Assembly: GCF_004368405.1 (NCBI RefSeq)
Contig: NZ_SBJH01000025.1
Coordinates: 1-60,200 of the forward strand
Length of the DNA stretch: 60,200 bases
Source: Olivibacter sp. XZL3
GTDB taxonomy: Bacteria; Bacteroidota; Bacteroidia; Sphingobacteriales; Sphingobacteriaceae
Direction: 5' to 3'
Shown here: positions 1 to 60,200 of the stretch, in pieces
Layout of the letters: each line of letters starts with the position of its first letter
Position numbering within the stretch: position 1 is the stretch's first letter
Position numbers and translations under genes: made by a program
Notes under the pieces: generated by a model
What the model saw: the letters and a program-made list of their open reading frames with translations, nothing else
The model's database searches: none
Told to the model about the DNA's origin: nothing

Positions 1-72
1 CTTGATCCAAGAGAAAGAAATTTAACCGGCTCCGAAAAAAAGTAGCCCAAAAACTTGTAATTAATTAGAGTA

Positions 73-3000
73 TATGAAAACGGAAATTTTAGCTTGGCCG
101 GCGTTCCGAAAAGTGGTGTTATTGTCGCAAGTTATTTGGGATATGGTACCAAGGAAGTTGCCATTTCTGGTCAAAGTTCCGTAGCAATACAGTTGAGCTC
201 CGAAGAAAACGCCCTGGATGAAGTGGTCGTTGTTGCTTATGGTAGCGTAAATAAAGCATTAGCCACTGGGTCGTCCGGAAAAATCAGTGCCGAGTCAATC
301 GAAAAGCGCCCCATAACAAACGCGCTTAACTCCATCGCCGGGTCAGCCCCTGGCGTGCAAGCAACGGCAAGTGGCGGTGCACCCGGCGCAAGTCCGGAGA
401 TCCGTATCCGGGGATTTGGATCGCTTGCTGCGGAAAATGGAGCGTTGATCGTGCTAGACGGTGCCGTATTCGATGGTGATATGTCTGGAATCAACCCTGA
501 AGATATCGAATCAATTTCAGTGCTGAAAGATGCGGCCACAACAGCTATGTATGGTTCGCGTGGTGCCAATGGCGTTGTCCTGATTACCACTAAGAAAGGA
601 AAGCTCGACAGCAAAAACCTCAGTGTAAAGGCTAGTAAAGGCTGGATCAGTAGAGGGCTACCTGAATACGATCGGGTTTCAGCCGAACAATATTATCCCC
701 TAATGTGGGAAACCTACCGTAACTCCTTGGCTTATGGTAATTCTGCTATTCCTTTGGACATCGCGGGGAGTATTGCTGCCGGACAAACCACCCAGTACAA
801 CAATCGCGATTATACAGGCATCGCCCGTCAATTAGGTTATAATCCTTTCAATGTTCCTGATAATGAGGTTGTCGATGCGAACGGAAATTTAAACCCAAAT
901 GCCAGGTTGCTATATCCGGATGATCTGAATTGGGATGAGCAAACCACACAGGGCGGAAAACAACGCCAGAACTATAATTTGAACTATAGTGGCGGTTCGG
1001 CCAGTTCAGATTACTATGGATCTTTTGGTTATACCGATGAACAGCGCTATTTGATCAAATCAAACCTAAAACGCTATACTGGGCGATTAAGCGTGAATAC
1101 GCAACCGTTGGATTTCTTTAAGACCGGTTTAAATATAAGCGGTAACTATTCGAATGCACAGTATGATAACGCGGAAGACGGAGGAACCAGTTTTATCAAT
1201 CCCTTCTATATTTCGCGGTTTATCGGGCCTATTTATCCGGTGCATCTACACGATGAAAACGGCGCCTTGGTTAGAGATGCCAACGGCCAACCTCAGTACG
1301 ATTTTGGTGATAGACGTCCTTTCGCTGCAGGAAGACATGCGGTTTATGAGAACTTAATGGATTCGCAAAAAAGAACAAGAGGTCAGATAAACGCCCGTGC
1401 TTATGGAACGGTTTTCATTTTACCGGGATTAAAAGCAACGACGAATATCAGCTTCGACTTGTTGGATGACCATAACCGTCTGTATGATAACCCTGTAATC
1501 GGTGATGGTGCACCTTCGGGCCGTGGCTATCAATATTTCTATCGTACAACCAGCTATACCTTTAACCAGTTATTGGAATATACCAAAAGCTTTGGCAAGC
1601 ATAACCTAAACGTCTTGGCGGGCCATGAGAACTATAGCTACAAATACAACAACTTCAACGGAAGTAGAAGTGGCGTTATTGCAGAGGGAATTACTGAATT
1701 AGCTAACTTTGCTACTGTTTTGGGTTTAACCTCTTATGAACATAATGCAACGATAGAAAGTTACCTTTCTCGCGTGAATTATGATTATGACGGGAAATAC
1801 ATTTTAAGTGGAAGCTTACGTAGAGACGGAAACTCGAAATTTGCACCGGGTGTTCGTTGGGCAAACTTCTGGTCATTAAGTGGTGCCTGGAATATCGATC
1901 GTGAGAACTTCTTCGACGTGTCGTGGGTAGATCAATTGAAGTTCCGCGCATCCTACGGTACGGTGGGTAACGATCGGGGCGACGATGCTTTCGGCTATTA
2001 CCCTTATCAAGCACTATACCTTCTAGGGCGCAATAACCAAAGTGAGGCGGGTTTCACACAAAATACCTTAGCTAATGAAGACTTAACATGGGAAACAGCT
2101 AAGAATTTCGACTTAGGACTTGATTTTAGCTTGTTTAAAGGAAGATTAGGCGGTAGCTTCGAGTTTTTTAATCGCGAAACCAGTGGCTTGATATTCGCAG
2201 TGCCACAACAAATGGCTAATGGCGGTAACTATTCCGGCAGCGACAATGGATTTTTCAAGATCAATCGTAACATAGGAAACCTGTATAACCGCGGTGTCGA
2301 ATTGGAATTACGCGGACAAATTGTGAACACGAGCGATTTCAAATATTCGGCCACCCTGAATTGGACGACGCTTAAAAATCAAATTACGAAGATGCCGGAC
2401 GATCAGCCTTTGATCCAGGATGGCACCAAAGCCTATAGCGTAGGCCATTCGGTTTATGATTTTTATATGAGACGTTTTTATGGCGTAGATCCAGAGAATG
2501 GACAAGCTCTTTATTATACCAATCAGGAAACGGCAAATACACGTGTGATCGGAGACGATATCGTTACCAACCAGATCGGTGAGGCGAATTATACCTATAC
2601 CGGAGACTCGGCCATTCCGGATTTCTTCGGTGCGATGAGCCATAATCTAAGCTATAAAGATTTTTCCCTATTCGTACAGTTTACCTACCAAGTGGGAGGC
2701 AAAGTATACGATAACGCTTATCGCTCTTTGATGCATGGCGGTACTTACGGGACAGCGATGCATGTGGATGCCTTGAAACGCTGGCAAAATCCAGGCGATA
2801 TTACCGATGTGCCTAGACTGGATAACGGTCAAGTAACCAATTACTCCGGTGCAAGCGATCGCTTTTTAACAGACGCTTCCTATTTCCAATTGAATACGGT
2901 GTCGTTAAGTTACTCGCTGCCAAAAAAATGGTTGACGCCTTTGAAAGCGCAAAACGCAAACGTGTATTGCAGTGCGGAAAATTTAGCCCTGTGGACAAAA

Positions 3001-3099
3001 AGGAAAGGGATGAATACGGTAGGCGCGTTTAATGGAACGGTTGACAATACGTATAACTTAAACCGGGTAGTTTCAGTAGGTGTAAATTTAACTTTTTAA
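73..3099 (+). CDS. SusC-like TonB-dependent receptor, 5'-truncated
   Basis: Outer-membrane TonB-dependent transporter of the SusC/RagA class, importing an oligomeric nutrient with its SusD partner. The reading frame starts abruptly in the carboxypeptidase-regulatory-like domain (NGNFSLAGVPK), continues through the TonB-box region (NALDEVVVVAYG), the plug (IRIRGFGSL, VLKDAATTAMYGSRGANGVVLITTKKG) and a complete barrel ending VGVNLTF. A signal peptide and the first half of the N-terminal domain are missing: a TAA at 58-60 closes the frame and no conventional start lies between it and the homologous region (TTG at 94 is the first possible start). About 100 residues shorter than the second SusC here. 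Followed 63 nt later by susD. Probably non-functional, or a silent or incomplete copy. Confidence 0.85.
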   Translation, partial: YENGNFSLAGVPKSGVIVASYLGYGTKEVAISGQSSVAIQLSSEENALDEVVVVAYGSVNKALATGSSGKISAESIEKRPITNALNSIAGSAPGVQATASGGAPGASPEIRIRGFGSLAAENGALIVLDGAVFDGDMSGINPEDIESISVLKDAATTAMYGSRGANGVVLITTKKGKLDSKNLSVKASKGWISRGLPEYDRVSAEQYYPLMWETYRNSLAYGNSAIPLDIAGSIAAGQTTQYNNRDYTGIARQLGYNPFNVPDNEVVDANGNLNPNARLLYPDDLNWDEQTTQGGKQRQNYNLNYSGGSASSDYYGSFGYTDEQRYLIKSNLKRYTGRLSVNTQPLDFFKTGLNISGNYSNAQYDNAEDGGTSFINPFYISRFIGPIYPVHLHDENGALVRDANGQPQYDFGDRRPFAAGRHAVYENLMDSQKRTRGQINARAYGTVFILPGLKATTNISFDLLDDHNRLYDNPVIGDGAPSGRGYQYFYRTTSYTFNQLLEYTKSFGKHNLNVLAGHENYSYKYNNFNGSRSGVIAEGITELANFATVLGLTSYEHNATIESYLSRVNYDYDGKYILSGSLRRDGNSKFAPGVRWANFWSLSGAWNIDRENFFDVSWVDQLKFRASYGTVGNDRGDDAFGYYPYQALYLLGRNNQSEAGFTQNTLANEDLTWETAKNFDLGLDFSLFKGRLGGSFEFFNRETSGLIFAVPQQMANGGNYSGSDNGFFKINRNIGNLYNRGVELELRGQIVNTSDFKYSATLNWTTLKNQITKMPDDQPLIQDGTKAYSVGHSVYDFYMRRFYGVDPENGQALYYTNQETANTRVIGDDIVTNQIGEANYTYTGDSAIPDFFGAMSHNLSYKDFSLFVQFTYQVGGKVYDNAYRSLMHGGTYGTAMHVDALKRWQNPGDITDVPRLDNGQVTNYSGASDRFLTDASYFQLNTVSLSYSLPKKWLTPLKAQNANVYCSAENLALWTKRKGMNTVGAFNGTVDNTYNLNRVVSVGVNLTF

Positions 3100-3162
3100 C
3101 CTGGATACGGAAACGAGCAAATAGGATAAATGAACGCGCTTTTGCGCAAATAAGATAATAAA

Positions 3163-4650
3163 ATGAAGAAGTTTTTTAGTAACAGTATCGTAATGCTTGC
3201 TTTGCTAATGGCGATGAGCGGTTGCAGCAAGGATTATTTGGAGACGAGGCCGACGAACCAGGTGTCTGCAGACGAGGCTTTCAGTACCACTACGAATGTA
3301 TGGGCAGCATTGAATGGTATTCACCGTATCATGTACTCCCAAATTTTCGGAGTACAGGCGCAAGGTGGACAAAGTGGAAATATGCTTTATATGGATATCA
3401 TCGGAGACGATATGGTATTCAATAACACATCTAGCTCTTGGTTACGCAATGAATACCAATGGATCGGACACCGTAACCCGACGGAGCGGATGCTTTATTA
3501 CAACTACCAGTTCTATTACGTGATCATTGGAAACGCTAACATGATTTTAGCAAATGTAGATCAGGCGGAAGGTCCGGAAGAAGATAAAGCTATATTGAGA
3601 GGGCAGGCCTTGGTTTACCGAGCTTGGTCGTATTACCAGATGGTTCAGCTTTTCGGGGAGCGTTATGTTGCCGGCGCAGCGAACGATGGTTTAGGTGTTC
3701 CTTTGGTGTTAGAACCTAGTCAGGAAATGAAACCGAGAAATACCGTTGAGGAAGTATATACTCAGATCAATGCGGATCTCGATGCGGCAATTCCTTTATT
3801 AGAAGGCTACACAAGGGCAAATAAATCGCATCTCGATAGCCATGTGGCTAAAGGGATCAAGGCGAGGGTAGCGCTGACCCAAGGGAATTGGGAATTGGCT
3901 GCCTCCAATGCCCGCGAAGCGCGCGCTGGTTTTAATCTAATGACTAACGCGGCTATGTTGGAAGGTTTCAATAATTACGATAATCAGGAATGGATGTGGG
4001 CATCCCGTATTCAGTCTGATCAAACGAATTATTTTTATTCCTTTTTTGCTTATATGTCGTCCAACTATAATTCTACAGTAATCCGTACGAGTCCTAAATC
4101 GGTATTCTCTGTGTTATACAATAGGATTTCCGATACAGACATCCGTAAAAAATGGTGGGATCCAACTGGAGAAAATACAGAAGAGTTTCGTGTGCCGGAA
4201 AATGGGTCAAGGTATCGTTATATGAGTCGTAAGTTCGTAGTGGCTGACGAAAGCTTGAGTATAGGCGATGTGCCTTATATGCGCGCAGCGGAAATGTACC
4301 TGATCGAGGCCGAAGCTTTGGCGAGAAGTGGCAACGAGGCAGCAGCAGTAGATGTTTTATACAGCTTTGCCGTAAATCGCGACCCTTCTTATAAGCGCAG
4401 CAACAATACCGGCGAGGCCTTGATAGACGAAATTATGGTGCAGCGTCGTGTCGAATTGTGGGGTGAAGGCTTCCGCTTCTATGATTTGAAAAGAACGAAT
4501 TCGCCTTTGGATAGGGAAGGAGGTAACCACAGTGCTACCAATGCCAATAATCTGATGGAGGTTCCGGCAGGAGATAAAAGGTGGCAGTTCTTAATTCCAC
4601 AGGACGAAATCAATAATACCAATGGTTTAGTGGTGCAGAACCCGTTATAG
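3163..4650 (+). CDS. SusD/RagB-family nutrient-binding lipoprotein
   Basis: Surface lipoprotein that caps the SusC barrel and binds glycan or peptide ligand. It has a type II signal with lipobox MSGC (Cys21) followed by SKDYLETRPTNQVSADEAF, the usual SusD N-terminus, then the TPR-rich core (ILRGQALVYRAWSYYQMVQLFGE) and the C-terminal RagB region (RRVELWGEGFRFYDLKR). The 495 residues are normal for the family. It follows the truncated SusC by 63 nt and presumably shared its transcript; a strong terminator lies just downstream. The gene looks intact although its partner is not. Ligand cannot be told. Confidence 0.95.
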   Translation: MKKFFSNSIVMLALLMAMSGCSKDYLETRPTNQVSADEAFSTTTNVWAALNGIHRIMYSQIFGVQAQGGQSGNMLYMDIIGDDMVFNNTSSSWLRNEYQWIGHRNPTERMLYYNYQFYYVIIGNANMILANVDQAEGPEEDKAILRGQALVYRAWSYYQMVQLFGERYVAGAANDGLGVPLVLEPSQEMKPRNTVEEVYTQINADLDAAIPLLEGYTRANKSHLDSHVAKGIKARVALTQGNWELAASNAREARAGFNLMTNAAMLEGFNNYDNQEWMWASRIQSDQTNYFYSFFAYMSSNYNSTVIRTSPKSVFSVLYNRISDTDIRKKWWDPTGENTEEFRVPENGSRYRYMSRKFVVADESLSIGDVPYMRAAEMYLIEAEALARSGNEAAAVDVLYSFAVNRDPSYKRSNNTGEALIDEIMVQRRVELWGEGFRFYDLKRTNSPLDREGGNHSATNANNLMEVPAGDKRWQFLIPQDEINNTNGLVVQNPL

Positions 4651-4670
4651 CATTAGCGTCATTAAAAAGT

Positions 4671-4712
4671 GGGCAGCTCACCGGATAATTTCGGTGGGCT
4701 GTCTTTGTTTTA
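4671..4712 (+). terminator. Rho-independent terminator after susD
   Basis: Inverted repeat GGGCAGCTCACCG / CGGTGGGCTGTC (12-bp stem with one G-T pair) directly followed by TTTGTTTT, 20 nt after the susD stop codon. Confidence 0.8.
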
Positions 4713-4999
4713 TAAGCGTTTCGGAGGCGATACCGGGTATTTTAAACCCAGATTACGCGTTAGGAATTAAAACGAAAGGAAATGATCCAAAACCTTCATG
4801 CAGGTATGCAAACGAATTACGAGTTTCGTACAGAAGGTTCTTTCTGGCCTCTGAAAACGAACACGCTCAGAAAAAACAGGCATGAAATAGGGAATGAGAC
4901 ATACCGGGGTATGGCGAATGAGCTATTGAAATGGATGTAAAGGAGCATTTCATTGCAGTTCATGAGCTAATGCGTATTCTGGGTTAAATTCGAATTATG
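4713..4999. other. Intergenic region without recognised gene
   Basis: Between the susD terminator and the DedA promoter no frame has family-like content; a 63-codon open frame at 4694-4885 starts inside the terminator and looks random. Confidence 0.5.
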
Positions 5000-5007
5000 T
5001 AAGTTTG
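5000..5007 (+). promoter_or_regulatory. Candidate -7 promoter box for the DedA gene
   Basis: TAAGTTTG matches the Bacteroidota -7 consensus TAnnTTTG exactly and ends only 4 nt before the ATG, so transcription would start at or next to the start codon (leaderless). No clear TTG at -33. Confidence 0.4.
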
Positions 5008-5011
5008 CGGT

Positions 5012-5605
5012 ATGTTGGATAGCGAAACCTTACTGAACCAGGGAGGTCTATTGTTCTTGATTTTTTCGGTTTATGGACAAATCGGTTTAGTATTTCTCTT
5101 TTTTTTGCCCAGCGGTGGGTTCATGTTCACCGCCGGTGTACTGATTGCCGCAGGGCGATATCACTACGATCTGGTAACACTTTGTGTGTTGCTGACAATC
5201 GCAGCTATAGCAGGAAACATAACGGGATATGTAGTTGGTAAAAGCATGGCGCCTTACTTACAGAAACGGAGAGATTCCCGATTCTTTAAACAGGAGTATG
5301 TGTCGGCTGCCCAACGCTTTTTTCAAAAACATGGTGCAATAGCCATTTCCGTGGCCCTCTTTTTTCCGGTCGTTCGTACTTTTGTACCGATCGTCGCAGG
5401 GGTTACCAAACTGCAGTTTTATCGTTTTTTGGCTTTTGCTTCACTCGGATCAGTGCTTTACGTGGTCGGGTTTTCATTTTGCGGCTACCTAGTTGGCAAA
5501 GTACCCGTCCTGAAACCTTATCTTAATTACATTATCGCTGCCATCATTATAAGCTTGACGTCTCCAGCTCTTATACGCATTGTAAAAGCGGTAAAGAATG
5601 TGTAG
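5012..5605 (+). CDS. DedA-family membrane protein
   Basis: Integral inner-membrane protein of the DedA/SNARE-associated superfamily; characterised members act in membrane homeostasis, including undecaprenyl-phosphate or phospholipid flipping. 197 residues with several hydrophobic segments. Family features include the half-helix/loop FLPSGGFMFTAGVLIAAG, the AGNITGYVVGKSM segment, a basic loop (LQKRRDSRFFKQEY), FFQKHGAIAISVALFFPVVRTFVPIVAGV with the conserved FxPxxRTFxPxxAG pattern, and the C-terminal GYLVGKVP. It stands alone, with its own promoter-like box overlapping the start region and a hairpin about 100 nt downstream. Substrate unknown. Confidence 0.9.
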   Translation: MLDSETLLNQGGLLFLIFSVYGQIGLVFLFFLPSGGFMFTAGVLIAAGRYHYDLVTLCVLLTIAAIAGNITGYVVGKSMAPYLQKRRDSRFFKQEYVSAAQRFFQKHGAIAISVALFFPVVRTFVPIVAGVTKLQFYRFLAFASLGSVLYVVGFSFCGYLVGKVPVLKPYLNYIIAAIIISLTSPALIRIVKAVKNV

Positions 5606-5704
5606 CGAAATATGGCAGTAGGAGCACTGCCGGAAAATATGAGTGAAAAAGGTGCGATTGCTATAAAGTGATCGGCTGAACCTAAGCGATAAAAGCAGAA
5701 AAAA

Positions 5705-5741
5705 GAAAAGCCTTCAACCGGGGAGATTGAAGGCTTTTACT
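5705..5741 (+). terminator. Hairpin terminator downstream of DedA gene
   Basis: AAAAGCCTTCAA / TTGAAGGCTTTT, a perfect 12-bp inverted repeat around CCGGGGAGA. The A and T tracts on either side allow it to work in both directions. Confidence 0.65.
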
Positions 5742-5863
5742 AACCAATTATAAACCTAAATTATGATGGTACAAATATCGCCTTGCGAAGGCACTTTTTC
5801 AAACAATTAACATATTTTAACAAAATGCAATCGTGGTTTTTTGCTGATTCCGCGGCGTCAGGC

Positions 5864-5902
5864 ATAAAAAAACCTTGCGATCGTCACGACGGCAAGGCTG
5901 AG
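5864..5902 (-). terminator. Terminator of the cold-shock-domain gene
   Basis: Read on the minus strand, CCTTGCCGTCGTGACGATCGCAAGG forms a hairpin (CCTTG/CAAGG with an inner CGTCGTGACG) followed by TTTTTTT, about 100 nt past the stop of the gene at 6005. Confidence 0.7.
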
Positions 5903-6004
5903 CATAGTATTAATGCAATATAACTGTCGGGTATTAACCCTAAAAAAATGATTTTGTTTGTATAAGCTTAAAACAAATCGACGTTAGAACGCCAACCATC
6001 GCTG

Positions 6005-6445
6005 TTACACCAATTGAATTTCATAAGCTTGTAATCCCCGGGGACCTTTCCGCGTCTTAAAAGTAACGGCATCATCTACTTTGATTGATTCGGGCGCTTC
6101 GGCAATAAGAAAAAACACGCGCTCTCCGTGGGCATTATTAAGAAAACCCCATCCGCGTTGCTCATTGTAGTATTTTACCTTTCCTTGCTGTATATCGTCT
6201 TCCTCCACCATTTTAGGTGTACTGATTTGAATTTCTTCTACGTTGAATTTCTGCTTTTTAAGTTCTACGGGCTTTTCGGTTGTCAAGTTTCCATTTTCAT
6301 CCACATACGCCAGCATATCTTCCAATGATTTCCCTTTGTCGGATTGGCTATTTCTGTTCTCCTTTCTTAGCTCCTTTTCTTTCTTCTTTTGCTCACGTTT
6401 TTTAATATTTTCTTTTTTTCTGAATGTTTCTTGACTTCTACCCAT
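6005..6445 (-). CDS. Cold-shock-domain protein with basic N-terminal extension
   Basis: Predicted RNA/ssDNA-binding protein. The C-terminal 65 residues are a cold-shock domain: GKVKYYNEQRGWGFLNNAHGERVFF, with the RNP1-like KxxxxRGWGFL, then VDDAVTFKTRKGPRGLQAYEIQ. The N-terminal half is extremely Lys/Arg/Glu rich (KKENIKKREQKKKEKELRKE), probably disordered or helical, followed by a Thr/Glu linker. The start MGRSQETFRKK (6445) is preferred because the upstream 21 codons of the open frame are not family-like. RNP2 is poorly conserved (ERVFFLIAEAP instead of VFVHxSA). Roles could be RNA chaperoning under cold or stress; inferred from family only. Confidence 0.85.
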   Translation of the reverse strand: MGRSQETFRKKENIKKREQKKKEKELRKENRNSQSDKGKSLEDMLAYVDENGNLTTEKPVELKKQKFNVEEIQISTPKMVEEDDIQQGKVKYYNEQRGWGFLNNAHGERVFFLIAEAPESIKVDDAVTFKTRKGPRGLQAYEIQLV

Positions 6446-6588
6446 GTATTGTTGTTTAATGATTATGAAATGAAATAGACCCTGTTTACAATGAAAAAGG
6501 AGACCCATGAAAAAGGAGACCGGAGACAGAGTATTGAGGTTTTGTACAAATATACGAAATTTTATCGAAGCCGTAAAGAGGTACTTAA

Positions 6589-7446
6589 CTAAAGATGTAG
6601 CAACAAGTCGCGCCCTGATGAAGAATTTTTAATTTGTAAAAGTGTTTTCGCTTTCAATTGCCTGATCCGCTCCGGAGTGAGCTTTAGGCGATAAGCGATC
6701 TCATCTAGCGTCTGCGGCTCGTGGTTGTTTAATCCATAGAACATAGTAAGGATTTGTCGTTCTCTGCCTGAAAGGCGTTTTAGTACTTGATCGATCCGAA
6801 TAAAAAGGGAATCTTGGATTAATTGCTGATCCGTAGCGGGATCGTTGCTTGCTAGACTGTCCGACAGACGCTCTTCCTCGGAAAAGACCGATGGAGCGTC
6901 GATTGACACTTGCCGCTCAGCATTGACGACGGAAGTGATTACTTTATCGACCGACGTGCCTAATTCCACAGCTAATTCTTCCACGCTTGGCTCTCGCTCT
7001 AAACGCTGCTCCATCTCTGCTTGCAATCTACGCAATTTGATTAAATTGCTGATCTGATTTCCAGGGAGCCGCACCGCTCTAGACTGGACGGAGATCGCGG
7101 ATATAATGCTCTGGCGAATCCACCATACGGCATAAGAAATAAATTTAAAGCCTTTGGTTTCATCAAAGCGTTTAGCTGCCTTCACCAAACCGGCATTTCC
7201 CTCATTAATTAAATCTTCGAGCACCATGCCTTGGTGTTGATATTGTTTTGCCACCGAAATAACGAACCTTAAATTCGCCTTGGTCAGCCGCTCTAAAGCG
7301 CCTCGATCTCCTTCCCTGATTTTTTCTGCAAGGGCGACCTCCTCATCGGCGTTTATCAATTCAAATTTGCTTACTTCGCTTAAATACAGACTCAGGGAAC
7401 GGTTATTACGGTTAGTAATCGAATCCGAAATTTTTAATTGTCTCAT
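6589..7446 (-). CDS. RpoD-like sigma-70 factor (group 1/2)
   Basis: RNA polymerase sigma factor of about 285 residues, the short Bacteroidota RpoD type. MRQLKISDSITNRNNRSLSLYL is the conserved start, which is why 7446 was chosen over the longer frame. Region 2 is clear (LRFVISVAKQYQHQG, DLINEGNAGLVKAAKRFDETKGFKFISYAVWWIRQSI), as are region 3 and region 4 with the -35-type helix-turn-helix (LDEIAYRLKLTPERIRQLKAKTLLQIK). Compared with the remembered housekeeping RpoD sequence it is divergent in regions 3-4 (LTPERIRQLK rather than LTRERVRQIKEKA), suggesting an accessory paralogue. It is divergent from the desaturase genes. Confidence 0.9.
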   Translation of the reverse strand: MRQLKISDSITNRNNRSLSLYLSEVSKFELINADEEVALAEKIREGDRGALERLTKANLRFVISVAKQYQHQGMVLEDLINEGNAGLVKAAKRFDETKGFKFISYAVWWIRQSIISAISVQSRAVRLPGNQISNLIKLRRLQAEMEQRLEREPSVEELAVELGTSVDKVITSVVNAERQVSIDAPSVFSEEERLSDSLASNDPATDQQLIQDSLFIRIDQVLKRLSGRERQILTMFYGLNNHEPQTLDEIAYRLKLTPERIRQLKAKTLLQIKNSSSGRDLLLHL

Positions 7447-7959
7447 TAGTCGTTTTTGGTGTTTGCATAAAGGACTTTTATGTAAAGTGCCTCCCAATAG
7501 AAATACGCGTCTGCGTATGAGAACACCTACATAATAGTATCCTTATTGTGTAATTACTTTCTTCCGTCTTTGTGTACATACAATGAAGCAGTGTCATCAT
7601 TCGCGCGGATTCAAAACTATTTATCCTTAAAGACGCTCTGCTTCTTAAGAGGGGCATAATCTATAGCCTCGGGCCTACCTAGTAGTTCCATATCTACCAA
7701 GTGACCCTTAATTCGTTGGAGATATGTAGTAAAGGTAATAAATTAATTGAAAACCAATTAATTAAATCCGCTTTATTTGTCCACTATGATCTGTATGGTG
7801 CTTACTTTTACTTGTTATTGTCAACCGAAAAAGCTACCTTTACGTTTTAGAGATACAGTAAGCATTCTTCAGGTTGCCACTTTCCTTTTTCTACAATTAA
7901 AGTGGGCTTCAAAAATTTTTCTGCATTCTTTATTTGAGGTTGTTACACAAATTAATTTT
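7447..7959. other. Divergent intergenic region between sigma factor and desaturase genes
   Basis: Carries the promoters of two divergent units. The open frame from 7777 into the desaturase has no family-like N-terminus (CYCQPKKLPLRF) and is treated as leader. A candidate promoter lies at 7812-7842. Nothing else recognised. Confidence 0.5.
7812..7842 (+). promoter_or_regulatory. Candidate promoter of the desaturase operon
   Basis: TTG (7812-7814), 20-nt spacer, TACCTTTA (7835-7842): seven of eight positions of the Bacteroidota TTG-N19/20-TAnnTTTG promoter. It lies inside the long open frame, supporting the downstream start at 7960. Confidence 0.35.
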
Positions 7960-8694
7960 ATGGTTATTCTTCTTTTTTTTACTGGACTATGGTATTTGTC
8001 CTTATTCTCACAAACTTTCTTTCAACATCGGTATGCAGCACACGGATCTTTCACGATGAGTAAATTCTGGGAACGTTTCTTCTTTGTTTTTTCGTATCTC
8101 ACACAGGGATCTTCTTATATGAGCCCGCGAGCCTATGCTGTCATGCACCGTATGCACCATGCCTATACGGATACGGAGCAAGACCCGCATTCTCCCCAAT
8201 TCTCTACTAACATTTTCACTATGATGTGGCGTACACGCGGCTTCTATGCAGCTGTCGTTAAAAATACAAAGGCTGTTGAACCTCGTTTTCTCAAAAATTT
8301 GCCCGAATGGAAAGCATTCGACCGTTGGGCCGGTTCGGGCCTATCACGGCTTTTATGGGTAGCCGCTTATGTTTCTTTCTTTGTCTTATTTGCTAACTCG
8401 TACTGGTGGTTTTTACTTTTACCGATCGTGGTCACAATGGGTGCATTTCACGGGGCAATTATTAATTGGTTCGCTCATAAATATGGCTATATAAATTTTC
8501 GACTGCGAAACACCTCTAAGAATCTGTTTGTGATTGATGTACTCATGCTAGGAGAATCCTACCACAATAATCATCATAAGAATCCTTCGTCGGTAAATTT
8601 TGGAACGCGCTGGCATGAAATAGATCCGGTTTATCCGATCATCGTGCTGCTTAAGTGGTTTAAAATCATTCGTTTTACCAAGGTGACCCCATAA
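7960..8694 (+). CDS. Membrane fatty acid (acyl-CoA type) desaturase
   Basis: Di-iron membrane desaturase introducing a double bond into fatty-acyl chains. Three histidine clusters are present: HRYAAH (residues 23-28), HRMHHAY (63-69) and the C-terminal SYHNNHH, in the order and spacing of the delta-9-type family. Four or more hydrophobic segments separate them. The start MVILLFFTGLWYLSLF (7960) gives 244 residues, the normal length of Bacteroidota members; the open frame extends 61 codons further upstream but that part is not family-like. Followed 85 nt later by a second desaturase in the same direction, so probably co-transcribed. Exact substrate and position of desaturation unknown. Confidence 0.88.
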   Translation: MVILLFFTGLWYLSLFSQTFFQHRYAAHGSFTMSKFWERFFFVFSYLTQGSSYMSPRAYAVMHRMHHAYTDTEQDPHSPQFSTNIFTMMWRTRGFYAAVVKNTKAVEPRFLKNLPEWKAFDRWAGSGLSRLLWVAAYVSFFVLFANSYWWFLLLPIVVTMGAFHGAIINWFAHKYGYINFRLRNTSKNLFVIDVLMLGESYHNNHHKNPSSVNFGTRWHEIDPVYPIIVLLKWFKIIRFTKVTP

Positions 8695-8779
8695 ATTAAC
8701 TCGCTAAATGTTAAGTTATGTTAAGCTTTAAGCTCAACGGGCGTTTTGCCGATTAATTGATGTACCTTACCCCAATTAT

Positions 8780-9793
8780 ATGATATTACTAGATAAAGTG
8801 TTAGATCCGCCATCGTACGGTTGGTCAGATCAAAACGGAGCCTTCAATAAGCCTACCGTGAAGCAAATGCTCCGTGAATTTTTAAAACGAATGAATATAT
8901 TTCAGTCCAAAAAAAACTGGTTACCCTTGTTCAGCTGGACTCGAGTCGTATTACTTATTCCGCTCTTATTCCTTTTCTTATTTCAATATTTCAGTATTCC
9001 TTTATTGATTGCTGCCTTCGTATACAGTATGATCATTATGGGAACGCATGGAACGATTTGGCACCATCGGTATTGTACCCATAAAGCCTATCGGTTTAAG
9101 AATCGGTTTTGGCGGGTACTTACACAGAATCTTACCATTAGCATGATTCCAGAAGAAATTTACGCGATTTCCCATCACGTGCATCATGCCAAATCTGATA
9201 AGCCCGGCGATCCCTATAACGCCAGCGGAGGTTTTCTGTATTGCTTCCTGGCTGATGTCAACCACCAGCCCATCGCGAAAAATCTTAGTGCCGAAGAGTA
9301 TAAACAAACGATACGGTTGATGGCCCACACAGGCGTAAAAGCGAATTGTTACGAAAAATATCAAAAATGGGGTTCTATCGTACATCCGCGTAATGCCATC
9401 TTCGCATGTTTAGTAAATTGGCTGGTGTGGTACGCGCTGTTCTTTATAGTCGGTGGTCATGCACTAGCCTGTGCGCTCTTTGGAGCGGCAGCATTTTGGG
9501 CCGTTGGCGTACGCACCTTTAACTATGAAGGACACGGAAAAGGAAAAGACAAGCGTAAGAAGGGTTACGACTTAAATGAAAAAGATCTCTCGATCAATCA
9601 ACTCTGGCCGGGCTTTGTGGCCGGAGAATGGCATAACAATCATCACTTATATCCAAGCAGCGCACGCTCTGGTTTTTTAAAACACCAGGTAGATTTAGCT
9701 TGGTATTATATTAAGTTTCTTCACTTGGTTGGTGGCGTAACGTCTTATCATGATTCTAAAGCTTCCTTTTTAAGAAAATACAAACAGGCTTAG
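8780..9793 (+). CDS. Second membrane fatty acid desaturase
   Basis: Di-iron desaturase of 337 residues with histidine clusters HRYCTH (96-101), HHVHHAK (about 131-137) and EWHNNHHLYP near residue 285. Hydrophobic segments lie at about 50-90 and 205-240. It has a longer cytosolic N-terminus than its neighbour and a charged insert (GHGKGKDKRKKGYDLNEKD) ahead of the third cluster. The two are clearly paralogous in class but not close copies, so they probably differ in substrate or double-bond position. A bidirectional terminator follows. Confidence 0.88.
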   Translation: MILLDKVLDPPSYGWSDQNGAFNKPTVKQMLREFLKRMNIFQSKKNWLPLFSWTRVVLLIPLLFLFLFQYFSIPLLIAAFVYSMIIMGTHGTIWHHRYCTHKAYRFKNRFWRVLTQNLTISMIPEEIYAISHHVHHAKSDKPGDPYNASGGFLYCFLADVNHQPIAKNLSAEEYKQTIRLMAHTGVKANCYEKYQKWGSIVHPRNAIFACLVNWLVWYALFFIVGGHALACALFGAAAFWAVGVRTFNYEGHGKGKDKRKKGYDLNEKDLSINQLWPGFVAGEWHNNHHLYPSSARSGFLKHQVDLAWYYIKFLHLVGGVTSYHDSKASFLRKYKQA

Positions 9794-9866
9794 ACGGAGG
9801 TAACCGTGCCGATTGCAAAACAGTAGTACATTAGAATGGAACCGGTGCGCGAACATCAGAAGGAAC

Positions 9867-9906
9867 AAATAGCCAGCAAAGCAAAACGCTGGCTATTTTG
9901 TTTTTT
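9867..9906. terminator. Bidirectional terminator between desaturase and DUF1080 genes
   Basis: AAATAGCCAGC / GCTGGCTATTT, an 11-bp perfect stem around AAAGCAAAAC, followed by TGTTTTTT on the plus strand. It separates convergent genes. Confidence 0.75.
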
Positions 9907-9917
9907 ATGGAGAGAAA

Positions 9918-10889
9918 CTATTTGGCAGGCGTAATAACAATTTTTCTAAATTCAACAGGGCCGTGGTCTCCCTGGATGTAGATCGGCCCCGGCTCACCCT
10001 CATTGCTATTGAGTGCGCCTCCGGTGATGCCCGGGATCTCTTGGTTGGAAATAATCGTTTTCCCATTAGCCACAATGGTAACCATTCTTCCCACCAACGT
10101 AATGTCATAGATCTGCCATTCGCCCGGGCCTTTTACCGCCATTTCACTTGGGACTAAAAAACCATACACACCGCCAAATAGGTGGCTATTAGGATGGTCC
10201 GTTTTAGGATTATCGATAATCTGCACTTCGTATCGTCCTCTCAGGTACACACCGCTGTTGCTGCCTTCGCTATACCGAAACTCTACGTGCAACTTAAAAT
10301 CGTTAAACTCTTTTTCGGATACTAGGTTGGCACCGGAATGTGGACTTGTTAAGACGCCGTCTTTTACCAGCCACTGGTTCTCATTTCCCAAGGCCTTCCA
10401 GCCGGTTAAATCTTTTCCGTTAAATAATTCGATCGGTTTGTCCCACTTAGGCGCACTTGTCCTTACGAGATATGGGGCCTTAACACCGGTAAATGATTGT
10501 TTTATGCCGGCACTGGTTGTAATCGAACCTTTTATACGATCGCCCGATATGGTCCCTTCCAAAACGAGGTCACGCTCCTCCCGTTCCCATTGCGGAGGAA
10601 TGGAAAAACTGAATTTGCCGTTCTCAAAATTAATCTTCGCAACTGGCCGCGCACTCCCTCCGGTCCCGACGAAGCGTCCCACCAATGTTTTAAAACCCGA
10701 CAGTTCAACTTCCAACCACGACGGTGCCGGTTTGCCGTTTTCGTCGACAGTGATATCCCAGCGTCCAATGAGCTCGCCACCTTGCACCGCATTGCTATGA
10801 ATCGGTGCGACCTGTGCCTGCGCACAGAAAGGCTCGGCTATAGCCAACAACAAACTACAGGCTAGGCCTAAAAAAAGTTTCTTTTTCAT
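9918..10889 (-). CDS. DUF1080-domain secreted protein (3-keto-disaccharide hydrolase-like)
   Basis: Predicted exported protein with a signal peptide (MKKKLFLGLACSLLLAIAEPFCAQAQ, start 10889). Residues about 30-150 form a beta-rich N-terminal module (GGELIGRWDITVDENGKPAPSWLEVE). The C-terminal module is DUF1080, a concanavalin-like fold recognised by PIELFNGKDLTGWKALG, SNSGVYLRGRYEVQI, GVYGF, GEWQIYDI and GPIYIQGDHGPVEFRKI. Characterised DUF1080 proteins act on 3-keto-glycosides in Bacteroidota sugar degradation. No 3-dehydrogenase is adjacent, though a Gfo/Idh/MocA enzyme lies 20 kb away. Function by family only. Confidence 0.85.
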   Translation of the reverse strand: MKKKLFLGLACSLLLAIAEPFCAQAQVAPIHSNAVQGGELIGRWDITVDENGKPAPSWLEVELSGFKTLVGRFVGTGGSARPVAKINFENGKFSFSIPPQWEREERDLVLEGTISGDRIKGSITTSAGIKQSFTGVKAPYLVRTSAPKWDKPIELFNGKDLTGWKALGNENQWLVKDGVLTSPHSGANLVSEKEFNDFKLHVEFRYSEGSNSGVYLRGRYEVQIIDNPKTDHPNSHLFGGVYGFLVPSEMAVKGPGEWQIYDITLVGRMVTIVANGKTIISNQEIPGITGGALNSNEGEPGPIYIQGDHGPVEFRKIVITPAK

Positions 10890-11253
10890 AAATATGGTAT
10901 TCAATAGTCATTAAGGTCAATAAAGATATTGTTTTTTAGCCATACACAAAATTTTTAAGGGCTTCCGACGAGCGCAATCGACAGCGAAGTTGCTATATGT
11001 AAAAATTAACTTCTTATTGGCGCTTATCAAAAAAATCACGTTTCGTGTAAGGTAGAGCGGTTTCTGTGTAAATTTTTTTAAAGCCGTCGCCGAACTTACT
11101 ATTTTTATAGTAGCATAAAGAAAAAACATATTATCAACAGAAGCCATATGCTACTACAGGAAAATCTAAGGTCTAAAAAAATGCTGTTTCGTAGTGCTGC
11201 GTAGCGAAAAGAATTCGCGGAAGTGATAATTTTCTAAATAAAAACAGGCAAAC
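10890..11253. other. Intergenic region between divergent genes
   Basis: AT-rich with no recognised gene. It must hold promoters of the minus-strand DUF1080 gene and the plus-strand small membrane protein; no exact TAnnTTTG box was seen. Confidence 0.4.
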
Positions 11254-11517
11254 ATGAGAAATCGAATATCGTTTATCTTGATGGGACTAATTGTTATTTT
11301 ACTTTTGGGGCCCGACTTTTCCACTTGGTTACAACAGGGCGGTTTGCAATTCGGTCAGCCCTTCTCTTATCTAGAGGTGCAAGGTCTTGTTTCTTCGCAG
11401 GGAAGAGGTACAACCATCGGCGTGATGCCGACCAACTTGCTTATAGATTTGATGTTAGGCATCGTTTCATTCCTGCTTTATATGTTATGGATGTTTTTGA
11501 GAAAAAAAAGTGTGTGA
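11254..11517 (+). CDS. Small two-helix membrane protein, unknown function
   Basis: 87 residues with a hydrophobic N-terminal helix (ISFILMGLIVILLLGP) and a second one near the C-terminus (LLIDLMLGIVSFLLYMLWMFL) ending RKKSV. The region between (FSYLEVQGLVSSQGRGTTIGVMP) would face the periplasm or outside. It stands alone upstream of the LytS/LytTR pair. No family recognised. The ordered helix-loop-helix layout and charged tail argue for a real gene. Confidence 0.55.
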   Translation: MRNRISFILMGLIVILLLGPDFSTWLQQGGLQFGQPFSYLEVQGLVSSQGRGTTIGVMPTNLLIDLMLGIVSFLLYMLWMFLRKKSV

Positions 11518-11772
11518 GTTGGACACACCTATTTCGAACCTTCGGAAATTAAGAACGCCCTTTACCTCCCATTTCAAAAGCGATTTTGTATAAATGCGGC
11601 TGCTTGTTGCAGACCACTAAAGTTTGTTGCATTAAAGTAAAATATCGATAGGGTTTGTTTGAAGCAAAAAACTAAAAGCCCTATCCATCGCGCTCGAACT
11701 TGTCGGTTCTTCAAAAGTGATTCGTTACCGAAAATAAAAGCTATTTTTACGGCACTTACCGATCGATCACAG

Positions 11773-12903
11773 ATGAGATTCCACGAGATGCTACGAATTC
11801 TACTGCCAAATGAAACAGCTAGCCCGAGGCCAGGATTACGCTTTACTTATCATTGCTGTTTTTGGTGTTTAATTACAGCGATCTACTATTTTAATTATTA
11901 TCGGCTAGTCGGCAATGCTGAGCATGTATGGATTTTTGTGGCGAAAGAGTTGCTGGTTGTTATGAGTGCCTTTTACTCTTTATCTTCCCAAAAGGTAGTA
12001 AACGTGTTTGCAAACCCGCGAGGCCTTCTGTATGTGCTGTTGTGGATTGCCGTGCTATACGTTTTATGGGCGTTAAGCACCTATGCAGCATGCGTGATAT
12101 TTCAGACTGTTTTTAAAAACTATGGTCCGCGCTTTGGCAAATACCTCGAGCTCGTATTGATGGATGGACCCTTCGGCATCATTAAAAACGTGTACATATT
12201 TGCGCTCGATTTTATTTTCCTCATTTCGCTACCTGTCGGACCAAAATTTGTAAAAATTATGTTAGAACAGGTGCTTACCAAAACCCGATTAGAAAGAGAC
12301 AATTTGGAGCTTGAGCTCAATTTTCTTAAATCACAGATCAATCCTCATTTCTTGTTTAATACACTTCACAATATCTATCAGTTACTGGATATCGACTACG
12401 ACAACGGGCGTGATATGGTCTTGAGGCTCTCAACCCTGATGCGATATACGCTGTACGAATCGCAAAGCCATTTTATCCCTCTTCAGAAGGAGCTCGAATT
12501 TATCGAAGATTTTATGGCGCTTATGCGTATCAGGTATGGGGAAGGCGTGCGTATCGAAGCAAACATTGTGGAGGTGAAAGAACCGTACAAAATAAGTCCC
12601 TTAATGCTTATACCCTTTGTGGAAAATGCTTTTAAACATGGTCCGGACCGAAGTCCGAATAACAATTTTGTATCTGTCAATATCCAGCTGAACAATGATT
12701 TTATCATGCTCGACGTGCAAAACCGGATAGAAACGCCATCGAACACCGATAAAGTCAGCGATGCAGCGCACATAGGAGGCGTTGGGATGACGAATGTTTT
12801 ACGGAGGCTTGAGCTACATTACAAAGACAAATATCGCTTGGAATATGGAAGCCACGGAAATCTATATTCCGTACATTTGGAAATAAATTTGAAATTTAGT
12901 TGA
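11773..12903 (+). CDS. LytS/YehU-type sensor histidine kinase
   Basis: Membrane sensor kinase of the His_kinase (LytS) family. The N-terminal half has about four hydrophobic segments (for example FTYHCCFWCLITAIYYF, LLYVLLWIAVLYVLWALSTY), followed by a coiled linker and the phosphoacceptor motif SQINPHFLFNTLHN with His192 from this start. The ATP-binding domain shows PLMLIPFVENAFKHG (N box) and GGVGMTNVLRRL (G box). The open frame runs upstream to a TTG at 11659; ATG 11773 or 11788 are the credible starts. The stop is 3 nt before the LytTR regulator, so they form an operon. The signal sensed is unknown; its convergence with the dehydratase operon suggests a link. Confidence 0.9.
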   Translation: MRFHEMLRILLPNETASPRPGLRFTYHCCFWCLITAIYYFNYYRLVGNAEHVWIFVAKELLVVMSAFYSLSSQKVVNVFANPRGLLYVLLWIAVLYVLWALSTYAACVIFQTVFKNYGPRFGKYLELVLMDGPFGIIKNVYIFALDFIFLISLPVGPKFVKIMLEQVLTKTRLERDNLELELNFLKSQINPHFLFNTLHNIYQLLDIDYDNGRDMVLRLSTLMRYTLYESQSHFIPLQKELEFIEDFMALMRIRYGEGVRIEANIVEVKEPYKISPLMLIPFVENAFKHGPDRSPNNNFVSVNIQLNNDFIMLDVQNRIETPSNTDKVSDAAHIGGVGMTNVLRRLELHYKDKYRLEYGSHGNLYSVHLEINLKFS

Positions 12904-12906
12904 GAT

Positions 12907-13605
12907 ATGGTGCAATGTATTTTAATTGAAGATGAGCCTTTGGCAAGAAAAGGCATTAGCCAACATATCACGCAAATACCCTTTGTCCATCTGGAAGCCA
13001 GCTTCGAAAATGCCATGGAGGCCATCGTATTTCTGAGTAAACACGAGGTTGATATCGTGATTTCGGATATCAATATGCCCGGTGTTAATGGAGTGGATTT
13101 CCTGAAATCCTTATCTAAAAGGCCGCTCTTTATCTTCATTACCGGCAGGCCTGATTATGCGCTGGAGAGCTTTGAGCTGGAGGTTTTTGACTATATTTTG
13201 AAACCCTATTCATTCGAAAGGCTCTTTAAGGCCCTGTCTAGAGCGCAGACGCACCTCTCCAAACGGGAGGCAGCAGAGAAAGTAGAAGTAGGTACCTTTA
13301 CGATTAAAGAGAACTATAGAAATTACCTCGTGCCTTATGAAGAGATACAATATATTGAAGGCGATAAAGAATACATCCGGATATCCACCATCGAGCGGGA
13401 GTTCCTCATTGTCTACTCACTGAAGAAAATCACGAATGATCTGCCTTTGGATATTTTTATCAGGACCCATAAATCCTACATTGTCAATAAAGCATTTGTG
13501 CGGGCGGTGGATCCCGACAAGGTTATTATGAAGGGCAGTATTAAAGATATTCCGATAGGTACGACTTATCGGGACGAGGTATATAAAAAATTAGTGCACC
13601 ACTAG
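12907..13605 (+). CDS. LytTR-family response regulator
   Basis: DNA-binding response regulator, partner of the kinase just upstream. Receiver domain residues 1-115 with acidic pocket E8/D9, phosphoacceptor D54 (VISDINMPG), T79 and K99 (YILKPYSFERL). LytTR DNA-binding domain about 130-230 (YEEIQYIEGDKEYIRI, FIRTHKSYIVNKAFV). LytTR proteins bind direct repeats upstream of exported or membrane-associated gene targets. The last 15 nt overlap the 3' end of the convergent dehydratase gene. Confidence 0.95.
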   Translation: MVQCILIEDEPLARKGISQHITQIPFVHLEASFENAMEAIVFLSKHEVDIVISDINMPGVNGVDFLKSLSKRPLFIFITGRPDYALESFELEVFDYILKPYSFERLFKALSRAQTHLSKREAAEKVEVGTFTIKENYRNYLVPYEEIQYIEGDKEYIRISTIEREFLIVYSLKKITNDLPLDIFIRTHKSYIVNKAFVRAVDPDKVIMKGSIKDIPIGTTYRDEVYKKLVHH

Positions 13606-16600
13606 CGAAGTTTTTTCTAAGCGGGGCGCTTTTCCAATTCTGGCTAATGTAGATCGATAATGCTTCGCTAAATAGAAATAAACTACCATTTCATTGGCTC
13701 GCTGATCAGAAAAGAAAAGCTTGTTAAGAAACATATGGCTTAGGCTTCCAATCAGTTTGCTTTTGTCCGACTTCCGCAGTCTCCGCGTTGCAAGTAGCGA
13801 AAAGAGTTTGCAATACCGTTTGTCGAAAATATCCTTAAACAGCGGTTCTGCTGTTTGTGGTACGTCGTTTTTAAGTACCTGCGCTATGGCGGCGGAGCTA
13901 TGTCGATAATTCAGATTAATCTGTTTTTGCTGCTTCTTGTCGAGATCAAACTCTTTCGATAAGGCCAGGCTCCATGATTCGGTTAACTCAAAGCGCTCCG
14001 ATAAACTGAAGCCAAAGAGCTCAAGAAGTTGATCGGTGGCTTTCAGTCCGAATAACCAGGGGGTGGTGGCGTCTTCTTTGTTTGGTCGCTGTAAAAAGCA
14101 GAGTACGGCGGTGGAATCAATAGCAAAGACGGATTCACAGAGCTCCATATTGTCCGATCCATAACGCTCAATCTCGCGCGTATAGGTGTCATGTTGCACC
14201 GTCCACACTTTGTTGTCGATCGTTAGGTATTCCAACGCTACCCGTATAATCTGCTGAATCTTGTTAATTGTCTGCTTGTTTTTCTTTGCGGCCAGAAAAC
14301 GCAGTCGGATATGGAAGTCCGGATCATGATAGCGCACAAAAAACCATTTATCGATGAGGCCCTCATTTGTAAGCTGTTCTACCAATTCGGCTATATTATT
14401 CGTCAATAGCTCATCGGCACTTTTTTGCGCACAATAAAGCTTGAGGTAGATCCACTCACTTCCCGGCAAGAAACGCCGTTTTACTGTTTTTTCCAAGGCC
14501 GGTTTTGCGTATAAGGCACTGTCGGCGGTTACGATGGATTTAAACGGAAGGATCAGCTCATTTACAAAGGACTGGCCTTGAGTATTCGCGACAATGGGGC
14601 TTTGTTGGGCTACAGACTCATAAAGTGTTACATCGCCTAAAGCCAATTTGTCCAAAAGAAGTTGTATACCCCATGGCGTCTGTAGATTGATATACAGTTC
14701 GTTATCGCCTTCGGCGATCAGTACCTCGTTCGGCAAAGTCAAATCCACTTGTAAACGCTTAATCAAGGCCTTGCCCTCTTGATGCGCCTTTGCACATTTC
14801 CTGACATACCAACGTGCACGCGATAGGATGAGGTGCTTATAAATTACCCGCGGTAAAAAGGGTGTCTCTTTATACTTGTCCCATTTCCAATGAATAGAAA
14901 AGGGCGTGTCCTGGTATTGCAGATCGGATAAGAAACGATAAATCGAAATGCCCTGTTGAAAATTATGTGCACAGCTCAGGCGCGGTATAACTCGTTTATT
15001 AAGCTTCCTTGAAAACAAAAGTATCTGGTTGTTGCGGACGGAAATGCTGAGATCTGATAGCAGAATCTGCTGTTCATCGTCTTTCCGCGTAGCGCCCAGT
15101 ATGGGAATTTCATAGCTGTATAAAGAAGGACGTTGCAGGATATTCCCCAATTTGCCTTCAGGCATGTGCACAATGTCTGCCAGAACAGCTTCTTCGAAGC
15201 AACTTTCTTCATAGCGTGCGCAGCGTTTCAGGTTTTCCTTGAGCGCCTCGTCCATATAAGCGAAGCGCGACATTAAGTTAATTGCCGACGAGCCACTACA
15301 TGCCAGCACATTAAATTGAAAATTACCTTTATCCAAGTCTTCGGCGCAATTTGCCAGTAGGTTGCCGATGGTGTAAAACGTAGGGGCTACGGTAGTTTCT
15401 TGATTCTTATGATCAAAAGCCGTATGTATTTTTTCCAGGTCTATATGTTTGGCATTCCCTAATAGCCCGTTAACAACCGCTTGGTCTTCCAGTGTTGCGC
15501 TTGCCGTCTTTTTGTCTTTGCGAATATGCAAATCGCTTATCAAGGGATGCTCTTTTTTATACTGGTCTTCCAGATCGCCGTAACCGATACCGACATCGCC
15601 ATCCAATACTTCCAGAAGCGGTACGTCCATCATGTCGTAGCGCCTTTTAAATTTTTCCGCAAAAACTTGTAGGTCTCGCGGTATCGACGCCTGAAATAAT
15701 GGGTGTAGCTCACATAGCTCATCTGCTATTAACTGCACGGCCGACTGTTTAAGCTGTACTTTTTCGGGGATAAACTTTTTATCGGCTTGTAACAATACCG
15801 GATGGGTATTCCGTTCTTCGATGGGCATTTCTCCCAAGTTGGATGATAACCTTTCCCGTACTGTTTGCAGTTCTTTGCTGTCGCCCGCCATTTCCTTTAA
15901 CTTATGGTTCAACGCAGCAAGTTGATCTTCCCCCACAACCGGCGGCTCCAGTTCCCAAACCAGAAATTGATTATCTACCAAGCGCGATAAATAGGCGGTC
16001 ACCCGCTCCCTTTCAATATCAAAATCGACTAAAAAAGCGATAAGCTCATCATAAGGCCTCCCTTCCTTTGCATATTCATATAAAACCTCCAGTAATGGAT
16101 TTTTCTTAAGCCTAATCTGAAAAAACCTTTTTTTGCCCGCTACATTTTCATAGCGAATATATCGGAAGTAGCCGCCAATGGTGTTAATGCTGTTGTTCGT
16201 GTAAAACGTAATACCCTTTAAGGATTCTTCCTTTCCCCGTAGCAGATGGATGGTTTCTACGAGATAATCCATGCTCAAACGGGTATGTGTCTCCGAGCGG
16301 TCGCTAAGTCTTAATGTATTGGGGCCATCATTTACTGTGCCCATACATATTCCGGCAAAACTTCCAAATGGGGTAGGACGGGATGCCATGCGAGCGACAT
16401 ATTTATATAAGGTCAGTAGCAGCTTCTTATTCGGCTGGCGGCCTTCTTTTAGCCATTCAAGATAGCTGTTGTACAGCTCTTTGTTAGCGAAGGAGATGGC
16501 TTGTAGTACCGCTGGATTCGCTATCAATAAGTTATACAGACTTTGACCTAAGTCGGCACCATTGTCAATCGCATTGATCTTTTGAATTTCGTGTAAGGGC

Positions 16601-16653
16601 AAGCTCGGCGCTCTTAATAGAAAGAAACCAAGATGTTCTATACGGCTTAACAT
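13591..16653 (-). CDS. LanB-type lantibiotic dehydratase, full length
   Basis: Class I lanthipeptide/thiopeptide-type dehydratase. Known family members use glutamyl-tRNA to glutamylate Ser/Thr of a precursor peptide and then eliminate glutamate to give dehydroamino acids. The 1020 residues carry both modules: the N-terminal glutamylation domain, with the signature ASRPTPFGSFAG (R92-G97), and the C-terminal elimination domain of SpaB_C type (SEWIYLKLYCAQKSADELL, FFVRYHDPDFHIRLRF). It is the last gene of a minus-strand cassette: peptide gene, then receiver domain, then this gene 12 nt later. No LanC cyclase, LanP protease or LanT exporter is visible within 10 kb. The terminal codons overlap the LytTR gene on the other strand. 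Confidence 0.9.
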   Translation of the reverse strand: MLSRIEHLGFFLLRAPSLPLHEIQKINAIDNGADLGQSLYNLLIANPAVLQAISFANKELYNSYLEWLKEGRQPNKKLLLTLYKYVARMASRPTPFGSFAGICMGTVNDGPNTLRLSDRSETHTRLSMDYLVETIHLLRGKEESLKGITFYTNNSINTIGGYFRYIRYENVAGKKRFFQIRLKKNPLLEVLYEYAKEGRPYDELIAFLVDFDIERERVTAYLSRLVDNQFLVWELEPPVVGEDQLAALNHKLKEMAGDSKELQTVRERLSSNLGEMPIEERNTHPVLLQADKKFIPEKVQLKQSAVQLIADELCELHPLFQASIPRDLQVFAEKFKRRYDMMDVPLLEVLDGDVGIGYGDLEDQYKKEHPLISDLHIRKDKKTASATLEDQAVVNGLLGNAKHIDLEKIHTAFDHKNQETTVAPTFYTIGNLLANCAEDLDKGNFQFNVLACSGSSAINLMSRFAYMDEALKENLKRCARYEESCFEEAVLADIVHMPEGKLGNILQRPSLYSYEIPILGATRKDDEQQILLSDLSISVRNNQILLFSRKLNKRVIPRLSCAHNFQQGISIYRFLSDLQYQDTPFSIHWKWDKYKETPFLPRVIYKHLILSRARWYVRKCAKAHQEGKALIKRLQVDLTLPNEVLIAEGDNELYINLQTPWGIQLLLDKLALGDVTLYESVAQQSPIVANTQGQSFVNELILPFKSIVTADSALYAKPALEKTVKRRFLPGSEWIYLKLYCAQKSADELLTNNIAELVEQLTNEGLIDKWFFVRYHDPDFHIRLRFLAAKKNKQTINKIQQIIRVALEYLTIDNKVWTVQHDTYTREIERYGSDNMELCESVFAIDSTAVLCFLQRPNKEDATTPWLFGLKATDQLLELFGFSLSERFELTESWSLALSKEFDLDKKQQKQINLNYRHSSAAIAQVLKNDVPQTAEPLFKDIFDKRYCKLFSLLATRRLRKSDKSKLIGSLSHMFLNKLFFSDQRANEMVVYFYLAKHYRSTLARIGKAPRLEKTSLVVH

Positions 16654-16665
16654 AACAGTATAGTG

Positions 16666-17055
16666 CTAGAGATAAGTATTGTTTGTTTGCAATAAGGAGT
16701 CGATGCACGCGCTAAATCGCTCAAAAGAAAACGGCTTCAACAATTCGACAACTTGACTGCTCGCTTCCGTTTTTTCCGATTCATTGAAAAATGAAATAGG
16801 CGAAGCCGAGGTGCTGATTATTAGTGAAGTAGGAGAGATTCGGTCTAAGATCTTAGCTATATCACCGTCAAACCCCGGTATTTTAAAGTCGAGGAAAACA
16901 ATGTCGTGACTAGTAGTTTTGGTAATGGCCTGAAAATCAGGTATATTATTTATTACCGAGATGAGTATCAGATCCGGTCTTCTGCTAATATAGCCGTCAA
17001 GCATCTGTATTGCCAACGGCTCATCCTCCACAATAGCACAGGTTAGGCGTCGCAT
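16666..17055 (-). CDS. Stand-alone receiver-domain protein in the dehydratase cassette
   Basis: 129-residue CheY-like protein: MRRLTCAIVEDEPLAIQML, acidic pocket E10/D11, phosphoacceptor D56 (IVFLDFKIPG), T82 and K107 (ELLKPFSFERF). All catalytic positions are present, so it should be phosphorylatable. The sequence is that of a LytTR-type receiver (compare EDEPLA and KPYSFERL in the regulator at 12907) but the protein ends where the DNA-binding domain would begin. A good ribosome-binding AGGA lies 5-8 nt before ATG. It sits 33 nt after the peptide gene and 12 nt before the dehydratase, so it is an integral part of the cassette. It may act as phosphate sink or regulate by protein contact. Confidence 0.9.
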   Translation of the reverse strand: MRRLTCAIVEDEPLAIQMLDGYISRRPDLILISVINNIPDFQAITKTTSHDIVFLDFKIPGFDGDIAKILDRISPTSLIISTSASPISFFNESEKTEASSQVVELLKPFSFERFSACIDSLLQTNNTYL

Positions 17056-17088
17056 GTTTCCTGTTTAATTAGCGCTGACTACCGCTTA

Positions 17089-17244
17089 TCAAATAAAATT
17101 CGAAGTCGTAAACGTCATACTGCTTACAGTCTCATCCTGGTCACCCAGATTCCGATTAAATTCCGGTCTGGCATCGACGTTGCAGACACGTTCTGCTTCA
17201 ATGTTCAAATAGTTCTCAAGAAGTTGTTTGTCAATATTTTTCAT
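17089..17244 (-). CDS. Candidate RiPP precursor peptide (51 aa)
   Basis: Short gene directly upstream of the receiver and LanB-type dehydratase genes, on the same strand, with AAAGGA just before its ATG. The peptide starts MKNIDKQLLENYLNIEAERV (acidic, helical, leader-like) and ends ETVSSMTFTTSNFI. Residues 1-38 contain no Ser or Thr at all; residues 39-51 contain seven (T39, S41, S42, T44, T46, T47, S48). This is the composition expected of a dehydratase substrate with a hydroxyl-free leader and a Ser/Thr-rich core. The only Cys (C21) lies in the leader half, so a classical lanthionine ring in the tail is unlikely. No GG cleavage motif; LGDQDE precedes the tail. No homologue recognised; assignment is inference from composition and context. 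Confidence 0.7.
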   Translation of the reverse strand: MKNIDKQLLENYLNIEAERVCNVDARPEFNRNLGDQDETVSSMTFTTSNFI

Positions 17245-18120
17245 GTCCTTTTGCTATTAATTCTTAGCAAGTTTCTACCAAAAGAATTTCATCTGCATTT
17301 TTATTTCACCAACTGCTGATCTTGTTATATCAATTTGCCTGAGCGCTCAATATTTGAAAATCAAAGTTGCTGATGAGGCTGTGGTCAGACCGTGGGACTT
17401 TCGGCGGGCGATGGTTAAGGGGCGGTATTGAGCGCTGGTAAGTTTATTCAACAAAAACGCTCCATTTGTGGAGGCAAAAGTGCGCTTTCAGATCTGTCTG
17501 AAATCATAAGGGGGTGATTGTTCCAAACTCAGTGATTTTATTTTTTTATTAATAGGTTGTTTACGAGTGTTTTATGGTGTTGGTTTCAACAGAATCAAAG
17601 AAAGTGTAGTAGTAGAATGCCAAATTGCCTGCGCAAGTACATTTAGCCGTCTAAAACTTCGTTAAGAACGGTGAGCGTCCTTACATTTGGCTTAAATATT
17701 TCGAATTGTACAATACGTTGTTCAATCTGAAACATGATCGAAGGTATTCCAGCGGCTATGTAGTCTTGTTTGGAAAAGGAACCTTAAGCAAGTGTCACTC
17801 TATTACGCTTTCAGAACTATGTCTACCCGTAGCGAATACGGCAAGTATTTATCTCTAAGAGAAGATACCATCAAAAAGACACGTCGCTTATCCATTTCTT
17901 TTCAATGGAAGAATTAGATGCAAAAGGTTGGAATATCATTCGACATGGAACGGGCCTTAACCTGAGTTCAAAATTCCTAAACCATTTTATCCCTGCTGTC
18001 GGTCAGAAGTTGATAGCAGCAGCCAGTTGATAGGGGCCACAGGCCCGTTCGTGAAATTTATTGTCAACGGAGCAAAAAATACATCAAATTCGTGTACGCC
18101 TATACAGAACGGGGCTTACG
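17245..18120. other. Long intergenic region with dyad repeat and decayed frames
   Basis: About 875 nt between the peptide gene (minus) and tetR (plus). It holds the cassette promoter region and an 11-bp inverted repeat pair. A stop-free frame at 17738-17917 ends RRLSISFQWKN, and an overlapping frame ends in KFLNHFIPAVGQKLIAAAS at about 18030. Both look like C-terminal tails of lost genes but no family could be named. No intact gene seen. Confidence 0.4.
17342..17436. repeat. 11-bp inverted repeat pair upstream of the peptide gene
   Basis: AGCGCTCAATA at 17342-17352 and its exact reverse complement TATTGAGCGCT at 17426-17436, 73 nt apart, located 98-192 nt upstream of the peptide start codon. 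Could be a pair of regulator sites for DNA looping. Confidence 0.5.
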
Positions 18121-18780
18121 ATGGATTTAGAAAGCAAGCATTCACAGCGCAATAGAGCAGTTATTTTAGAAGCTGCTGCCAATATTATAAGAGAAGGAGG
18201 GCTGCATGCCTTAAAAATGACTAATCTTGCGGACAAAGCGAAACTCACGCGGTGGACGATATATAATCATTTCGGTAACTTGGATGGCGTAAAAAGGGCG
18301 CTATATGATCGACATGATTACTTCGTTACCAATCTGCCAAAGATCGTGGCATTGGCCACGCAAGAGAATGGCGCTATCCAGTTCGACCTGCTAGCACACA
18401 TTATTACCCAACATTTCGATGCATTAATGAAAGATCCCTTGTCCAGAGAGTTTGCCATTGCGGAATTTTTAAGGACCGATACCGTGATCGCCCAGATGGT
18501 GGCAGCCAGAGAGCAACGCATGCTGAAAATGTTGAAAGCCTCCGGGTCATCTGGTTTATCCAAGGTGTCCTTTCCGATGGAATTTCTATTTCCTATTATA
18601 TTGGGCGGCATTACGTATATGGCTTTTCAATATAGAATAGGAGGACAGACTTCCTGTTTTGGTGTAGGATGCCTGCGAAAAGAATTTAAGGCCGATATGC
18701 AACAGTTTCTAACGCAGTTGATCAAACTTGCGGTCGCCAATGGAGATGATACGAGAAGAATTGACAATTTGGCGGGCTAA
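18121..18780 (+). CDS. TetR-family transcriptional regulator
   Basis: N-terminal TetR helix-turn-helix: RNRAVILEAAANIIREGGLHALKMTNLADKAKLTRWTIYNHFGNLDGVKRALYDRHDYF, of which the recognition part is KLTRWTIYNHFGN. The C-terminal ligand domain is unassigned and ends with a short Cys-containing segment (TSCFGVGC). Start at ATG 18121 (MDLESKHSQRNR) gives 219 residues; the frame opens from TTG 18061 but the added 20 residues are not TetR-like. It is convergent with the Nudix gene and no divergent target is obvious upstream. Confidence 0.85.
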   Translation: MDLESKHSQRNRAVILEAAANIIREGGLHALKMTNLADKAKLTRWTIYNHFGNLDGVKRALYDRHDYFVTNLPKIVALATQENGAIQFDLLAHIITQHFDALMKDPLSREFAIAEFLRTDTVIAQMVAAREQRMLKMLKASGSSGLSKVSFPMEFLFPIILGGITYMAFQYRIGGQTSCFGVGCLRKEFKADMQQFLTQLIKLAVANGDDTRRIDNLAG

Positions 18781-18813
18781 ACCCTAACATAAGCTTTTAA
18801 CGACTATGCCGTG

Positions 18814-19383
18814 TTACCGACCAAAAATGTCGGGATATTGCCTGGCCGCCATGAGTATGAGATTCATGGAATCCGTTACCCAAATCGTCCCTTCATCAAC
18901 AAGCCGGAGAACCTCGGGCGCAGGTAATGTAATGACTTCGATATTTTCAGTAATATCGAATCGCTGTGTCGAATTAAATTGAGCGTTAAACAGGATATAG
19001 CCGTAGGTTGTCTGCCTTAGTTTTGTTGGATTGATGGCGAATTTGCAAATATATTTCAAATCCTCCTCGGCGGCCTTGATGCCACATTCTTCCTCCAGCT
19101 CGGCTACGGCCGACTGCAACAACGTTTTATCCTTTTGTTGCATGCCACCGGGGAGCTCCAGCAGAATCTCGCCAATGCCATGCTTATACTGGCGGGTAAG
19201 CACTACGTGATTATCGGGTGTAATGGCTAATACCTGCACCACATCTCCCAAGGGCGATAAAAAATAATCGTCAACTACCAATCCATTAGGTAGCTGTACC
19301 TTGTGTTTTCGCAGGGGGTACCAGGCGCTTGGCGAGATATCTTCCTCTTCTAAAAGGATCCAAGGTTTAATTAAATCAGACAT
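18814..19383 (-). CDS. Nudix hydrolase (ADP-ribose pyrophosphatase-like)
   Basis: Hydrolase of nucleoside diphosphate-X substrates; layout resembles ADP-ribose pyrophosphatases (N-terminal beta domain, QVLAITPDNHVVLTRQYKHG, LELPGG). The Nudix box GX5EX7REUXEEXGU is read as GMQQKDKTLLQSAVAELEEECGI with three of the metal-binding glutamates (AELEEEC) kept, but the first Glu is Lys and the Arg is Ala, so the motif is imperfect. MSDLIKPW at 19383 is the family-like start. It lies 73 nt downstream of the molybdopterin oxidoreductase. Confidence 0.85.
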   Translation of the reverse strand: MSDLIKPWILLEEEDISPSAWYPLRKHKVQLPNGLVVDDYFLSPLGDVVQVLAITPDNHVVLTRQYKHGIGEILLELPGGMQQKDKTLLQSAVAELEEECGIKAAEEDLKYICKFAINPTKLRQTTYGYILFNAQFNSTQRFDITENIEVITLPAPEVLRLVDEGTIWVTDSMNLILMAARQYPDIFGR

Positions 19384-19456
19384 ACGGTAAAAATAGGCAT
19401 TCCCCACTTAATTCAGTCATCCCAAGTGGCGTGTATTTAGGCTTAATTTATATTGA

Positions 19457-20152
19457 TCAAGAGCTGTATCGGTCGTTACGCCAAGGATAGGCCGTATTGG
19501 AATAACCTCTTTCTTCCCAAAATCCCGGCTGATCGTGGGTTAGAAACTCTATTCTTTTTATCCACTTCGCTCCCTTCCATGCGTAAAGCTGCGGTGTAAT
19601 CATCCGGCAGGGGCCTCCATGTTCTTTCGGCAGGGGCTTATCCTCAAAGGTGTGCGCAAGCAGTACATCCGGTTTCAGCGCTTCTTCCAAGGAAAGGTTG
19701 GTCGTGTAGGTGTCATAACCGTAACAAAGGATATGCGTCGCATGCGCCTTTGGTTGCACGAGTCCGGCCAGATCCAGTAGGCTGACACCGCGCCAGCGCA
19801 TATTCAGTTTTGACCAGGTAGTAACGCAGTGAAAATCGGAGATGTCTTGCGTTTGGGGAAGCGCCATGAATTCATCCCACGTTAAAACAAGTGGGTGCTC
19901 TACAGCTCCGTCGATTTTTAAGCGCCAACGATCGGTTGTGATGTTAGGCTGATAGCCCAAATCTAATACCGGCCATTTGGTCGTCACGGTTTGCCCTATG
20001 GGGATTGTGGGCATGCCATGCCGGTTCGGTTTACCCGAACCCCTCGGGACTTGGTCGGACATCGAGGGGGTGCCCTTCATTTTCTCCTCAAAACGCGCCT
20101 TCAATCTCATCCGGGCTTCGACAATACGATTTAGTTTTTCTGAGTCTTCCAT
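19457..20152 (-). CDS. Sulfite-oxidase-like molybdopterin-dependent oxidoreductase
   Basis: 231 residues of the oxidoreductase molybdopterin-binding domain (YedY/sulfite oxidase superfamily). The Moco-ligating cysteine is C109 in DFHCVTTWSKLNMRWRGV. Other family landmarks are RLKIDGAVEHPLVLTWDEFMALPQ, the HGGPCRMITPQLYAWKGAKWIKRIEFL cofactor segment and the C-terminal GFWEERGYSNTAYPWR. There is no signal peptide or Tat motif, unlike YedY, so it is probably cytoplasmic. Substrate unknown. Confidence 0.9.
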   Translation of the reverse strand: MEDSEKLNRIVEARMRLKARFEEKMKGTPSMSDQVPRGSGKPNRHGMPTIPIGQTVTTKWPVLDLGYQPNITTDRWRLKIDGAVEHPLVLTWDEFMALPQTQDISDFHCVTTWSKLNMRWRGVSLLDLAGLVQPKAHATHILCYGYDTYTTNLSLEEALKPDVLLAHTFEDKPLPKEHGGPCRMITPQLYAWKGAKWIKRIEFLTHDQPGFWEERGYSNTAYPWRNDRYSS

Positions 20153-20281
20153 ACGCTTATCTATATTGGATATGACGGTGATAGGCTTTTAAGCTTTTTA
20201 GAGTCAAACAATTACAGGGATGGAAGGTTTTCGTAAACTATGGGTCGGTTTGCGGTAACAATGTAACGCGTTATAGCGAAT

Positions 20282-20317
20282 AATCAGTAAAGTTCTGCCA
20301 CCGGAACTTTACTGATT
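20282..20317 (-). terminator. Inverted repeat at the end of the second SusCD operon
   Basis: AATCAGTAAAGTTC / GAACTTTACTGATT, perfect 14-bp arms around TGCCACCG, 25 nt past the susD stop. It lacks a long U tract, so it may protect the 3' end or terminate weakly. Confidence 0.6.
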
Positions 20318-20341
20318 AAGCGCGTTAAAAAAACCGAATTA

Positions 20342-22108
20342 TTATTCGAGGGTAGGATTAAAGCTGCCTCCCCAATTGTTATTTTGTTCAATTTTTGGAT
20401 TTTTATCGATTACACTTTCCTGAATCGGGAAGAAGTAATAAGTTTCCGGTAGCGAATTCACTTTCACGCCCGAAAGTGGGACCTGTAGAAGGCTGTATTT
20501 AAAGTCATCTTCCATCAGCGCATACTGATCGGCAAGCGTGCGCGCTTGTCCCATCGCCATATCGGTTCCGTCTCCATTTACCGCAATGGCTTCCACGCCG
20601 TGTTTTGTCGTGCCATCTAAGCGGTTAAGCATCCGTAATCTACGCAGGTCCCAGAAACGATGCCCCTCGAAACAAAATTCAATATTGCGTTCGGCTAGAA
20701 TGGCTTCACGCATTTCGTCTTTAGAGGAGGCGTTAATCCCGTAGTTCCCGTCTGCACCGGCTTCAATGCCCGCCCGCTGACGGATTCTTTTTAAAATATC
20801 CAGGGCCTCATCTATCCTGCCGGTTTCGTTTGCCGTTTCTGCGTAATTCAACATCACTTCAGCAAAACGCATCAACACAAAATCGACATCATATTGCTGT
20901 ACTTCCGCTTGCGTGAGATTCAACAGACTATTCTTCTCGATGAAAAAGCCACTGTACCGATTGAGATTGGTAGAGTTTACTCCCGCTTTCGGGTTCACAC
21001 CAAAATCGTCCAATTCATGAGCGATACCCAATGAAGTGTATTGCCTTTTTCCCGTTTTGCCCGACACCGCATAAGGTTTTCCGTTCCAAACGATGGATTT
21101 ATCAAAACGCGGATCTCGGTTTTCCCAATAGCGTTGCAGGAATTCGGAATCGCTCTTATAGTAAGCACTGGTAGGATCATTGTAAAGCTTACCATCTTTC
21201 ATAGGGAACTCTTTGATGAATTCCCAAGTAGGACATGCGTAGGCCGGACCACGACTTTCTGATCCGGGGCGCACGCCGTAATCCCACGAAGCGACTTTGT
21301 TCGGATAAGAATTCACTACGGCAAAGACCACTTCCGGCCCTTTTTCCTCCAAAGCGATATTGGCGTAATCTTCTGTCAGTCGGTATCCTCGTGCTTGTAA
21401 GTCGCTATAGGCCTTTTTGTTTTCTTGGTAGGCCGCTTCCCAGTACGGATTGGTCCATGGGTTGGACGGATTAAATTGCGGGGAGGCTTTATAAAGAAGC
21501 ACTTTTGCTTTAAAAGCTAATGCAAAACTGCCGTCTATTTTTCCGTATTCGGTCGACGATGTAGCGATTCGTTCCTGAAGTTTAGCGATCGCTTCGTCCA
21601 AATCTCGGACGATAAAATCGAAGCACTCCGCAGTTGTGTTTCTGGGAACATACAGGTCGTCTTCATAGCGGTCTTGCGGTTCCGTGATATATGGCACGCC
21701 ACCATGGTATATAACCATCCAAAAATAAGAATAAGCACGCATGAACAAAGCTTGGCCGGTTATATTATCTTTTGTTGCTTGGTCTAAAGTTCCCGCATTG
21801 ACATCCCGGATGGCCTGATTGATCAATCGGACGTTTTCATAGTTCCAAGATTTAAATTCCCCATTCGAAATTGTTATCCGGTCGGGATAAAAACTGATGC
21901 CGATTAACTGTTCGCTGTCCGAGTCGGCACCCGGGTCCCAGTTGCCGAACATCGGATAAATATTCGCCATATAGGCATTCGCAAGATTGGGGTCGTTCCA
22001 AACTTGCTCGGGGTCGTAATTGTTGATGTCCTCAATATCGAGCACTTTCTTACAAGAAGTTGCTAGAACTCCTATAAAGCACAGAATAAAACATATCTTC
22101 TTTTTCAT
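20342..22108 (-). CDS. SusD/RagB-family lipoprotein of the second SusCD pair
   Basis: Surface lipoprotein partnering the SusC at 22136. Lipobox LATSC (Cys19 from ATG 22108) then KKVLDIEDINNYDPEQVWNDPNLANAYMANIYP. It has the TPR region (ALFMRAYSYFWMVIYHGGVPYI) and the RagB C-terminus (AERNIEFCFEGHRFWDLRRLRML). At 588 residues it is longer than the first SusD, like members handling larger or plant glycans. The start is chosen at the third codon of the frame because MKKKICFIL is a standard signal. Gap to susC is 27 nt. Ligand unknown; no glycoside hydrolase is adjacent. Confidence 0.95.
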   Translation of the reverse strand: MKKKICFILCFIGVLATSCKKVLDIEDINNYDPEQVWNDPNLANAYMANIYPMFGNWDPGADSDSEQLIGISFYPDRITISNGEFKSWNYENVRLINQAIRDVNAGTLDQATKDNITGQALFMRAYSYFWMVIYHGGVPYITEPQDRYEDDLYVPRNTTAECFDFIVRDLDEAIAKLQERIATSSTEYGKIDGSFALAFKAKVLLYKASPQFNPSNPWTNPYWEAAYQENKKAYSDLQARGYRLTEDYANIALEEKGPEVVFAVVNSYPNKVASWDYGVRPGSESRGPAYACPTWEFIKEFPMKDGKLYNDPTSAYYKSDSEFLQRYWENRDPRFDKSIVWNGKPYAVSGKTGKRQYTSLGIAHELDDFGVNPKAGVNSTNLNRYSGFFIEKNSLLNLTQAEVQQYDVDFVLMRFAEVMLNYAETANETGRIDEALDILKRIRQRAGIEAGADGNYGINASSKDEMREAILAERNIEFCFEGHRFWDLRRLRMLNRLDGTTKHGVEAIAVNGDGTDMAMGQARTLADQYALMEDDFKYSLLQVPLSGVKVNSLPETYYFFPIQESVIDKNPKIEQNNNWGGSFNPTLE

Positions 22109-22135
22109 TAGCATATTTTTATCGTAAACACTCCG

Positions 22136-25100
22136 TTAAAATCTTAGGTCCAGTCCAAAGGTGAAGGTTTTCATGATAGGGTAAGAGTCGTAATTTTTTT
22201 GCTCCGGATCCTGAAATTCCTTCATCTCCGACCATACAAATAGGTTGGTGCCGTTAAAATACAGCTGCGCATTATCAAGCTTTAAGGCAGACACCCACGA
22301 TTTCGGTAGGTTGTATCCCAAGTTGAGCGTTCTTAAGCGGAGGTAGGCGCCATTACGTATCCAAAAAGAAGAGGCCTCTGTTCCCGACTCATACCAGTTC
22401 TGGCCAATAGGTCTTGGGTATTTACCATCGACATTTTCTGGCGTCCATACTTCATCTGATGCCCAAATCGGATAATAAGGCCTCACGGTACCGCCGTGCT
22501 GTCTCATACCCGGCCCTTCCTGATTGCTTATAATACGGTCATAATTTAGCACGCCCTGAAAATGGGCTTGGAGTGAAAAGCTTTTGTATGACACATTGAA
22601 GCCGAAACCGTAATTAATCCGGGGCGCGGCATTGGTCGAGAGCAGCTGATTGTCGTTGCCGTCAATCTTGCCGTCAGGACCAGGTGCATAGCCGTCGCCC
22701 CTTACATCCTCAAAATAAAGGCCGCCTAGATAAGGGTCACGACCAAACTGCTTGAATCCCTGTGCGAGCAGTTCGTCCAGTTGTTCTTGCGTTCTTACGA
22801 TTCCCAAAGCCTTTAAGCCGATAATCCGTTCTGCCGGTTGGCCAATGCGCGACTCAAAATGCCGGTAACCGCCGGGGCCATAGGCGGCGCTTTCATCATA
22901 AATATCCCAGCGGTCTTTTGCATAGCCCATGTTGGCCATCAGGGAGTAATTCACCTCATTGTTTGCCGCATTATCGTTCCACTGCAAGGTGATTTCACCG
23001 CCGCGCCACGATCTTGCTGCATAATTTTCAGGCGCGAGCGCTTGTCCATAGTTATCAGGTAAGGTCACCAAACGGGAACCTAGGATGTCGGTCTCTTTTC
23101 GCAAAAACACATCTAATGTTCCGCTTAATCGGTTATTAAAGGCCGCCGCATCCAAGCCGATGTTATAGCTTGTGGAAGTAGCCCAGGTCAAGTTCGGATT
23201 AGGCGTCGCGCCCGGTGCAATCGCGCCGTAATAGCGGTCGCCAAACATATAACCCCCTGAATTAACGTACTTTTCAACATAAGAAAAGGGATTTATCCGC
23301 TCGTTGTTAACATCTAAGTCGTTACCAGTGGTACCATAAGAGCCCCGGATCTTAAGTTCATTAAAGGCATTGGTGAACTTTTTAAAGAAGGATTCTTCCG
23401 AAATGCGCCATGCCGCCGATACGGAGGGAAAGAATCCCCATCTTTTGTTCTCCGGAAAAAGGGTATTTCCGTCATAACGAAAAGAAAATTCCACGATGTA
23501 CCGACTGTCAAAATTATAGTTCACCCTTCCGATATACGACTGTCTCGCGCCGAGTTCCTCCCATCCGTTCGCTTCGCGGAATTCCCGGTCGGTTGGATAG
23601 GCAAACATCTGATCCAGGGATGTTAATGGGTTTTCAGCGCGCGCATAGGCCGCATAGCCGCCATTTTCGGCTTGTTCAAATACAAACAGGGCGTCTACAC
23701 TGTGTTTGTTGAAAGTTCTCGCGTAGTTGGCAAACCAGTTGAACTGATAGCTCCAGTCGGTCGTGATTTCATAACTCATGAAAGGTTGATTTTGACTGAA
23801 GGTGAAGGTGTTGGTCTTGTTTGGATCAGGCGCGCCGGGCAAAAAGCGGTTGCCATCGGGATCGGCTTGGTTAAACACATAATTCTGCTGGAACGTTAAG
23901 TATTTCTTCCGCATATAATCCTCTCCGAGGTAACTTCCAACCACTTTGGTAGAGAGCCCGGGAATGAATTTGTCGAGTTTAATGTTAACAGCCAATATTG
24001 GATTGAACTGACGTTGTCTGGTATTAATATAGCGATCGCCGACCACCTGGTCGATTACGCTCCAAGCTTGCCAGCTACCCATCGGCGTTTGAATGGGGTA
24101 GGGTGTCACGTAATTCGCCGGTGTCCCATCCGCTTCTACATAAAATGGATAGGTTTTAGGCCAGTTAAAGGTTACGCGGTACAGATCCGATACGTCAAAA
24201 TCGTCGTCTCCGGTAAAAGGCCAGTAGAAGCGATCCAGATTTTGCTGATAGGCAGAAAGATTTAAATCGATGGATATACTTTCGCTGATTTTTGCCGAAA
24301 CATTGCTGCGCAAATTGAATTTACCGTGGTCGACCGTTTTGTAAGATCCATTTTCGCCCCGGTAACTGAGTAAGGAGTAATAGGTTATTTTGTCGGAACC
24401 CCCGCTTACGCTCAAGGCTTGTCGGTGACTCGTTGGATTTCGCCATATCAGGTCGTGTACGTTGTAGCTTCTATCTTTGAAATATTCGAATTCTTCCGGC
24501 CCGTTCGGCAAAGGCGTGCCGTTAAATTCGGCCACCCGATTTTGGTAAATCAATTCATCGGTAGCCGTCGTAAGGTCTGATAACAGAGGCATAGTAGGTT
24601 GAGCGGTGGTATAGTTTGATTGGAAGTTGAAAGTCGGCTTTTGCTCAATGCCTTTTCGGGTTGTAACCAGCACAACGCCATTACCTGCTCTTGATCCATA
24701 AATAGATGCCGTTGCCGCATCTTTCAAGAAGCTCATCTGATCCACCTCCGATGCTTCCAGTGCGTCAAATGCGGTTTTATCCCGCACGATGCCGTCGATG
24801 ACGTAAAGGGGTTCGCCAAAGCTACCTCTTATTCGGATTTGCGAAGTCGCGCCCGAGAGTCCCGATGTATTGGTGACGTTTACGCCGGGGGCACGGCCCG
24901 CTAAGGTATTCGACAGATTTGCGGGCGCAATATTGGTCAATTCCCGTGCATTGACCGCACTAACCGCACCGGTGAGGTTTACCTTTTTTTGCGTTCCGTA
25001 TCCCACAATGACTACCTCTTCTAAGTCGCTGATCATGTCTTTTAAGATGACATTCAGCTCTTCTTCGCCATTGAAGTTCATTTCCTGGGTCTCATATCCT

Positions 25101-25408
25101 AAATTACTGAATACTAAAAGTGCATTGTTCGGAGCATTTAACTGATACATTCCTGCTGCATTTGTTTTAGCTGCAATGCTTGTGCCTTTTACTGATATGG
25201 TGACGCCTTCCAAGGGTGTTCCGCGCTCATCGGTAACGGTTCCGTGCACGCGTGTTTGGCGAAAGGGCCTAGATGCTCGTTCGCGCGCTTGGGCAGGGAG
25301 AAAAAAGGCGTTTCCGGCAAGAAACAGATGAATAAGAAACAAGGTCAAAAAGTTCACGATAATGAGCCTTCCATTAGGCAATAGCAAGGGGAGTCTACTA
25401 CTAATCAT
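22136..25408 (-). CDS. SusC-like TonB-dependent receptor, intact
   Basis: Full-length SusC/RagA transporter of about 1090 residues. From MISSRLPLLLPNG (25408) it has a hydrophobic export signal, a carboxypeptidase-regulatory-like domain (RVHGTVTDERGTPLEGVTIS), a TonB box region (LEEVVIVGYGTQKKVNLTGAVS), the plug (RIRGSFGEPLYVIDGIV, FLKDAATASIYGSRAGNGVVLVTTRKG) and a barrel ending FTFGLDLRF. The open frame begins 16 codons earlier (MIKIIRV); the later start is the more family-like. First gene of the pair with the SusD at 20342; two palindromes about 270 nt upstream are operator candidates. Confidence 0.95.
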   Translation of the reverse strand: MISSRLPLLLPNGRLIIVNFLTLFLIHLFLAGNAFFLPAQARERASRPFRQTRVHGTVTDERGTPLEGVTISVKGTSIAAKTNAAGMYQLNAPNNALLVFSNLGYETQEMNFNGEEELNVILKDMISDLEEVVIVGYGTQKKVNLTGAVSAVNARELTNIAPANLSNTLAGRAPGVNVTNTSGLSGATSQIRIRGSFGEPLYVIDGIVRDKTAFDALEASEVDQMSFLKDAATASIYGSRAGNGVVLVTTRKGIEQKPTFNFQSNYTTAQPTMPLLSDLTTATDELIYQNRVAEFNGTPLPNGPEEFEYFKDRSYNVHDLIWRNPTSHRQALSVSGGSDKITYYSLLSYRGENGSYKTVDHGKFNLRSNVSAKISESISIDLNLSAYQQNLDRFYWPFTGDDDFDVSDLYRVTFNWPKTYPFYVEADGTPANYVTPYPIQTPMGSWQAWSVIDQVVGDRYINTRQRQFNPILAVNIKLDKFIPGLSTKVVGSYLGEDYMRKKYLTFQQNYVFNQADPDGNRFLPGAPDPNKTNTFTFSQNQPFMSYEITTDWSYQFNWFANYARTFNKHSVDALFVFEQAENGGYAAYARAENPLTSLDQMFAYPTDREFREANGWEELGARQSYIGRVNYNFDSRYIVEFSFRYDGNTLFPENKRWGFFPSVSAAWRISEESFFKKFTNAFNELKIRGSYGTTGNDLDVNNERINPFSYVEKYVNSGGYMFGDRYYGAIAPGATPNPNLTWATSTSYNIGLDAAAFNNRLSGTLDVFLRKETDILGSRLVTLPDNYGQALAPENYAARSWRGGEITLQWNDNAANNEVNYSLMANMGYAKDRWDIYDESAAYGPGGYRHFESRIGQPAERIIGLKALGIVRTQEQLDELLAQGFKQFGRDPYLGGLYFEDVRGDGYAPGPDGKIDGNDNQLLSTNAAPRINYGFGFNVSYKSFSLQAHFQGVLNYDRIISNQEGPGMRQHGGTVRPYYPIWASDEVWTPENVDGKYPRPIGQNWYESGTEASSFWIRNGAYLRLRTLNLGYNLPKSWVSALKLDNAQLYFNGTNLFVWSEMKEFQDPEQKNYDSYPIMKTFTFGLDLRF

Positions 25409-25663
25409 ATAGCATAGTTTAAGTTTTTTGTTAATAACTCTAATGATTTTGATCAATTCGGATAAGGTCCGTCCGCTAGATAAGTCTAATTCGCTCTCAT
25501 AATTTCTTCATAATTTAGTGGTACATGTTAACTCCATAGCGTAGCAATCGTTTTTTTATTAACGAGCGCCAGCGATTTTATCCTGAGTTTATTGCGGTTA
25601 AAAATTGGTCGTTGCGGTGCAATTATATTGAAGCAACCATAGAAAAACAAATAGTTTTGGAAG
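25409..25663. other. 5' leader/promoter region of the second SusCD operon
   Basis: No gene recognised between the SusC start and the operator palindromes. The region is AT-rich; an exact TAnnTTTG box was not found on the minus strand. Confidence 0.4.
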
Positions 25664-25675
25664 GCAATCGATTGC
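25664..25675. promoter_or_regulatory. Operator-like palindrome with central CG (site 1)
   Basis: GCAATCGATTGC, a perfect 12-bp palindrome centred on CG. LacI-family repressors typically bind such CG-centred palindromes. It lies 256 nt upstream of the SusC start. Confidence 0.5.
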
Positions 25676-25678
25676 GTA

Positions 25679-25702
25679 TTTTACGCACACGTGTGCGTAA
25701 AA
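25679..25702. promoter_or_regulatory. Operator-like palindrome with central CG (site 2)
   Basis: TTTTACGCACACGTGTGCGTAAAA read across 25679-25702 is a perfect 24-bp palindrome (key core ACACGTGT), only 3 nt from site 1. LacI-type operator is the preferred reading; with its flanking A/T tracts it could also fold as a loop-poor hairpin. Confidence 0.55.
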
Positions 25703-25704
25703 AA

Positions 25705-25760
25705 GAGTCTGTAACAATGCGGGCAGTTACCTATGCTATCCCCGACATTCTTACAGACTA
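25705..25760 (-). terminator. Terminator of the HAEPLYID-type gene
   Basis: On the minus strand GTCTGTAAGAATGTCGGG pairs with the complement beginning CCCGCATTGTTACAGAC (8 bp perfect outer stem, three internal mismatches), then TCTTTTTT. It begins about 33 nt after the stop codon. Confidence 0.65.
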
Positions 25761-25792
25761 TCTTTCTGAATGAACAGTTTGGCAGCTTCGCT

Positions 25793-26656
25793 TCAGCCGC
25801 CTTTGCTATGTTTGTGGCCCGGCTCGTAGATTAACCGAAGAAAGGTACTGAGCCGTTCGGTTGATTTATTGACCGGAATACCCGTTACAATACCCACGAG
25901 CAGGTTGTCGGCCACGCCTACACGCATCTGCGGTCTGATGACCATGTCAAACTGGTCCCTATAAAGTTCTTTGTTCAATTCAACGCCGATGAAATTGCGT
26001 GTCGACGGGATCATGTAATGGAAGCTTGTGTTTATCTGCCAGTTCATTTCTATATCACCTGTATCGAACGCGTGTGCGAATGCAGGTCCGGTATATAGTA
26101 AACTGTGAAAATTACTTCCCCAGCGTTTTGCAGCGATAAAAAACGGATTATATACGTTGCCGAAGAATAAGGACTTATTTCCGTATTGCGCAAAAGGTAC
26201 CAGTTCGAATTCCTGTATATATCCGATGGCCATTGATGTCTTGAGCTTCTCTGAAACAAAGAACGAATATTGAGCTGCCAACTTTATACTGTTCAGCTTG
26301 GTGCCCGAGTGTCCGTCATTCGGCGCCTTTGAAGGATATATCGTAAAGGGAAGCTCCACTTCCAGACCGAGGCGATTTATAGGTGCCCATTCATATTCAA
26401 CCAGCGCAAGGTACTCGTCGTGGTTGTTTTTGTCGGTAAGACCAAAACCGATATTCCATTCGTCTTCTCCTTTGCGAGCGCCCAGATCCCTGATAAGATC
26501 AATGTACAGCGGCTCGGCATGCAAAACCTTCACCGGTTCGGCCGATTTTTCTATTTCTTCGATATATAAGCTATCTGCTTCAGTTTGCTGCGCATAAACT
26601 TCTATGTGAAAACCACAAAGAAACGCCGCTACAGCGATTGCTTGTCCTAAATGCAT
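25793..26656 (-). CDS. HAEPLYID-family protein, probable outer-membrane beta-barrel
   Basis: 287 residues from MHLGQAIAVAAFLCGFHIEVYAQQ (26656), a signal peptide. It then carries the diagnostic motif VLHAEPLYIDLIRDLGARKGEDEWNIGFGL and a succession of amphipathic beta strands (LALVEYEWAPINRLGLEVELPF, KLAAQYSFFVSEKLKTSMAIGY) ending at a strand FLRLIYEP. This fits a small outer-membrane protein. The motif names a Bacteroidota family of unknown function. The open frame continues 58 codons upstream without family-like content. A small conserved-looking gene lies 61 nt upstream on the same strand. Confidence 0.8.
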   Translation of the reverse strand: MHLGQAIAVAAFLCGFHIEVYAQQTEADSLYIEEIEKSAEPVKVLHAEPLYIDLIRDLGARKGEDEWNIGFGLTDKNNHDEYLALVEYEWAPINRLGLEVELPFTIYPSKAPNDGHSGTKLNSIKLAAQYSFFVSEKLKTSMAIGYIQEFELVPFAQYGNKSLFFGNVYNPFFIAAKRWGSNFHSLLYTGPAFAHAFDTGDIEMNWQINTSFHYMIPSTRNFIGVELNKELYRDQFDMVIRPQMRVGVADNLLVGIVTGIPVNKSTERLSTFLRLIYEPGHKHSKGG

Positions 26657-26717
26657 AAAATTACTGTGTATTGCTAAAAAAGATGTGGATAACGCGACCA
26701 TCGCGGCCAGTGCTAGG

Positions 26718-27107
26718 TCAGCATTCCGGAGGGGGCGACAGGTACTCAAGTGGAGCGGGCGGCACATAGATAAAAGAATAGTCGCCATACCCGGCAATTG
26801 TGCGGAACTTGTCGAGCAGGGACGTGCCAACTACCTGCATAGGGCATATCAACGACAATTTTCCCGTCTGTTCACGGATCTCATTCCCATCCTCGTCATC
26901 ATACTCCGGAAAGGCGTCTTCAAAACCCAAGACGGTTTCCGTAATAAGTTCCACCACACTTTCCTGATCGTTGATCGTCAGATCCTCTGCTATGTAGGAG
27001 GGAGTCAGGTCAGGCGCATCCACCGATAAATTAAGCAAATGGATGGTCATGAAGTACCAAAAATACCTTGTCCATGTCGTTCTTCTGAAAACGTTTAAAG
27101 TAACCAT
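26718..27107 (-). CDS. Small hypothetical protein upstream of the HAEPLYID gene
   Basis: 129 residues. The N-terminus is basic then hydrophobic (YFWYFMTIHLLNLSVDAPD). The middle is strongly acidic (EDAFPEYDDEDGNEIRE), and the C-terminus is Pro-rich (YVPPAPLEYLSPPPEC). It looks like an anchored or exported protein made together with the downstream outer-membrane protein. I recall similar SVDAPD proteins beside HAEPLYID genes in related genomes, but have not checked. Function unknown. Confidence 0.65.
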   Translation of the reverse strand: MVTLNVFRRTTWTRYFWYFMTIHLLNLSVDAPDLTPSYIAEDLTINDQESVVELITETVLGFEDAFPEYDDEDGNEIREQTGKLSLICPMQVVGTSLLDKFRTIAGYGDYSFIYVPPAPLEYLSPPPEC

Positions 27108-27421
27108 TGCCTATCGTCTCCCTTGTACCTAGGGTGAGCAAAATTAAAACATTAACAGTATGCATCGTGCATTCAGTAGCAATTCTAACGGTATTTTAAT
27201 GCTACAGGCTCCTCGACCGCAATACCTTAAACTGTTGCATGTTTTCTTGCGGCTCCATTGTCATGATTCGCTGTTAATAAATTTCTGGTATGCAGCATAA
27301 TGAGGTCGTTAAGTATGGATTTGTTGAAAAAGCGGACAAATAATATAATATCATAATAGTATATTAGCATATGAAACCATCATGATTTATTTCAACCACA
27401 CAGGGGTGAATAAATCTGATA
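27108..27421. other. Divergent intergenic region
   Basis: AT-rich spacer between the minus-strand small gene and the plus-strand lipoprotein. No gene or exact promoter box recognised; a short palindromic repeat follows at 27422-27440. Confidence 0.4.
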
Positions 27422-27440
27422 CCTGCCTGCGGTAGGCAGG
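27422..27440. repeat. Short palindromic intergenic repeat
   Basis: CCTGCCTGCGGTAGGCAGG: 7-bp arms CCTGCCT/AGGCAGG around GCGGT, 31 nt upstream of the lipoprotein ATG. It resembles a GC-rich palindrome scattered in many Bacteroidota genomes (from memory); only one copy was seen here. Confidence 0.45.
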
Positions 27441-27471
27441 GCTCATCACCAAAAGCAAATTATATACACAG

Positions 27472-28665
27472 ATGAAAATTTCGATAACAAAGCCCCTTCT
27501 GATCTTGATTTGTTTCCTGTTAGCAACGGCATGTCAACATCGAAAACAGCAGCAGGACGAGCAAGGAAGCGCCAACAAGCAAGACTACACTTACACGCCT
27601 GAAAAAGGTGCCCTGGTCGTGATAAGCGAGACCGCCAATCCGGAGATGAATAAAGTTTCCTTGTTTAAGGACAATGAAAAGGATTCGATAACCTCCATGG
27701 CGGCCGAAAATGGGAAATTTAAACTTCAGCTCGACACGGCCAACCTCCATGAGGTTTACTTTATAAAAATTGAGGGTAAGTCCACCAAGCGCGGCACAAG
27801 CGGACTGGCTTGGGAAGCCGTTGTTCCCGTTCTGGCAGTACCCTCTACAACGCTAGAGCTTGTGCAAAAGCCCTTTAATCATGCGGGTTCAATCAGTAAG
27901 GTTGCTTTTTCTATTCAAGGTGGCGGGGAAGAGCAGGCCCTGCTAAACGATTGGCACACCGCACTTGCGACCCTCGAGGCGGAAGATGAAGGTCAAGTGC
28001 AGCAGTATGCCATAGGTGGTGCAGGGGTAACGAAAGTAGCGGGTAAGAAACAGCTTGCTAAGACTCCGGGTTCGATTACGGAAGATTTTATCGGTAAGCA
28101 AAAGCCGTTGATCAGTTCGTTTTACCTGCTATCAAGGGCTGGCAAAGAGCGTCAGTATGCAAAAGAATATCAAAACGTTTTAGAGCAAGCGCCAGATCCG
28201 GTAAAACGGAGTAAATACGGCCTCGATTTTGCGAAACGGCTAGCGCTGCTTCAAACGAAGGTTAAACAACTAGATCTCGAGAAAGAGGTGGTTGCAACAG
28301 ACGTTCGGCTTTCAGAAATTCCATGGGACTCGTTTAAAGACCGTAAGTATTTACTGTTGTCCTTCTGGAATAGTGCCGATCAAGCTTCAGCTTCGGCAGT
28401 GAAGCAGTTGGAAAAGGCAGCACCTGACTTGGCGGAAAAAGGGATTGATATTTTACCGATTTCGATGGAAAGCCAATTTTCCAAGTGGAAAGAGAACGTC
28501 AAAAGTTTTGATTTCAAACATAATTATAGAATGCGAAATGAAGCGCAGCAAGATTTGATCAACACCTTGTATCTTTCCGATCTGCCAAGGTTCGTTTTAG
28601 TCAAGCCCAATGGCGAGGTAATTGACGACGATTTCAATATCGAACAGCTGGAAGAATTGGAGTGA
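27472..28665 (+). CDS. Thioredoxin-fold lipoprotein lacking CxxC
   Basis: Exported lipoprotein with lipobox LLATAC (Cys21). An N-terminal beta domain resembles the DUF4369-type module of Bacteroidota thiol-disulfide proteins (ALVVISETANPEMNKVSLFKD). The C-terminal third is a TlpA/thioredoxin-like fold (RKYLLLSFWNSADQASASAVKQL, GIDILPISMESQFSKW, LPRFVLVKPNGEVI). Where the family has WCxxC the sequence reads WNSADQAS, so both catalytic cysteines are absent and no disulfide chemistry is expected. It may have become a binding or scaffold protein. Single gene. Confidence 0.8.
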   Translation: MKISITKPLLILICFLLATACQHRKQQQDEQGSANKQDYTYTPEKGALVVISETANPEMNKVSLFKDNEKDSITSMAAENGKFKLQLDTANLHEVYFIKIEGKSTKRGTSGLAWEAVVPVLAVPSTTLELVQKPFNHAGSISKVAFSIQGGGEEQALLNDWHTALATLEAEDEGQVQQYAIGGAGVTKVAGKKQLAKTPGSITEDFIGKQKPLISSFYLLSRAGKERQYAKEYQNVLEQAPDPVKRSKYGLDFAKRLALLQTKVKQLDLEKEVVATDVRLSEIPWDSFKDRKYLLLSFWNSADQASASAVKQLEKAAPDLAEKGIDILPISMESQFSKWKENVKSFDFKHNYRMRNEAQQDLINTLYLSDLPRFVLVKPNGEVIDDDFNIEQLEELE

Positions 28666-28753
28666 TACGGGATGCCTGCTAAGCAGTCTTATCACTCCTA
28701 ATGACTCAAAATACTCCTCAAATTGGTTTAGGAGGTGCGCGAGTGCCAGTGAA

Positions 28754-29095
28754 CTATGACGCGGAAACAATTTTTTTCCTGTGTTGATGTCCCCAGGCTT
28801 CCATCTCCGCCAACACTTTATCAAGCGTCTTACTATAATCGGTCAGTTCATATTGCACCGTTACCGGCTTGGTATCACACACGGTACGGCTTACTAATCC
28901 ATGCATTTCCAGTTCCTGTAGCTCTTTAGATAGAATTCTTGGAGATGTCCCAGCTTCTCTCGACAATTCGTTAAAGCCCTTTTTTCCACTTCGTAAAACG
29001 GATAGCAGGACCAGTTTCCATTTGCCGCCGACAACATCTAACGTATCCCTGATCGCTAACTTTGCTTTTGCACAGCTCTCTACGGTATGTTCCAT
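28754..29095 (-). CDS. HxlR-family (DUF24) transcriptional regulator
   Basis: 113-residue winged-helix regulator. From MEHTVESCAKAKLAIRDTLDV (29095) it reads VVGGKWKLVLLSVLRSGKKGFNELSREAGTSPRILSKELQELEMHGLVSRTV, the HxlR signature. Cys8 near the N-terminus is in the position of the redox/quinone-sensing Cys of YodB-type members, which repress azoreductase genes. It is divergent from an azoreductase gene, the same pairing. Two direct repeats lie between its promoter box and its start codon, suggesting autorepression. Confidence 0.9.
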   Translation of the reverse strand: MEHTVESCAKAKLAIRDTLDVVGGKWKLVLLSVLRSGKKGFNELSREAGTSPRILSKELQELEMHGLVSRTVCDTKPVTVQYELTDYSKTLDKVLAEMEAWGHQHRKKIVSAS

Positions 29096-29101
29096 CTCAA
29101 G

Positions 29102-29134
29102 TATCCTTTTTGTAACTACTATCCTTTTTGTAAC
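29102..29134. promoter_or_regulatory. Direct-repeat operator candidate between hxlR-type and azoR genes
   Basis: TATCCTTTTTGTAAC occurs at 29102-29116 and again exactly at 29120-29134 (18-nt period). The pair lies immediately downstream of the regulator's -7 box (29141-29148, minus), where a bound repressor would block the transcript. Confidence 0.55.
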
Positions 29135-29140
29135 AGATAA

Positions 29141-29148
29141 CAAAGGTA
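29141..29148 (-). promoter_or_regulatory. -7 promoter box of the HxlR-type regulator
   Basis: TACCTTTG on the minus strand matches TAnnTTTG exactly, 46 nt upstream of the ATG. Confidence 0.45.
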
Positions 29149-29191
29149 TAGTAATATTTTTAAAATTTGCATGAACAAATAGATTATACTA

Positions 29192-29797
29192 ATGAAAATA
29201 CTGCATCTTATCTCAAGTTCAAGAGGGAGTGAATCCTTTAGTAACAAACTGGGTAATTCAATCATCGAAAAGTTACTTGCCCAATATCCAGAGGCAACGG
29301 TAAGGGACCATCACCTCGCTAAATCGCCTTTCCCACATCTCGAAGAAGTGCACCTCACGTCTTTTTTTACACCCGAGGAACATCGTAGTCCTGAACAGCT
29401 GGAGGCCGTCCGCCATTCGGACGAGGCCATTGCAGAACTATTGGAAGCGGATCGTATCGTCATCGAGGTACCGATGTACAACTTTTCCATACCTTCAACC
29501 CTCAAAGCTTGGATAGATCATATTACGCGGGCTGGCATTACCTTTACCTACTCGGACAGCGGAGTGGAGGGATTGGTTAAAAATAAAAAAGCTTATCTGG
29601 CCATCTCCTCGGGGGGAATTTATTCAGAAGGCGTAATGAAAGATGCCGACTTCACCGAAAAATACCTGCGCTTCATATTGGGCTTTATCGGGATTACAGA
29701 CATCGAAGTGTTCCGCGTTGAAGGACTCAATATGCAGCAATTTAAAGATCATGCATTGCCAAAGGCGCAGAAAATGGTGGAGGAATTTGCATTCTAG
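29192..29797 (+). CDS. azoR: FMN-dependent NADH-azoreductase
   Basis: Flavodoxin-like quinone/azo reductase of 201 residues, cytoplasmic. Landmarks: MKILHLISSSRGSESFSNKLG (phosphate-binding loop for FMN), PMYNFSIPSTLKAWIDHITRAGITF (conserved AzoR core) and AYLAISSGGIYSEG. It reduces quinones and azo compounds with NADH, protecting against electrophile stress. It is divergent from a HxlR-family gene with a repeat operator between them, so control by that regulator in response to quinones is likely. Confidence 0.92.
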   Translation: MKILHLISSSRGSESFSNKLGNSIIEKLLAQYPEATVRDHHLAKSPFPHLEEVHLTSFFTPEEHRSPEQLEAVRHSDEAIAELLEADRIVIEVPMYNFSIPSTLKAWIDHITRAGITFTYSDSGVEGLVKNKKAYLAISSGGIYSEGVMKDADFTEKYLRFILGFIGITDIEVFRVEGLNMQQFKDHALPKAQKMVEEFAF

Positions 29798-30103
29798 CGG
29801 AGCTTGGGCTTAATAGGAAGGCGGCACGCCTTCCATGGGCTATTAATTCAACGCTGGTGCCCGTTTTCAGGCAGTCGGTCTTCAGATCCGAACACCTGTG
29901 AATGATGAAATAGGCTTTATTGTTTATACAGACTAAGCATTCGGCGTTGCCTTACTTACCTTGGGCTTCCAGTCGGTGAAGGCTGCATGGATGAATCCCG
30001 TCAAGAGCCTGAGATCGGAATAAGCCCATACTGCATCTTATTATTTTGGTTAAATGACCATGGATGATATTTTTTGACAGCAGCCGTATAATAGTTATTG
30101 CTG
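29798..30103. other. Intergenic region between convergent genes with a nested hairpin
   Basis: No gene recognised. At 29810-29847 TTAATAG/CTATTAA encloses GGAAGGC/GCCTTCC, a two-part hairpin 13 nt after azoR that may act as terminator although it lacks a U tract. Confidence 0.5.
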
Positions 30104-31240
30104 CTATTTGCTTTTAGGTGCCGCCTGCGGTGTAGTGGTAGGTCCGTCTACAACCAGCTTGCCGTCGTCTAATATCTTCATTCGGTCAATAAAAACGACG
30201 CGCTCTTCGCCGGTTGATAATGTGCGGGCGTGATAAACACAGAACATCTCCTTCCCGTTTGGCGAGTAAGTAACACTATTATGTCCTGTTCCGGTCACAA
30301 CGCCACCGCTCTCTACATTTTTCTGTAATACAGGGTTGTTAGCCGCTTTGGTGAACGGACCGAGTGGGCTTTCAGAAGTTGCATATCCCACTGCATAATT
30401 CTTACCACCGAAATAATTAGCAGAATACATCATATAGTAAGTGCTTCCTTTCTTGAAGATAAAAGAACCTTCCGTCCATCGACGGTTAACCTCCTTCGAC
30501 GTAACCGATCGACTTTCCCATTCGGCCTGCTTATCATCCATTTTCACAGGAGGTCTTAATAGCAAAACAGGTTCGCCTATCACGCCACTGAAATCCGATT
30601 TTAGCTCTACCCCATACACCCAACTTTCTTCGATAGTATCAAACCATCCTTTTTGCTTCGCCCAGGTTGCTACTTCACTTTCCACAGGATGCTTGTAGCA
30701 ACAACGGGAATAGTAGAGGTAAATTTTGCCGTTTTTATCAAAAAGTACATTCGCGTCTATAATCGGATAGCCAGGATCAAAAATCGGTTGATTGCTTAAG
30801 TCCGTGAATGGGCCTGTAGGACTGTCTGCCACGGCTACGCCAATGCGGAAATTCTCCACTTCCTCGGTTGGGTTTTCTTTCCATTGCGCAGAGTAGAACA
30901 GGTAAAAGCGGCCATTATGTGCGTATACTTCCGGCGCCCAGTATGCGCCGTCCCAAGCAGCGGTAGAGTCGCTCCAGCCGTTCGGATTGCTTGCATAAAA
31001 CACTTGGCCCTCATCCTTCCAGTTTACCAGGTCGGTCGAGGAATAAGCGGCAAATCCGTTTTTCGCAGCACCACCGGTGCCGTACATATAATATTTGTCG
31101 CCTTTTACATGTAGTACATAAGGGTCGCCAAAAGTAACCGACAAGGGATTTTGATAAGTGGTTTCTGACTGAGCCAACAAGCAGTTGTTGAGACACAATA
31201 CTAATAGGCAGGATGCTAAGATGTTTATAATTCGTTTCAT
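30104..31240 (-). CDS. GH43-family glycoside hydrolase, secreted
   Basis: Five-bladed beta-propeller glycosidase (arabinofuranosidase/xylosidase/arabinanase class) of 378 residues with signal peptide (LASCLLVLCLNNCLLAQS). Catalytic positions: base Asp in TFGDPYV (D39), middle Asp in PIIDANVLFD, and acid Glu in RRWTEGSFIFK. The GHNSVTYSPNGKE and YHARTL segments are typical of arabinan-type subfamilies. It is divergent from a Gfo/Idh/MocA gene; not part of a SusCD cluster. Exact substrate unknown. Confidence 0.92.
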   Translation of the reverse strand: MKRIINILASCLLVLCLNNCLLAQSETTYQNPLSVTFGDPYVLHVKGDKYYMYGTGGAAKNGFAAYSSTDLVNWKDEGQVFYASNPNGWSDSTAAWDGAYWAPEVYAHNGRFYLFYSAQWKENPTEEVENFRIGVAVADSPTGPFTDLSNQPIFDPGYPIIDANVLFDKNGKIYLYYSRCCYKHPVESEVATWAKQKGWFDTIEESWVYGVELKSDFSGVIGEPVLLLRPPVKMDDKQAEWESRSVTSKEVNRRWTEGSFIFKKGSTYYMMYSANYFGGKNYAVGYATSESPLGPFTKAANNPVLQKNVESGGVVTGTGHNSVTYSPNGKEMFCVYHARTLSTGEERVVFIDRMKILDDGKLVVDGPTTTPQAAPKSK

Positions 31241-31261
31241 TATTTAGTGCTTCGGCATAAA

Positions 31262-31269
31262 CAAATATA
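31262..31269 (-). promoter_or_regulatory. -7 promoter box of the GH43 gene
   Basis: TATATTTG on the minus strand, exact TAnnTTTG match, 22 nt before the ATG. No well-placed -33 TTG was found. Confidence 0.4.
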
Positions 31270-31380
31270 AGCGCAGGGAACTACAAATGGAAATCTTTTA
31301 CTTCGTTGATGTGAAATAAGGAAATAAACATTATATTCATTTTTTTTGTTTCCTAATAAAAAATTATAAACCGATAAATT

Positions 31381-32742
31381 ATGGCAGACTTCAATCTGAA
31401 CCGTAGAAAATTCATTCAAGGTACGAGCGCTGTGTTAACTTTATCCGCATTACAAGCGAAGGGATTAACATTTACAGATACAGCCAACAACATGCGGGTT
31501 GGTTTAATTGGAACAGGCTGGTATGGGAAGAGCGACCTGTTCAGACTTATTCAGGTCAGGGATGTCGACGTGGTGGCCGTCTGCGATGTGGATAGCAAGC
31601 ATCTCGAGGAAGCAGGAAAATTGATCAGCGAGCGACAAATCTCGAAAAAGGTTCCGGCTTTATACAAGGATTACAGAAAGATGCTGGCAGATCATAAATT
31701 GGATCTCGTGCTCATCGGCACGCCGGATCATTGGCACGCGCGTCAAGCCATTGACGCAATGGCGTCAGGGGCGCATCTTTACTTGCAAAAGCCTGTTAGC
31801 CTCGATGTACTGGAAGGCGAAGCAGTCCTCAGCGCAGCACGGAAATACAATAAAAAAGTGCAGGTAGGTACACAACGAAGAAGTACCCCTCATCTGATTG
31901 ATGCGAAAGAGCGGGTAATCGACAAAGGCTTGCTAGGCAAAGTGTCACATGTAGAGATGTGTTGCTATTATCACATGAGGAAGAACGGTAATCCACCATT
32001 GGAGCCTGTTCCCGACTTTCTTGATTATGAAATGTGGACCGGCCCCGCGCCTTTACGTCCGTACGACGGCTTACCGCACGGCAGTTGGTGGCGAACCTTT
32101 ATGGAATATGGGAATGGGATTATGGGCGATATGTGCGTGCATATGTTTGACGCGGTACGCTGGTTATTACAACTCAACTGGCCCAAACGCATTAGCTCGA
32201 CCGGAGGAATTTACGTTCAAAAAGGAGGGAAGTCGACCATTGCCGATACGCAGACGGCTATTTTTGAATACGATGAGTTGAACTGTGTATGGCAACATCG
32301 CACTTGGGGCAACCCGGCTGATCCGGAATATCCTTGGGCATTTATAATCTATGGGGATAAAGGAACCCTTAAGGGAAGCGTCATGAAGTATGAGTTTATT
32401 CCAGTCGGTAAAGGCGATCGTATTGCAAAAGACGTTGTTTACGAGAAAGAAGAGTTTCCCGAAGATTTAAACGAGCCCAAGATCGAACTGCATACAGCCC
32501 CGGCAACCCGGCGCCACCTGCTGGATCTTTTATCGGCCATCGAAAATGACCAGCTGCCTGTTGCAGATATTGAAGAGGGACATATATCAACGGCCAGTTG
32601 CATACTGGCCAATCTATCCATGCAGTTGAATCGGCCACTGGTGTATGATCCGCAAAAAAAGATATGTTTGGACGACCCAGAAGCAACAAGGCTGTTGAGA
32701 AGACCTTACAGGGAACCTTGGCAACATCCTTATGGGGCTTAA
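31381..32742 (+). CDS. Gfo/Idh/MocA-family oxidoreductase with Tat signal
   Basis: NAD(P)-dependent sugar or polyol dehydrogenase of 453 residues. The N-terminus NRRKFIQGTSAVLTLSAL carries the twin-arginine motif (R8R9) and points to export of the folded protein. Rossmann domain: RVGLIGTGWYGKSDL (GxGxxG), VVAVCDVDSKH, LVLIGTPDHWHARQAIDAM, LYLQKPVSLDVLEG (Gln replaces the usual Glu of EKP). The C-terminal Gfo/Idh/MocA domain follows (HGSWWRTFMEYGNGIMGDMCVHMFDAVRWLL). Tat-borne members often act on cell-surface glycans or on sugars being degraded in Bacteroidota. Confidence 0.92.
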   Translation: MADFNLNRRKFIQGTSAVLTLSALQAKGLTFTDTANNMRVGLIGTGWYGKSDLFRLIQVRDVDVVAVCDVDSKHLEEAGKLISERQISKKVPALYKDYRKMLADHKLDLVLIGTPDHWHARQAIDAMASGAHLYLQKPVSLDVLEGEAVLSAARKYNKKVQVGTQRRSTPHLIDAKERVIDKGLLGKVSHVEMCCYYHMRKNGNPPLEPVPDFLDYEMWTGPAPLRPYDGLPHGSWWRTFMEYGNGIMGDMCVHMFDAVRWLLQLNWPKRISSTGGIYVQKGGKSTIADTQTAIFEYDELNCVWQHRTWGNPADPEYPWAFIIYGDKGTLKGSVMKYEFIPVGKGDRIAKDVVYEKEEFPEDLNEPKIELHTAPATRRHLLDLLSAIENDQLPVADIEEGHISTASCILANLSMQLNRPLVYDPQKKICLDDPEATRLLRRPYREPWQHPYGA

Positions 32743-32757
32743 CTAACTATACCAGAC

Positions 32758-32973
32758 CTTTATTATGATGTCGATTTATTAGTTGTTAATGCCGACACGA
32801 TTGCGTGCCGAATAAAATTTAATTGTACACCTTCCGGCGAGTTTTTGGGAGTTAACGTGAATGGAAAGAAAGTGTCGTTTTCGGAACATGTTTTTTATAG
32901 ATTGATTGATGGGAAAATCAGTGAGGTTCTGTCGTTGATAGACAAGGATGCGATAAAAAAACAGGTAACTTAG
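32758..32973 (+). pseudogene. SnoaL-like ester cyclase remnant (C-terminal half)
   Basis: A start-less frame right after the oxidoreductase stop encodes about 70 residues reading VDLLVVNADTIACRIKFNC, then TPSGEFLGVNVNGKKVSFSE, HVFYRLIDGKISEVLSLIDK, which is the C-terminal half of a SnoaL/ester cyclase domain (GxxFxGxxxTGKxVxFxxxxxYRxxDGKIxExWxxxD). The N-terminal half (about 65 residues) is missing and the frame is closed by the TAA of the neighbouring gene, with which it is in frame. No ATG fits. Best read as a decayed gene. Confidence 0.7.
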
Positions 32974-32985
32974 TATCCCGTCATA

Positions 32986-33025
32986 TAAAAAAACAAGGGC
33001 AAGACTTCGCGTCTCTCCCTTGTTG
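32986..33025 (-). terminator. Terminator of the aldo/keto reductase gene
   Basis: On the minus strand ACAAGGG...CCCTTGT arms with inner GAC/GTC, followed by TTTTTTTA, 8 nt past the stop codon. Confidence 0.7.
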
Positions 33026-33031
33026 CCGGGC

Positions 33032-34042
33032 TTACAGGTTGACGCCGCGCATTCCAGCCTCGTCGTATCTGGCGCCCGTTTCAGCTTCTAGAGGTATGAT
33101 GGCTTCCAGCCGTCCTAGATCTTCTGCTGTAAGTGTGACCTGGGTAGCAGCGATATTTTCTTCCACGTATTTTACCCGCTTTGTGCCAGGAATCGGCACA
33201 TGCCCCTTCGCAATTACCCACGCGATAGCCAATTGTGCGGCGGTGATACCCTTTTCTTCTGCAACCTTCCTGATCTGGTTTACCAACTCAATGTTTTTAT
33301 AAAATTGATCTCCCTGGTATTTCGGTAAAGATCTCCTAAAATCGCCCTCCGGGAAGTCTTCAGGCTTTTGTATCTGCCCGCTTAGAAAGCCTCTACCCAC
33401 AGGCGAATAAGCCACCAGGCCGATGCCCAATTCGTTTAGGGTATCTAAAATTCCTAATTGTTCAATCTGCCTTTCGAAAAGGGAGTACTCGCTTTGTACC
33501 GCCGTAAGTGGATGTACAGCGTGCGCTTTTCGGATAGTCTCAGATCCCACCTCCGATAGTCCGATATAGCGTACCTTTCCTTCCTTTATCAGTTCTGCCA
33601 TTGCTGCTACAGTTTCCTCAACAGGGGTTTCCGTATCTAAGCGATGCAGGTAATACAAATCGATATAATCTGTTCCCAAATTCTTTAAGGAGCGCTCTGC
33701 CGCCTTTTTCACATAGCTTTTGCTGCCATTTAGTTTGCCCGTATACCGTTCATCATCACCCACTTCAAAACCAAATTTGGTGGCAATAATGTATTTCTCC
33801 CTGTTGCCTTTAACCGCTTTCGCAATCAGTCGTTCATTCAGGAGCGGGCCATAGGCCTCTGCCGTATCTAAAAAATTGCCGCCCAGTTCCAACGACCGAT
33901 GAATGGTGGCTATGGCTTCGTTTTCATCGGCATCCCCGTAGATATTGGTGCCAAAGCCTACGGTCATCCCCATACAGCCAAGACCAATAGCCGGAACTAC
34001 AAGTCCTTGCTCTCCCAATTTTACCTGTTTGATAGTGCTCAT
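33032..34042 (-). CDS. Aldo/keto reductase
   Basis: NADPH-dependent (beta/alpha)8 reductase of 336 residues. Catalytic tetrad: Asp and Tyr in NFLDTAEAYGP, Lys in KYIIATKFGF, His in LYYLHRLD. The C-terminal cofactor site is QLAIAWVIAKGHVPIPGTKRVKYVEEN. Closest in layout to the AKR13/YajO-PLR subgroup acting on small aldehydes. Start MSTIKQVKLGEQGL is usual for these proteins. Single gene, divergent from nothing obvious. Confidence 0.93.
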   Translation of the reverse strand: MSTIKQVKLGEQGLVVPAIGLGCMGMTVGFGTNIYGDADENEAIATIHRSLELGGNFLDTAEAYGPLLNERLIAKAVKGNREKYIIATKFGFEVGDDERYTGKLNGSKSYVKKAAERSLKNLGTDYIDLYYLHRLDTETPVEETVAAMAELIKEGKVRYIGLSEVGSETIRKAHAVHPLTAVQSEYSLFERQIEQLGILDTLNELGIGLVAYSPVGRGFLSGQIQKPEDFPEGDFRRSLPKYQGDQFYKNIELVNQIRKVAEEKGITAAQLAIAWVIAKGHVPIPGTKRVKYVEENIAATQVTLTAEDLGRLEAIIPLEAETGARYDEAGMRGVNL

Positions 34043-34377
34043 ATAGATTTATCATTTAATGTGTTCCAAAGTTCGGGATGTTGAACGACAGAAAAGTGTC
34101 CAAATCCGATGACTTTGTGTCCAAAATGCGACTTTCATTTAATAGTTAAGTATAGCAAATTGTTGCGCCGCAAACTGTAATAAAAACGTCATGATTGTAG
34201 CCTTTTGACTTCTTTCAGAAAGCCGGTCAATCTTAGCCAGTCGCTGATTGCTAAGCTAAAGAACCGCAGGGATGTTACCTGTCATATGGGTTATTACCGA
34301 GAAGCACAACTACGCTGCTTATTTTGTCTGCTAGTTTTGTCTGCTAGCCTTAACGTTTAAGAAGGACTGAACGATTT
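34043..34377. other. Intergenic region
   Basis: No gene recognised. A 13-nt tandem duplication TTTTGTCTGCTAG occurs at about 34322-34347. Confidence 0.45.
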
Positions 34378-34857
34378 TTATCCGGTACCTAAGAGCTCCA
34401 TAAATCTTCCACATTCCGCATAATCCTTCACGATGCGGTTTCGCTCCTCTAAGAGCCTACGAAGGTAGTTGTTGAGCAGTAGCCGATCGAACGACCTGCC
34501 GAAAATACCGTAAGGAACATCGTAATCAAAATGATCGGTAACAAGGGTAGAATTACCGACGGTTTTAAAAAAATGGTCGTGCCTGATGTAAGCAAATGGT
34601 CCCTGCACCTGTTCGTCTCTAAAATGGAACGGCCGCTCATAAGCTGTAATCTTTGAAGTCAGCCGCTGCCGTATTCCGAAATGAGTAGCTTGCCAGGTAA
34701 CCGTTTCGCCGAGGCCGATCAGCCCACAGGTAACGCCCCCTATAGCCTTCTCTTCGGTGCCGGCAGTGGAGATGCAGTGTAAATCAATACTTCTCGAAAG
34801 ATCAAAGCAGATGTCAATTTCCGCTTGCATGTTAGTGGTTAATTCAATAAGAGGCAT
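34378..34857 (-). CDS. SRPBCC-family protein
   Basis: 159-residue START/Bet v1-type ligand-binding fold of the COG4276 kind (often called cell-division-inhibitor-like). Landmarks: MPLIELTTNMQAEIDICFDLSRSIDLH, GETVTWQATHFGIRQRLTSKIT, PFHFRDEQVQGPFAYIRHDHFF, DHFDYDVPYGIFGRSFDRLLL. Cytoplasmic; ligand unknown. Divergent from the SDR gene, and both promoter regions carry TTAACTTT. Confidence 0.85.
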   Translation of the reverse strand: MPLIELTTNMQAEIDICFDLSRSIDLHCISTAGTEEKAIGGVTCGLIGLGETVTWQATHFGIRQRLTSKITAYERPFHFRDEQVQGPFAYIRHDHFFKTVGNSTLVTDHFDYDVPYGIFGRSFDRLLLNNYLRRLLEERNRIVKDYAECGRFMELLGTG

Positions 34858-35041
34858 AATTGGTTTTTTTTATTGATAAAGCCGAAGAGTTCCTATTGGT
34901 CAGCGCAACTCTTACATCGTAAAGTTAACATATATCAAATTAAATTTACAGAAAAAATCACAAAAATTTCAACGTACTCCAACATGTTGTCAAACATTTA
35001 TAAAAATGACCATAGTCACCATCCCATATCAGTTTTGGCCT

Positions 35042-35049
35042 TAACTTTG
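35042..35049 (+). promoter_or_regulatory. -7 promoter box of the SDR gene
   Basis: TAACTTTG, exact TAnnTTTG match, 46 nt before ATG. An inverted copy (GTTAACTTTA on the minus strand, about 34917-34928) is placed as promoter of the divergent SRPBCC gene. Confidence 0.4.
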
Positions 35050-35095
35050 GTTAGTTAAGCATATAGACAGAATAGTAAAATAAAAACTAGTCATT

Positions 35096-35845
35096 ATGAG
35101 TGTATTGAAAAATAAAGTCGCCTTTGTAACCGGCGCAGGATCTGGAATCGGCAAGGCCGTTGCCTTATTGTACGCTAAAGAGGGAGCAAAAGTAGTGGTG
35201 TCTGATGTTAATGATGCCCATGGGCAGGCCGTGGTGGACGAGATTGTTGGTCAAGGAGGAGATGCCTATTATGTACATGCCGATACGGCGCGTCCCGAAG
35301 AAGTGGAAAACCTGGTAGCAAAAACGGTTGAAAAATATGGTCGTTTGGACATCGCCTGCAATAACGCCGGTATCGGAGGGGAGGCGAATCCTGCAGCCGA
35401 AATGAGTATCGATGGATGGAAAAAGATCATTGATATCAATCTTAACGGAGTGTTTTATGGTTGTAAATATGCCACCATGCAGATGCTGAAAAATGGGGGC
35501 GGGGCTATCATTAACATGGCATCCATCCATAGCATTACAGCCGTACCCGGCTCGGTTGGCTATGCGGCCTCCAAGCATGGGGTTTTGGGCCTGACCCGCA
35601 ACTTTGGGGTGGAATACGCTTCCCAGAACGTCCGTGTCAATGCGGTGGGTCCGGGCTATATCGATACGCCACTGTTGGATATGCTTGGCGATGATAAGAA
35701 AAAAGCGCTGGAAAAGGCTCATCCGATTGGCCGTTTGGGTACCTCCGAAGAGGTCGCCAATCTGGTGCTGTTCTTGAGCACCGATGCGGCCACCTTCATC
35801 AATGGCAGTTATTTCAATGTTGACGGGGGATATACGGCAGTGTAA
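35096..35845 (+). CDS. Short-chain dehydrogenase/reductase
   Basis: Classical SDR of 249 residues. Cofactor motif VTGAGSGIGKAV (TGxxxGxG, residues 12-19), Asp37 after the second strand suggesting NAD preference (VVVSDVND), NNAG at 89-92, catalytic Ser143, Tyr156 and Lys160 (YAASK), and C-terminal INGSYFNVDGGYTAV. Resembles glucose 1-dehydrogenase or 3-oxoacyl-ACP reductase types; the substrate cannot be told. Confidence 0.93.
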   Translation: MSVLKNKVAFVTGAGSGIGKAVALLYAKEGAKVVVSDVNDAHGQAVVDEIVGQGGDAYYVHADTARPEEVENLVAKTVEKYGRLDIACNNAGIGGEANPAAEMSIDGWKKIIDINLNGVFYGCKYATMQMLKNGGGAIINMASIHSITAVPGSVGYAASKHGVLGLTRNFGVEYASQNVRVNAVGPGYIDTPLLDMLGDDKKKALEKAHPIGRLGTSEEVANLVLFLSTDAATFINGSYFNVDGGYTAV

Positions 35846-35906
35846 TTTACATTTTAAGGCAATCCTGAGAACAGTGTCGACTGTAAAAGCGAGCTTGGCT
35901 TCAATA

Positions 35907-35953
35907 AAAAAAGAAGCTCCGGCTTTTGGTGATCTGTCGGAGCTCTTTTTTAT
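35907..35953. terminator. Bidirectional terminator between SDR and esterase genes
   Basis: AAAAAAGAAGCTCCG / CGGAGCTCTTTTTT: 7-8 bp GC-rich stem flanked by A and T tracts, between convergent genes. Confidence 0.75.
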
Positions 35954-35964
35954 GAGTATGTAAT

Positions 35965-37017
35965 TTAAAATAAAGCATTTTTCAAAACAATCGCGGCTTG
36001 CTGTATTGAAATCTGCACAGCCGGAATATGTGCTAATGGGTTTAACATGCCATAATCGTGAATAAAGCCCTTGTATTCGGTAATGGTCGTATGAACCCCG
36101 GCTTCGTCTAATTTGCGCGCATAGGCAACGCCTTCGTCATGTAGGATATCATTTTCTGCCACCTGTATCAATGCTGGCGGCAACCCTTTCAATTCATCTA
36201 AAGAAGCCTGAAATGGTGAGGCGTATTTATTTTTACGCTCGTTGGCGTCCGGTAGATAATGATCCCACATCCATTTCATCAGCGGCGTGGTGAGGAATCT
36301 TTCCTGCGCGTATTTGGAGTAAGATTCACGACTGAAATCGGCATCGGTTACCGGCCAAAGTAAAATTTGCTGTGTTAATTCCGGACCGTTTTTGTCTTTT
36401 GCCATGAGTGCTATTACCGCAGCCATATTAGCGCCAACGCTGTTTCCCACTACCGCCAATTTCGAACCATTCACACCAATTTCTTGGCCATGCTCCGCTA
36501 CCCATTTGGTTGCCGCATAGGCTTGGTTAATGGCCGTAGGAAAGCGAGCTTCCGGAGATGGCGTATAGTCTGGAAAAACAGCCGCCGCGCCGCTGTTCAC
36601 TACCAAGTCCCTTACCAGTCGTTTATGTGTCGGATAGTCGCCCAACACCCAGCCGCCACCGTGGAAAAACATAAAAACCGGTAGCCCTTCTTTAGCTCCT
36701 TTAGGTTTTACAATGTGGAGGGTAATTTCCTGACCGTCTTCCGTAATTGTCCTTTCAGACTCCTCGATATCGGAATAATCGAAGTTGACTGATTGTTGCG
36801 CTTCCACTAAAACCATCCTTGCATCTTCAGGCGATAAGGTTTCTAATGGTTTGCCGTCGCCGCTGTTTAATGTGTTCAAAAAGTCACGCGTCTCCTTTGA
36901 AATGTTGGGATCCTGTGTTGCGGGAATACTGATTTGCTGTGCCATAACTTTGGAATTTAAGACTAAAGATAAACATATCGTTGCAGCTATAAAATACCTG
37001 CTTAATGTACTTTTCAT
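35965..37017 (-). CDS. Alpha/beta hydrolase (HSL-type esterase), secreted
   Basis: Exported carboxylesterase of 350 residues with signal peptide (MKSTLSRYFIAATICLSLVLNSKVMAQ). The oxyanion-hole motif HGGG (119-122) marks the hormone-sensitive-lipase family. Nucleophile Ser193 sits in VVGNSVGANMA (GxSxG with Asn). The acid is Asp in VAENDILHDEG and the His in GFIHDYGML. Its ATG shares one base with the TAA of the upstream OsmC-like gene (TAATG), so the two are translationally coupled. Confidence 0.92.
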   Translation of the reverse strand: MKSTLSRYFIAATICLSLVLNSKVMAQQISIPATQDPNISKETRDFLNTLNSGDGKPLETLSPEDARMVLVEAQQSVNFDYSDIEESERTITEDGQEITLHIVKPKGAKEGLPVFMFFHGGGWVLGDYPTHKRLVRDLVVNSGAAAVFPDYTPSPEARFPTAINQAYAATKWVAEHGQEIGVNGSKLAVVGNSVGANMAAVIALMAKDKNGPELTQQILLWPVTDADFSRESYSKYAQERFLTTPLMKWMWDHYLPDANERKNKYASPFQASLDELKGLPPALIQVAENDILHDEGVAYARKLDEAGVHTTITEYKGFIHDYGMLNPLAHIPAVQISIQQAAIVLKNALF

Positions 37018-37310
37018 TACGACTGATGTTGAAGGCTGGCGCTTAAAGTGATTTCGAAGTTGAAAGTACCGCTAACAGGATAGGTTTTTTCTGCACCGTG
37101 CGCGATTTCCTGGAATTGTTTCTCTGAAATCCCGGGAATTTTAGCCGTCAAAAGCAATTCCGACCGGATTATTTTTTCATTGTTGGTCCTCCGCAAATCG
37201 CTGATGAACGAATAGGGTGTCTTGTTAAGAACGGTGCTTTGTGTGGTAATATGACTGTTTCCTTCTTTAATGTTGCCGTTCCAAACGGCGCTTGCATTGC
37301 GTTGCATCAT
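37017..37310 (-). CDS. OsmC-like protein with internal deletion, no catalytic cysteines
   Basis: 97 residues matching both ends of OsmC/Ohr-type peroxiredoxins: MQRNASAVWNGNIKEGNSHITTQSTVLNKTPYSF at the start and ELLLTAKIPGISEKQFQEIAHGAEKTYPVSGTFNFEITLSA at the end. The central 40-50 residues, including the first catalytic Cys (family HAGCF), are absent, and the second Cys position reads TYPVS instead of CPVS. The frame stays open across the junction. Peroxidase activity is not expected. Coupled by a TAATG overlap to the esterase gene. Likely a decayed gene still translated. Confidence 0.75.
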   Translation of the reverse strand: MMQRNASAVWNGNIKEGNSHITTQSTVLNKTPYSFISDLRRTNNEKIIRSELLLTAKIPGISEKQFQEIAHGAEKTYPVSGTFNFEITLSASLQHQS

Positions 37311-37416
37311 TTCTATTTTTAATTGTTGTTTCGATAAAACAAATTACGATGATGCAACAGGCGTAAGAATGGCAAAAAGTAGATTAAAATTGTACTTTTT
37401 TCCCCAGCGGAAGTTC

Positions 37417-38373
37417 TTACTTAGATAATCTTTGTTGGATTCCCATCGAACAAAGTTGTATCCAGTTCGTCAGCCTATCAATAAACTCGGTCTGTTGGTC
37501 GACAAAGAGGTAATGCGAGCAGTTATCAATAAGGGCAAAGTTATTTGGTGTTACGATATTCTTGATGTCCTGTAATTGTTTCGGAGAAAAGATCCCATCC
37601 TGCTTTCCGTAAATAGCAAATATGCTCGTTTGTGTCTTTAATTTGGCTAATGTGTTTTTGGTGTTTATATTTCGCAAAGTTTCGTTTTTATAGAAGAGGG
37701 CGGGCGCATTTTCATTTCTGATGTTTTGCTTATAAAATACACTTGATGCGTAGTTGTCTCGTAATTCTTTTGATTGTTCGGTCGGGAAGGGCATTTCGAA
37801 ATAATGGTTCAGGCTGGCGAGCTCATAACATGCTTTTCTATAATCGGCCGAATTTTTGTCTAATTGCTCAATTTTAGATATTTTCTTTAGTAATGAATTG
37901 TGTCTATTATTTTTATTTCTGCGCTTAAGAGACGATAAAATATGGTCGTATGTTTCCTGCTGGGAAACAAGCGCGCCGGCGAGTATAAGAGCATTCACCC
38001 TTTCGGGGAATCGCTCAGTAAATAAGGTGGCTACTAAGCCTCCGAAACTATGTCCTATAAGAGTCGCTTTATTGATTTTATATAACTGTAAGATTCCGTT
38101 TAGATCATTAAAAGCCTCGGTATAAGTGAAAGCGGCCGAAGGATCGATTGATCTTCCCTCACCGCGACGATCATACACAATAACATAGAATCCCTTGTCA
38201 GCAAGCTTTTGAGCAGTGGTCGATTCAAAAAGTGTTGAATTTCCGCTCGGACCGCCGTGGACGAATATAATGGCGGGATTGCGCCGGTCTCCATAGGCCC
38301 TTGAATAGAGGTCTTTTGCCGAGACGAGTATTGAAGTCAATAAGAAAAGCGCAAGAAATATAATGTGTTTCAT
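37417..38373 (-). CDS. Alpha/beta hydrolase, proline-iminopeptidase-like, secreted
   Basis: 318 residues with signal peptide (MKHIIFLALFLLTSILVSA). HGGPSGN (39-45) oxyanion region, VIVYDRRGEGRS, nucleophile Ser109 in LIGHSFGGLVA, and late Asp/His in GKQDGIFSP and DNCSHYLFVDQ. The GGxS and DRRGxGRS features are those of the S33 peptidase/iminopeptidase branch. The cap domain (about 150-230) is unusually rich in Lys and Asn. Single gene. Confidence 0.9.
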   Translation of the reverse strand: MKHIIFLALFLLTSILVSAKDLYSRAYGDRRNPAIIFVHGGPSGNSTLFESTTAQKLADKGFYVIVYDRRGEGRSIDPSAAFTYTEAFNDLNGILQLYKINKATLIGHSFGGLVATLFTERFPERVNALILAGALVSQQETYDHILSSLKRRNKNNRHNSLLKKISKIEQLDKNSADYRKACYELASLNHYFEMPFPTEQSKELRDNYASSVFYKQNIRNENAPALFYKNETLRNINTKNTLAKLKTQTSIFAIYGKQDGIFSPKQLQDIKNIVTPNNFALIDNCSHYLFVDQQTEFIDRLTNWIQLCSMGIQQRLSK

Positions 38374-38710
38374 GTATGATTTAGCTTTTTTAACGAAAGA
38401 GCTAAGTTAAATAAAAGAGCGGTATCTAAGGTGTTGCCGCTTCGATAGAATCAGTCCTATTTCAGCAATTTCCTCAAACCTACGATATTCTTGACTTTTT
38501 TGCAAAATCGTTAGGCCTTTCATTTTCCAATGTGTTTGACTTATCCTGCGGTGTGAGAAACTTCAAAAGCTTTTCCGAAACCGTAATATCCCGCATTATT
38601 TGTGTTAAAACAATAGGGCAAGCGTTTCGGGAAGGGTTTATTTGTTTCAAACGGATCGTTCGCAACCTGGTTAAAACAGTTTTCTTTTTACATCTTTTTA
38701 CCTATTCCTC
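38374..38710. other. Intergenic region
   Basis: No family-like coding content on either strand; the promoter for hicA begins at 38711. Confidence 0.45.
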
Positions 38711-38741
38711 TTTCAAAATAGTAGTAAAATTGCTACTTTTG
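38711..38741 (+). promoter_or_regulatory. Promoter of the HicA/HicB module
   Basis: TTTC (38711-38714), 19-nt spacer, TACTTTTG (38734-38741): exact -7 box and near -33, 62 nt upstream of hicA ATG. Confidence 0.5.
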
Positions 38742-38802
38742 TGTTGATGGATTCGGGATGTGTGGTGCTAACATATTGTAGGCTGAAATTTGTTGCACCA
38801 TA

Positions 38803-38994
38803 ATGCTTGAATGTATAAAGTCTAGTGAATTCCATCGGTTTCTAAAGCGTAATGGTTGGAAGCATATCCGGACTGACGGAAGTCACTATATTTATGAGAA
38901 GGACGGTAGAAGATATCCCGTCCCTTTTCATGGGTCCAAGGAAATGGGAGAAGGCCTTCGCAAGAAAATCATCAAAGATCTGGGGCTGAAATAG
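38803..38994 (+). CDS. hicA: HicA-family mRNA interferase toxin
   Basis: 63-residue double-stranded-RNA-binding-like toxin: SSEFHRFLKRNGWKHIRTDGSHYIYEKDGRRYPVPFHGSKEMGEGLRKKIIKDLGL. The catalytic His of the GSH motif (DGSHYIY) is present, followed by the VPFHG(S) and final KDLGL segments of the family. It cleaves mRNA when unopposed; the antitoxin gene follows 44 nt later. Likely functional by motif content. Confidence 0.92.
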   Translation: MLECIKSSEFHRFLKRNGWKHIRTDGSHYIYEKDGRRYPVPFHGSKEMGEGLRKKIIKDLGLK

Positions 38995-39038
38995 TTCCCA
39001 GATTTTTGCAGTTAACTGGAGATTAAAGGAAGAAGCAC

Positions 39039-39440
39039 ATGAAAACGCTTAAGATTACCATAGAAAAAAGTGCAGATATGTTCAGTGCCTATGCGGAGAA
39101 CGTGAAGGGAATTTATGGAGGGGGAAATACCGTTGAAGAAGCCAAACAATCTATATTAGAGAGTATTCGGCTGTTAAAGCTATATAACGAGCCGAAAAAC
39201 GTCCCTAGTATTCTCAAGGGTGAATACAATATTGTTTATCATTTCGATGCGGAAAGCTTTTTGAATTATTATAAAGGCATTTTTACTAATGCGGCGCTGG
39301 AAAAGATTACGGGTATCAATCAAAAACAATTACAACATTATTCCTCGGGCCTTAAAAAGCCAAGGCTGCCGCAGCTTAAGAAAATCGAAGAGGGTATGCA
39401 TAAGCTGGCTGATGAATTACAGTCTTTGGAACTGTCATAA
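39039..39440 (+). CDS. hicB: HicB-family antitoxin
   Basis: 133 residues. The N-terminal partly degraded RNase-H-like domain (MKTLKITIEKSADMFSAYAENVKGIYGGGNTVEEAKQSILESI) binds and blocks HicA. The C-terminal helix-turn-helix (LEKITGINQKQLQHYSSGLKKPRLPQLKKIEEGMHKLADEL) should bind the operon promoter for autorepression. Gene order toxin first, antitoxin second is the normal hicAB order. Confidence 0.92.
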   Translation: MKTLKITIEKSADMFSAYAENVKGIYGGGNTVEEAKQSILESIRLLKLYNEPKNVPSILKGEYNIVYHFDAESFLNYYKGIFTNAALEKITGINQKQLQHYSSGLKKPRLPQLKKIEEGMHKLADELQSLELS

Positions 39441-39550
39441 AGTCCTTTAGCCAAGTTGTATTAGGTTTTCAAATCGTTTCAATTTTGGGCACGCTTATTC
39501 GAACCCTGATTATACGATCTTTTAATAAATAGTATCTTAAGCCAACTGAC

Positions 39551-40609
39551 TTAATGTGCATTAGGAAAAGCGGCCAGTAAGGCCTTCGCTTCGGCGGCCG
39601 ACAGTTTTGATAGGCTACCGTGTCTTGCATCGTCCGGCATGGAAACGTTCTTCTCTATGTTCCAGTGTAACAGATCAGAAGAAGATGATATTCCATATTG
39701 ATCTACCATGGGATAATCATACAACAGCAACCATCCCTTACGGATAGGATCCCTCATTACGCTTGGCCCTTCAGTAATGGTGGGCGCAATTTGCCCTTTG
39801 TTCAAGGGGCCTTCGAAAATTTCATAAGGCCCTTCGATGTTTTTGGATAGAGCAACACGAATACCTCTTCGTTCGCCTGTTTTTGCACCAAATTCCTCTT
39901 CCTTATGGAAAAGATAGTACGTTCCATTGTGTTTGGTTAAGGTGCCGTCAATCACGGAATACGGTGGCGTAAACATCACCTTTGCTGCGCTGAAATTTTC
40001 CCAGTCTTTCGTTTTGCAGTACCAAAGTCTGCTTTCCTTCCATCCCGCATCTTTAAACGACGACGACCAGAAAATGGTGTATTCCTTTGTGGTTTCATCG
40101 TAGTAGAATTCAGGAGCCCAGATGTTTCTCACCAATTGGCCCGATTCATCTTTCACATCTTTCATAAGGTGTATGTACTTTTCCAGCTTCCAGGTAATTA
40201 AATCTTTAGAGGTAGCGTAAGTCACGCTCGGTCCAAATTGTTTTCGCCTTTCAGAACCTCCACCGCCACCCGTTGCAATTAATCGCCATAGACCGTCGGC
40301 ACCGCGGTGAATGTATTGATCGCGCATAAACTGATCCCAGATCGGTTTATTGTCGTTGATGGCCGTCCAGTGGCGCCCATCATTTGACAAGGCAATATGA
40401 AGCTTTGCATCCAGCATGGGATTGGGTAGGGGCACCTCTATTGTTTCTCCTTTCGCGTTGATTTCGATGCGAGTTGGATAACGTTGACGGAAGTAAGTCA
40501 ACATCCATACGCTATCACCCTTAATGATCAGTTTATCAGTCTTAGCTTGCGCATTTAATAGCTGAGCCGATGAGATAAGTAAAACGAACAGTGATAAGAT
40601 CTTTTTCAT
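39551..40609 (-). CDS. GH43-like glycoside hydrolase, secreted
   Basis: 352 residues from MKKILSLFVLLISSAQLLNAQ (40609), a signal peptide; the open frame runs 50 codons further upstream without sense. Beta-propeller repeats (LHIALSNDGRHWTAI, GLWRLIATGGGG, NIWAPEFYYDETTKEYTIFWSSSF, YSVIDGTLTKHNGTYYLFHKEEE, GPSVMRDPIRKGWLLLYDYP) fit the GH43/GH32/GH62-like superfamily. IDGT (Asp) and EGPSV (Glu) are candidate catalytic sites. Substrate unknown. It lies away from the SusCD clusters. Confidence 0.82.
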   Translation of the reverse strand: MKKILSLFVLLISSAQLLNAQAKTDKLIIKGDSVWMLTYFRQRYPTRIEINAKGETIEVPLPNPMLDAKLHIALSNDGRHWTAINDNKPIWDQFMRDQYIHRGADGLWRLIATGGGGGSERRKQFGPSVTYATSKDLITWKLEKYIHLMKDVKDESGQLVRNIWAPEFYYDETTKEYTIFWSSSFKDAGWKESRLWYCKTKDWENFSAAKVMFTPPYSVIDGTLTKHNGTYYLFHKEEEFGAKTGERRGIRVALSKNIEGPYEIFEGPLNKGQIAPTITEGPSVMRDPIRKGWLLLYDYPMVDQYGISSSSDLLHWNIEKNVSMPDDARHGSLSKLSAAEAKALLAAFPNAH

Positions 40610-40842
40610 GCATTGGTTTATAATGAATATACAATGGTATAAAATATTTTCAATTATCCGAAACTGCACTCCAGGCAAGTCCATGGCTATTTTCGTTAAC
40701 TGTGTATATATTTTTAAAGCTCCATAGCTATCGCACTTCAATCTCCGAATGTAAACCACGTTATTATCAGCTCATTTATTAACCGAGGTTAATGATTCGC
40801 TGTTTTTTACATCAGACCTTTGCCATATCAAAGAAAGAAAAT

Positions 40843-41277
40843 ATGAAAACACAAATCGAACAGAACTCTTGGGGAATAAGATCGATATCATTTTGGAGCG
40901 TGCTGATGTTAGCCTTAGGTATTATTTACATTGGAATCCGTTTTATTATCTACCCGGAGGTCGGCGCATCAGGATATGGCATTCCCTTTAAAAATGCGCA
41001 TGATGCGGCTTATGGAAAAATCAAAGGCATTCGAGACATTTTTTCCGGCCTTGTCCTTTTACCCTTGCTTTGGATGAAGATGCGTAAGGCAGCAGCCTGG
41101 GTGTTTACCGCTACAATCGTCGTTCCGGTTTTTGATTTCCTGGTTATCCTGTCTTACAATGGTAGCAGCGATATTTCTCATCTATTGATTCACGGTATAA
41201 CCGCTGCTGTAATGATCATCACCAGTGTTTTATTGTTTTATGGACTTACTAATCCAGGTAAATACCAAACGATATGA
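40843..41277 (+). CDS. DUF4267-type membrane protein
   Basis: 144 residues with four predicted helices (FWSVLMLALGIIYIGIRFII, GIRDIFSGLVLLPLLWM, AAAWVFTATIVVPVFDFLVIL, LIHGITAAVMIITSVLLFYG). YGIPFKNAHDAAYGKIKGIRDIFSG is the family signature. Start MKTQIEQNSWG at 40843 preferred to the frame opening at 40792. Overlaps the next gene by ATGA, so translationally coupled. Function unknown. Confidence 0.75.
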   Translation: MKTQIEQNSWGIRSISFWSVLMLALGIIYIGIRFIIYPEVGASGYGIPFKNAHDAAYGKIKGIRDIFSGLVLLPLLWMKMRKAAAWVFTATIVVPVFDFLVILSYNGSSDISHLLIHGITAAVMIITSVLLFYGLTNPGKYQTI

Positions 41278-41753
41278 ATATGATAGTAATTAGTCAGGCG
41301 CTGCTTGTTACGGCGGTTTTAACTGCGGGTGTTATATACGGTACAGATGTGTTTCATGCATTAATTGTCAGGAAAGCCACCGCTCTGAGCAAAGACGGCT
41401 CTATTGCCGACCTAATGGGGCATACGCATTTGGTTGCAGACAAACGCATGCCGGTTATCGGCATGGCGAGCGTATTGGCTACCGCCTTTTGTTTACTTTT
41501 AAACTTTAGGCACGGCTATACGGCCTATTTGTCGGGCGCAGCTCTGTTAATGCAGTTAGCCCATCTTTATTTATATATCTCCATTGCAAAACCTATAAAT
41601 AAAAAGATGTCGGATGCTGCTGTTGGTAAAATCGTGCCTTCCGATATCCGGGCGCTACAAAACCGCTGGGAGAGTGTGATCAATTATCGGGCTGCGCTTT
41701 TAACCGCCGCTATGTTTTTACTCAGTGTTGCAGCAATCGTATGTGGTAAATAA
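41274..41753 (+). CDS. DUF1772 (anthrone oxygenase-like) membrane protein
   Basis: 159 residues, four helices, with the DUF1772 pattern: N-terminal LLVTAVLTAGVIYGTDVFHALIV, then LMGHTHLVADKRMPVIGMASVLATAF and the C-terminal NRWESVINYRAALLTAAMFL. Some family members are anthrone oxygenases; most bacterial ones are uncharacterised. It is coupled to the DUF4267 gene upstream and followed by a Crp-family regulator. Confidence 0.8.
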   Translation: MNMIVISQALLVTAVLTAGVIYGTDVFHALIVRKATALSKDGSIADLMGHTHLVADKRMPVIGMASVLATAFCLLLNFRHGYTAYLSGAALLMQLAHLYLYISIAKPINKKMSDAAVGKIVPSDIRALQNRWESVINYRAALLTAAMFLLSVAAIVCGK

Positions 41754-41822
41754 GGCCTTGTAAGCCATCGTCAATTTAAATGTACCTTTATGAAATGACG
41801 CAAAATTAACCTGCTAAAAGGT

Positions 41823-41830
41823 TAACTTTG
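41823..41830 (+). promoter_or_regulatory. -7 promoter box adjacent to the Crp-family gene
   Basis: TAACTTTG, exact TAnnTTTG, ending 5 nt before ATG 41836; implies a leaderless or near-leaderless transcript. Confidence 0.4.
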
Positions 41831-41835
41831 TCGTC

Positions 41836-42411
41836 ATGGACCTGCTGATTCACACGATAAAAGAACAGATTTCAATTTCAGAAAGGGATATTGCCATCAT
41901 TGAAAGCTTATTTCACAGGAAGACTTTTAAAAAAGGGGAGCGGCTTTTGTCTGAAGGGGAAATTTGCCGTTATATTATATTTATTGAGAGCGGTTTAGTG
42001 CGGTATTATATCAATAATGACGGAACTGAGCAAACGCATTATTTCAATAAAAATGGTGAATTTGTTTGCGATTACATGAGCTTTTTGCCCCAAACGCCAT
42101 CTAATGTGAATATACAGGCACTTGAAGATACCGTCGTTTACCGGATCAGCGCGGAAGGCATTCAGCAATTCTATCGTGAAGTAGCTGGTGGCGAGAAATT
42201 CGGTCGCACCGCAATAGAACAGGTGTTTGTGAATGTGATGAAGCAGATCGTTTCACTTTACACTGACACGCCTGATAATCGTTACTTGAAATTTCTTTCC
42301 AATTATCCCGATTTAGTTCAGCGAATTCCTCAATACTACATTGCTTCTTACGTTGGCGTTAAGGCACCTTCGCTAAGCCGTATCCGCAAACGGATAGCTG
42401 CCAAGCGCTAA
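41836..42411 (+). CDS. Crp/Fnr-family transcriptional regulator
   Basis: 191 residues. Cyclic-nucleotide-binding-like beta-roll (LFHRKTFKKGERLLSEGEICRYIIFIESGLVRYYINNDGTEQTHYF) and a short C-terminal helix-turn-helix (IPQYYIASYVGVKAPSLSRIRKRI). This is the compact Bacteroidota subtype; effector unknown and the cAMP-binding Arg pattern is not evident. It probably regulates the DUF4267/DUF1772 pair or itself. Confidence 0.92.
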   Translation: MDLLIHTIKEQISISERDIAIIESLFHRKTFKKGERLLSEGEICRYIIFIESGLVRYYINNDGTEQTHYFNKNGEFVCDYMSFLPQTPSNVNIQALEDTVVYRISAEGIQQFYREVAGGEKFGRTAIEQVFVNVMKQIVSLYTDTPDNRYLKFLSNYPDLVQRIPQYYIASYVGVKAPSLSRIRKRIAAKR

Positions 42412-42561
42412 CCTCCATCAAATTCAGATCATTCAGGGTGAGCGTTAAGAAATTCAGTTAGAAAGAGAGGAGGGAAGGTCGACGAAATGGCTAAGATCGG
42501 CCATTTCACTGTAGCGGATAGAAGTCTTCATACGTTTTAAGTTGAAAACCTAAAAATCATT

Positions 42562-42906
42562 ATGAGAAAATTACTTATACTTTTCGTGCTCACCGCTGTG
42601 CTCAACAGCTGCGACAAAGATGACAGGCAGACAGAGGCGGCCGACTGTGCAGTACGTATGAAAGAATTGTATGAAGAAGAACTGAAATGCACACAAGAGG
42701 ACTTTATGGAGGTTAACCTGTACAAGGGTGTATATAAAAGTGAAGTCGTTTATTTTCCCATGATCATGTGTCCCCATTGCAGTGTTTTAGCACCAGCTGA
42801 TGGTTATACTTGCGACGGCAAAAAGGTTGTTTTTGAAGATTTCCGGGAAGTGAGTGATATCAAGCAAGTGTATAATAGTTGCAGTAAAAGCTACGTTGCT
42901 GAATAG
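42562..42906 (+). CDS. Cys-rich lipoprotein of unknown function
   Basis: 114 residues with lipobox VLNSC (Cys17) followed by DKDD, typical of surface-retained Bacteroidota lipoproteins. The mature part has further cysteines in C-x13-C and MCPHCSV patterns plus two near the end, so disulfides or metal binding are likely. No family recognised. Single gene. Confidence 0.7.
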   Translation: MRKLLILFVLTAVLNSCDKDDRQTEAADCAVRMKELYEEELKCTQEDFMEVNLYKGVYKSEVVYFPMIMCPHCSVLAPADGYTCDGKKVVFEDFREVSDIKQVYNSCSKSYVAE

Positions 42907-43128
42907 GCTATTTTCACACCAGCCATTATTTATAGTTGATCAGGTGTTTTGAATGGAAGTTGAAACGGAGAAAGTCATGCGGTTTTCTTCTTTAAAAAAG
43001 GAAGAGACCTGACGGTATAAAAAGAAAATTCAATACGTTCGTTATTCTCGTTAATGACTTAGGAGGCTTTCGTAAATGAAAACCGAGGATATGAACGACT
43101 AGATAATGATCTTCAATCATAAATAGTA

Positions 43129-43317
43129 TTACCCCCTTAGCTTATAGCCTGGGATAAAAACAGGTTCAATTTTTTCTAGATGCTGGTGCATATCAACGAA
43201 ACGGCTACTATCCGTGTTTCGGTTAACCGTTTTATTAGAAGTCGAAAGCGATTTACTCTGCGTTCCTGTCTTTTTGGTCTTTCTCCAATCAATTCGTTTC
43301 AGCAAAGATGTTTTCAT
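43129..43317 (-). CDS. Small basic hypothetical protein
   Basis: 62 residues from MKTSLLKRIDWRKTKKTG; very basic, Ser/Thr/Asn rich, ending FIPGYKLRG. Its start overlaps the 3' end of the upstream gene by 29 nt in another frame, which suggests coupled expression. No family recognised; may not be real. Confidence 0.3.
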   Translation of the reverse strand: MKTSLLKRIDWRKTKKTGTQSKSLSTSNKTVNRNTDSSRFVDMHQHLEKIEPVFIPGYKLRG

Positions 43318-43840
43318 ACTGTTTAACGATAAAAGTCCTTTCGTTTTCCCTGTTTCTAGGTAATACAAATATAACACTATTTTTTCTGTTACCGAATATG
43401 GTATAATCTTTTAAAAATGATCGGCTTAACACTTTTGTATAGACCTGATACCTTCTATTGTTGTCATTTTGAGTTTCATAAACAAGATTGGCTGCTAGCA
43501 ATCCCCAAGTATGGGAACCGGTAATCTTTTGTGCTCGGATCATAATGTCCATAATTGTTCCACCGATGTACCCAAATGAATTTTGCCTTGTCAGCAGTCG
43601 GTACCGAAGGTCTTGGATGTCGTCCCTTGAATGCCTTTTAGGGGTTAAGTTAATTTTCGGATAATAATCGAGCGTAAGCAAAGAATATTCATATTCCTTA
43701 ATTGATACCACATATTTTATACAACACCTATTATTATGCCTGTGGAATTTAAAGATAAATTCCCTCAAATGGCTTTCGTTATAACCGTATTTGTTTTTTC
43801 TGATCTGTACTAATTGAAACGGGAGACTACCTTCAAACAT
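43289..43840 (-). CDS. Hypothetical protein
   Basis: 183 residues, no signal peptide or membrane segment, rich in Tyr, Arg and Asn (HLREFIFKFHRHNNRCCIKYVVSIKEYEYSLLTLDYYPKI; FGYIGGTIMDIMIRAQKITGSHTWGLLAANLVYET). The alternating hydrophobic pattern looks like a folded alpha/beta protein. No family recognised. AT-richer than neighbours, so possibly acquired. Confidence 0.55.
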   Translation of the reverse strand: MFEGSLPFQLVQIRKNKYGYNESHLREFIFKFHRHNNRCCIKYVVSIKEYEYSLLTLDYYPKINLTPKRHSRDDIQDLRYRLLTRQNSFGYIGGTIMDIMIRAQKITGSHTWGLLAANLVYETQNDNNRRYQVYTKVLSRSFLKDYTIFGNRKNSVIFVLPRNRENERTFIVKQYENIFAETN

Positions 43841-43960
43841 GGTTTAGAGCTGTTTTCTTAAGTTGGGCTATTCTTATTTATCACGAATATACTAAGAATT
43901 ATAGTAAATCCGCTCCCAATTATTTTAAAGTTGTATCTGTAGTTCCACTGCGTTACTTAA

Positions 43961-44404
43961 TTACTCCTCTATCACCATAATCCCTTGCTGTTTCAACCTT
44001 TCCAACCCGTCTTTCATTGCTTTGATCTCTTCTGATGAGTGCCTTTGCCATACGGTGACCTCCCCAACAACTTTGAATGGATGCTCGGAGCGATAGGACA
44101 TGGTGGGATTACCCGGGAATCTTTTATCGGTTACATTGGGGTCGTCTTCTAGTGGACCTGTGGCTTCTACCAAGTATATTCTTTCACGTCCATCGCCTGA
44201 GGCAAGTTCGGCTCCCCAGATAGCCGCGTTTAAGGTGGCGGAAAGGTAAATATGTTTTAGTTTCCTGTTTACAAAATTTGAATTAAAACCGGTTTCTATA
44301 AAATCCCCAATTTTTAAATCCTCCTTGGTTCCGTGAAAGAATGTTTGGGAAAAAGCATGCTGAACAGGTGCTTTGGTTTCGTTTACTATGTCCGTTGTGC
44401 GCAT
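43961..44404 (-). CDS. arr: NAD+-rifampin ADP-ribosyltransferase
   Basis: 147-residue Arr enzyme, which inactivates rifamycins by transferring ADP-ribose from NAD+ to the ansa chain. Signature: TFFHGTKEDLKIGDFIETGFNSNF, HIYLSATLNAAIWGAELA, RIYLVEATGPLEDDPNVTDKRFPGNPTMSYRSEHPFKVVGEV. The catalytic His24, Tyr53 and an Asp near 87-88 are in the expected places. It follows a MarR gene by 4 nt, forming an operon, so expression may be inducible. Cytoplasmic. Assignment is secure; activity is inferred. Confidence 0.95.
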   Translation of the reverse strand: MRTTDIVNETKAPVQHAFSQTFFHGTKEDLKIGDFIETGFNSNFVNRKLKHIYLSATLNAAIWGAELASGDGRERIYLVEATGPLEDDPNVTDKRFPGNPTMSYRSEHPFKVVGEVTVWQRHSSEEIKAMKDGLERLKQQGIMVIEE

Positions 44405-44408
44405 TGCC

Positions 44409-44870
44409 TTACTGTTTTTGATTTATCGTTTTTATTTTATTGCCCATTATTTCCATTGCATTTAAAAAATACCTTTCTAAAACTTTTAATTCTTCTGATG
44501 AAAATGTAGCAAACAGTTGTTCGGTGTTGCCTTGAAAATCTTCGTAAAGAGGTTTTAACAGTATCATTATTTTTTCTGTATCCGGCACGATGATCACTTT
44601 TCTACGGTCGGTTTTATCAGGCTTCCGTTTTACCAATTTCTTCTGCTCAAAACGGTCTATTAAGCTTGTGACGGCACCGGTGGTCAAACCCGTTATATTA
44701 GCAAATTCGCCGGCTGTCATTTGCCCGCGCTGAAGTAAAAATCCCAAGTATTTATGGTCGGTCCCAGATATGCCTGCTTTTCTGCCAATCGCTTCATGCA
44801 GCTGAATAGAAGTATAGGCGAATTGCTGGCTTAGCTTCCTTATTTTTCTGATTTCTTCTATATCCAGCAT
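44409..44870 (-). CDS. MarR-family transcriptional regulator
   Basis: 153-residue winged-helix regulator: LHEAIGRKAGISGTDHKYLGFLLQRG, then AGEFANITGLTTGAVTSLIDRFEQKKLVKRKPDKTDRRKVIIV (recognition helix and DRR wing). First gene of an operon with arr. Direct repeats just upstream of its start suggest autorepression, hence ligand-induced rifamycin resistance. Confidence 0.93.
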   Translation of the reverse strand: MLDIEEIRKIRKLSQQFAYTSIQLHEAIGRKAGISGTDHKYLGFLLQRGQMTAGEFANITGLTTGAVTSLIDRFEQKKLVKRKPDKTDRRKVIIVPDTEKIMILLKPLYEDFQGNTEQLFATFSSEELKVLERYFLNAMEIMGNKIKTINQKQ

Positions 44871-44873
44871 GTG

Positions 44874-44906
44874 TCTTGATTGTTAATTATCTTGATTGTA
44901 AAGATA
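44874..44906 (-). promoter_or_regulatory. Promoter box and direct repeats of the marR-arr operon
   Basis: TCTTGATTGT (plus-strand reading) occurs at 44874-44883 and 44890-44899, a 16-nt period. Next to it, on the minus strand, TATCTTTA (44899-44906) is a 7/8 match to the -7 box. Repressor binding would sit on the start of the transcript. Confidence 0.45.
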
Positions 44907-45025
44907 AATAATAAATCTTTGTGCCTCAAAGTATTTCTCCTGTAAATTTTTCTGAATGAGCTTTTTCCTGCGAAGAGCCAAAAGTCACAATATGAAATCT
45001 TATGGAAATCACTTGATATTTCGTT

Positions 45026-45033
45026 TATCTTTG
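45026..45033 (+). promoter_or_regulatory. -7 promoter box adjacent to the FrnE-like gene
   Basis: TATCTTTG, exact TAnnTTTG match, ending 5 nt before ATG 45039; leaderless transcription would follow. Confidence 0.4.
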
Positions 45034-45038
45034 TAGTT

Positions 45039-45749
45039 ATGAAAGTAGAAGTTTGGTCAGACATCATGTGCCCTTTCTGTTATATTGGCAAACGCCATTT
45101 TGAGATGGCCCTCAAGGATTTCGCTCATGCAGCAGATATAAAATTGGTATGGAAAAGTTTCCAGCTAGATCCCACTATTCCAAAGGGAGCTAAGCTTGGT
45201 ACGGTTTACCAATACCTGGCTGCCAGCAAGGGGCTCAGCGAGGACCAAGCTCGGGAAATGACCGGCAATGTGGCCGATATGGCATCACAGGCCGGTTTAC
45301 AATTGAATTTTGACCAGGCAGTTGTAGCCAATTCCTTTGACGCACACCGATTGATCCATCTGGCACAAGCGCATCAATTGGGACAAATTGTTAAAGAAAA
45401 ACTGTTTCAGGCACATTTCAATGAGGGGAAAGATATCGCTGATCCGACTGTACTCACACAGATCGGTGTGGAAGCAGGCCTGGACAACACGGAGGTGACA
45501 GCTATGCTTCACAGCGAGGAGTATACAGCCGAGGTGGAACGGGATATTCAGGAAGCGCGGCAGCTTGGTGTTCGCGGTGTTCCGTTTTTTGTGTTCGACC
45601 GCAAGTACGCTATATCAGGGGCCCAGCCGGTCACTGCCTTCCGTGAGATACTGGATAAATCCTTCGCCGAATGGCGGGCCGAACATCCCGTGGTTAAGCT
45701 CGATGTCTCCGAAGGTCCTTCATGCAGTACCGACGGTTTGTGCGATTAA
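45039..45749 (+). CDS. DsbA-family oxidoreductase (FrnE-like)
   Basis: 236-residue thioredoxin-fold protein with CPFC (C11-C14) in VWSDIMCPFCYIGKRHFE and helical insertion, the FrnE subfamily. The cis-Pro loop is RGVPFFVFDRKYAISGAQP. No signal peptide, so cytoplasmic thiol-disulfide or isomerase activity. Divergent from the marR-arr operon. A C-terminal extra pair of Cys (PSCSTDGLCD) may bind metal or form a disulfide. Confidence 0.92.
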   Translation: MKVEVWSDIMCPFCYIGKRHFEMALKDFAHAADIKLVWKSFQLDPTIPKGAKLGTVYQYLAASKGLSEDQAREMTGNVADMASQAGLQLNFDQAVVANSFDAHRLIHLAQAHQLGQIVKEKLFQAHFNEGKDIADPTVLTQIGVEAGLDNTEVTAMLHSEEYTAEVERDIQEARQLGVRGVPFFVFDRKYAISGAQPVTAFREILDKSFAEWRAEHPVVKLDVSEGPSCSTDGLCD

Positions 45750-45788
45750 TAGCCGCTAAAACAGAGAACAAAAGCCGCAAATTGAAAC

Positions 45789-46163
45789 TTATGTCGTTTC
45801 TCTCTCTTGAAGATTGAAAACCGTTCCTGCCGGGTCTTGAATCCAATGCATATTATTCGGAAGTTCCTCTATTTCATCGCAGGGTTCCACGCCTTTTGAT
45901 CGTAAATAGTCCGTCGCTTCCTCAACATTTGGTACGGTTAGCTGTAACCAGGTTTCTGAATGCGTGTAGTTGTCTACACAATCAAGCCATATAACATTAT
46001 TACCGAATTTGACTTCATGTGTTCTGGAAACGGTTGGATGATCGATAGGCTTTTCTTCCACTTGCAATTTCAGTATGTCTTTGTAAAAAGATACCGTTTT
46101 TTCGTACTTGTTTTTGGGTATTTTTATTGCGATGTTAATTCCAGCTTCAAATTTTGTGTTCAT
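45789..46163 (-). CDS. VOC-family (glyoxalase/bleomycin-resistance fold) protein
   Basis: 124 residues with two beta-alpha-beta-beta-beta modules (GINIAIKIPKNKYEKTVSFYKDILKLQVEE; HSETWLQLTVPNVEEATDYLRSKGV; MHWIQDPAGTVFNLQE). The terminal Glu/His metal positions are only partly clear. Could be a lyase, dioxygenase or binding protein; no neighbour helps decide. Confidence 0.88.
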   Translation of the reverse strand: MNTKFEAGINIAIKIPKNKYEKTVSFYKDILKLQVEEKPIDHPTVSRTHEVKFGNNVIWLDCVDNYTHSETWLQLTVPNVEEATDYLRSKGVEPCDEIEELPNNMHWIQDPAGTVFNLQERETT

Positions 46164-46443
46164 ATTTTTTATTTTTTCTATTATACTCTAATTCGCTTGC
46201 CTTGAATGCCACCTTTCTGGTATGATAGGTTTATGTGTTTTTGGTCTGTTGTGAAATTTTAGCCAGAGCTAAAGTACAAAAAAACAAGGTCTTTCACATC
46301 GGCTTGTCAGAAAAGGGTTGATCACATGCGTTTTTCAGGGATGAAAATTCGAGTTTTGGGATTTTGTTAACCCGGAATTAAAATACAATCGAATATCGAA
46401 TGTTAGCTATTTTTTGCAAATTGCATTTTTTGCAAGCCATTAC

Positions 46444-47616
46444 ATGAGAACTGTTCCCAATAGTGAGCCGGCTACCAAGCCACACTACCTTATATTAGAC
46501 GGCCTTCGGGGTGTAGCAGCTATAATCGTTGTCACATTTCACCTGGCCGAGCCATTATCAACCGGTAATTTAGATAACCTCGTCAATCACGGTTACCTTG
46601 CTGTCGACTTTTTCTTTTTATTATCAGGTTTCGTGATTGGCTATGCTTACGACAACCGTTGGAAAAAAATGACGGCTGGCAATTTTTTAAAACGCCGTAT
46701 CGAACGGCTTCAACCGATGGTGATTTTGGGGATGACCCTCGGCGCTATAGGCTTTTATTTTACGGATTCTACGATATGGCCGCTCATTCATACCGTTCCT
46801 GTCTGGAAAATGCTGTTGGTAATGCTGATCGGTTATACGATCCTGCCCGTCCCACTATCGCTTGATATACGCGGCTGGGAAGAGATGCATCCGCTGAACA
46901 GCGTCGGATGGTCATTGTTCTTTGAATACCTTGCCAACATCCTGTATGCTATCTGGATCAGGAAATTTTCCCGAACGGCGCTGGGTATCTTAGTAGGCGT
47001 TGCTGCTATTGCACTTGCACATATGGCAATTACAAAGGGTGACGTCAGCGGCGGCTGGACACTGAATGTAGAACAAGTACGCGTTGGGCTAACGCGTACC
47101 ATGTACCCTTTCTTTGCCGGTCTGTTACTTTCGCGTATAGCGAAGCCCACTCGAATCAAAAATGCCTTTTTATGGTGCAGCCTTTTAGTAGCTATCGTAC
47201 TTTATATGCCGCGCATTGGCGGCGCTGCGCATGTTTGGATGAACGGGATCTATGAATCTGTTTGCATTATCATCGTTTTCCCGCTTATCGTATACCTTGG
47301 CGCCAGTGGCGTGGTACAAACTGAAAGGGAGAGGAAAATATGCAAATTCCTAGGTGATATATCCTATCCGCTTTACCTCGTACATTACCCGCTGGTTTAT
47401 TTTTACGTTGCTTGGATCAGCGATCATAAAGGCGTAACCATTGTACAGGCCTGGCCTTATACATTACTCATTTTAATAGGTAGCATCGTTTTGGCCTATG
47501 CCGCATTGAAATCGTATGACGAGCCGGTTCGCAAATGGTTGCGGAAAAAGCTCACACCGAATCAGAATACGGTCAATATGGTGGCTGAAAAAGTAGATGA
47601 TGCCAGTAAGGTTTAG
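46444..47616 (+). CDS. Membrane acyltransferase family 3 (OafA/NodX-like)
   Basis: 390 residues with about ten hydrophobic segments. LDGLRGVAAIIVVTFHLAEP holds the conserved RG and catalytic-type His; GYLAVDFFFLLSGFVIGYAYDNRW and LGDISYPLYLVHYPLVYFY complete the signature. It transfers acyl groups to extracytoplasmic carbohydrates or lipids. The open frame begins at TTG 46414 but MRTVPNSEP (46444) is the better start. Single gene; substrate unknown. Confidence 0.9.
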   Translation: MRTVPNSEPATKPHYLILDGLRGVAAIIVVTFHLAEPLSTGNLDNLVNHGYLAVDFFFLLSGFVIGYAYDNRWKKMTAGNFLKRRIERLQPMVILGMTLGAIGFYFTDSTIWPLIHTVPVWKMLLVMLIGYTILPVPLSLDIRGWEEMHPLNSVGWSLFFEYLANILYAIWIRKFSRTALGILVGVAAIALAHMAITKGDVSGGWTLNVEQVRVGLTRTMYPFFAGLLLSRIAKPTRIKNAFLWCSLLVAIVLYMPRIGGAAHVWMNGIYESVCIIIVFPLIVYLGASGVVQTERERKICKFLGDISYPLYLVHYPLVYFYVAWISDHKGVTIVQAWPYTLLILIGSIVLAYAALKSYDEPVRKWLRKKLTPNQNTVNMVAEKVDDASKV

Positions 47617-47713
47617 CCTTGTTTTACCCATCGTTTACCCTTTCTATACCCTTTGTTCCCTGTTTTGGGTATTTCGTCGCAAGCTGGGGGAGAGTGTTCC
47701 GGTCCCGTATTTC

Positions 47714-47744
47714 TTGTTTTTCTATTTAATTCAATTTATCTTTG
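47714..47744 (+). promoter_or_regulatory. Promoter of the heavy-metal efflux operon
   Basis: TTG (47714-47716), 20-nt spacer, TATCTTTG (47737-47744): exact match to the Bacteroidota promoter, 22 nt before the first ATG of the operon. Confidence 0.6.
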
Positions 47745-47765
47745 TATTCAATTGGATAAAATAAT

Positions 47766-48167
47766 ATGCTAGCGCGGCTTTGTCTTATTTACATGCTCAT
47801 ATGGATGTTAGTCCCCAAGGACATGATTCTATTTGCCGCGTCTTTTAGCCTGCATTACCAACACCATCTGGAGCGCCATGGCGACATCTCTCCTGTAAAT
47901 TTCTTTATTGAACATGTAACGGGGAACGAAAAACATGACTCCTCTCGGGAAGAGGAGCATCATAGCTTTCCATGTGATCATTCTCACTCCTCGCAATGTG
48001 CTCCAAACACACATGTTAAGATACTTACAAGCCGGTTGCGCCTAATAATATATCCTGCAGATACCGAATTGCAGGCCGTTCCTTTTCAAGTAGGACAGCC
48101 TCAATCTGCTGCCTCCGGCATATGGCAGCCCCCTCAACTTATTACACTATCGTCATTGAGCGGATAG
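47766..48167 (+). CDS. His-rich small exported protein, first gene of the metal efflux operon
   Basis: 133 residues. A hydrophobic N-terminus (LARLCLIYMLIWMLVP) suggests export or anchoring. The middle carries many His and acidic residues (HYQHHLERHGD, REEEHHSFPCDHSHSSQC), suited to binding Cu, Zn, Co or Cd. The C-terminus is Gln/Pro rich. It lies 68 nt upstream of the CusA-type pump and directly downstream of the operon promoter, so a periplasmic metal chaperone or sensor role is likely. No named family recognised. Confidence 0.7.
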   Translation: MLARLCLIYMLIWMLVPKDMILFAASFSLHYQHHLERHGDISPVNFFIEHVTGNEKHDSSREEEHHSFPCDHSHSSQCAPNTHVKILTSRLRLIIYPADTELQAVPFQVGQPQSAASGIWQPPQLITLSSLSG

Positions 48168-48235
48168 TGTAGCTGCTTATCTATAGGTAATATAACTACG
48201 CTATCCATGTTTTTTCTTGGATTAAGTGTAGCATT

Positions 48236-51200
48236 ATGTTAAATCGTATCATATTTTTTAGTATAAAGAATAAATTGGTAATTGGTGTATTCACCATTGC
48301 CATCATCGTATGGGGTGTGTGGTCAACTAGTAAACTTCCCATCGATGCCCTGCCTGATATTACCAACAATCAGGTACAGATCATCACCACATCACCAAGT
48401 TTGGCAGCTCCAGAGGTTGAACGTTTAGTTACCTTTCCTATAGAACTGGCGGTAGCTACGGTTCCCGAACTTGTCGAAATCCGAAGTATCAGCAGGTTTG
48501 GCCTGTCGGTCATCACAGTAGTTTTTGAAGAGAATACGAACATTTACTGGGCTAGGCAGCAGGTTTTCGAACGTTTACAGGAAGCTGTAAGCCAAATTCC
48601 TCCTGGCATAGGCGAACCGACGATGGGACCTATCAGTACCGGTCTGGGTGAGATCTATCAGTATATCCTACGCCCCAAACCGGGAGCTGAAAACAAATAT
48701 ACGCTCGCCGAACTGCGTACTATGCAGGACTGGATTGTAGCACGACAGCTTTATGGTACACCCGGTGTGGCAGAAGTGAATGGGTTTGGTGGAATATTGA
48801 AGCAGTATGAGGTTGCCGTTCGACCTGATCGTTTACAATCCTACAACATCACGATCAGTGATATTATGAAAGCGCTGGAGCAGAACAATGAAAATGCAGG
48901 CGGCGCCTATATCGACAAAAAGCCGAATGCCTACTATATACGTTCGCTGGGACTGGCTACAAGCTTAGAAGATGTGGGTAATATCGTCATTCGTAAAGAT
49001 GCTCAAGGAATACCCATTCTTATTAAGAACGTGGCAACCCCACAATTCGGAGGCGCTGTGCGTTATGGAGCCCTTACCTATAATGGCGAAAGAGAAGTAG
49101 TGGGAGGCGTGGTGATGATGCTCAAGGGATCGAACAGTGCAGAAGTTGTTAAATCCGTGAAAGAAAAGATGGCCATGATCCAGAAAGCACTGCCAGAAGA
49201 TGTGCTGATCGAAGCGTACCTAGACCGTACAGACCTTATCGGACGCGCGATCAACACCGTTAAGACCAATTTGATAGAGGGTGCGGTAATTGTGATTTTC
49301 GTACTGGTGCTATTTCTGGGGAATTTAAGAGCAGGGCTGATCGTTGCCTCGGCTATTCCCCTCTCTATGCTCTTCGCACTGTCTTTAATGCGCGTCTTTG
49401 GCGTAAGTGCAAACCTGATGAGCCTCGGTGCGATCGATTTCGGTCTAATTGTCGATGGAGCCGTTATTGTCGTGGAAGCTACCATGCATCACTTAGGTCT
49501 CAGACGATCGGTGCTGCGCATGACGCAGGATGAAATGGACAAGGAGGTTTATGAATCTGCTGCCAAAATCCGAAACAGCGCAGCCTTTGGAGAAATTATA
49601 ATTATGATGGTATATATTCCGATCCTGACGCTCAGCGGGATTGAAGGCAAAATGTTTCGCCCAATGGCGCAGACTGTAAGCTTTGCTATTCTCGGAGCGC
49701 TGATCCTCTCGATGACCTATATCCCTATGATGTGTGCATTTTTCCTATCGAAAAAGCCGATCTCGAAAAAGTCCTTTTCGGATCGTATGATGGAGAAAAT
49801 ACAGCATATCTATATGCCGTTGCTAAAAAAAGCCCTTCGTTTACGTTATTGCGTGCTTGGCGTAACAATATTGATTTCTGTTACGAGCGCCTATATGTTT
49901 TCAAAGATGGGCGCTGAGTTCATCCCACAATTAAAGGAAGGTGATTTTGCATTTCAGTGTGTGCTCCCCCAGGGCGCATCTTTATCGCAGAGTATTGAAA
50001 CATCCATGATAGCAGCCAAGATCATTCGGAAGTTTGATGAGGTTAAAATGGTCGTGGGAAAAACGGGTTCAGCAGAAGTGCCCACCGACCCTATGCCACC
50101 CGAAGCCTCCGATATGATGGTTATTCTAAAAGATCCAGACGAATGGACCAGTGGGCGAAGTTATGAGCAGCTTGCCGCAGATATGGAAAAGGCACTTGAA
50201 GCGCTCCCGGGAGTGTACATTGAAGTGAATCAACCTATACAAATGCGCTTTAACGAACTTATGACCGGAATCCGTCAGGACGTCGCTGTGAAAATATTCG
50301 GTGAAGATTTGGATTCGCTGGAAGCCTATTCAAAGCAGGTCGCTCAGATCGTAGGCGCTGTAAATGGGACCTCTGGTGTCCTTCCGGAGCGTACTTCGGG
50401 ATTGCCGCAGATTACCGTTACTTACGACTATGGCCGGATTGCACGGTACGGGGCGACAATCAAAGACCTGAACGCAACACTGAGTACAGCCTTTGGTGGC
50501 ACGTCTGCCGGGTTGATATATGAAAACGAACGAAGGTTTGATTTGGTAGTACGTTTGGACAGTGCTGCAAAACAAAGCATAAACGATGTCCGGAATCTCT
50601 ATGTACCTATTGCGGGAGGAGGTCAGGTTGCCCTTTCCCAAGTTGCAACCATCGAGTTCAAGGAGGGTCCGGCGCAGATTAGTCGCGATGATGCCAAAAG
50701 GCGCATTGTGGTTGGATTTAACGTGTCAGGAAGGGATGTACAGCACGTTGTAGATGATATCAAAAGTCGCTTGGATAGTGAGCTCAAATTGCCTGAAGGC
50801 TACTTTTATATTTTTGGCGGCCAGTTTGAAAACCTTCAAGAAGCAAGCTCTAGGTTATTGATAGCCGTGCCGGTAGCGCTCGCATCCATTTTTGCCCTGC
50901 TTTTCTTCACATTCGGATCAGTGAAGGAGGCGCTATTGATCTTTACTGCAATTCCAATGTCTGCAGTCGGCGGTATGCTCGCCTTGGAATTGCGTGGCAT
51001 GCCTTTCAGTATTTCAGCGGGTGTAGGTTTCATCGCACTGTTCGGTGTGGCCGTGCTGAACGGGATCGTGTTGATCAGTACCTTTAACCAATTGAAGAAA
51101 ACCGGGCATATAAATCTGCTCCGTCGCATTCTTATGGGTGCGGAGATGCGGCTACGTCCCGTGTTGATGACCGCAACTGTAGCCTCGCTCGGATTTCTTC

Positions 51201-52615
51201 CCATGGCCCTTTCTACAGGCTCTGGAGCAGAAGTCCAGAAACCTTTAGCTACGGTCGTAATCGGGGGATTGGTATCCGCTACCTTTTTGACCCTTTTTGT
51301 TCTACCCATACTGTATCTTATGTTCAACCGTCTTAAGCGATCTGGCTCTTCGACTTCATTGAGAAGACTTACAGCTGTGCTTGCGGTCATTGCACTTGGA
51401 GCCGTATACTCACCAAAGTCTTATTGTCAAACGGTTGATACACCACTCTCTACGGTCAGCGAAGCCATTGCCATTGCATTGAAAAACAATCCCAATTTGA
51501 AAGAGGCAAATGTAAATGTCCTTAGCCAGCGGGCCCTTGAGCGTACTGCATTTGATCCAGCCAACATCAATATCACGGCGGATCAGTCGCCACTTGAGGG
51601 AGCAAGTCCCGACAATAATCTAGGCATTTCGCAAAGCTTCAGCTTACCGGGCGTTTATAGAGCCAATAAACGGCTTCTGAGATCACAGACGGGAGTAGCA
51701 AGCAGGCAGCTCGATCTCACTAGAAACGATCTGATAAGAGATGTACGTACAGCCTATGCAAATCTGCAATATGCCATGGCGTTGGTGGGGCACTGGGCAT
51801 GGCAGGACAGCCTCCTCAACGAGTTTTTAAAGATTGCGGAGTTACGGTATAAAACCGGGGAGACCGCTAAAACCGAGTTGTTGGCAGCCTCCAACCGTTA
51901 CCGCCAGTTGCAATTGATGAGACAGCAGGCGAAAGCTACCGAGGCGGCAGCTGAACAGGAACTAAAACGTCTGTTAAACGTGAGGGGTACTTTCAAGATC
52001 ATATCGGAGCCCTGGTTCAGGCTTCCACTGATAAAAGTACCTGATTCCGCTTACCTACAGGATAACCCGCTCCTCGCCTTGGCCCGCCAGCAGCAGGAAG
52101 TAGCCGAGGCTTCGGTCAAGAAGGAGCGGTCGGGCTTTTTGCCGGAGATAACCTTGGGCTATCAGCAGCAGATGATCCTTAAGAGGTGGAACCCGGAAGC
52201 TATCAACAAAAGTTATGGGAGTAGCACACACATAGCGGGTGTTTCAGTAGGACTTGCCTTTCCTATTCTCAACCTGCCCGCCAGGAAGGCGCAGGTTAAA
52301 GCGGCTGTTTTAAACAGAACAGCCGCCGATTACGCCTATGAGAGAGTCTCCAATGACCTCAAAACAGCTTTTAGCCAGCAGCTAGGCTATTATCAGCAAC
52401 TTGCAGATGCCATCTCTTTTTATGAATCGGAAGGTATCAGAGAGGCCAACGAATTGATCGCGTCTGCCCAGCTCGGCTATCGAAAGGGAGCGTTGGATTA
52501 TGTAGCCTATACCCAAAATGTAGAGCAGGGCTTTAATACGCGGCTACAGTACCTAGAGACGCTTAGACGCCTTAATCAGGCAATTTCAGAAATTAACTAC
52601 TACATAGGAAATTAA
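48236..52615 (+). CDS. CusA/CzcA-family heavy-metal RND pump fused to a TolC-type channel domain
   Basis: Proton-driven metal efflux pump of 1459 residues. Residues 1 to about 1035 are the RND transporter (MLNRIIFFSIKNKLVIG, PLSMLFALSLMRVFGVSANLMSLGAIDFGLIVDGAVIVVEATMHH with the HME DFGxxxDGA motif in TM4, GVGFIALFGVAVLNGIVLIS). Residues about 1043-1063 form a signal-peptide-like hydrophobic stretch ending SYCQ, and about 1070-1459 are an outer-membrane-factor domain (SEAIAIALKNNPNLKEAN, LRYKTGETAKTELLAASNRY) of CzcC/TolC type. The pump and channel are thus one frame. The adaptor gene follows 14 nt later. The metal (Cu/Ag or Zn/Co/Cd) cannot be fixed by eye. Confidence 0.95.
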   Translation: MLNRIIFFSIKNKLVIGVFTIAIIVWGVWSTSKLPIDALPDITNNQVQIITTSPSLAAPEVERLVTFPIELAVATVPELVEIRSISRFGLSVITVVFEENTNIYWARQQVFERLQEAVSQIPPGIGEPTMGPISTGLGEIYQYILRPKPGAENKYTLAELRTMQDWIVARQLYGTPGVAEVNGFGGILKQYEVAVRPDRLQSYNITISDIMKALEQNNENAGGAYIDKKPNAYYIRSLGLATSLEDVGNIVIRKDAQGIPILIKNVATPQFGGAVRYGALTYNGEREVVGGVVMMLKGSNSAEVVKSVKEKMAMIQKALPEDVLIEAYLDRTDLIGRAINTVKTNLIEGAVIVIFVLVLFLGNLRAGLIVASAIPLSMLFALSLMRVFGVSANLMSLGAIDFGLIVDGAVIVVEATMHHLGLRRSVLRMTQDEMDKEVYESAAKIRNSAAFGEIIIMMVYIPILTLSGIEGKMFRPMAQTVSFAILGALILSMTYIPMMCAFFLSKKPISKKSFSDRMMEKIQHIYMPLLKKALRLRYCVLGVTILISVTSAYMFSKMGAEFIPQLKEGDFAFQCVLPQGASLSQSIETSMIAAKIIRKFDEVKMVVGKTGSAEVPTDPMPPEASDMMVILKDPDEWTSGRSYEQLAADMEKALEALPGVYIEVNQPIQMRFNELMTGIRQDVAVKIFGEDLDSLEAYSKQVAQIVGAVNGTSGVLPERTSGLPQITVTYDYGRIARYGATIKDLNATLSTAFGGTSAGLIYENERRFDLVVRLDSAAKQSINDVRNLYVPIAGGGQVALSQVATIEFKEGPAQISRDDAKRRIVVGFNVSGRDVQHVVDDIKSRLDSELKLPEGYFYIFGGQFENLQEASSRLLIAVPVALASIFALLFFTFGSVKEALLIFTAIPMSAVGGMLALELRGMPFSISAGVGFIALFGVAVLNGIVLISTFNQLKKTGHINLLRRILMGAEMRLRPVLMTATVASLGFLPMALSTGSGAEVQKPLATVVIGGLVSATFLTLFVLPILYLMFNRLKRSGSSTSLRRLTAVLAVIALGAVYSPKSYCQTVDTPLSTVSEAIAIALKNNPNLKEANVNVLSQRALERTAFDPANINITADQSPLEGASPDNNLGISQSFSLPGVYRANKRLLRSQTGVASRQLDLTRNDLIRDVRTAYANLQYAMALVGHWAWQDSLLNEFLKIAELRYKTGETAKTELLAASNRYRQLQLMRQQAKATEAAAEQELKRLLNVRGTFKIISEPWFRLPLIKVPDSAYLQDNPLLALARQQQEVAEASVKKERSGFLPEITLGYQQQMILKRWNPEAINKSYGSSTHIAGVSVGLAFPILNLPARKAQVKAAVLNRTAADYAYERVSNDLKTAFSQQLGYYQQLADAISFYESEGIREANELIASAQLGYRKGALDYVAYTQNVEQGFNTRLQYLETLRRLNQAISEINYYIGN

Positions 52616-52629
52616 ATAAAAAAGAAAAC

Positions 52630-53844
52630 ATGAAAATCGTTCGAATCTTCGGCTACTGGCTATTTTTTCTGTTAGCCGTAGCCTGTCAATTCAATCCATC
52701 CGGCTCTCCGAAGCAAACCGAAGAAAAGGGAGAAGAGGAACGCGCTGACTACAGAAAACAAGAGAATGCATTGGAGATCTTTCAGAGCCAGTTTAAGGCT
52801 CTGGGAGCAGCGCTAGGCCCTATCGAGCAAAAAAGCCTGTCAGATGGTATACAGGCCATCGGTTTTATCCGTGTGCACAATCAGGACAAAGCTACCGTAA
52901 CTTCTCTTTTTGGTGGCCGAGTACAGCATATTTTTGTTGCGCCGGGAGATATCGTAAAGAAAGGTCAGGTATTGGTAAGTCTCGTCAATCCACAGATTAT
53001 CACCATGCAGGAAGCGTATCTGGTCCTTATCAACGCCATAGCTTTAACAAAGCTTGATCTTGACCGCCAGCGGGAATTGGTCGAAGGAAATGCGGGAGCC
53101 TTAAAAAACTTACAAACGGTACAGACGCAGTTCAAGCAGCAACAGGTAAAGATCGCAGCCTTAAAGCGGCAGCTCACCTTGGCGGGCATTAATGCTGAGC
53201 GTCTAACTCCAGAAAGTATAAAAGAGGCTATAGCTGTTACCGCTCCTGTATCAGGCACAATATCCCACATTCATACGGAGCTGGGCGCTAACGCTGACGC
53301 GGGAGTTACATTGGCCAATATTGTGAACAATAGGCAGGTAGACCTGGATTTATACATTTACGAAAAAGATCTCAGCAATGTGAAAATAGGTCAGGAAATT
53401 GAGTTTGCCCTATCCAATGATGCCGCAAAGAAAGGGAGGGCCATCGTGGATCGAGTAGGCAGTTCTTTTGAGGGAGAAAATAAGGCAATTGCGGTGCATG
53501 CGCGCATTATCGGAAGCCGGGAAGGCTTCTTTGATGGGATGGGGGTATCCGGTCTGTTGAAGACCGGTGCCAACCAGGTAAAGGCCGTGCCTGATGCTTC
53601 CATCGTTGATAAAGAAGGCAGTACTTATATTTTTACTTTGGCCGAAACTGGTAAAGTAGGTCATGGCGGTACACAGAAAATGCGTTACCGCTTCGAACGG
53701 AAAAAAATCAAAAAAGGTATCAGCTCCATGGGCTTCACAGCGATAATCCCGATTGATGCCATCGATGAGAAAGAACTGATTGCAACGGCTGGTGCCGTAT
53801 TTCTACAGGCTAAACTCGATGGAGGTAATGCGCATAGTCATTAA
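52630..53844 (+). CDS. Efflux RND periplasmic adaptor (CusB-like) lipoprotein
   Basis: Membrane fusion protein linking the RND pump and channel. Lipobox LAVAC (Cys about 19). Beta-barrel, lipoyl and hairpin domains: GFIRVHNQDKATVTSLFGGRVQHIFVAPGDIVKKGQVLVSLVNPQI (first lipoyl half), a coiled hairpin, ITAPVSGTI-like VTAPVSGTISHIHTELGANADAGVTLANIV (second half), then the membrane-proximal part. 404 residues, normal length. It lacks a long His/Met-rich N-terminal extension. Confidence 0.93.
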   Translation: MKIVRIFGYWLFFLLAVACQFNPSGSPKQTEEKGEEERADYRKQENALEIFQSQFKALGAALGPIEQKSLSDGIQAIGFIRVHNQDKATVTSLFGGRVQHIFVAPGDIVKKGQVLVSLVNPQIITMQEAYLVLINAIALTKLDLDRQRELVEGNAGALKNLQTVQTQFKQQQVKIAALKRQLTLAGINAERLTPESIKEAIAVTAPVSGTISHIHTELGANADAGVTLANIVNNRQVDLDLYIYEKDLSNVKIGQEIEFALSNDAAKKGRAIVDRVGSSFEGENKAIAVHARIIGSREGFFDGMGVSGLLKTGANQVKAVPDASIVDKEGSTYIFTLAETGKVGHGGTQKMRYRFERKKIKKGISSMGFTAIIPIDAIDEKELIATAGAVFLQAKLDGGNAHSH

Positions 53845-53969
53845 TGACGGGCTAATGAAAAAGCCCATCAAGCGGTTCAATAGATTTTTATTTAAGTGTA
53901 AATTGTCACGATTCCGCTCTAAGCAATATTGTGATAACGGTAGGACAAGTTTAAAACAAATTACGACAA

Positions 53970-54155
53970 ATGAAACACAAGCATACATACGGTGCACAGG
54001 GCAGACAGCTTTGCTGCAACCAGACAGAAAAAGTGTATACCAAGGCCGGCGCCAGAGGAATTTTGAAAGATCACGTCGAAAATGATAGTCATGATCATGA
54101 CGATGGACACTCCCACTTGTGTTCATTTTCAAAAAGGTTCATGCGCTCGGAGTAA
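53970..54155 (+). pseudogene. Remnant of a heavy-metal P-type ATPase (N-terminus only)
   Basis: 61-residue frame starting MKHKHTYGAQGRQLCCNQTEKVYTKAGARGILK and a His/Asp cluster (SHDHDDGHSH), then LCSFSKRFMRSE and stop. The MKHxHTYxAQGxQLCC...KxYTKAGA start followed by a His-Asp run is the N-terminus I associate with Bacteroidota CadA/ZntA-type ATPases, which often follow cusAB-like genes. The roughly 600 residues carrying the transport core are missing and unrelated DNA (zeta-toxin locus) starts within 200 nt. Alternative: a genuine small metal-binding protein. Confidence 0.6.
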
Positions 54156-54170
54156 AACTCCTCGGTTTTG
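54156..54170. other. Junction between ATPase remnant and toxin locus
   Basis: The likely breakpoint lies between about 54110 and 54160; no IS end or target duplication was recognised. Confidence 0.3.
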
Positions 54171-54196
54171 TTACTTTTGTATCATCACAAAAGTAA
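54171..54196 (+). promoter_or_regulatory. Promoter/operator candidate of the zeta-type locus
   Basis: TTACTTTTGT / ACAAAAGTAA, perfect 10-bp inverted repeat around ATCATC. It contains TACTTTTG (54172-54179), an exact -7 box, so a regulator binding the dyad would cover the transcription start. The zeta ATG is 152 nt downstream. Confidence 0.5.
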
Positions 54197-54347
54197 AATC
54201 ATATACTTATGAAACAAGCCTAAAGGCGAAATGGGATACCCAGACCTACTGTCGAGGAGTTACAATAGCTCATCGCGAAGGTAACGAGAATGCAAGCCAT
54301 AATGGAGAGGATCTGTAAGAAGAAAATTGAAGAAATAGAATAGATTT

Positions 54348-54926
54348 ATGCCGAATCTTTATATAATAGCAGGTTGCAATGGTGCAGGAAAAACAACGGC
54401 AAGTTACACAGTTTTACCTGAGATTTTAAACTGCAAGGAGTTCGTAAATGCCGATATGATAGCAGCGGGGATTTCACCGTTCAATCCGGAAAATGTTGCT
54501 TTAGAGGCCGGTCGAATTATGCTTAATCGCATTAGGGAATTGATAGAGGAAAAGGCAGATTTTGCTTTTGAGACTACGTTAGCAACCCGTAGTTATATTT
54601 CCCTAATCAACGGTGCCAAGCAACGGGGGTATAACATTGTCCTTTTGTTTTTTTGGCTTAAATCGCCAAATCATGCTATTGAACGAGTAAAGAATAGGGT
54701 CGAAGAAGGAGGACATCACATACCTGACGACGTGGTTATTAGGAGGTATTATCGAGGAATTGCTAATCTGCTAGATCTGTACATTCCAAAATGTGATGAA
54801 TGGCTGGTTTTTAATTGTATCGATGTACGTTTTGAATTAATTGCCGAATCTGGTGAATTTGGAAAAAAGGTATATAATAGCGAACTTTGGGACAAGATAG
54901 AAAAGCAGCGTTATGATAAACATTGA
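54348..54926 (+). CDS. Zeta-toxin-type P-loop kinase
   Basis: 192-residue nucleotide kinase of the zeta/PezT superfamily. Walker A at residues 9-17 (GCNGAGKTT); substrate-loop EFVNADMIAAGISPFNPENVALEAGRIM; FAFETTLATRSYISLINGAKQRGYNI; LID region RVKNRVEEGGHHIPDDVVIRRYYRGIANL. Zeta toxins phosphorylate UDP-N-acetylglucosamine and poison wall synthesis. A small gene overlaps its end by 14 nt and may encode the antidote. Some family members act in other pathways, so toxicity is inferred. Confidence 0.88.
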   Translation: MPNLYIIAGCNGAGKTTASYTVLPEILNCKEFVNADMIAAGISPFNPENVALEAGRIMLNRIRELIEEKADFAFETTLATRSYISLINGAKQRGYNIVLLFFWLKSPNHAIERVKNRVEEGGHHIPDDVVIRRYYRGIANLLDLYIPKCDEWLVFNCIDVRFELIAESGEFGKKVYNSELWDKIEKQRYDKH

Positions 54927-55104
54927 TCCTTCTACATTAAAAGGTATGCCCTTAAGCGACCGTATCCTCATGGGAATGCGTAAAGCGGTACGTCAATTAG
55001 TGGAAGATAGAGCAGCTAAAGATAAAAGTTTGGTTGTAGAAGTAGAGGGTGAAATTAAAAAAGTCCCTGCAAAAGAGCTCTTAAAAAGCTTGCCTCAGGA
55101 GTAG
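54913..55104 (+). CDS. Small partner (candidate antitoxin) of the zeta-type kinase
   Basis: 63 residues, overlapping the kinase gene by 14 nt: MINIDPSTLKGMPLSDRILMGMRKAVRQLVEDRAAKDKSL, then EVEGEIKKVPAKELLKSLPQE. Helical and charged with no signal or membrane segment. Overlap and order argue for co-translation with the kinase. I know similar short partners next to such kinases in Bacteroidota, but not a named family. Confidence 0.65.
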   Translation: MINIDPSTLKGMPLSDRILMGMRKAVRQLVEDRAAKDKSLVVEVEGEIKKVPAKELLKSLPQE

Positions 55105-55123
55105 GGGTTCACAATGCACTCTC

Positions 55124-55426
55124 CTATAAACCAATTAGGAAGTTTCTCTTTTCTAATGTTCGTGTATACCTTTTATATCCCAAGGTCTTAGCATCTCTAA
55201 TTTTATCTAATTTCGACAGATGGCTCATTACAGTCTCAAAAGAGTATGATAATCCCTTTCTCAAAAGGTGTTTTCGAATGAAGGAAGTGGTAGAACCGAT
55301 TTCCTTTTCAATAATAGCTGAGTTGACAAAATAACCCGTATCAAACTGGTGGCTTATATCCTCGAACAACGTAGAATTACCGGATCCATTCGGTCCGGCA
55401 AAGACCCTTAGCCTGTTCTGGCCTAT
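55124..55426 (-). pseudogene. Decayed P-loop (zeta/AAA-type) ATPase fragment
   Basis: Start-less frame: QNRLRVFAGPNGSGNSTLFEDISHQFDTGYFVNSAIIEKEIG, then LLRKGLSYSFETVMSHLSKLDKIRDAKTLGYKRY and early end. RVFAGPNGSGKSTLF is the start of a family of zeta-like ATPases, but here the Walker A Lys is Asn (GSGNST), no start codon precedes it, and the middle and C-terminal parts are shortened to about 95 residues (a normal member has about 190). The 5' end abuts the stop of the PepSY gene. Convergent with the intact zeta locus. Confidence 0.75.
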
Positions 55427-56541
55427 TTACGTTTACGCCAGAGAATAAAACCGGTGATGGGCAGCGAAGCGCACACCAGGCAAATGCAAAGCGCCAGAAT
55501 TTTGCCGGGAAGTCCGGCAAAGGAACCAACATGCAGATCAAAATTAATCGCACGGACTTTCTCGGCCCGATTAAGATCATTTGTACTATAGCTGTAAAGT
55601 AAGGTTCCATAAAAGGAATCATAGAAAAACCAATGGAAATGGTAGGTTCGGCCGGGGCATAGGCGGATCTGGAAATCATAGGGATTACCATGGCCGTCTC
55701 CGAATCGTATGGAGAGCATGTCTGCATCTGGAAACCGACATTTTACATCCTGAAAAGCCCTGTTGAGCGCTTGATCTGTCGATGGCAAAGGCCGAATATC
55801 CGACGGCGGACGCCGTTCTGTTCTGGCATGCCCTCCACTGAAAAGAGCATATACGGACTTATCCATCCAGCTGAAGGCAAATACCGTTCCGGTAAGCGCA
55901 ATAACAAGTGCCGGGAGGAATATATAAAAGCCTAGCACATTATGCAGGTCATAAATGAGGCGTTTAAATCGGGCATTCCATTTAAGGGTTAATGCTTGTT
56001 TCCAGAGATGCTTCTTGTTTTTCCGCGGCCACCACAATACCATGCCGCTTAAAAGGAGCAGGATAAAGATCAATACACTGAAACCAACTAGCGGCTTACC
56101 TATTTTATGTCCGAGCAGCAAATCGGTATGGAGGTTCAGGATAAGTTGAAAAAACTCTTTTCTCGTGTCCTCCACATAGATGACTTTTCCATTGTAAGGG
56201 TTCACATAGATTCGATAATAATACGTATAATACTCCCAATGGCCAATGCCATTGGGATTTGTTTTCATCGCACGGAAAACCCAACTGCGGTTCGGCGACG
56301 GATAGATATCGCATCGGCTGATACGGATATTATTCCCTACAGCCTTTTGGGCTGTGTTTTTTAAAACAGCGAGCGGTTGTGCCGGAAGATCAGATACAGG
56401 CACAAACAGCCTTTCGGGGTAACATAAAGCTTTAAGCTCATCTACAAAAACGTAAACGGCGCCGCTTAAGCTAATAATGATTATCACTATTCCGCTAAAT
56501 AATCCCAGCCAACGGTGTATCCAGCCGATCCACTTTTTCAT
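55423..56541 (-). CDS. PepSY-associated transmembrane protein (iron uptake)
   Basis: 372 residues of the PiuB/FsqB-like PepSY-TM family, possibly a ferric-siderophore reductase or peptidase inhibitor in iron acquisition. Four long helices: KWIGWIHRWLGLFSGIVIIIISLSGAVYVF (with conserved HRWLG), NLHTDLLLGHKIGKPLVGFSVLIFILLLLSGMVLWWPRK, DLHNVLGFYIFLPALVIALTGTVFAF and the C-terminal LHVGSFAGLPGKILALCICLVCASLPITGFILWRKRK. Histidines at the helix ends could bind heme. It follows the TonB receptor gene by 6 nt on the minus strand. Confidence 0.9.
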   Translation of the reverse strand: MKKWIGWIHRWLGLFSGIVIIIISLSGAVYVFVDELKALCYPERLFVPVSDLPAQPLAVLKNTAQKAVGNNIRISRCDIYPSPNRSWVFRAMKTNPNGIGHWEYYTYYYRIYVNPYNGKVIYVEDTRKEFFQLILNLHTDLLLGHKIGKPLVGFSVLIFILLLLSGMVLWWPRKNKKHLWKQALTLKWNARFKRLIYDLHNVLGFYIFLPALVIALTGTVFAFSWMDKSVYALFSGGHARTERRPPSDIRPLPSTDQALNRAFQDVKCRFPDADMLSIRFGDGHGNPYDFQIRLCPGRTYHFHWFFYDSFYGTLLYSYSTNDLNRAEKVRAINFDLHVGSFAGLPGKILALCICLVCASLPITGFILWRKRK

Positions 56542-56547
56542 TATAGG

Positions 56548-59190
56548 TTAAAAAGTATAAATGATGTTCAGACTAGCTTTCGCACCATTTCCCATAACGT
56601 ATTGGTCGTCTGTAGCACTGTACTGGCTGTAAAACGGGTAATACGCTTTGTTAAATAAGTTTTCTACACCTAAACCAAGTTTAATTGCCCGACTTACTTG
56701 GTAGGCACTGCTGAAATTAAAGAGGTGAACAGATTTTACAGGTCCTTGTCCGCTCAGGTAACTGCCGTTTTCCTGTACATCGAAACGATCACGATTACCG
56801 GTATATATCCAGAAGAGATGCAGTTCTAAAGCTTGGGTTGGATTATAATGTATATAACCTGTTGCTTTAGCCGGAGAAATCCGCGAATAACCCAGATATG
56901 TCTTGCTGCCATCCTCTTGCTCTGCCTTTCCTTCCACATAGGCATATGTCCCGCCAACAGATAGCTTGTCGTTTAACCTGGCATCGGCAGTTACTTCATA
57001 TCCATGAATTCGCTCAGGTGCGCGTTGAGGTATTAAGGTGCCGTATTCATTAGCAACGAGATTAGCTCCTAGTTCAGAAGTGCTGATGAAATAAGAACCC
57101 GTCAGATGAAATATAGAAAACCGACTGCTGAAACCGGCTTCATAATTATTGGTAATGATGGGGTCTGTCTGCAACAAGGATATGGTGTTTTCACTGGCTG
57201 AGCGCAAAATGCGTCCCAGTTCATTTAGTCCGAAAGCCTGAGAAAAGCTCACAAATGGATTAAATACGTCGTATTTGGTGTATCGCAATCCGGCATTGAA
57301 CATCGTGCTTCGGTAATGAATGTTACCGCCGGCAACAGCAATGCTACCTTCACCGTCCGGCCCCTTTGGTAAGGTGTGGTAATCGGCTACCTTCACACGG
57401 GCATTCTCATAGCGTAGACCTCCTTTAAAAATGAAGTGATCAAACAGATCTGCTTTGACTTGCAGGAAAGGAGCGAAGTTCGTCATATTCATGTCCGGTA
57501 TATAAATCCTTCCATCTAATAATGGCTGATTGGTGATGTCGCCCAAGACATCCACACCGTAGGTGAAATTTCCCTTGAATTGCTGATCTCCCCATGGGCT
57601 ATGTATATTAAGGCGTAAACCTTTTTTCTTTGAACTGATCTGTGTTTGTCCGGGTCCATACCATCCGTTAGCCCTTTCGACATAGCGATTGGTAGATAAA
57701 AAACGGTTGAAATATCCGGTTAGCTCAAGGGAACTGTTTAAGAGTAAATCACTTTTTCGTAGGGTCAGATAAAGATTATGATTTTGTGGTGTTCCTGCAG
57801 GGGCTCCCGGGCTTTCTCCTTTTTGTCCGATGGCCGGAGAACTGCCAAATACGCCAGGCACATTGATATAATCGGAATGTTGTAAACTACGGAAGAAATT
57901 GTAAGCAACCGTTAGATCGGTGGAGGTGTCAAATTGGTATATAGCCTTAGCATAAATATTGGTAGAATTGGCTTGCGATAGGCCGTCGTCTTGGGCCAAC
58001 ACATTTCCTTTAGCATCTTTAAAAACGCCGCTATAGTTGTAGGTGCCGCTCATGACGTAAGAAAACTTATCCAGGTTACCATATAACGATTGTGAAAAGC
58101 GGTAACCAATTGTATTAGCCGCATGGGCGGGTTGTCCGTTGATGCCTGCATAGGTTTGGCCACCTATTTTTGCCTGGCCCGTTGGCTTTTTAGTGATGTA
58201 ATTGATGATCCCGCCACCAGAACCATTACCGTAAATCGAGGTGGCTCCTTTGATTATTTCCACCCGTTCAATAACAGCCGGATCAATGGAGCGGATATCC
58301 CGGGCGCCATTCATTAAAGGGGTGGACTGTGGGATGCCGTCAATAAGAACCAGTACACTTCGGCCACGTAAGGTTTGACCGGTGTTTACAGCCTTGTTTG
58401 ATGAAGGACCCAAGCCGGGTACAGTAAAGGCCAATATATCACTGATAGAAGGGTTGATCTGGATTTGTTGTTCTATCTGTTTCGTGTTGAGAATGCTTAC
58501 AGAGGAAGGCACTTCGTCAATACTTTCCCGGGTTCGACTTGCCGTTACAACTACCTCTGAAAGTTGTCCGTCGGGTTGTAGAATGACGGTACCCGCCCAT
58601 TGCTGATCTGATTGGACGGTTAAGGGCTGGCGTAAACTTTTATAACCTACAGCACTTACTTTTAACGTATAGGAACCGGCTGCAATATCATCGAAAGAAA
58701 AATGACCCTGATCATCAGATCGGGTTCTGCCATGCCCTTCCAAGCTAAGCGTGGCTAGAGGAACTGGTTTTCCTTCCTGATCTATTACAGCGCCGGAAAC
58801 GCCTGAAGCAATGGCGTTGGTTTGAATAGTAATCTGATTGCCCTCCACGAGAAGGCTTTTCAGTTGCTGGCCGAGCAGTTGTTGCAGCGCCGAGTTGATG
58901 GTTTCGTCTTGGGCGTTAATGCTGACTTTTTGATTAAGGTTTAATGTGGAACTGCTGTAGGAAAAATATACGTTTGCTTCCTTTTCGATAGCCTTCAGTA
59001 CTTCGGAAAGGGGCTTTTCGGATGCTGTTACAGCAATTCGTTTGTTTAAAAGTCCTTCCTGACCATGAATTTTTTGGCTTGTTATGAAAAGGAAACTGAT
59101 AAAAAATAAACGGCCCAAGAGACCTGTGTTAAATTTTTTATTTGAATATTTCTTTGATGATCTATAAGGGGTTTGTATATTTTTGTACAT
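56548..59190 (-). CDS. TonB-dependent siderophore receptor with STN domain
   Basis: 880-residue outer-membrane receptor. Signal (RLFFISFLFITSQKIHGQ), then an STN (secretin/TonB short N-terminal) domain at about 50-125 (RIAVTASEKPLSEVLKAIEKEANVYFSYSS), a carboxypeptidase-like domain (SGAVIDQEGKPVPLATLSLEG), TonB box (LSEVVVTASRTRESIDEVPSSVSIL), plug (GRSVLVLIDGIPQSTPLMNGARDIRSIDPAVIERVEIIKGATSIYGNGSGGGIINYITKKPTG) and barrel ending ASLNIIYTF. The STN domain signals to the adjacent FecR anti-sigma factor. Together with PepSY and FecR it forms an iron-responsive cell-surface signalling unit. Confidence 0.95.
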   Translation of the reverse strand: MYKNIQTPYRSSKKYSNKKFNTGLLGRLFFISFLFITSQKIHGQEGLLNKRIAVTASEKPLSEVLKAIEKEANVYFSYSSSTLNLNQKVSINAQDETINSALQQLLGQQLKSLLVEGNQITIQTNAIASGVSGAVIDQEGKPVPLATLSLEGHGRTRSDDQGHFSFDDIAAGSYTLKVSAVGYKSLRQPLTVQSDQQWAGTVILQPDGQLSEVVVTASRTRESIDEVPSSVSILNTKQIEQQIQINPSISDILAFTVPGLGPSSNKAVNTGQTLRGRSVLVLIDGIPQSTPLMNGARDIRSIDPAVIERVEIIKGATSIYGNGSGGGIINYITKKPTGQAKIGGQTYAGINGQPAHAANTIGYRFSQSLYGNLDKFSYVMSGTYNYSGVFKDAKGNVLAQDDGLSQANSTNIYAKAIYQFDTSTDLTVAYNFFRSLQHSDYINVPGVFGSSPAIGQKGESPGAPAGTPQNHNLYLTLRKSDLLLNSSLELTGYFNRFLSTNRYVERANGWYGPGQTQISSKKKGLRLNIHSPWGDQQFKGNFTYGVDVLGDITNQPLLDGRIYIPDMNMTNFAPFLQVKADLFDHFIFKGGLRYENARVKVADYHTLPKGPDGEGSIAVAGGNIHYRSTMFNAGLRYTKYDVFNPFVSFSQAFGLNELGRILRSASENTISLLQTDPIITNNYEAGFSSRFSIFHLTGSYFISTSELGANLVANEYGTLIPQRAPERIHGYEVTADARLNDKLSVGGTYAYVEGKAEQEDGSKTYLGYSRISPAKATGYIHYNPTQALELHLFWIYTGNRDRFDVQENGSYLSGQGPVKSVHLFNFSSAYQVSRAIKLGLGVENLFNKAYYPFYSQYSATDDQYVMGNGAKASLNIIYTF

Positions 59191-59224
59191 TGTTAAATTA
59201 ATCTTTAGTATGGTTTAACATTAT

Positions 59225-59254
59225 CCGGCACAACGTTTGGCGATGGGGTGCCGG
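59225..59254 (-). other. Hairpin between fecR and receptor genes
   Basis: CCGGCAC / GTGCCGG, 7-bp GC-rich perfect stem around a 16-nt loop. On the minus strand no U tract follows, so an mRNA-processing or attenuation role is more likely than termination. Confidence 0.4.
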
Positions 59255-59297
59255 TTTTGTTTTGTATAGCTTGTCTTCTTTCTTGTTTATGTAGAAT

Positions 59298-60122
59298 TCA
59301 TGGTGATGTATGGATAATAACGTGCTTGTTGTTTATAGTGTATTCAAATGAGAGGGCAAAGCCTATGCTTTTCAGTACCTGCTGCAATCGAGCTCGTTGA
59401 AATCTTCCTGTGTAACGTTTCTCTAACAGGAGTGCATCCTGCACGTGTACGGAAACGCCATACCAGCGTTCCAGATTTCGGAAAATCGCACTTAAAGGCT
59501 CATTCCGGAATATCAACTGATCATTTCTCCACGCTATAAGATCCTCCGGGGAAACCCTGTCTGTGCGACTTAACTTGTTTTGACTGTATTGCGCTAACTG
59601 ATTGGCCTGAAGCAGCAGCATTTTACTGTTGTGTTTCGAACGGAAGTTTACCTTGCCAGCTGTTACCAGAATGGTTGTTTCCTCTTCATCGGGATACGCT
59701 TTCAGGTTAAAGGAAGTTCCGAGTATCTGGGTTACGGTTTTTGAGCTGAAAACCGTAAACGGCCGTTTGGTATCTGTGGCAACAGAAAAGTAGGCTTCTC
59801 CGGTCAAGTAAACCTGTCTTTTGTTTTCTTCAAAATTTTTCGGATAACGAAGTTTACTTGCTGAATTTAAATGAACGGTAGTACCATCGGGTAACTTGAG
59901 GTTCGCCTTTTGTCCAGGCTTGGTGCTGATTATGGCATAGGGAACGGTCGTTGGCTTCGGTTCTGCCTGTTCTTGTGAGAAGTATAACATTCCGGCCAGC
60001 ACAAATAGGATGCAAGCTGCTGCCGGCAACCACCGCCATTGCTTTTTTTTAGGGGGATGCTTGCTGCTTACCGCAATTTTTCTTGATAAGTGTTGCCATC
60101 GCTGATCTTCCAATGTTTGGAT
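59298..60122 (-). CDS. FecR-type anti-sigma factor, 5'-truncated
   Basis: Inner-membrane anti-sigma factor that receives the signal from the receptor's STN domain. Present: the end of the cytoplasmic segment (QTLEDQRWQHLSRKI), a transmembrane helix (WLPAAACILFVLAGMLYF), FecR domain (AIISTKPGQKANLKLPDGTTVHLNSASKLRYPKNF, EAYFSVATDTKRPFTVFSSKTVTQILGTSFNLKAY) and C-terminal DUF4974 (PLSAIFRNLERWYGVSVHV). About 70 N-terminal residues, the sigma-binding part, are missing: the frame meets a TGA (about 60132) inside DNA resembling an IS3-family end. The first ATG/TTG-type start left is 60113. Signalling should be broken. Confidence 0.8.
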   Translation of the reverse strand: MQTLEDQRWQHLSRKIAVSSKHPPKKKQWRWLPAAACILFVLAGMLYFSQEQAEPKPTTVPYAIISTKPGQKANLKLPDGTTVHLNSASKLRYPKNFEENKRQVYLTGEAYFSVATDTKRPFTVFSSKTVTQILGTSFNLKAYPDEEETTILVTAGKVNFRSKHNSKMLLLQANQLAQYSQNKLSRTDRVSPEDLIAWRNDQLIFRNEPLSAIFRNLERWYGVSVHVQDALLLEKRYTGRFQRARLQQVLKSIGFALSFEYTINNKHVIIHTSP

Positions 60123-60200
60123 TGTAAATCGTCAGCAAAAAGTGGACACGATATTTTAAAAACTTAAGGAGTGTTTTCATCAAAAACGTTAGATTTAATT
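60123..60200 (+). mobile_element. Probable left end of an IS3-family insertion sequence
   Basis: From 60123 the sequence TGTAAATCGT then CAGCAAAAAGTGGACACG (60133-60150) resembles the left terminus of IS3-family elements, which begin TG and carry CAGCAA-AGTGGACACG in the first 30 nt (E. coli IS3, from memory). GGAG at 60168-60171 would be in the leader of orfA, which must lie beyond the window. The position fits the exact point where fecR homology stops. Confidence 0.5.

Follow-up and report, generated by a model that had tools for sequence, protein, structure and literature searches.

Class I lanthipeptide clusters, both those of the nisin type and the GG-leader clusters of Bacteroidota (PMC7268733), combine a full-length LanB dehydratase and two-component regulation with precursors that consist of a leader and a Ser/Thr-rich C-terminal part. 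Pearlin (PEARL) clusters pair a precursor with a LanB-type enzyme that lacks the elimination domain, and contain neither LanC nor Cys in the precursor tail (PMC11002830 and PMC11962472). Goadsporin, thiopeptides and dehydrazoles are made by tRNA-dependent dehydration without lanthionine formation, and their clusters encode enzymes that form azoles or pyridines. In LytTR Regulatory Systems and in LytTR two-component systems, the self-regulated operon is preceded by 9-bp direct repeats spaced 12 bp apart (PMC6193735).

The locus analyzed here lies in a 60,200-nt stretch of an Olivibacter sp. XZL3 contig (the window) and shares features with each of these systems. It has the LanB, the putative leader plus Ser/Thr-rich tail and the predicted two-component regulation of class I lanthipeptide clusters, and the leader motif in part of the peptide family resembles their FxLD or LxLxKx5L boxes; it differs in a tail without Cys, in the lack of LanC, transporter and protease, and in a lone receiver encoded between precursor and LanB. 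Unlike PEARL enzymes, its LanB has an elimination domain with the corresponding residues. The proposed product would share tRNA-dependent dehydration without lanthionine with the goadsporin-like compounds, whereas the unit shows no further recurring gene. Compared with LytTR Regulatory Systems, the candidate repeats have the same geometry and position but a different consensus; the system consists here of a kinase plus a receiver-type regulator, and the operon presumed to be its target includes a RiPP enzyme. Among the listings and passages retrieved by a search of open-access full texts, neither such a unit nor such a family of peptides is described. The lanthipeptides of Pedobacter lusitanus are reportedly treated in Caetano et al. 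2020, which could be relevant here.

Results

Organization of the unit in the window

The genes for the peptide, the receiver and LanB follow one another on the minus strand with intergenic gaps of 33 and then 12 nt (Table 1), and their lengths of 51, 129 and 1020 aa, as well as their positions, are those of the original prediction. Its description as a three-gene cassette holds for these members and was incomplete: the kinase/LytTR pair at 11.8-13.6 kb, convergent with LanB, belongs to the same unit according to its recurrence in relatives, and contig C116 of this genome carries a second copy of the unit. The PF06580 kinase adjoins the receiver-LytTR regulator, the Pfam arrangement of a LytS/LytTR two-component system. 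In its listed frame the kinase begins with TTG at 11659; the ATG chosen instead agrees with the start of the orthologue in L023 (376 aa). Two hydropathy-based guesses at kinase topology disagree between orthologues. Among Pfam models on the window genes, Lant_dehydr_N and Lant_dehydr_C scored far above cut-off and Response_reg barely above.

Table 1 Features of the unit in the window
Feature	Position	Strand	Remarks
Precursor-like peptide, 51 aa	17089..17244	(-)	leader motif region ~residues 12-22; Ser/Thr tail without Cys, 38-51
Lone receiver protein, 129 aa	16666..17055	(-)	acidic pocket, Asp56, Ser83, Lys107, as in phosphorylatable receivers; output domain absent
LanB, predicted full-length class I dehydratase, 1020 aa	13591..16653	(-)	glutamylation and elimination domains
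LytTR response regulator	12907..13605	(+)	convergent with LanB; 15-nt overlap with LanB
LytS-type (PF06580) histidine kinase	11773..12903	(+)	start set at ATG 11773
Candidate LytTR site	17304..17333	(-)	TTGATATAA 17325-17333 and TTGGTGAAA 17304-17312; 9 bp each, 12-bp spacing

The peptide recurs with receiver, LanB and two-component system

A profile of the peptide alone, trained on 23 of the 34 peptides mentioned next, yielded 35 matches in 27 of 399 genomes of the family. Thirty-four of them directly precede a lone receiver and a LanB gene, and the 35th is interrupted by a contig end; the peptide frame is thus conserved next to homologous dehydratases in every assessable match (34/34). For the 27 module loci a separate peptide profile was used; its training set held 26 of their peptides, and L100 was new to it. 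LanB converges on a LytS-type kinase and a LytTR regulator in 32 of 33 assessable copies, and the kinase adjoins the regulator in all 27 module loci. In one copy, in genome G031, LanB is divided between two contigs and the 5.9-kb contig with its 3' part (L090) carries no kinase or regulator. The neighbor-gene comparison identified no recurring immunity, export or protease gene next to the unit and no recurring gene beyond its five members; within the unit there is likewise no secretion signal, exporter or protease. The cyclase, protease and exporter that were said to be missing are indeed absent from the unit's recurring genes. Module LanBs group on one branch of a tree obtained by a quick search without mixture model, from which 20 loci, mostly near copies, were left out; the receiver tree was built on few columns.

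A Cys-free, Ser/Thr-rich tail under constraint

Ser and Thr occupy only positions 39, 41, 42, 44, 46, 47 and 48 of the window peptide and its single Cys is at position 21, in line with the earlier account of residues 1-38 without hydroxyl groups and seven in 39-51. The probability that chance places all seven among the final 13 of the 51 residues is 1.5e-5. A leader free of Ser and Thr did not hold as a family trait and was rejected as such: at least two Ser/Thr lie outside the last 16 residues in 30 of 31 peptides, leaving the window peptide as the only case (1/31). The tails are enriched relative to shuffled sequences, with Ser/Thr at 95 of 240 tail positions in 15 clade representatives (shuffled 49.6, sd 5.2, maximum 69 in 5000). 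Two congeners retain the peptide at the same location. Between the window and L022, the last 15 codons differ by nine synonymous and no nonsynonymous changes, compared with 8 and 14 in the first 30 codons, and these codon patterns indicate that the tail evolves under purifying selection. The GG-leader motif was found inside the leader at P<=0.05 in 8 of 17 module peptides; the window peptide is not among them, its leader scoring poorly and its best-scoring place being in the tail.

LanB retains both catalytic domains

With 406 bits for PF04738 and 214 bits for PF14028, the window LanB is, by its domain content, predicted to be a full-length class I dehydratase with both domains in one chain. 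Residues required in NisB, R14, Y80, R83, R87, R786, R826 and H961 according to PMC4341554 and PMC4979651, have their counterparts in R14, Y85, R88, R92, R785, R830 and H973, the last a presumed correspondence since the NisB line ended before H961 in the mapping. These LanB residues are invariant in every row covering them in alignments of 30 and 18 rows. The structure model (pLDDT 80.6) found MadB (E 5e-52) and NisB (E 2e-45) as best PDB matches, with a TM of 0.60 and an rmsd of ~20 A across the whole chain, where domain placement is not reproduced.

Lanthionine formation is not favored

Neither of the two class I lanthipeptide hallmarks, core Cys and a LanC cyclase, is present in the unit. 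No LanC gene lies in the stretch of any of the 27 module loci. Two LanC profiles were applied to 25 carrier genomes, comprising 24 of the 27 peptide-profile genomes (G255, G373 and G031 were left out) and G295, and in 13 of them, the window's own included, neither gave a match. The view that a classical lanthionine is unlikely was borne out, with Cys in none of 31 tails (last 16 residues). Since tails lack Cys and 13 of 25 genomes lack a LanC match, the best reading of these sequences is that the product would be a linear dehydroamino-acid peptide rather than a lanthipeptide.

Sister clusters and a shared upstream element

Eight sister clusters (L065-L067, L070, L071, L073, L074, L091) resemble the window unit in a lone receiver directly before LanB, a LytS/LytTR pair, a peptide with Cys-free Ser/Thr tail and the same upstream element; unlike it, all eight contain LanC and GG/Cys precursors, and seven a C39-type ABC protein (cluster c6). 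The Cys-free-tail peptide is an extra one in 8/8, separate from the Cys precursors; the strict tail filter recovers only 11 of 32 module-type peptides and is likely to miss others elsewhere.

The family element TTTGGTCGAA lies upstream of the peptide in 14 of 19 clade representatives compared with 45 of 440 other genes, the element having been derived partly from sequences later tested and the controls including other genes of the same loci. It is common to module and sister-cluster upstream regions, often as 21-bp direct repeats. In each of the two sets, none of 300 shuffles matched the lag-21 repeats, within a lag window picked after inspection, and lag 15 came close in one lag test (96 vs 99). 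The repeats emerged only through group alignments and the lag test; k-mer enrichment on 18 upstream regions together gave nothing clear above shuffles. The candidate site in the window is conserved in the genus, yet deviates from TTTGGTCGAA at 3 of 10 bases.

Discussion

We propose, with about even confidence for and against, a five-gene circuit in which LanB makes a linear dehydropeptide that leaves the cell and acts as an autoinducer through the kinase. The LytTR regulator would bind the pair of 9-bp repeats in front of the peptide gene, as the conserved element suggests, and drive peptide, receiver and LanB. LanB would bind the leader and dehydrate tail Ser/Thr with glutamyl-tRNA, as many as seven of them in the peptide of the window; domains, residues and fold support the enzyme, and its reaction on this peptide is presumed. 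Because the tail lacks Cys and the unit a cyclase, the product would stay linear and rich in Dha/Dhb. Unlinked machinery may then trim and export the peptide for sensing by the kinase, while the lone receiver could have a tuning role, either as a phosphate sink or in partnership with the kinase, the regulator or LanB.

Several other readings account for part of these observations. The dehydrated peptide could itself be the final product, acting as an antibiotic or another effector that unlinked enzymes complete and export, with the two-component pair only regulating its production. Two-component control of known lantibiotic clusters (PMC3091789) and C39 peptidases in 24 of 25 carrier genomes, none linked to the unit, fit this reading, which we consider rather unlikely given that no gene for immunity, export or proteolysis is among the recurring neighbors and that the sister clusters carry the Cys-free-tail peptide as one gene beside separate, ordinary Cys precursors, an arrangement that favors a signal over a product. 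It is improbable that the modified peptide remains intracellular and targets the kinase, the regulator or the lone receiver there, thereby reporting LanB activity or the level of charged tRNA-Glu: the missing exporter, the receiver between peptide and LanB in 34/34 copies and its phosphorylatable Asp, kept in 39 of 40 lone receivers, would suit such a device, yet L084 has peptide, LanB, kinase and regulator without the lone receiver.

A lanthionine or other thiol adduct, formed through unlinked LanC or glutathione, could draw on the LANC_like matches in 11 of the 25 carrier genomes, where LanC-like genes are unlinked, and on a Cys outside the tail in 14 of 31 peptides, the window's among them; the uniformly Cys-free tails and the genomes without LanC match make it very unlikely. 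We assign an equally slight probability to a LanB that does not dehydrate and performs glutamylation alone or adds amino acids as PEARL enzymes do. PEARL clusters likewise lack LanC and precursor Cys (PMC11002830), but typically also the elimination domain (PMC11962472), and a PEARL-type enzyme was rejected since PF14028 is present in the window LanB, which keeps R783, R785, E827, R830 and H973. That the short frame is no gene would agree with the lack of any Pfam or NCBIfam model above cut-off for the window peptide or 23 family peptides; the synonymous pattern and the linkage of independent profile hits led us to reject a chance ORF, and this reading is refuted in practice.

Within the proposed circuit, we tentatively suggest that the peptide is a dedicated kind of pheromone, a linear dehydropeptide that needs no modifying enzyme other than LanB and is sensed by the LytS-type kinase, with the receiver as a brake. 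In sister clusters its gene would be separate from the lanthipeptide under its control, and in the lineage of the window the signal circuit would be a free-standing five-gene unit. If so, LanB chemistry would serve signaling without lanthionine rings, and lanthipeptide clusters of Bacteroidota would hold a separate, easily overlooked autoinducer gene, offering a route to awaken silent clusters in this phylum. The unit would also be a simple system for learning the role of a lone receiver next to a RiPP enzyme. A scan of genome contigs gave 11 loci, with lone receiver and peptide together only in L052 (Chitinophaga).

A recurrent LanB unit with its peptide and regulators

The window spans contig C104 in full (draft genome of 5.36 Mb) and carries a recurrent five-gene unit with an intact full-length class I dehydratase (LanB) and a selected peptide. 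Genes for the precursor-like peptide, a lone receiver and LanB lie on one strand with gaps of 33 and 12 nt, as originally described, and their coordinates were recovered. On the plus strand, a LytS-type kinase precedes a LytTR response regulator whose end shares 15 nt with that of LanB. A palindrome, TGAGCGCTCA, lies upstream of the peptide; of the module loci in two congeners, L023 also has it and L022 has it partly.

Coordinates and tails of features at LanB loci
Feature	Location	Position	Strand	Tail
Peptide	window	17089-17244	minus	DETVSSMTFTTSNFI
Lone receiver	window	16666-17055	minus	
LanB	window	13591-16653	minus	
Palindrome	window	17338-17349		
Second unit copy	L007, contig C116 of the window's genome (G000)	16541-19364		GDTVSGITITTSFVAGGI
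Sister-cluster Cys-free tail	L073			GETLTMTSTMTGFVI
Sister-cluster Cys-free tail	L074			DTLTQTGTMTGTLL
Sister-cluster Cys-free tail	L065			PDTQTMTSSSGIIL
Sister-cluster Cys-free tail	L091			NNSLTITATSTY
Short Ser/Thr-tail frame	L092	-4091..-3969 (relative to LanB)		
Short Ser/Thr-tail frame	L116	-1779..-1633 (relative to LanB)		
Receiver, 49-aa frame, LytTR regulator	L081	-3091..-1630 (relative to LanB)	opposite	

At E <= 1e-100, LanB had matches in 63/399 genomes of the family and 18/395 of the class; their surroundings were fetched, and 111 LanB frames in 109 loci were classified. In 27 loci, a lone receiver lies just ahead of LanB and a LytTR regulator faces its end. All 27 harbor a peptide and a kinase adjoining the regulator, and none contains LanC in the examined stretch. 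Beyond the five genes, neighbors are common to close relatives only. As a control independent of LanB as starting point, a profile search of the 399 family genomes with the peptide alone yielded 35 matches in 27 genomes and four genera. One match is truncated where its contig stops; each of the remaining 34, among them 11 peptides absent from the profile's training alignment, is followed by a lone receiver and then LanB (30 in classified loci, four in further loci), so the peptide frame is indeed kept beside homologous dehydratases.

The facing kinase/regulator pair accompanies 32 of the 34 linked peptides, facing directly in 30 and lying behind a second kinase in loci L063 and L064. L007, the second copy in the window's genome, stops at the contig end inside LanB; its peptide differs from that of the window, and is missed by a plain sequence search with the window peptide and recovered by the profile. 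The exception is genome G031, where LanB is split across two contigs and no kinase or regulator was seen on the 5.9-kb contig with the LanB 3' part (L090). LanB is in pieces next to intact peptide and receiver frames in genomes G255 and G373, the regulator of the latter consisting of two frames. Altogether, broken or split LanBs with both small frames intact were observed at G255 C39 (L185), G373 C10 (L186), G312 C1 (L100) and G031 C3/C17 (L090, L187), which is enzyme decay in some lineages. Locus L084 retains peptide, LanB and the kinase/regulator pair, the lone receiver being absent.

The peptide tail is constrained and rich in Ser/Thr

Of four further genomes in the genus, two have the same five genes (LanB identity 59%) and two gave no match in the peptide profile search. 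The window and L022 share one tail, that of L023 being DETASSMTFTTSNFI. Between window and L022, all nine differences in the last 15 peptide codons are silent; the first 30 codons contain eight silent and 14 residue-changing differences. The peptide frame is a gene under selection, with the tail most strongly constrained.

All Ser/Thr of the window peptide fall within residues 39-48, which bears out their reported confinement to the C-terminal part (P 1.5e-5 for seven random Ser/Thr all within the last 13 of 51 positions). The expected tail enrichment extends across related peptides, with Ser/Thr at 95/240 tail positions of 15 clade representatives compared with 49.6 after shuffling (sd 5.2, maximum 69 in 5000). 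The hydroxyl-free leader is not a family trait, the window peptide being the only one of 31 without Ser/Thr outside the last 16 residues. Leaders align near residues 11-22 (LKIEKEIIG, LRIEKEFIG, LNIEAERVC in the window, FALDVQTVC), a stretch resembling both class I boxes of PMC7268733: FxLD and the Bacteroidetes box LxLxKx5L. A matrix derived from 38 GG-leader windows reaches P <= 0.05 within the leader for 8/17 module peptides, but its top position in the window, L022 and L007 falls in the tail. The leader link is hence a family-level hint.

LanB and its predicted product

Both LanB domains exceed the Pfam cut-off. R14, Y85, R88, R92, R463, R783, R785, E827, R830 and H973 are invariant in covering rows of 30- and 18-row alignments, and D291 is conserved in at least 90% of rows. 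Alignment to 4wd9 equates R14, Y85, R88, R92 and R463 with NisB R14, Y80, R83, R87 and R464, R783, R785, E827 and R830 with R784, R786, E823 and R826, and D291 with D299; H973 probably corresponds to H961. Roles are also assigned to NisB R464 and E823 (window R463 and E827). In NisB, Y80 and H961 are essential and R14, R83 and R87 important; D291 and R783 are weak tests, because NisB D299A and R784A retain activity (PMC4341554). Elimination residues named for NisB are R786, R826 and H961 (PMC4979651). An AlphaFold model of LanB (18-row alignment, mean pLDDT 80.6) has MadB as its best PDB match, followed by NisB; TM is 0.60 and rmsd near 20 A, and the modelled fold thus agrees domain by domain, not as a whole. 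That this LanB would act on this peptide is well supported.

Cys is absent from the last 16 residues of all 31 peptides and occurs outside them in 14. Searches with PF05147 and with a profile built from 24 locus LanCs each detected no LanC in 14/25 carrier genomes, and 13 gave no match with either profile (the PF05147 search listed 26 genomes; G003 carries no unit and was excluded). Together with the 27 LanC-free stretches, this agrees with the original prediction that a classical lanthionine is unlikely. C39 peptidases occur in 24/25 carrier genomes unlinked to the unit, making unlinked export possible. The product would be a linear dehydropeptide, which we do not class as a lanthipeptide despite lanthipeptide chemistry, because two defining features fail. 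The window's genome contains more LanB frames on contigs C70 (L008), C111 (L009) and C122 (L010); those of C70 and C111 have a C39 peptidase match ~3 kb or less away, and two profiles find no LanC in this genome.

Sister clusters suggest a signaling role

Module LanBs form one branch (20/21 peptide-carrying rows and L090; SH-aLRT 99, quick tree), with the LanB of the Chitinophaga locus L052 outside it and close to clusters with lone receiver and LanC. No module-type peptide match was found in eight such sister clusters (L065-L067, L070, L071, L073, L074, L091). All eight harbor GG/Cys precursors, seven a C39-type ABC protein (cluster c6, whose L064 member is a PF03412 match in G315 C120), and each of the eight an additional peptide whose Ser/Thr tail is Cys-free, six identified via a strict filter and those of L070 and L074 by reading. 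Elsewhere, this filter gives a same-strand match in 5/69 other loci and 11/32 module-type loci. Clusters making Cys precursors, as far as their gene content indicates, retain a separate Cys-free-tail peptide alongside the same regulators, and mainly for this reason we read the peptide as a signal, which would act by autoinduction.

The lone receiver probably has a role in this circuit. A single branch (93/71) divides the 40 lone receivers from 44 regulators, with one change in 94% of the bootstrap trees. The lone receivers keep the phospho-Asp in 39/40, Lys in 39/40 and Ser/Thr in 40/40, the sole Asp exception being the long-branched L125.

Upstream of module peptides (16 clades), lag 21 is the strongest among lags 12-40 for paired 9-mers, with 99 compared with 85.5 in shuffled sequences (sd 3.9, 0/300 shuffles; runner-up lag 15, 96), the region having been picked after viewing and the shuffle comparison made for lag 21. 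With lag and region set beforehand, six sister-cluster upstreams, including two related pairs, yield 42 compared with 33.0 (sd 2.4, 0/300; next best lag 37), as exemplified by ATTTGGTCA-12-ATTTGGTCG in L066. The element TTTGGTCGAA (<=2 mismatches) lies upstream of 30/40 peptides and 14/19 clade representatives compared with 45/440 other genes, and is exact in 8/8 sister clusters. These repeats match the known LytTR pattern of nine bp, 12-bp spacer and nine bp in PMC6193735. The window's pair TTGATATAA-12-TTGGTGAAA is kept in the genus, three mismatches from the family element.

In L092 and L116, LanC clusters without lone receiver, short Cys-free Ser/Thr-tail frames adjoin kinase/LytTR pairs and may extend the signal-peptide idea. 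In L081, a 49-aa frame with a leader of LanB type and a Ser/Thr tail sits between a lone receiver and a LytTR regulator, all three opposite in strand to LanB. In the sister clusters L065-L074, a second short frame directly follows the Ser/Thr-tail peptide, its leader-like part ending in GGGG, e.g. MKNDFFDLGNNDFNVFNENELNMIMGGGG...
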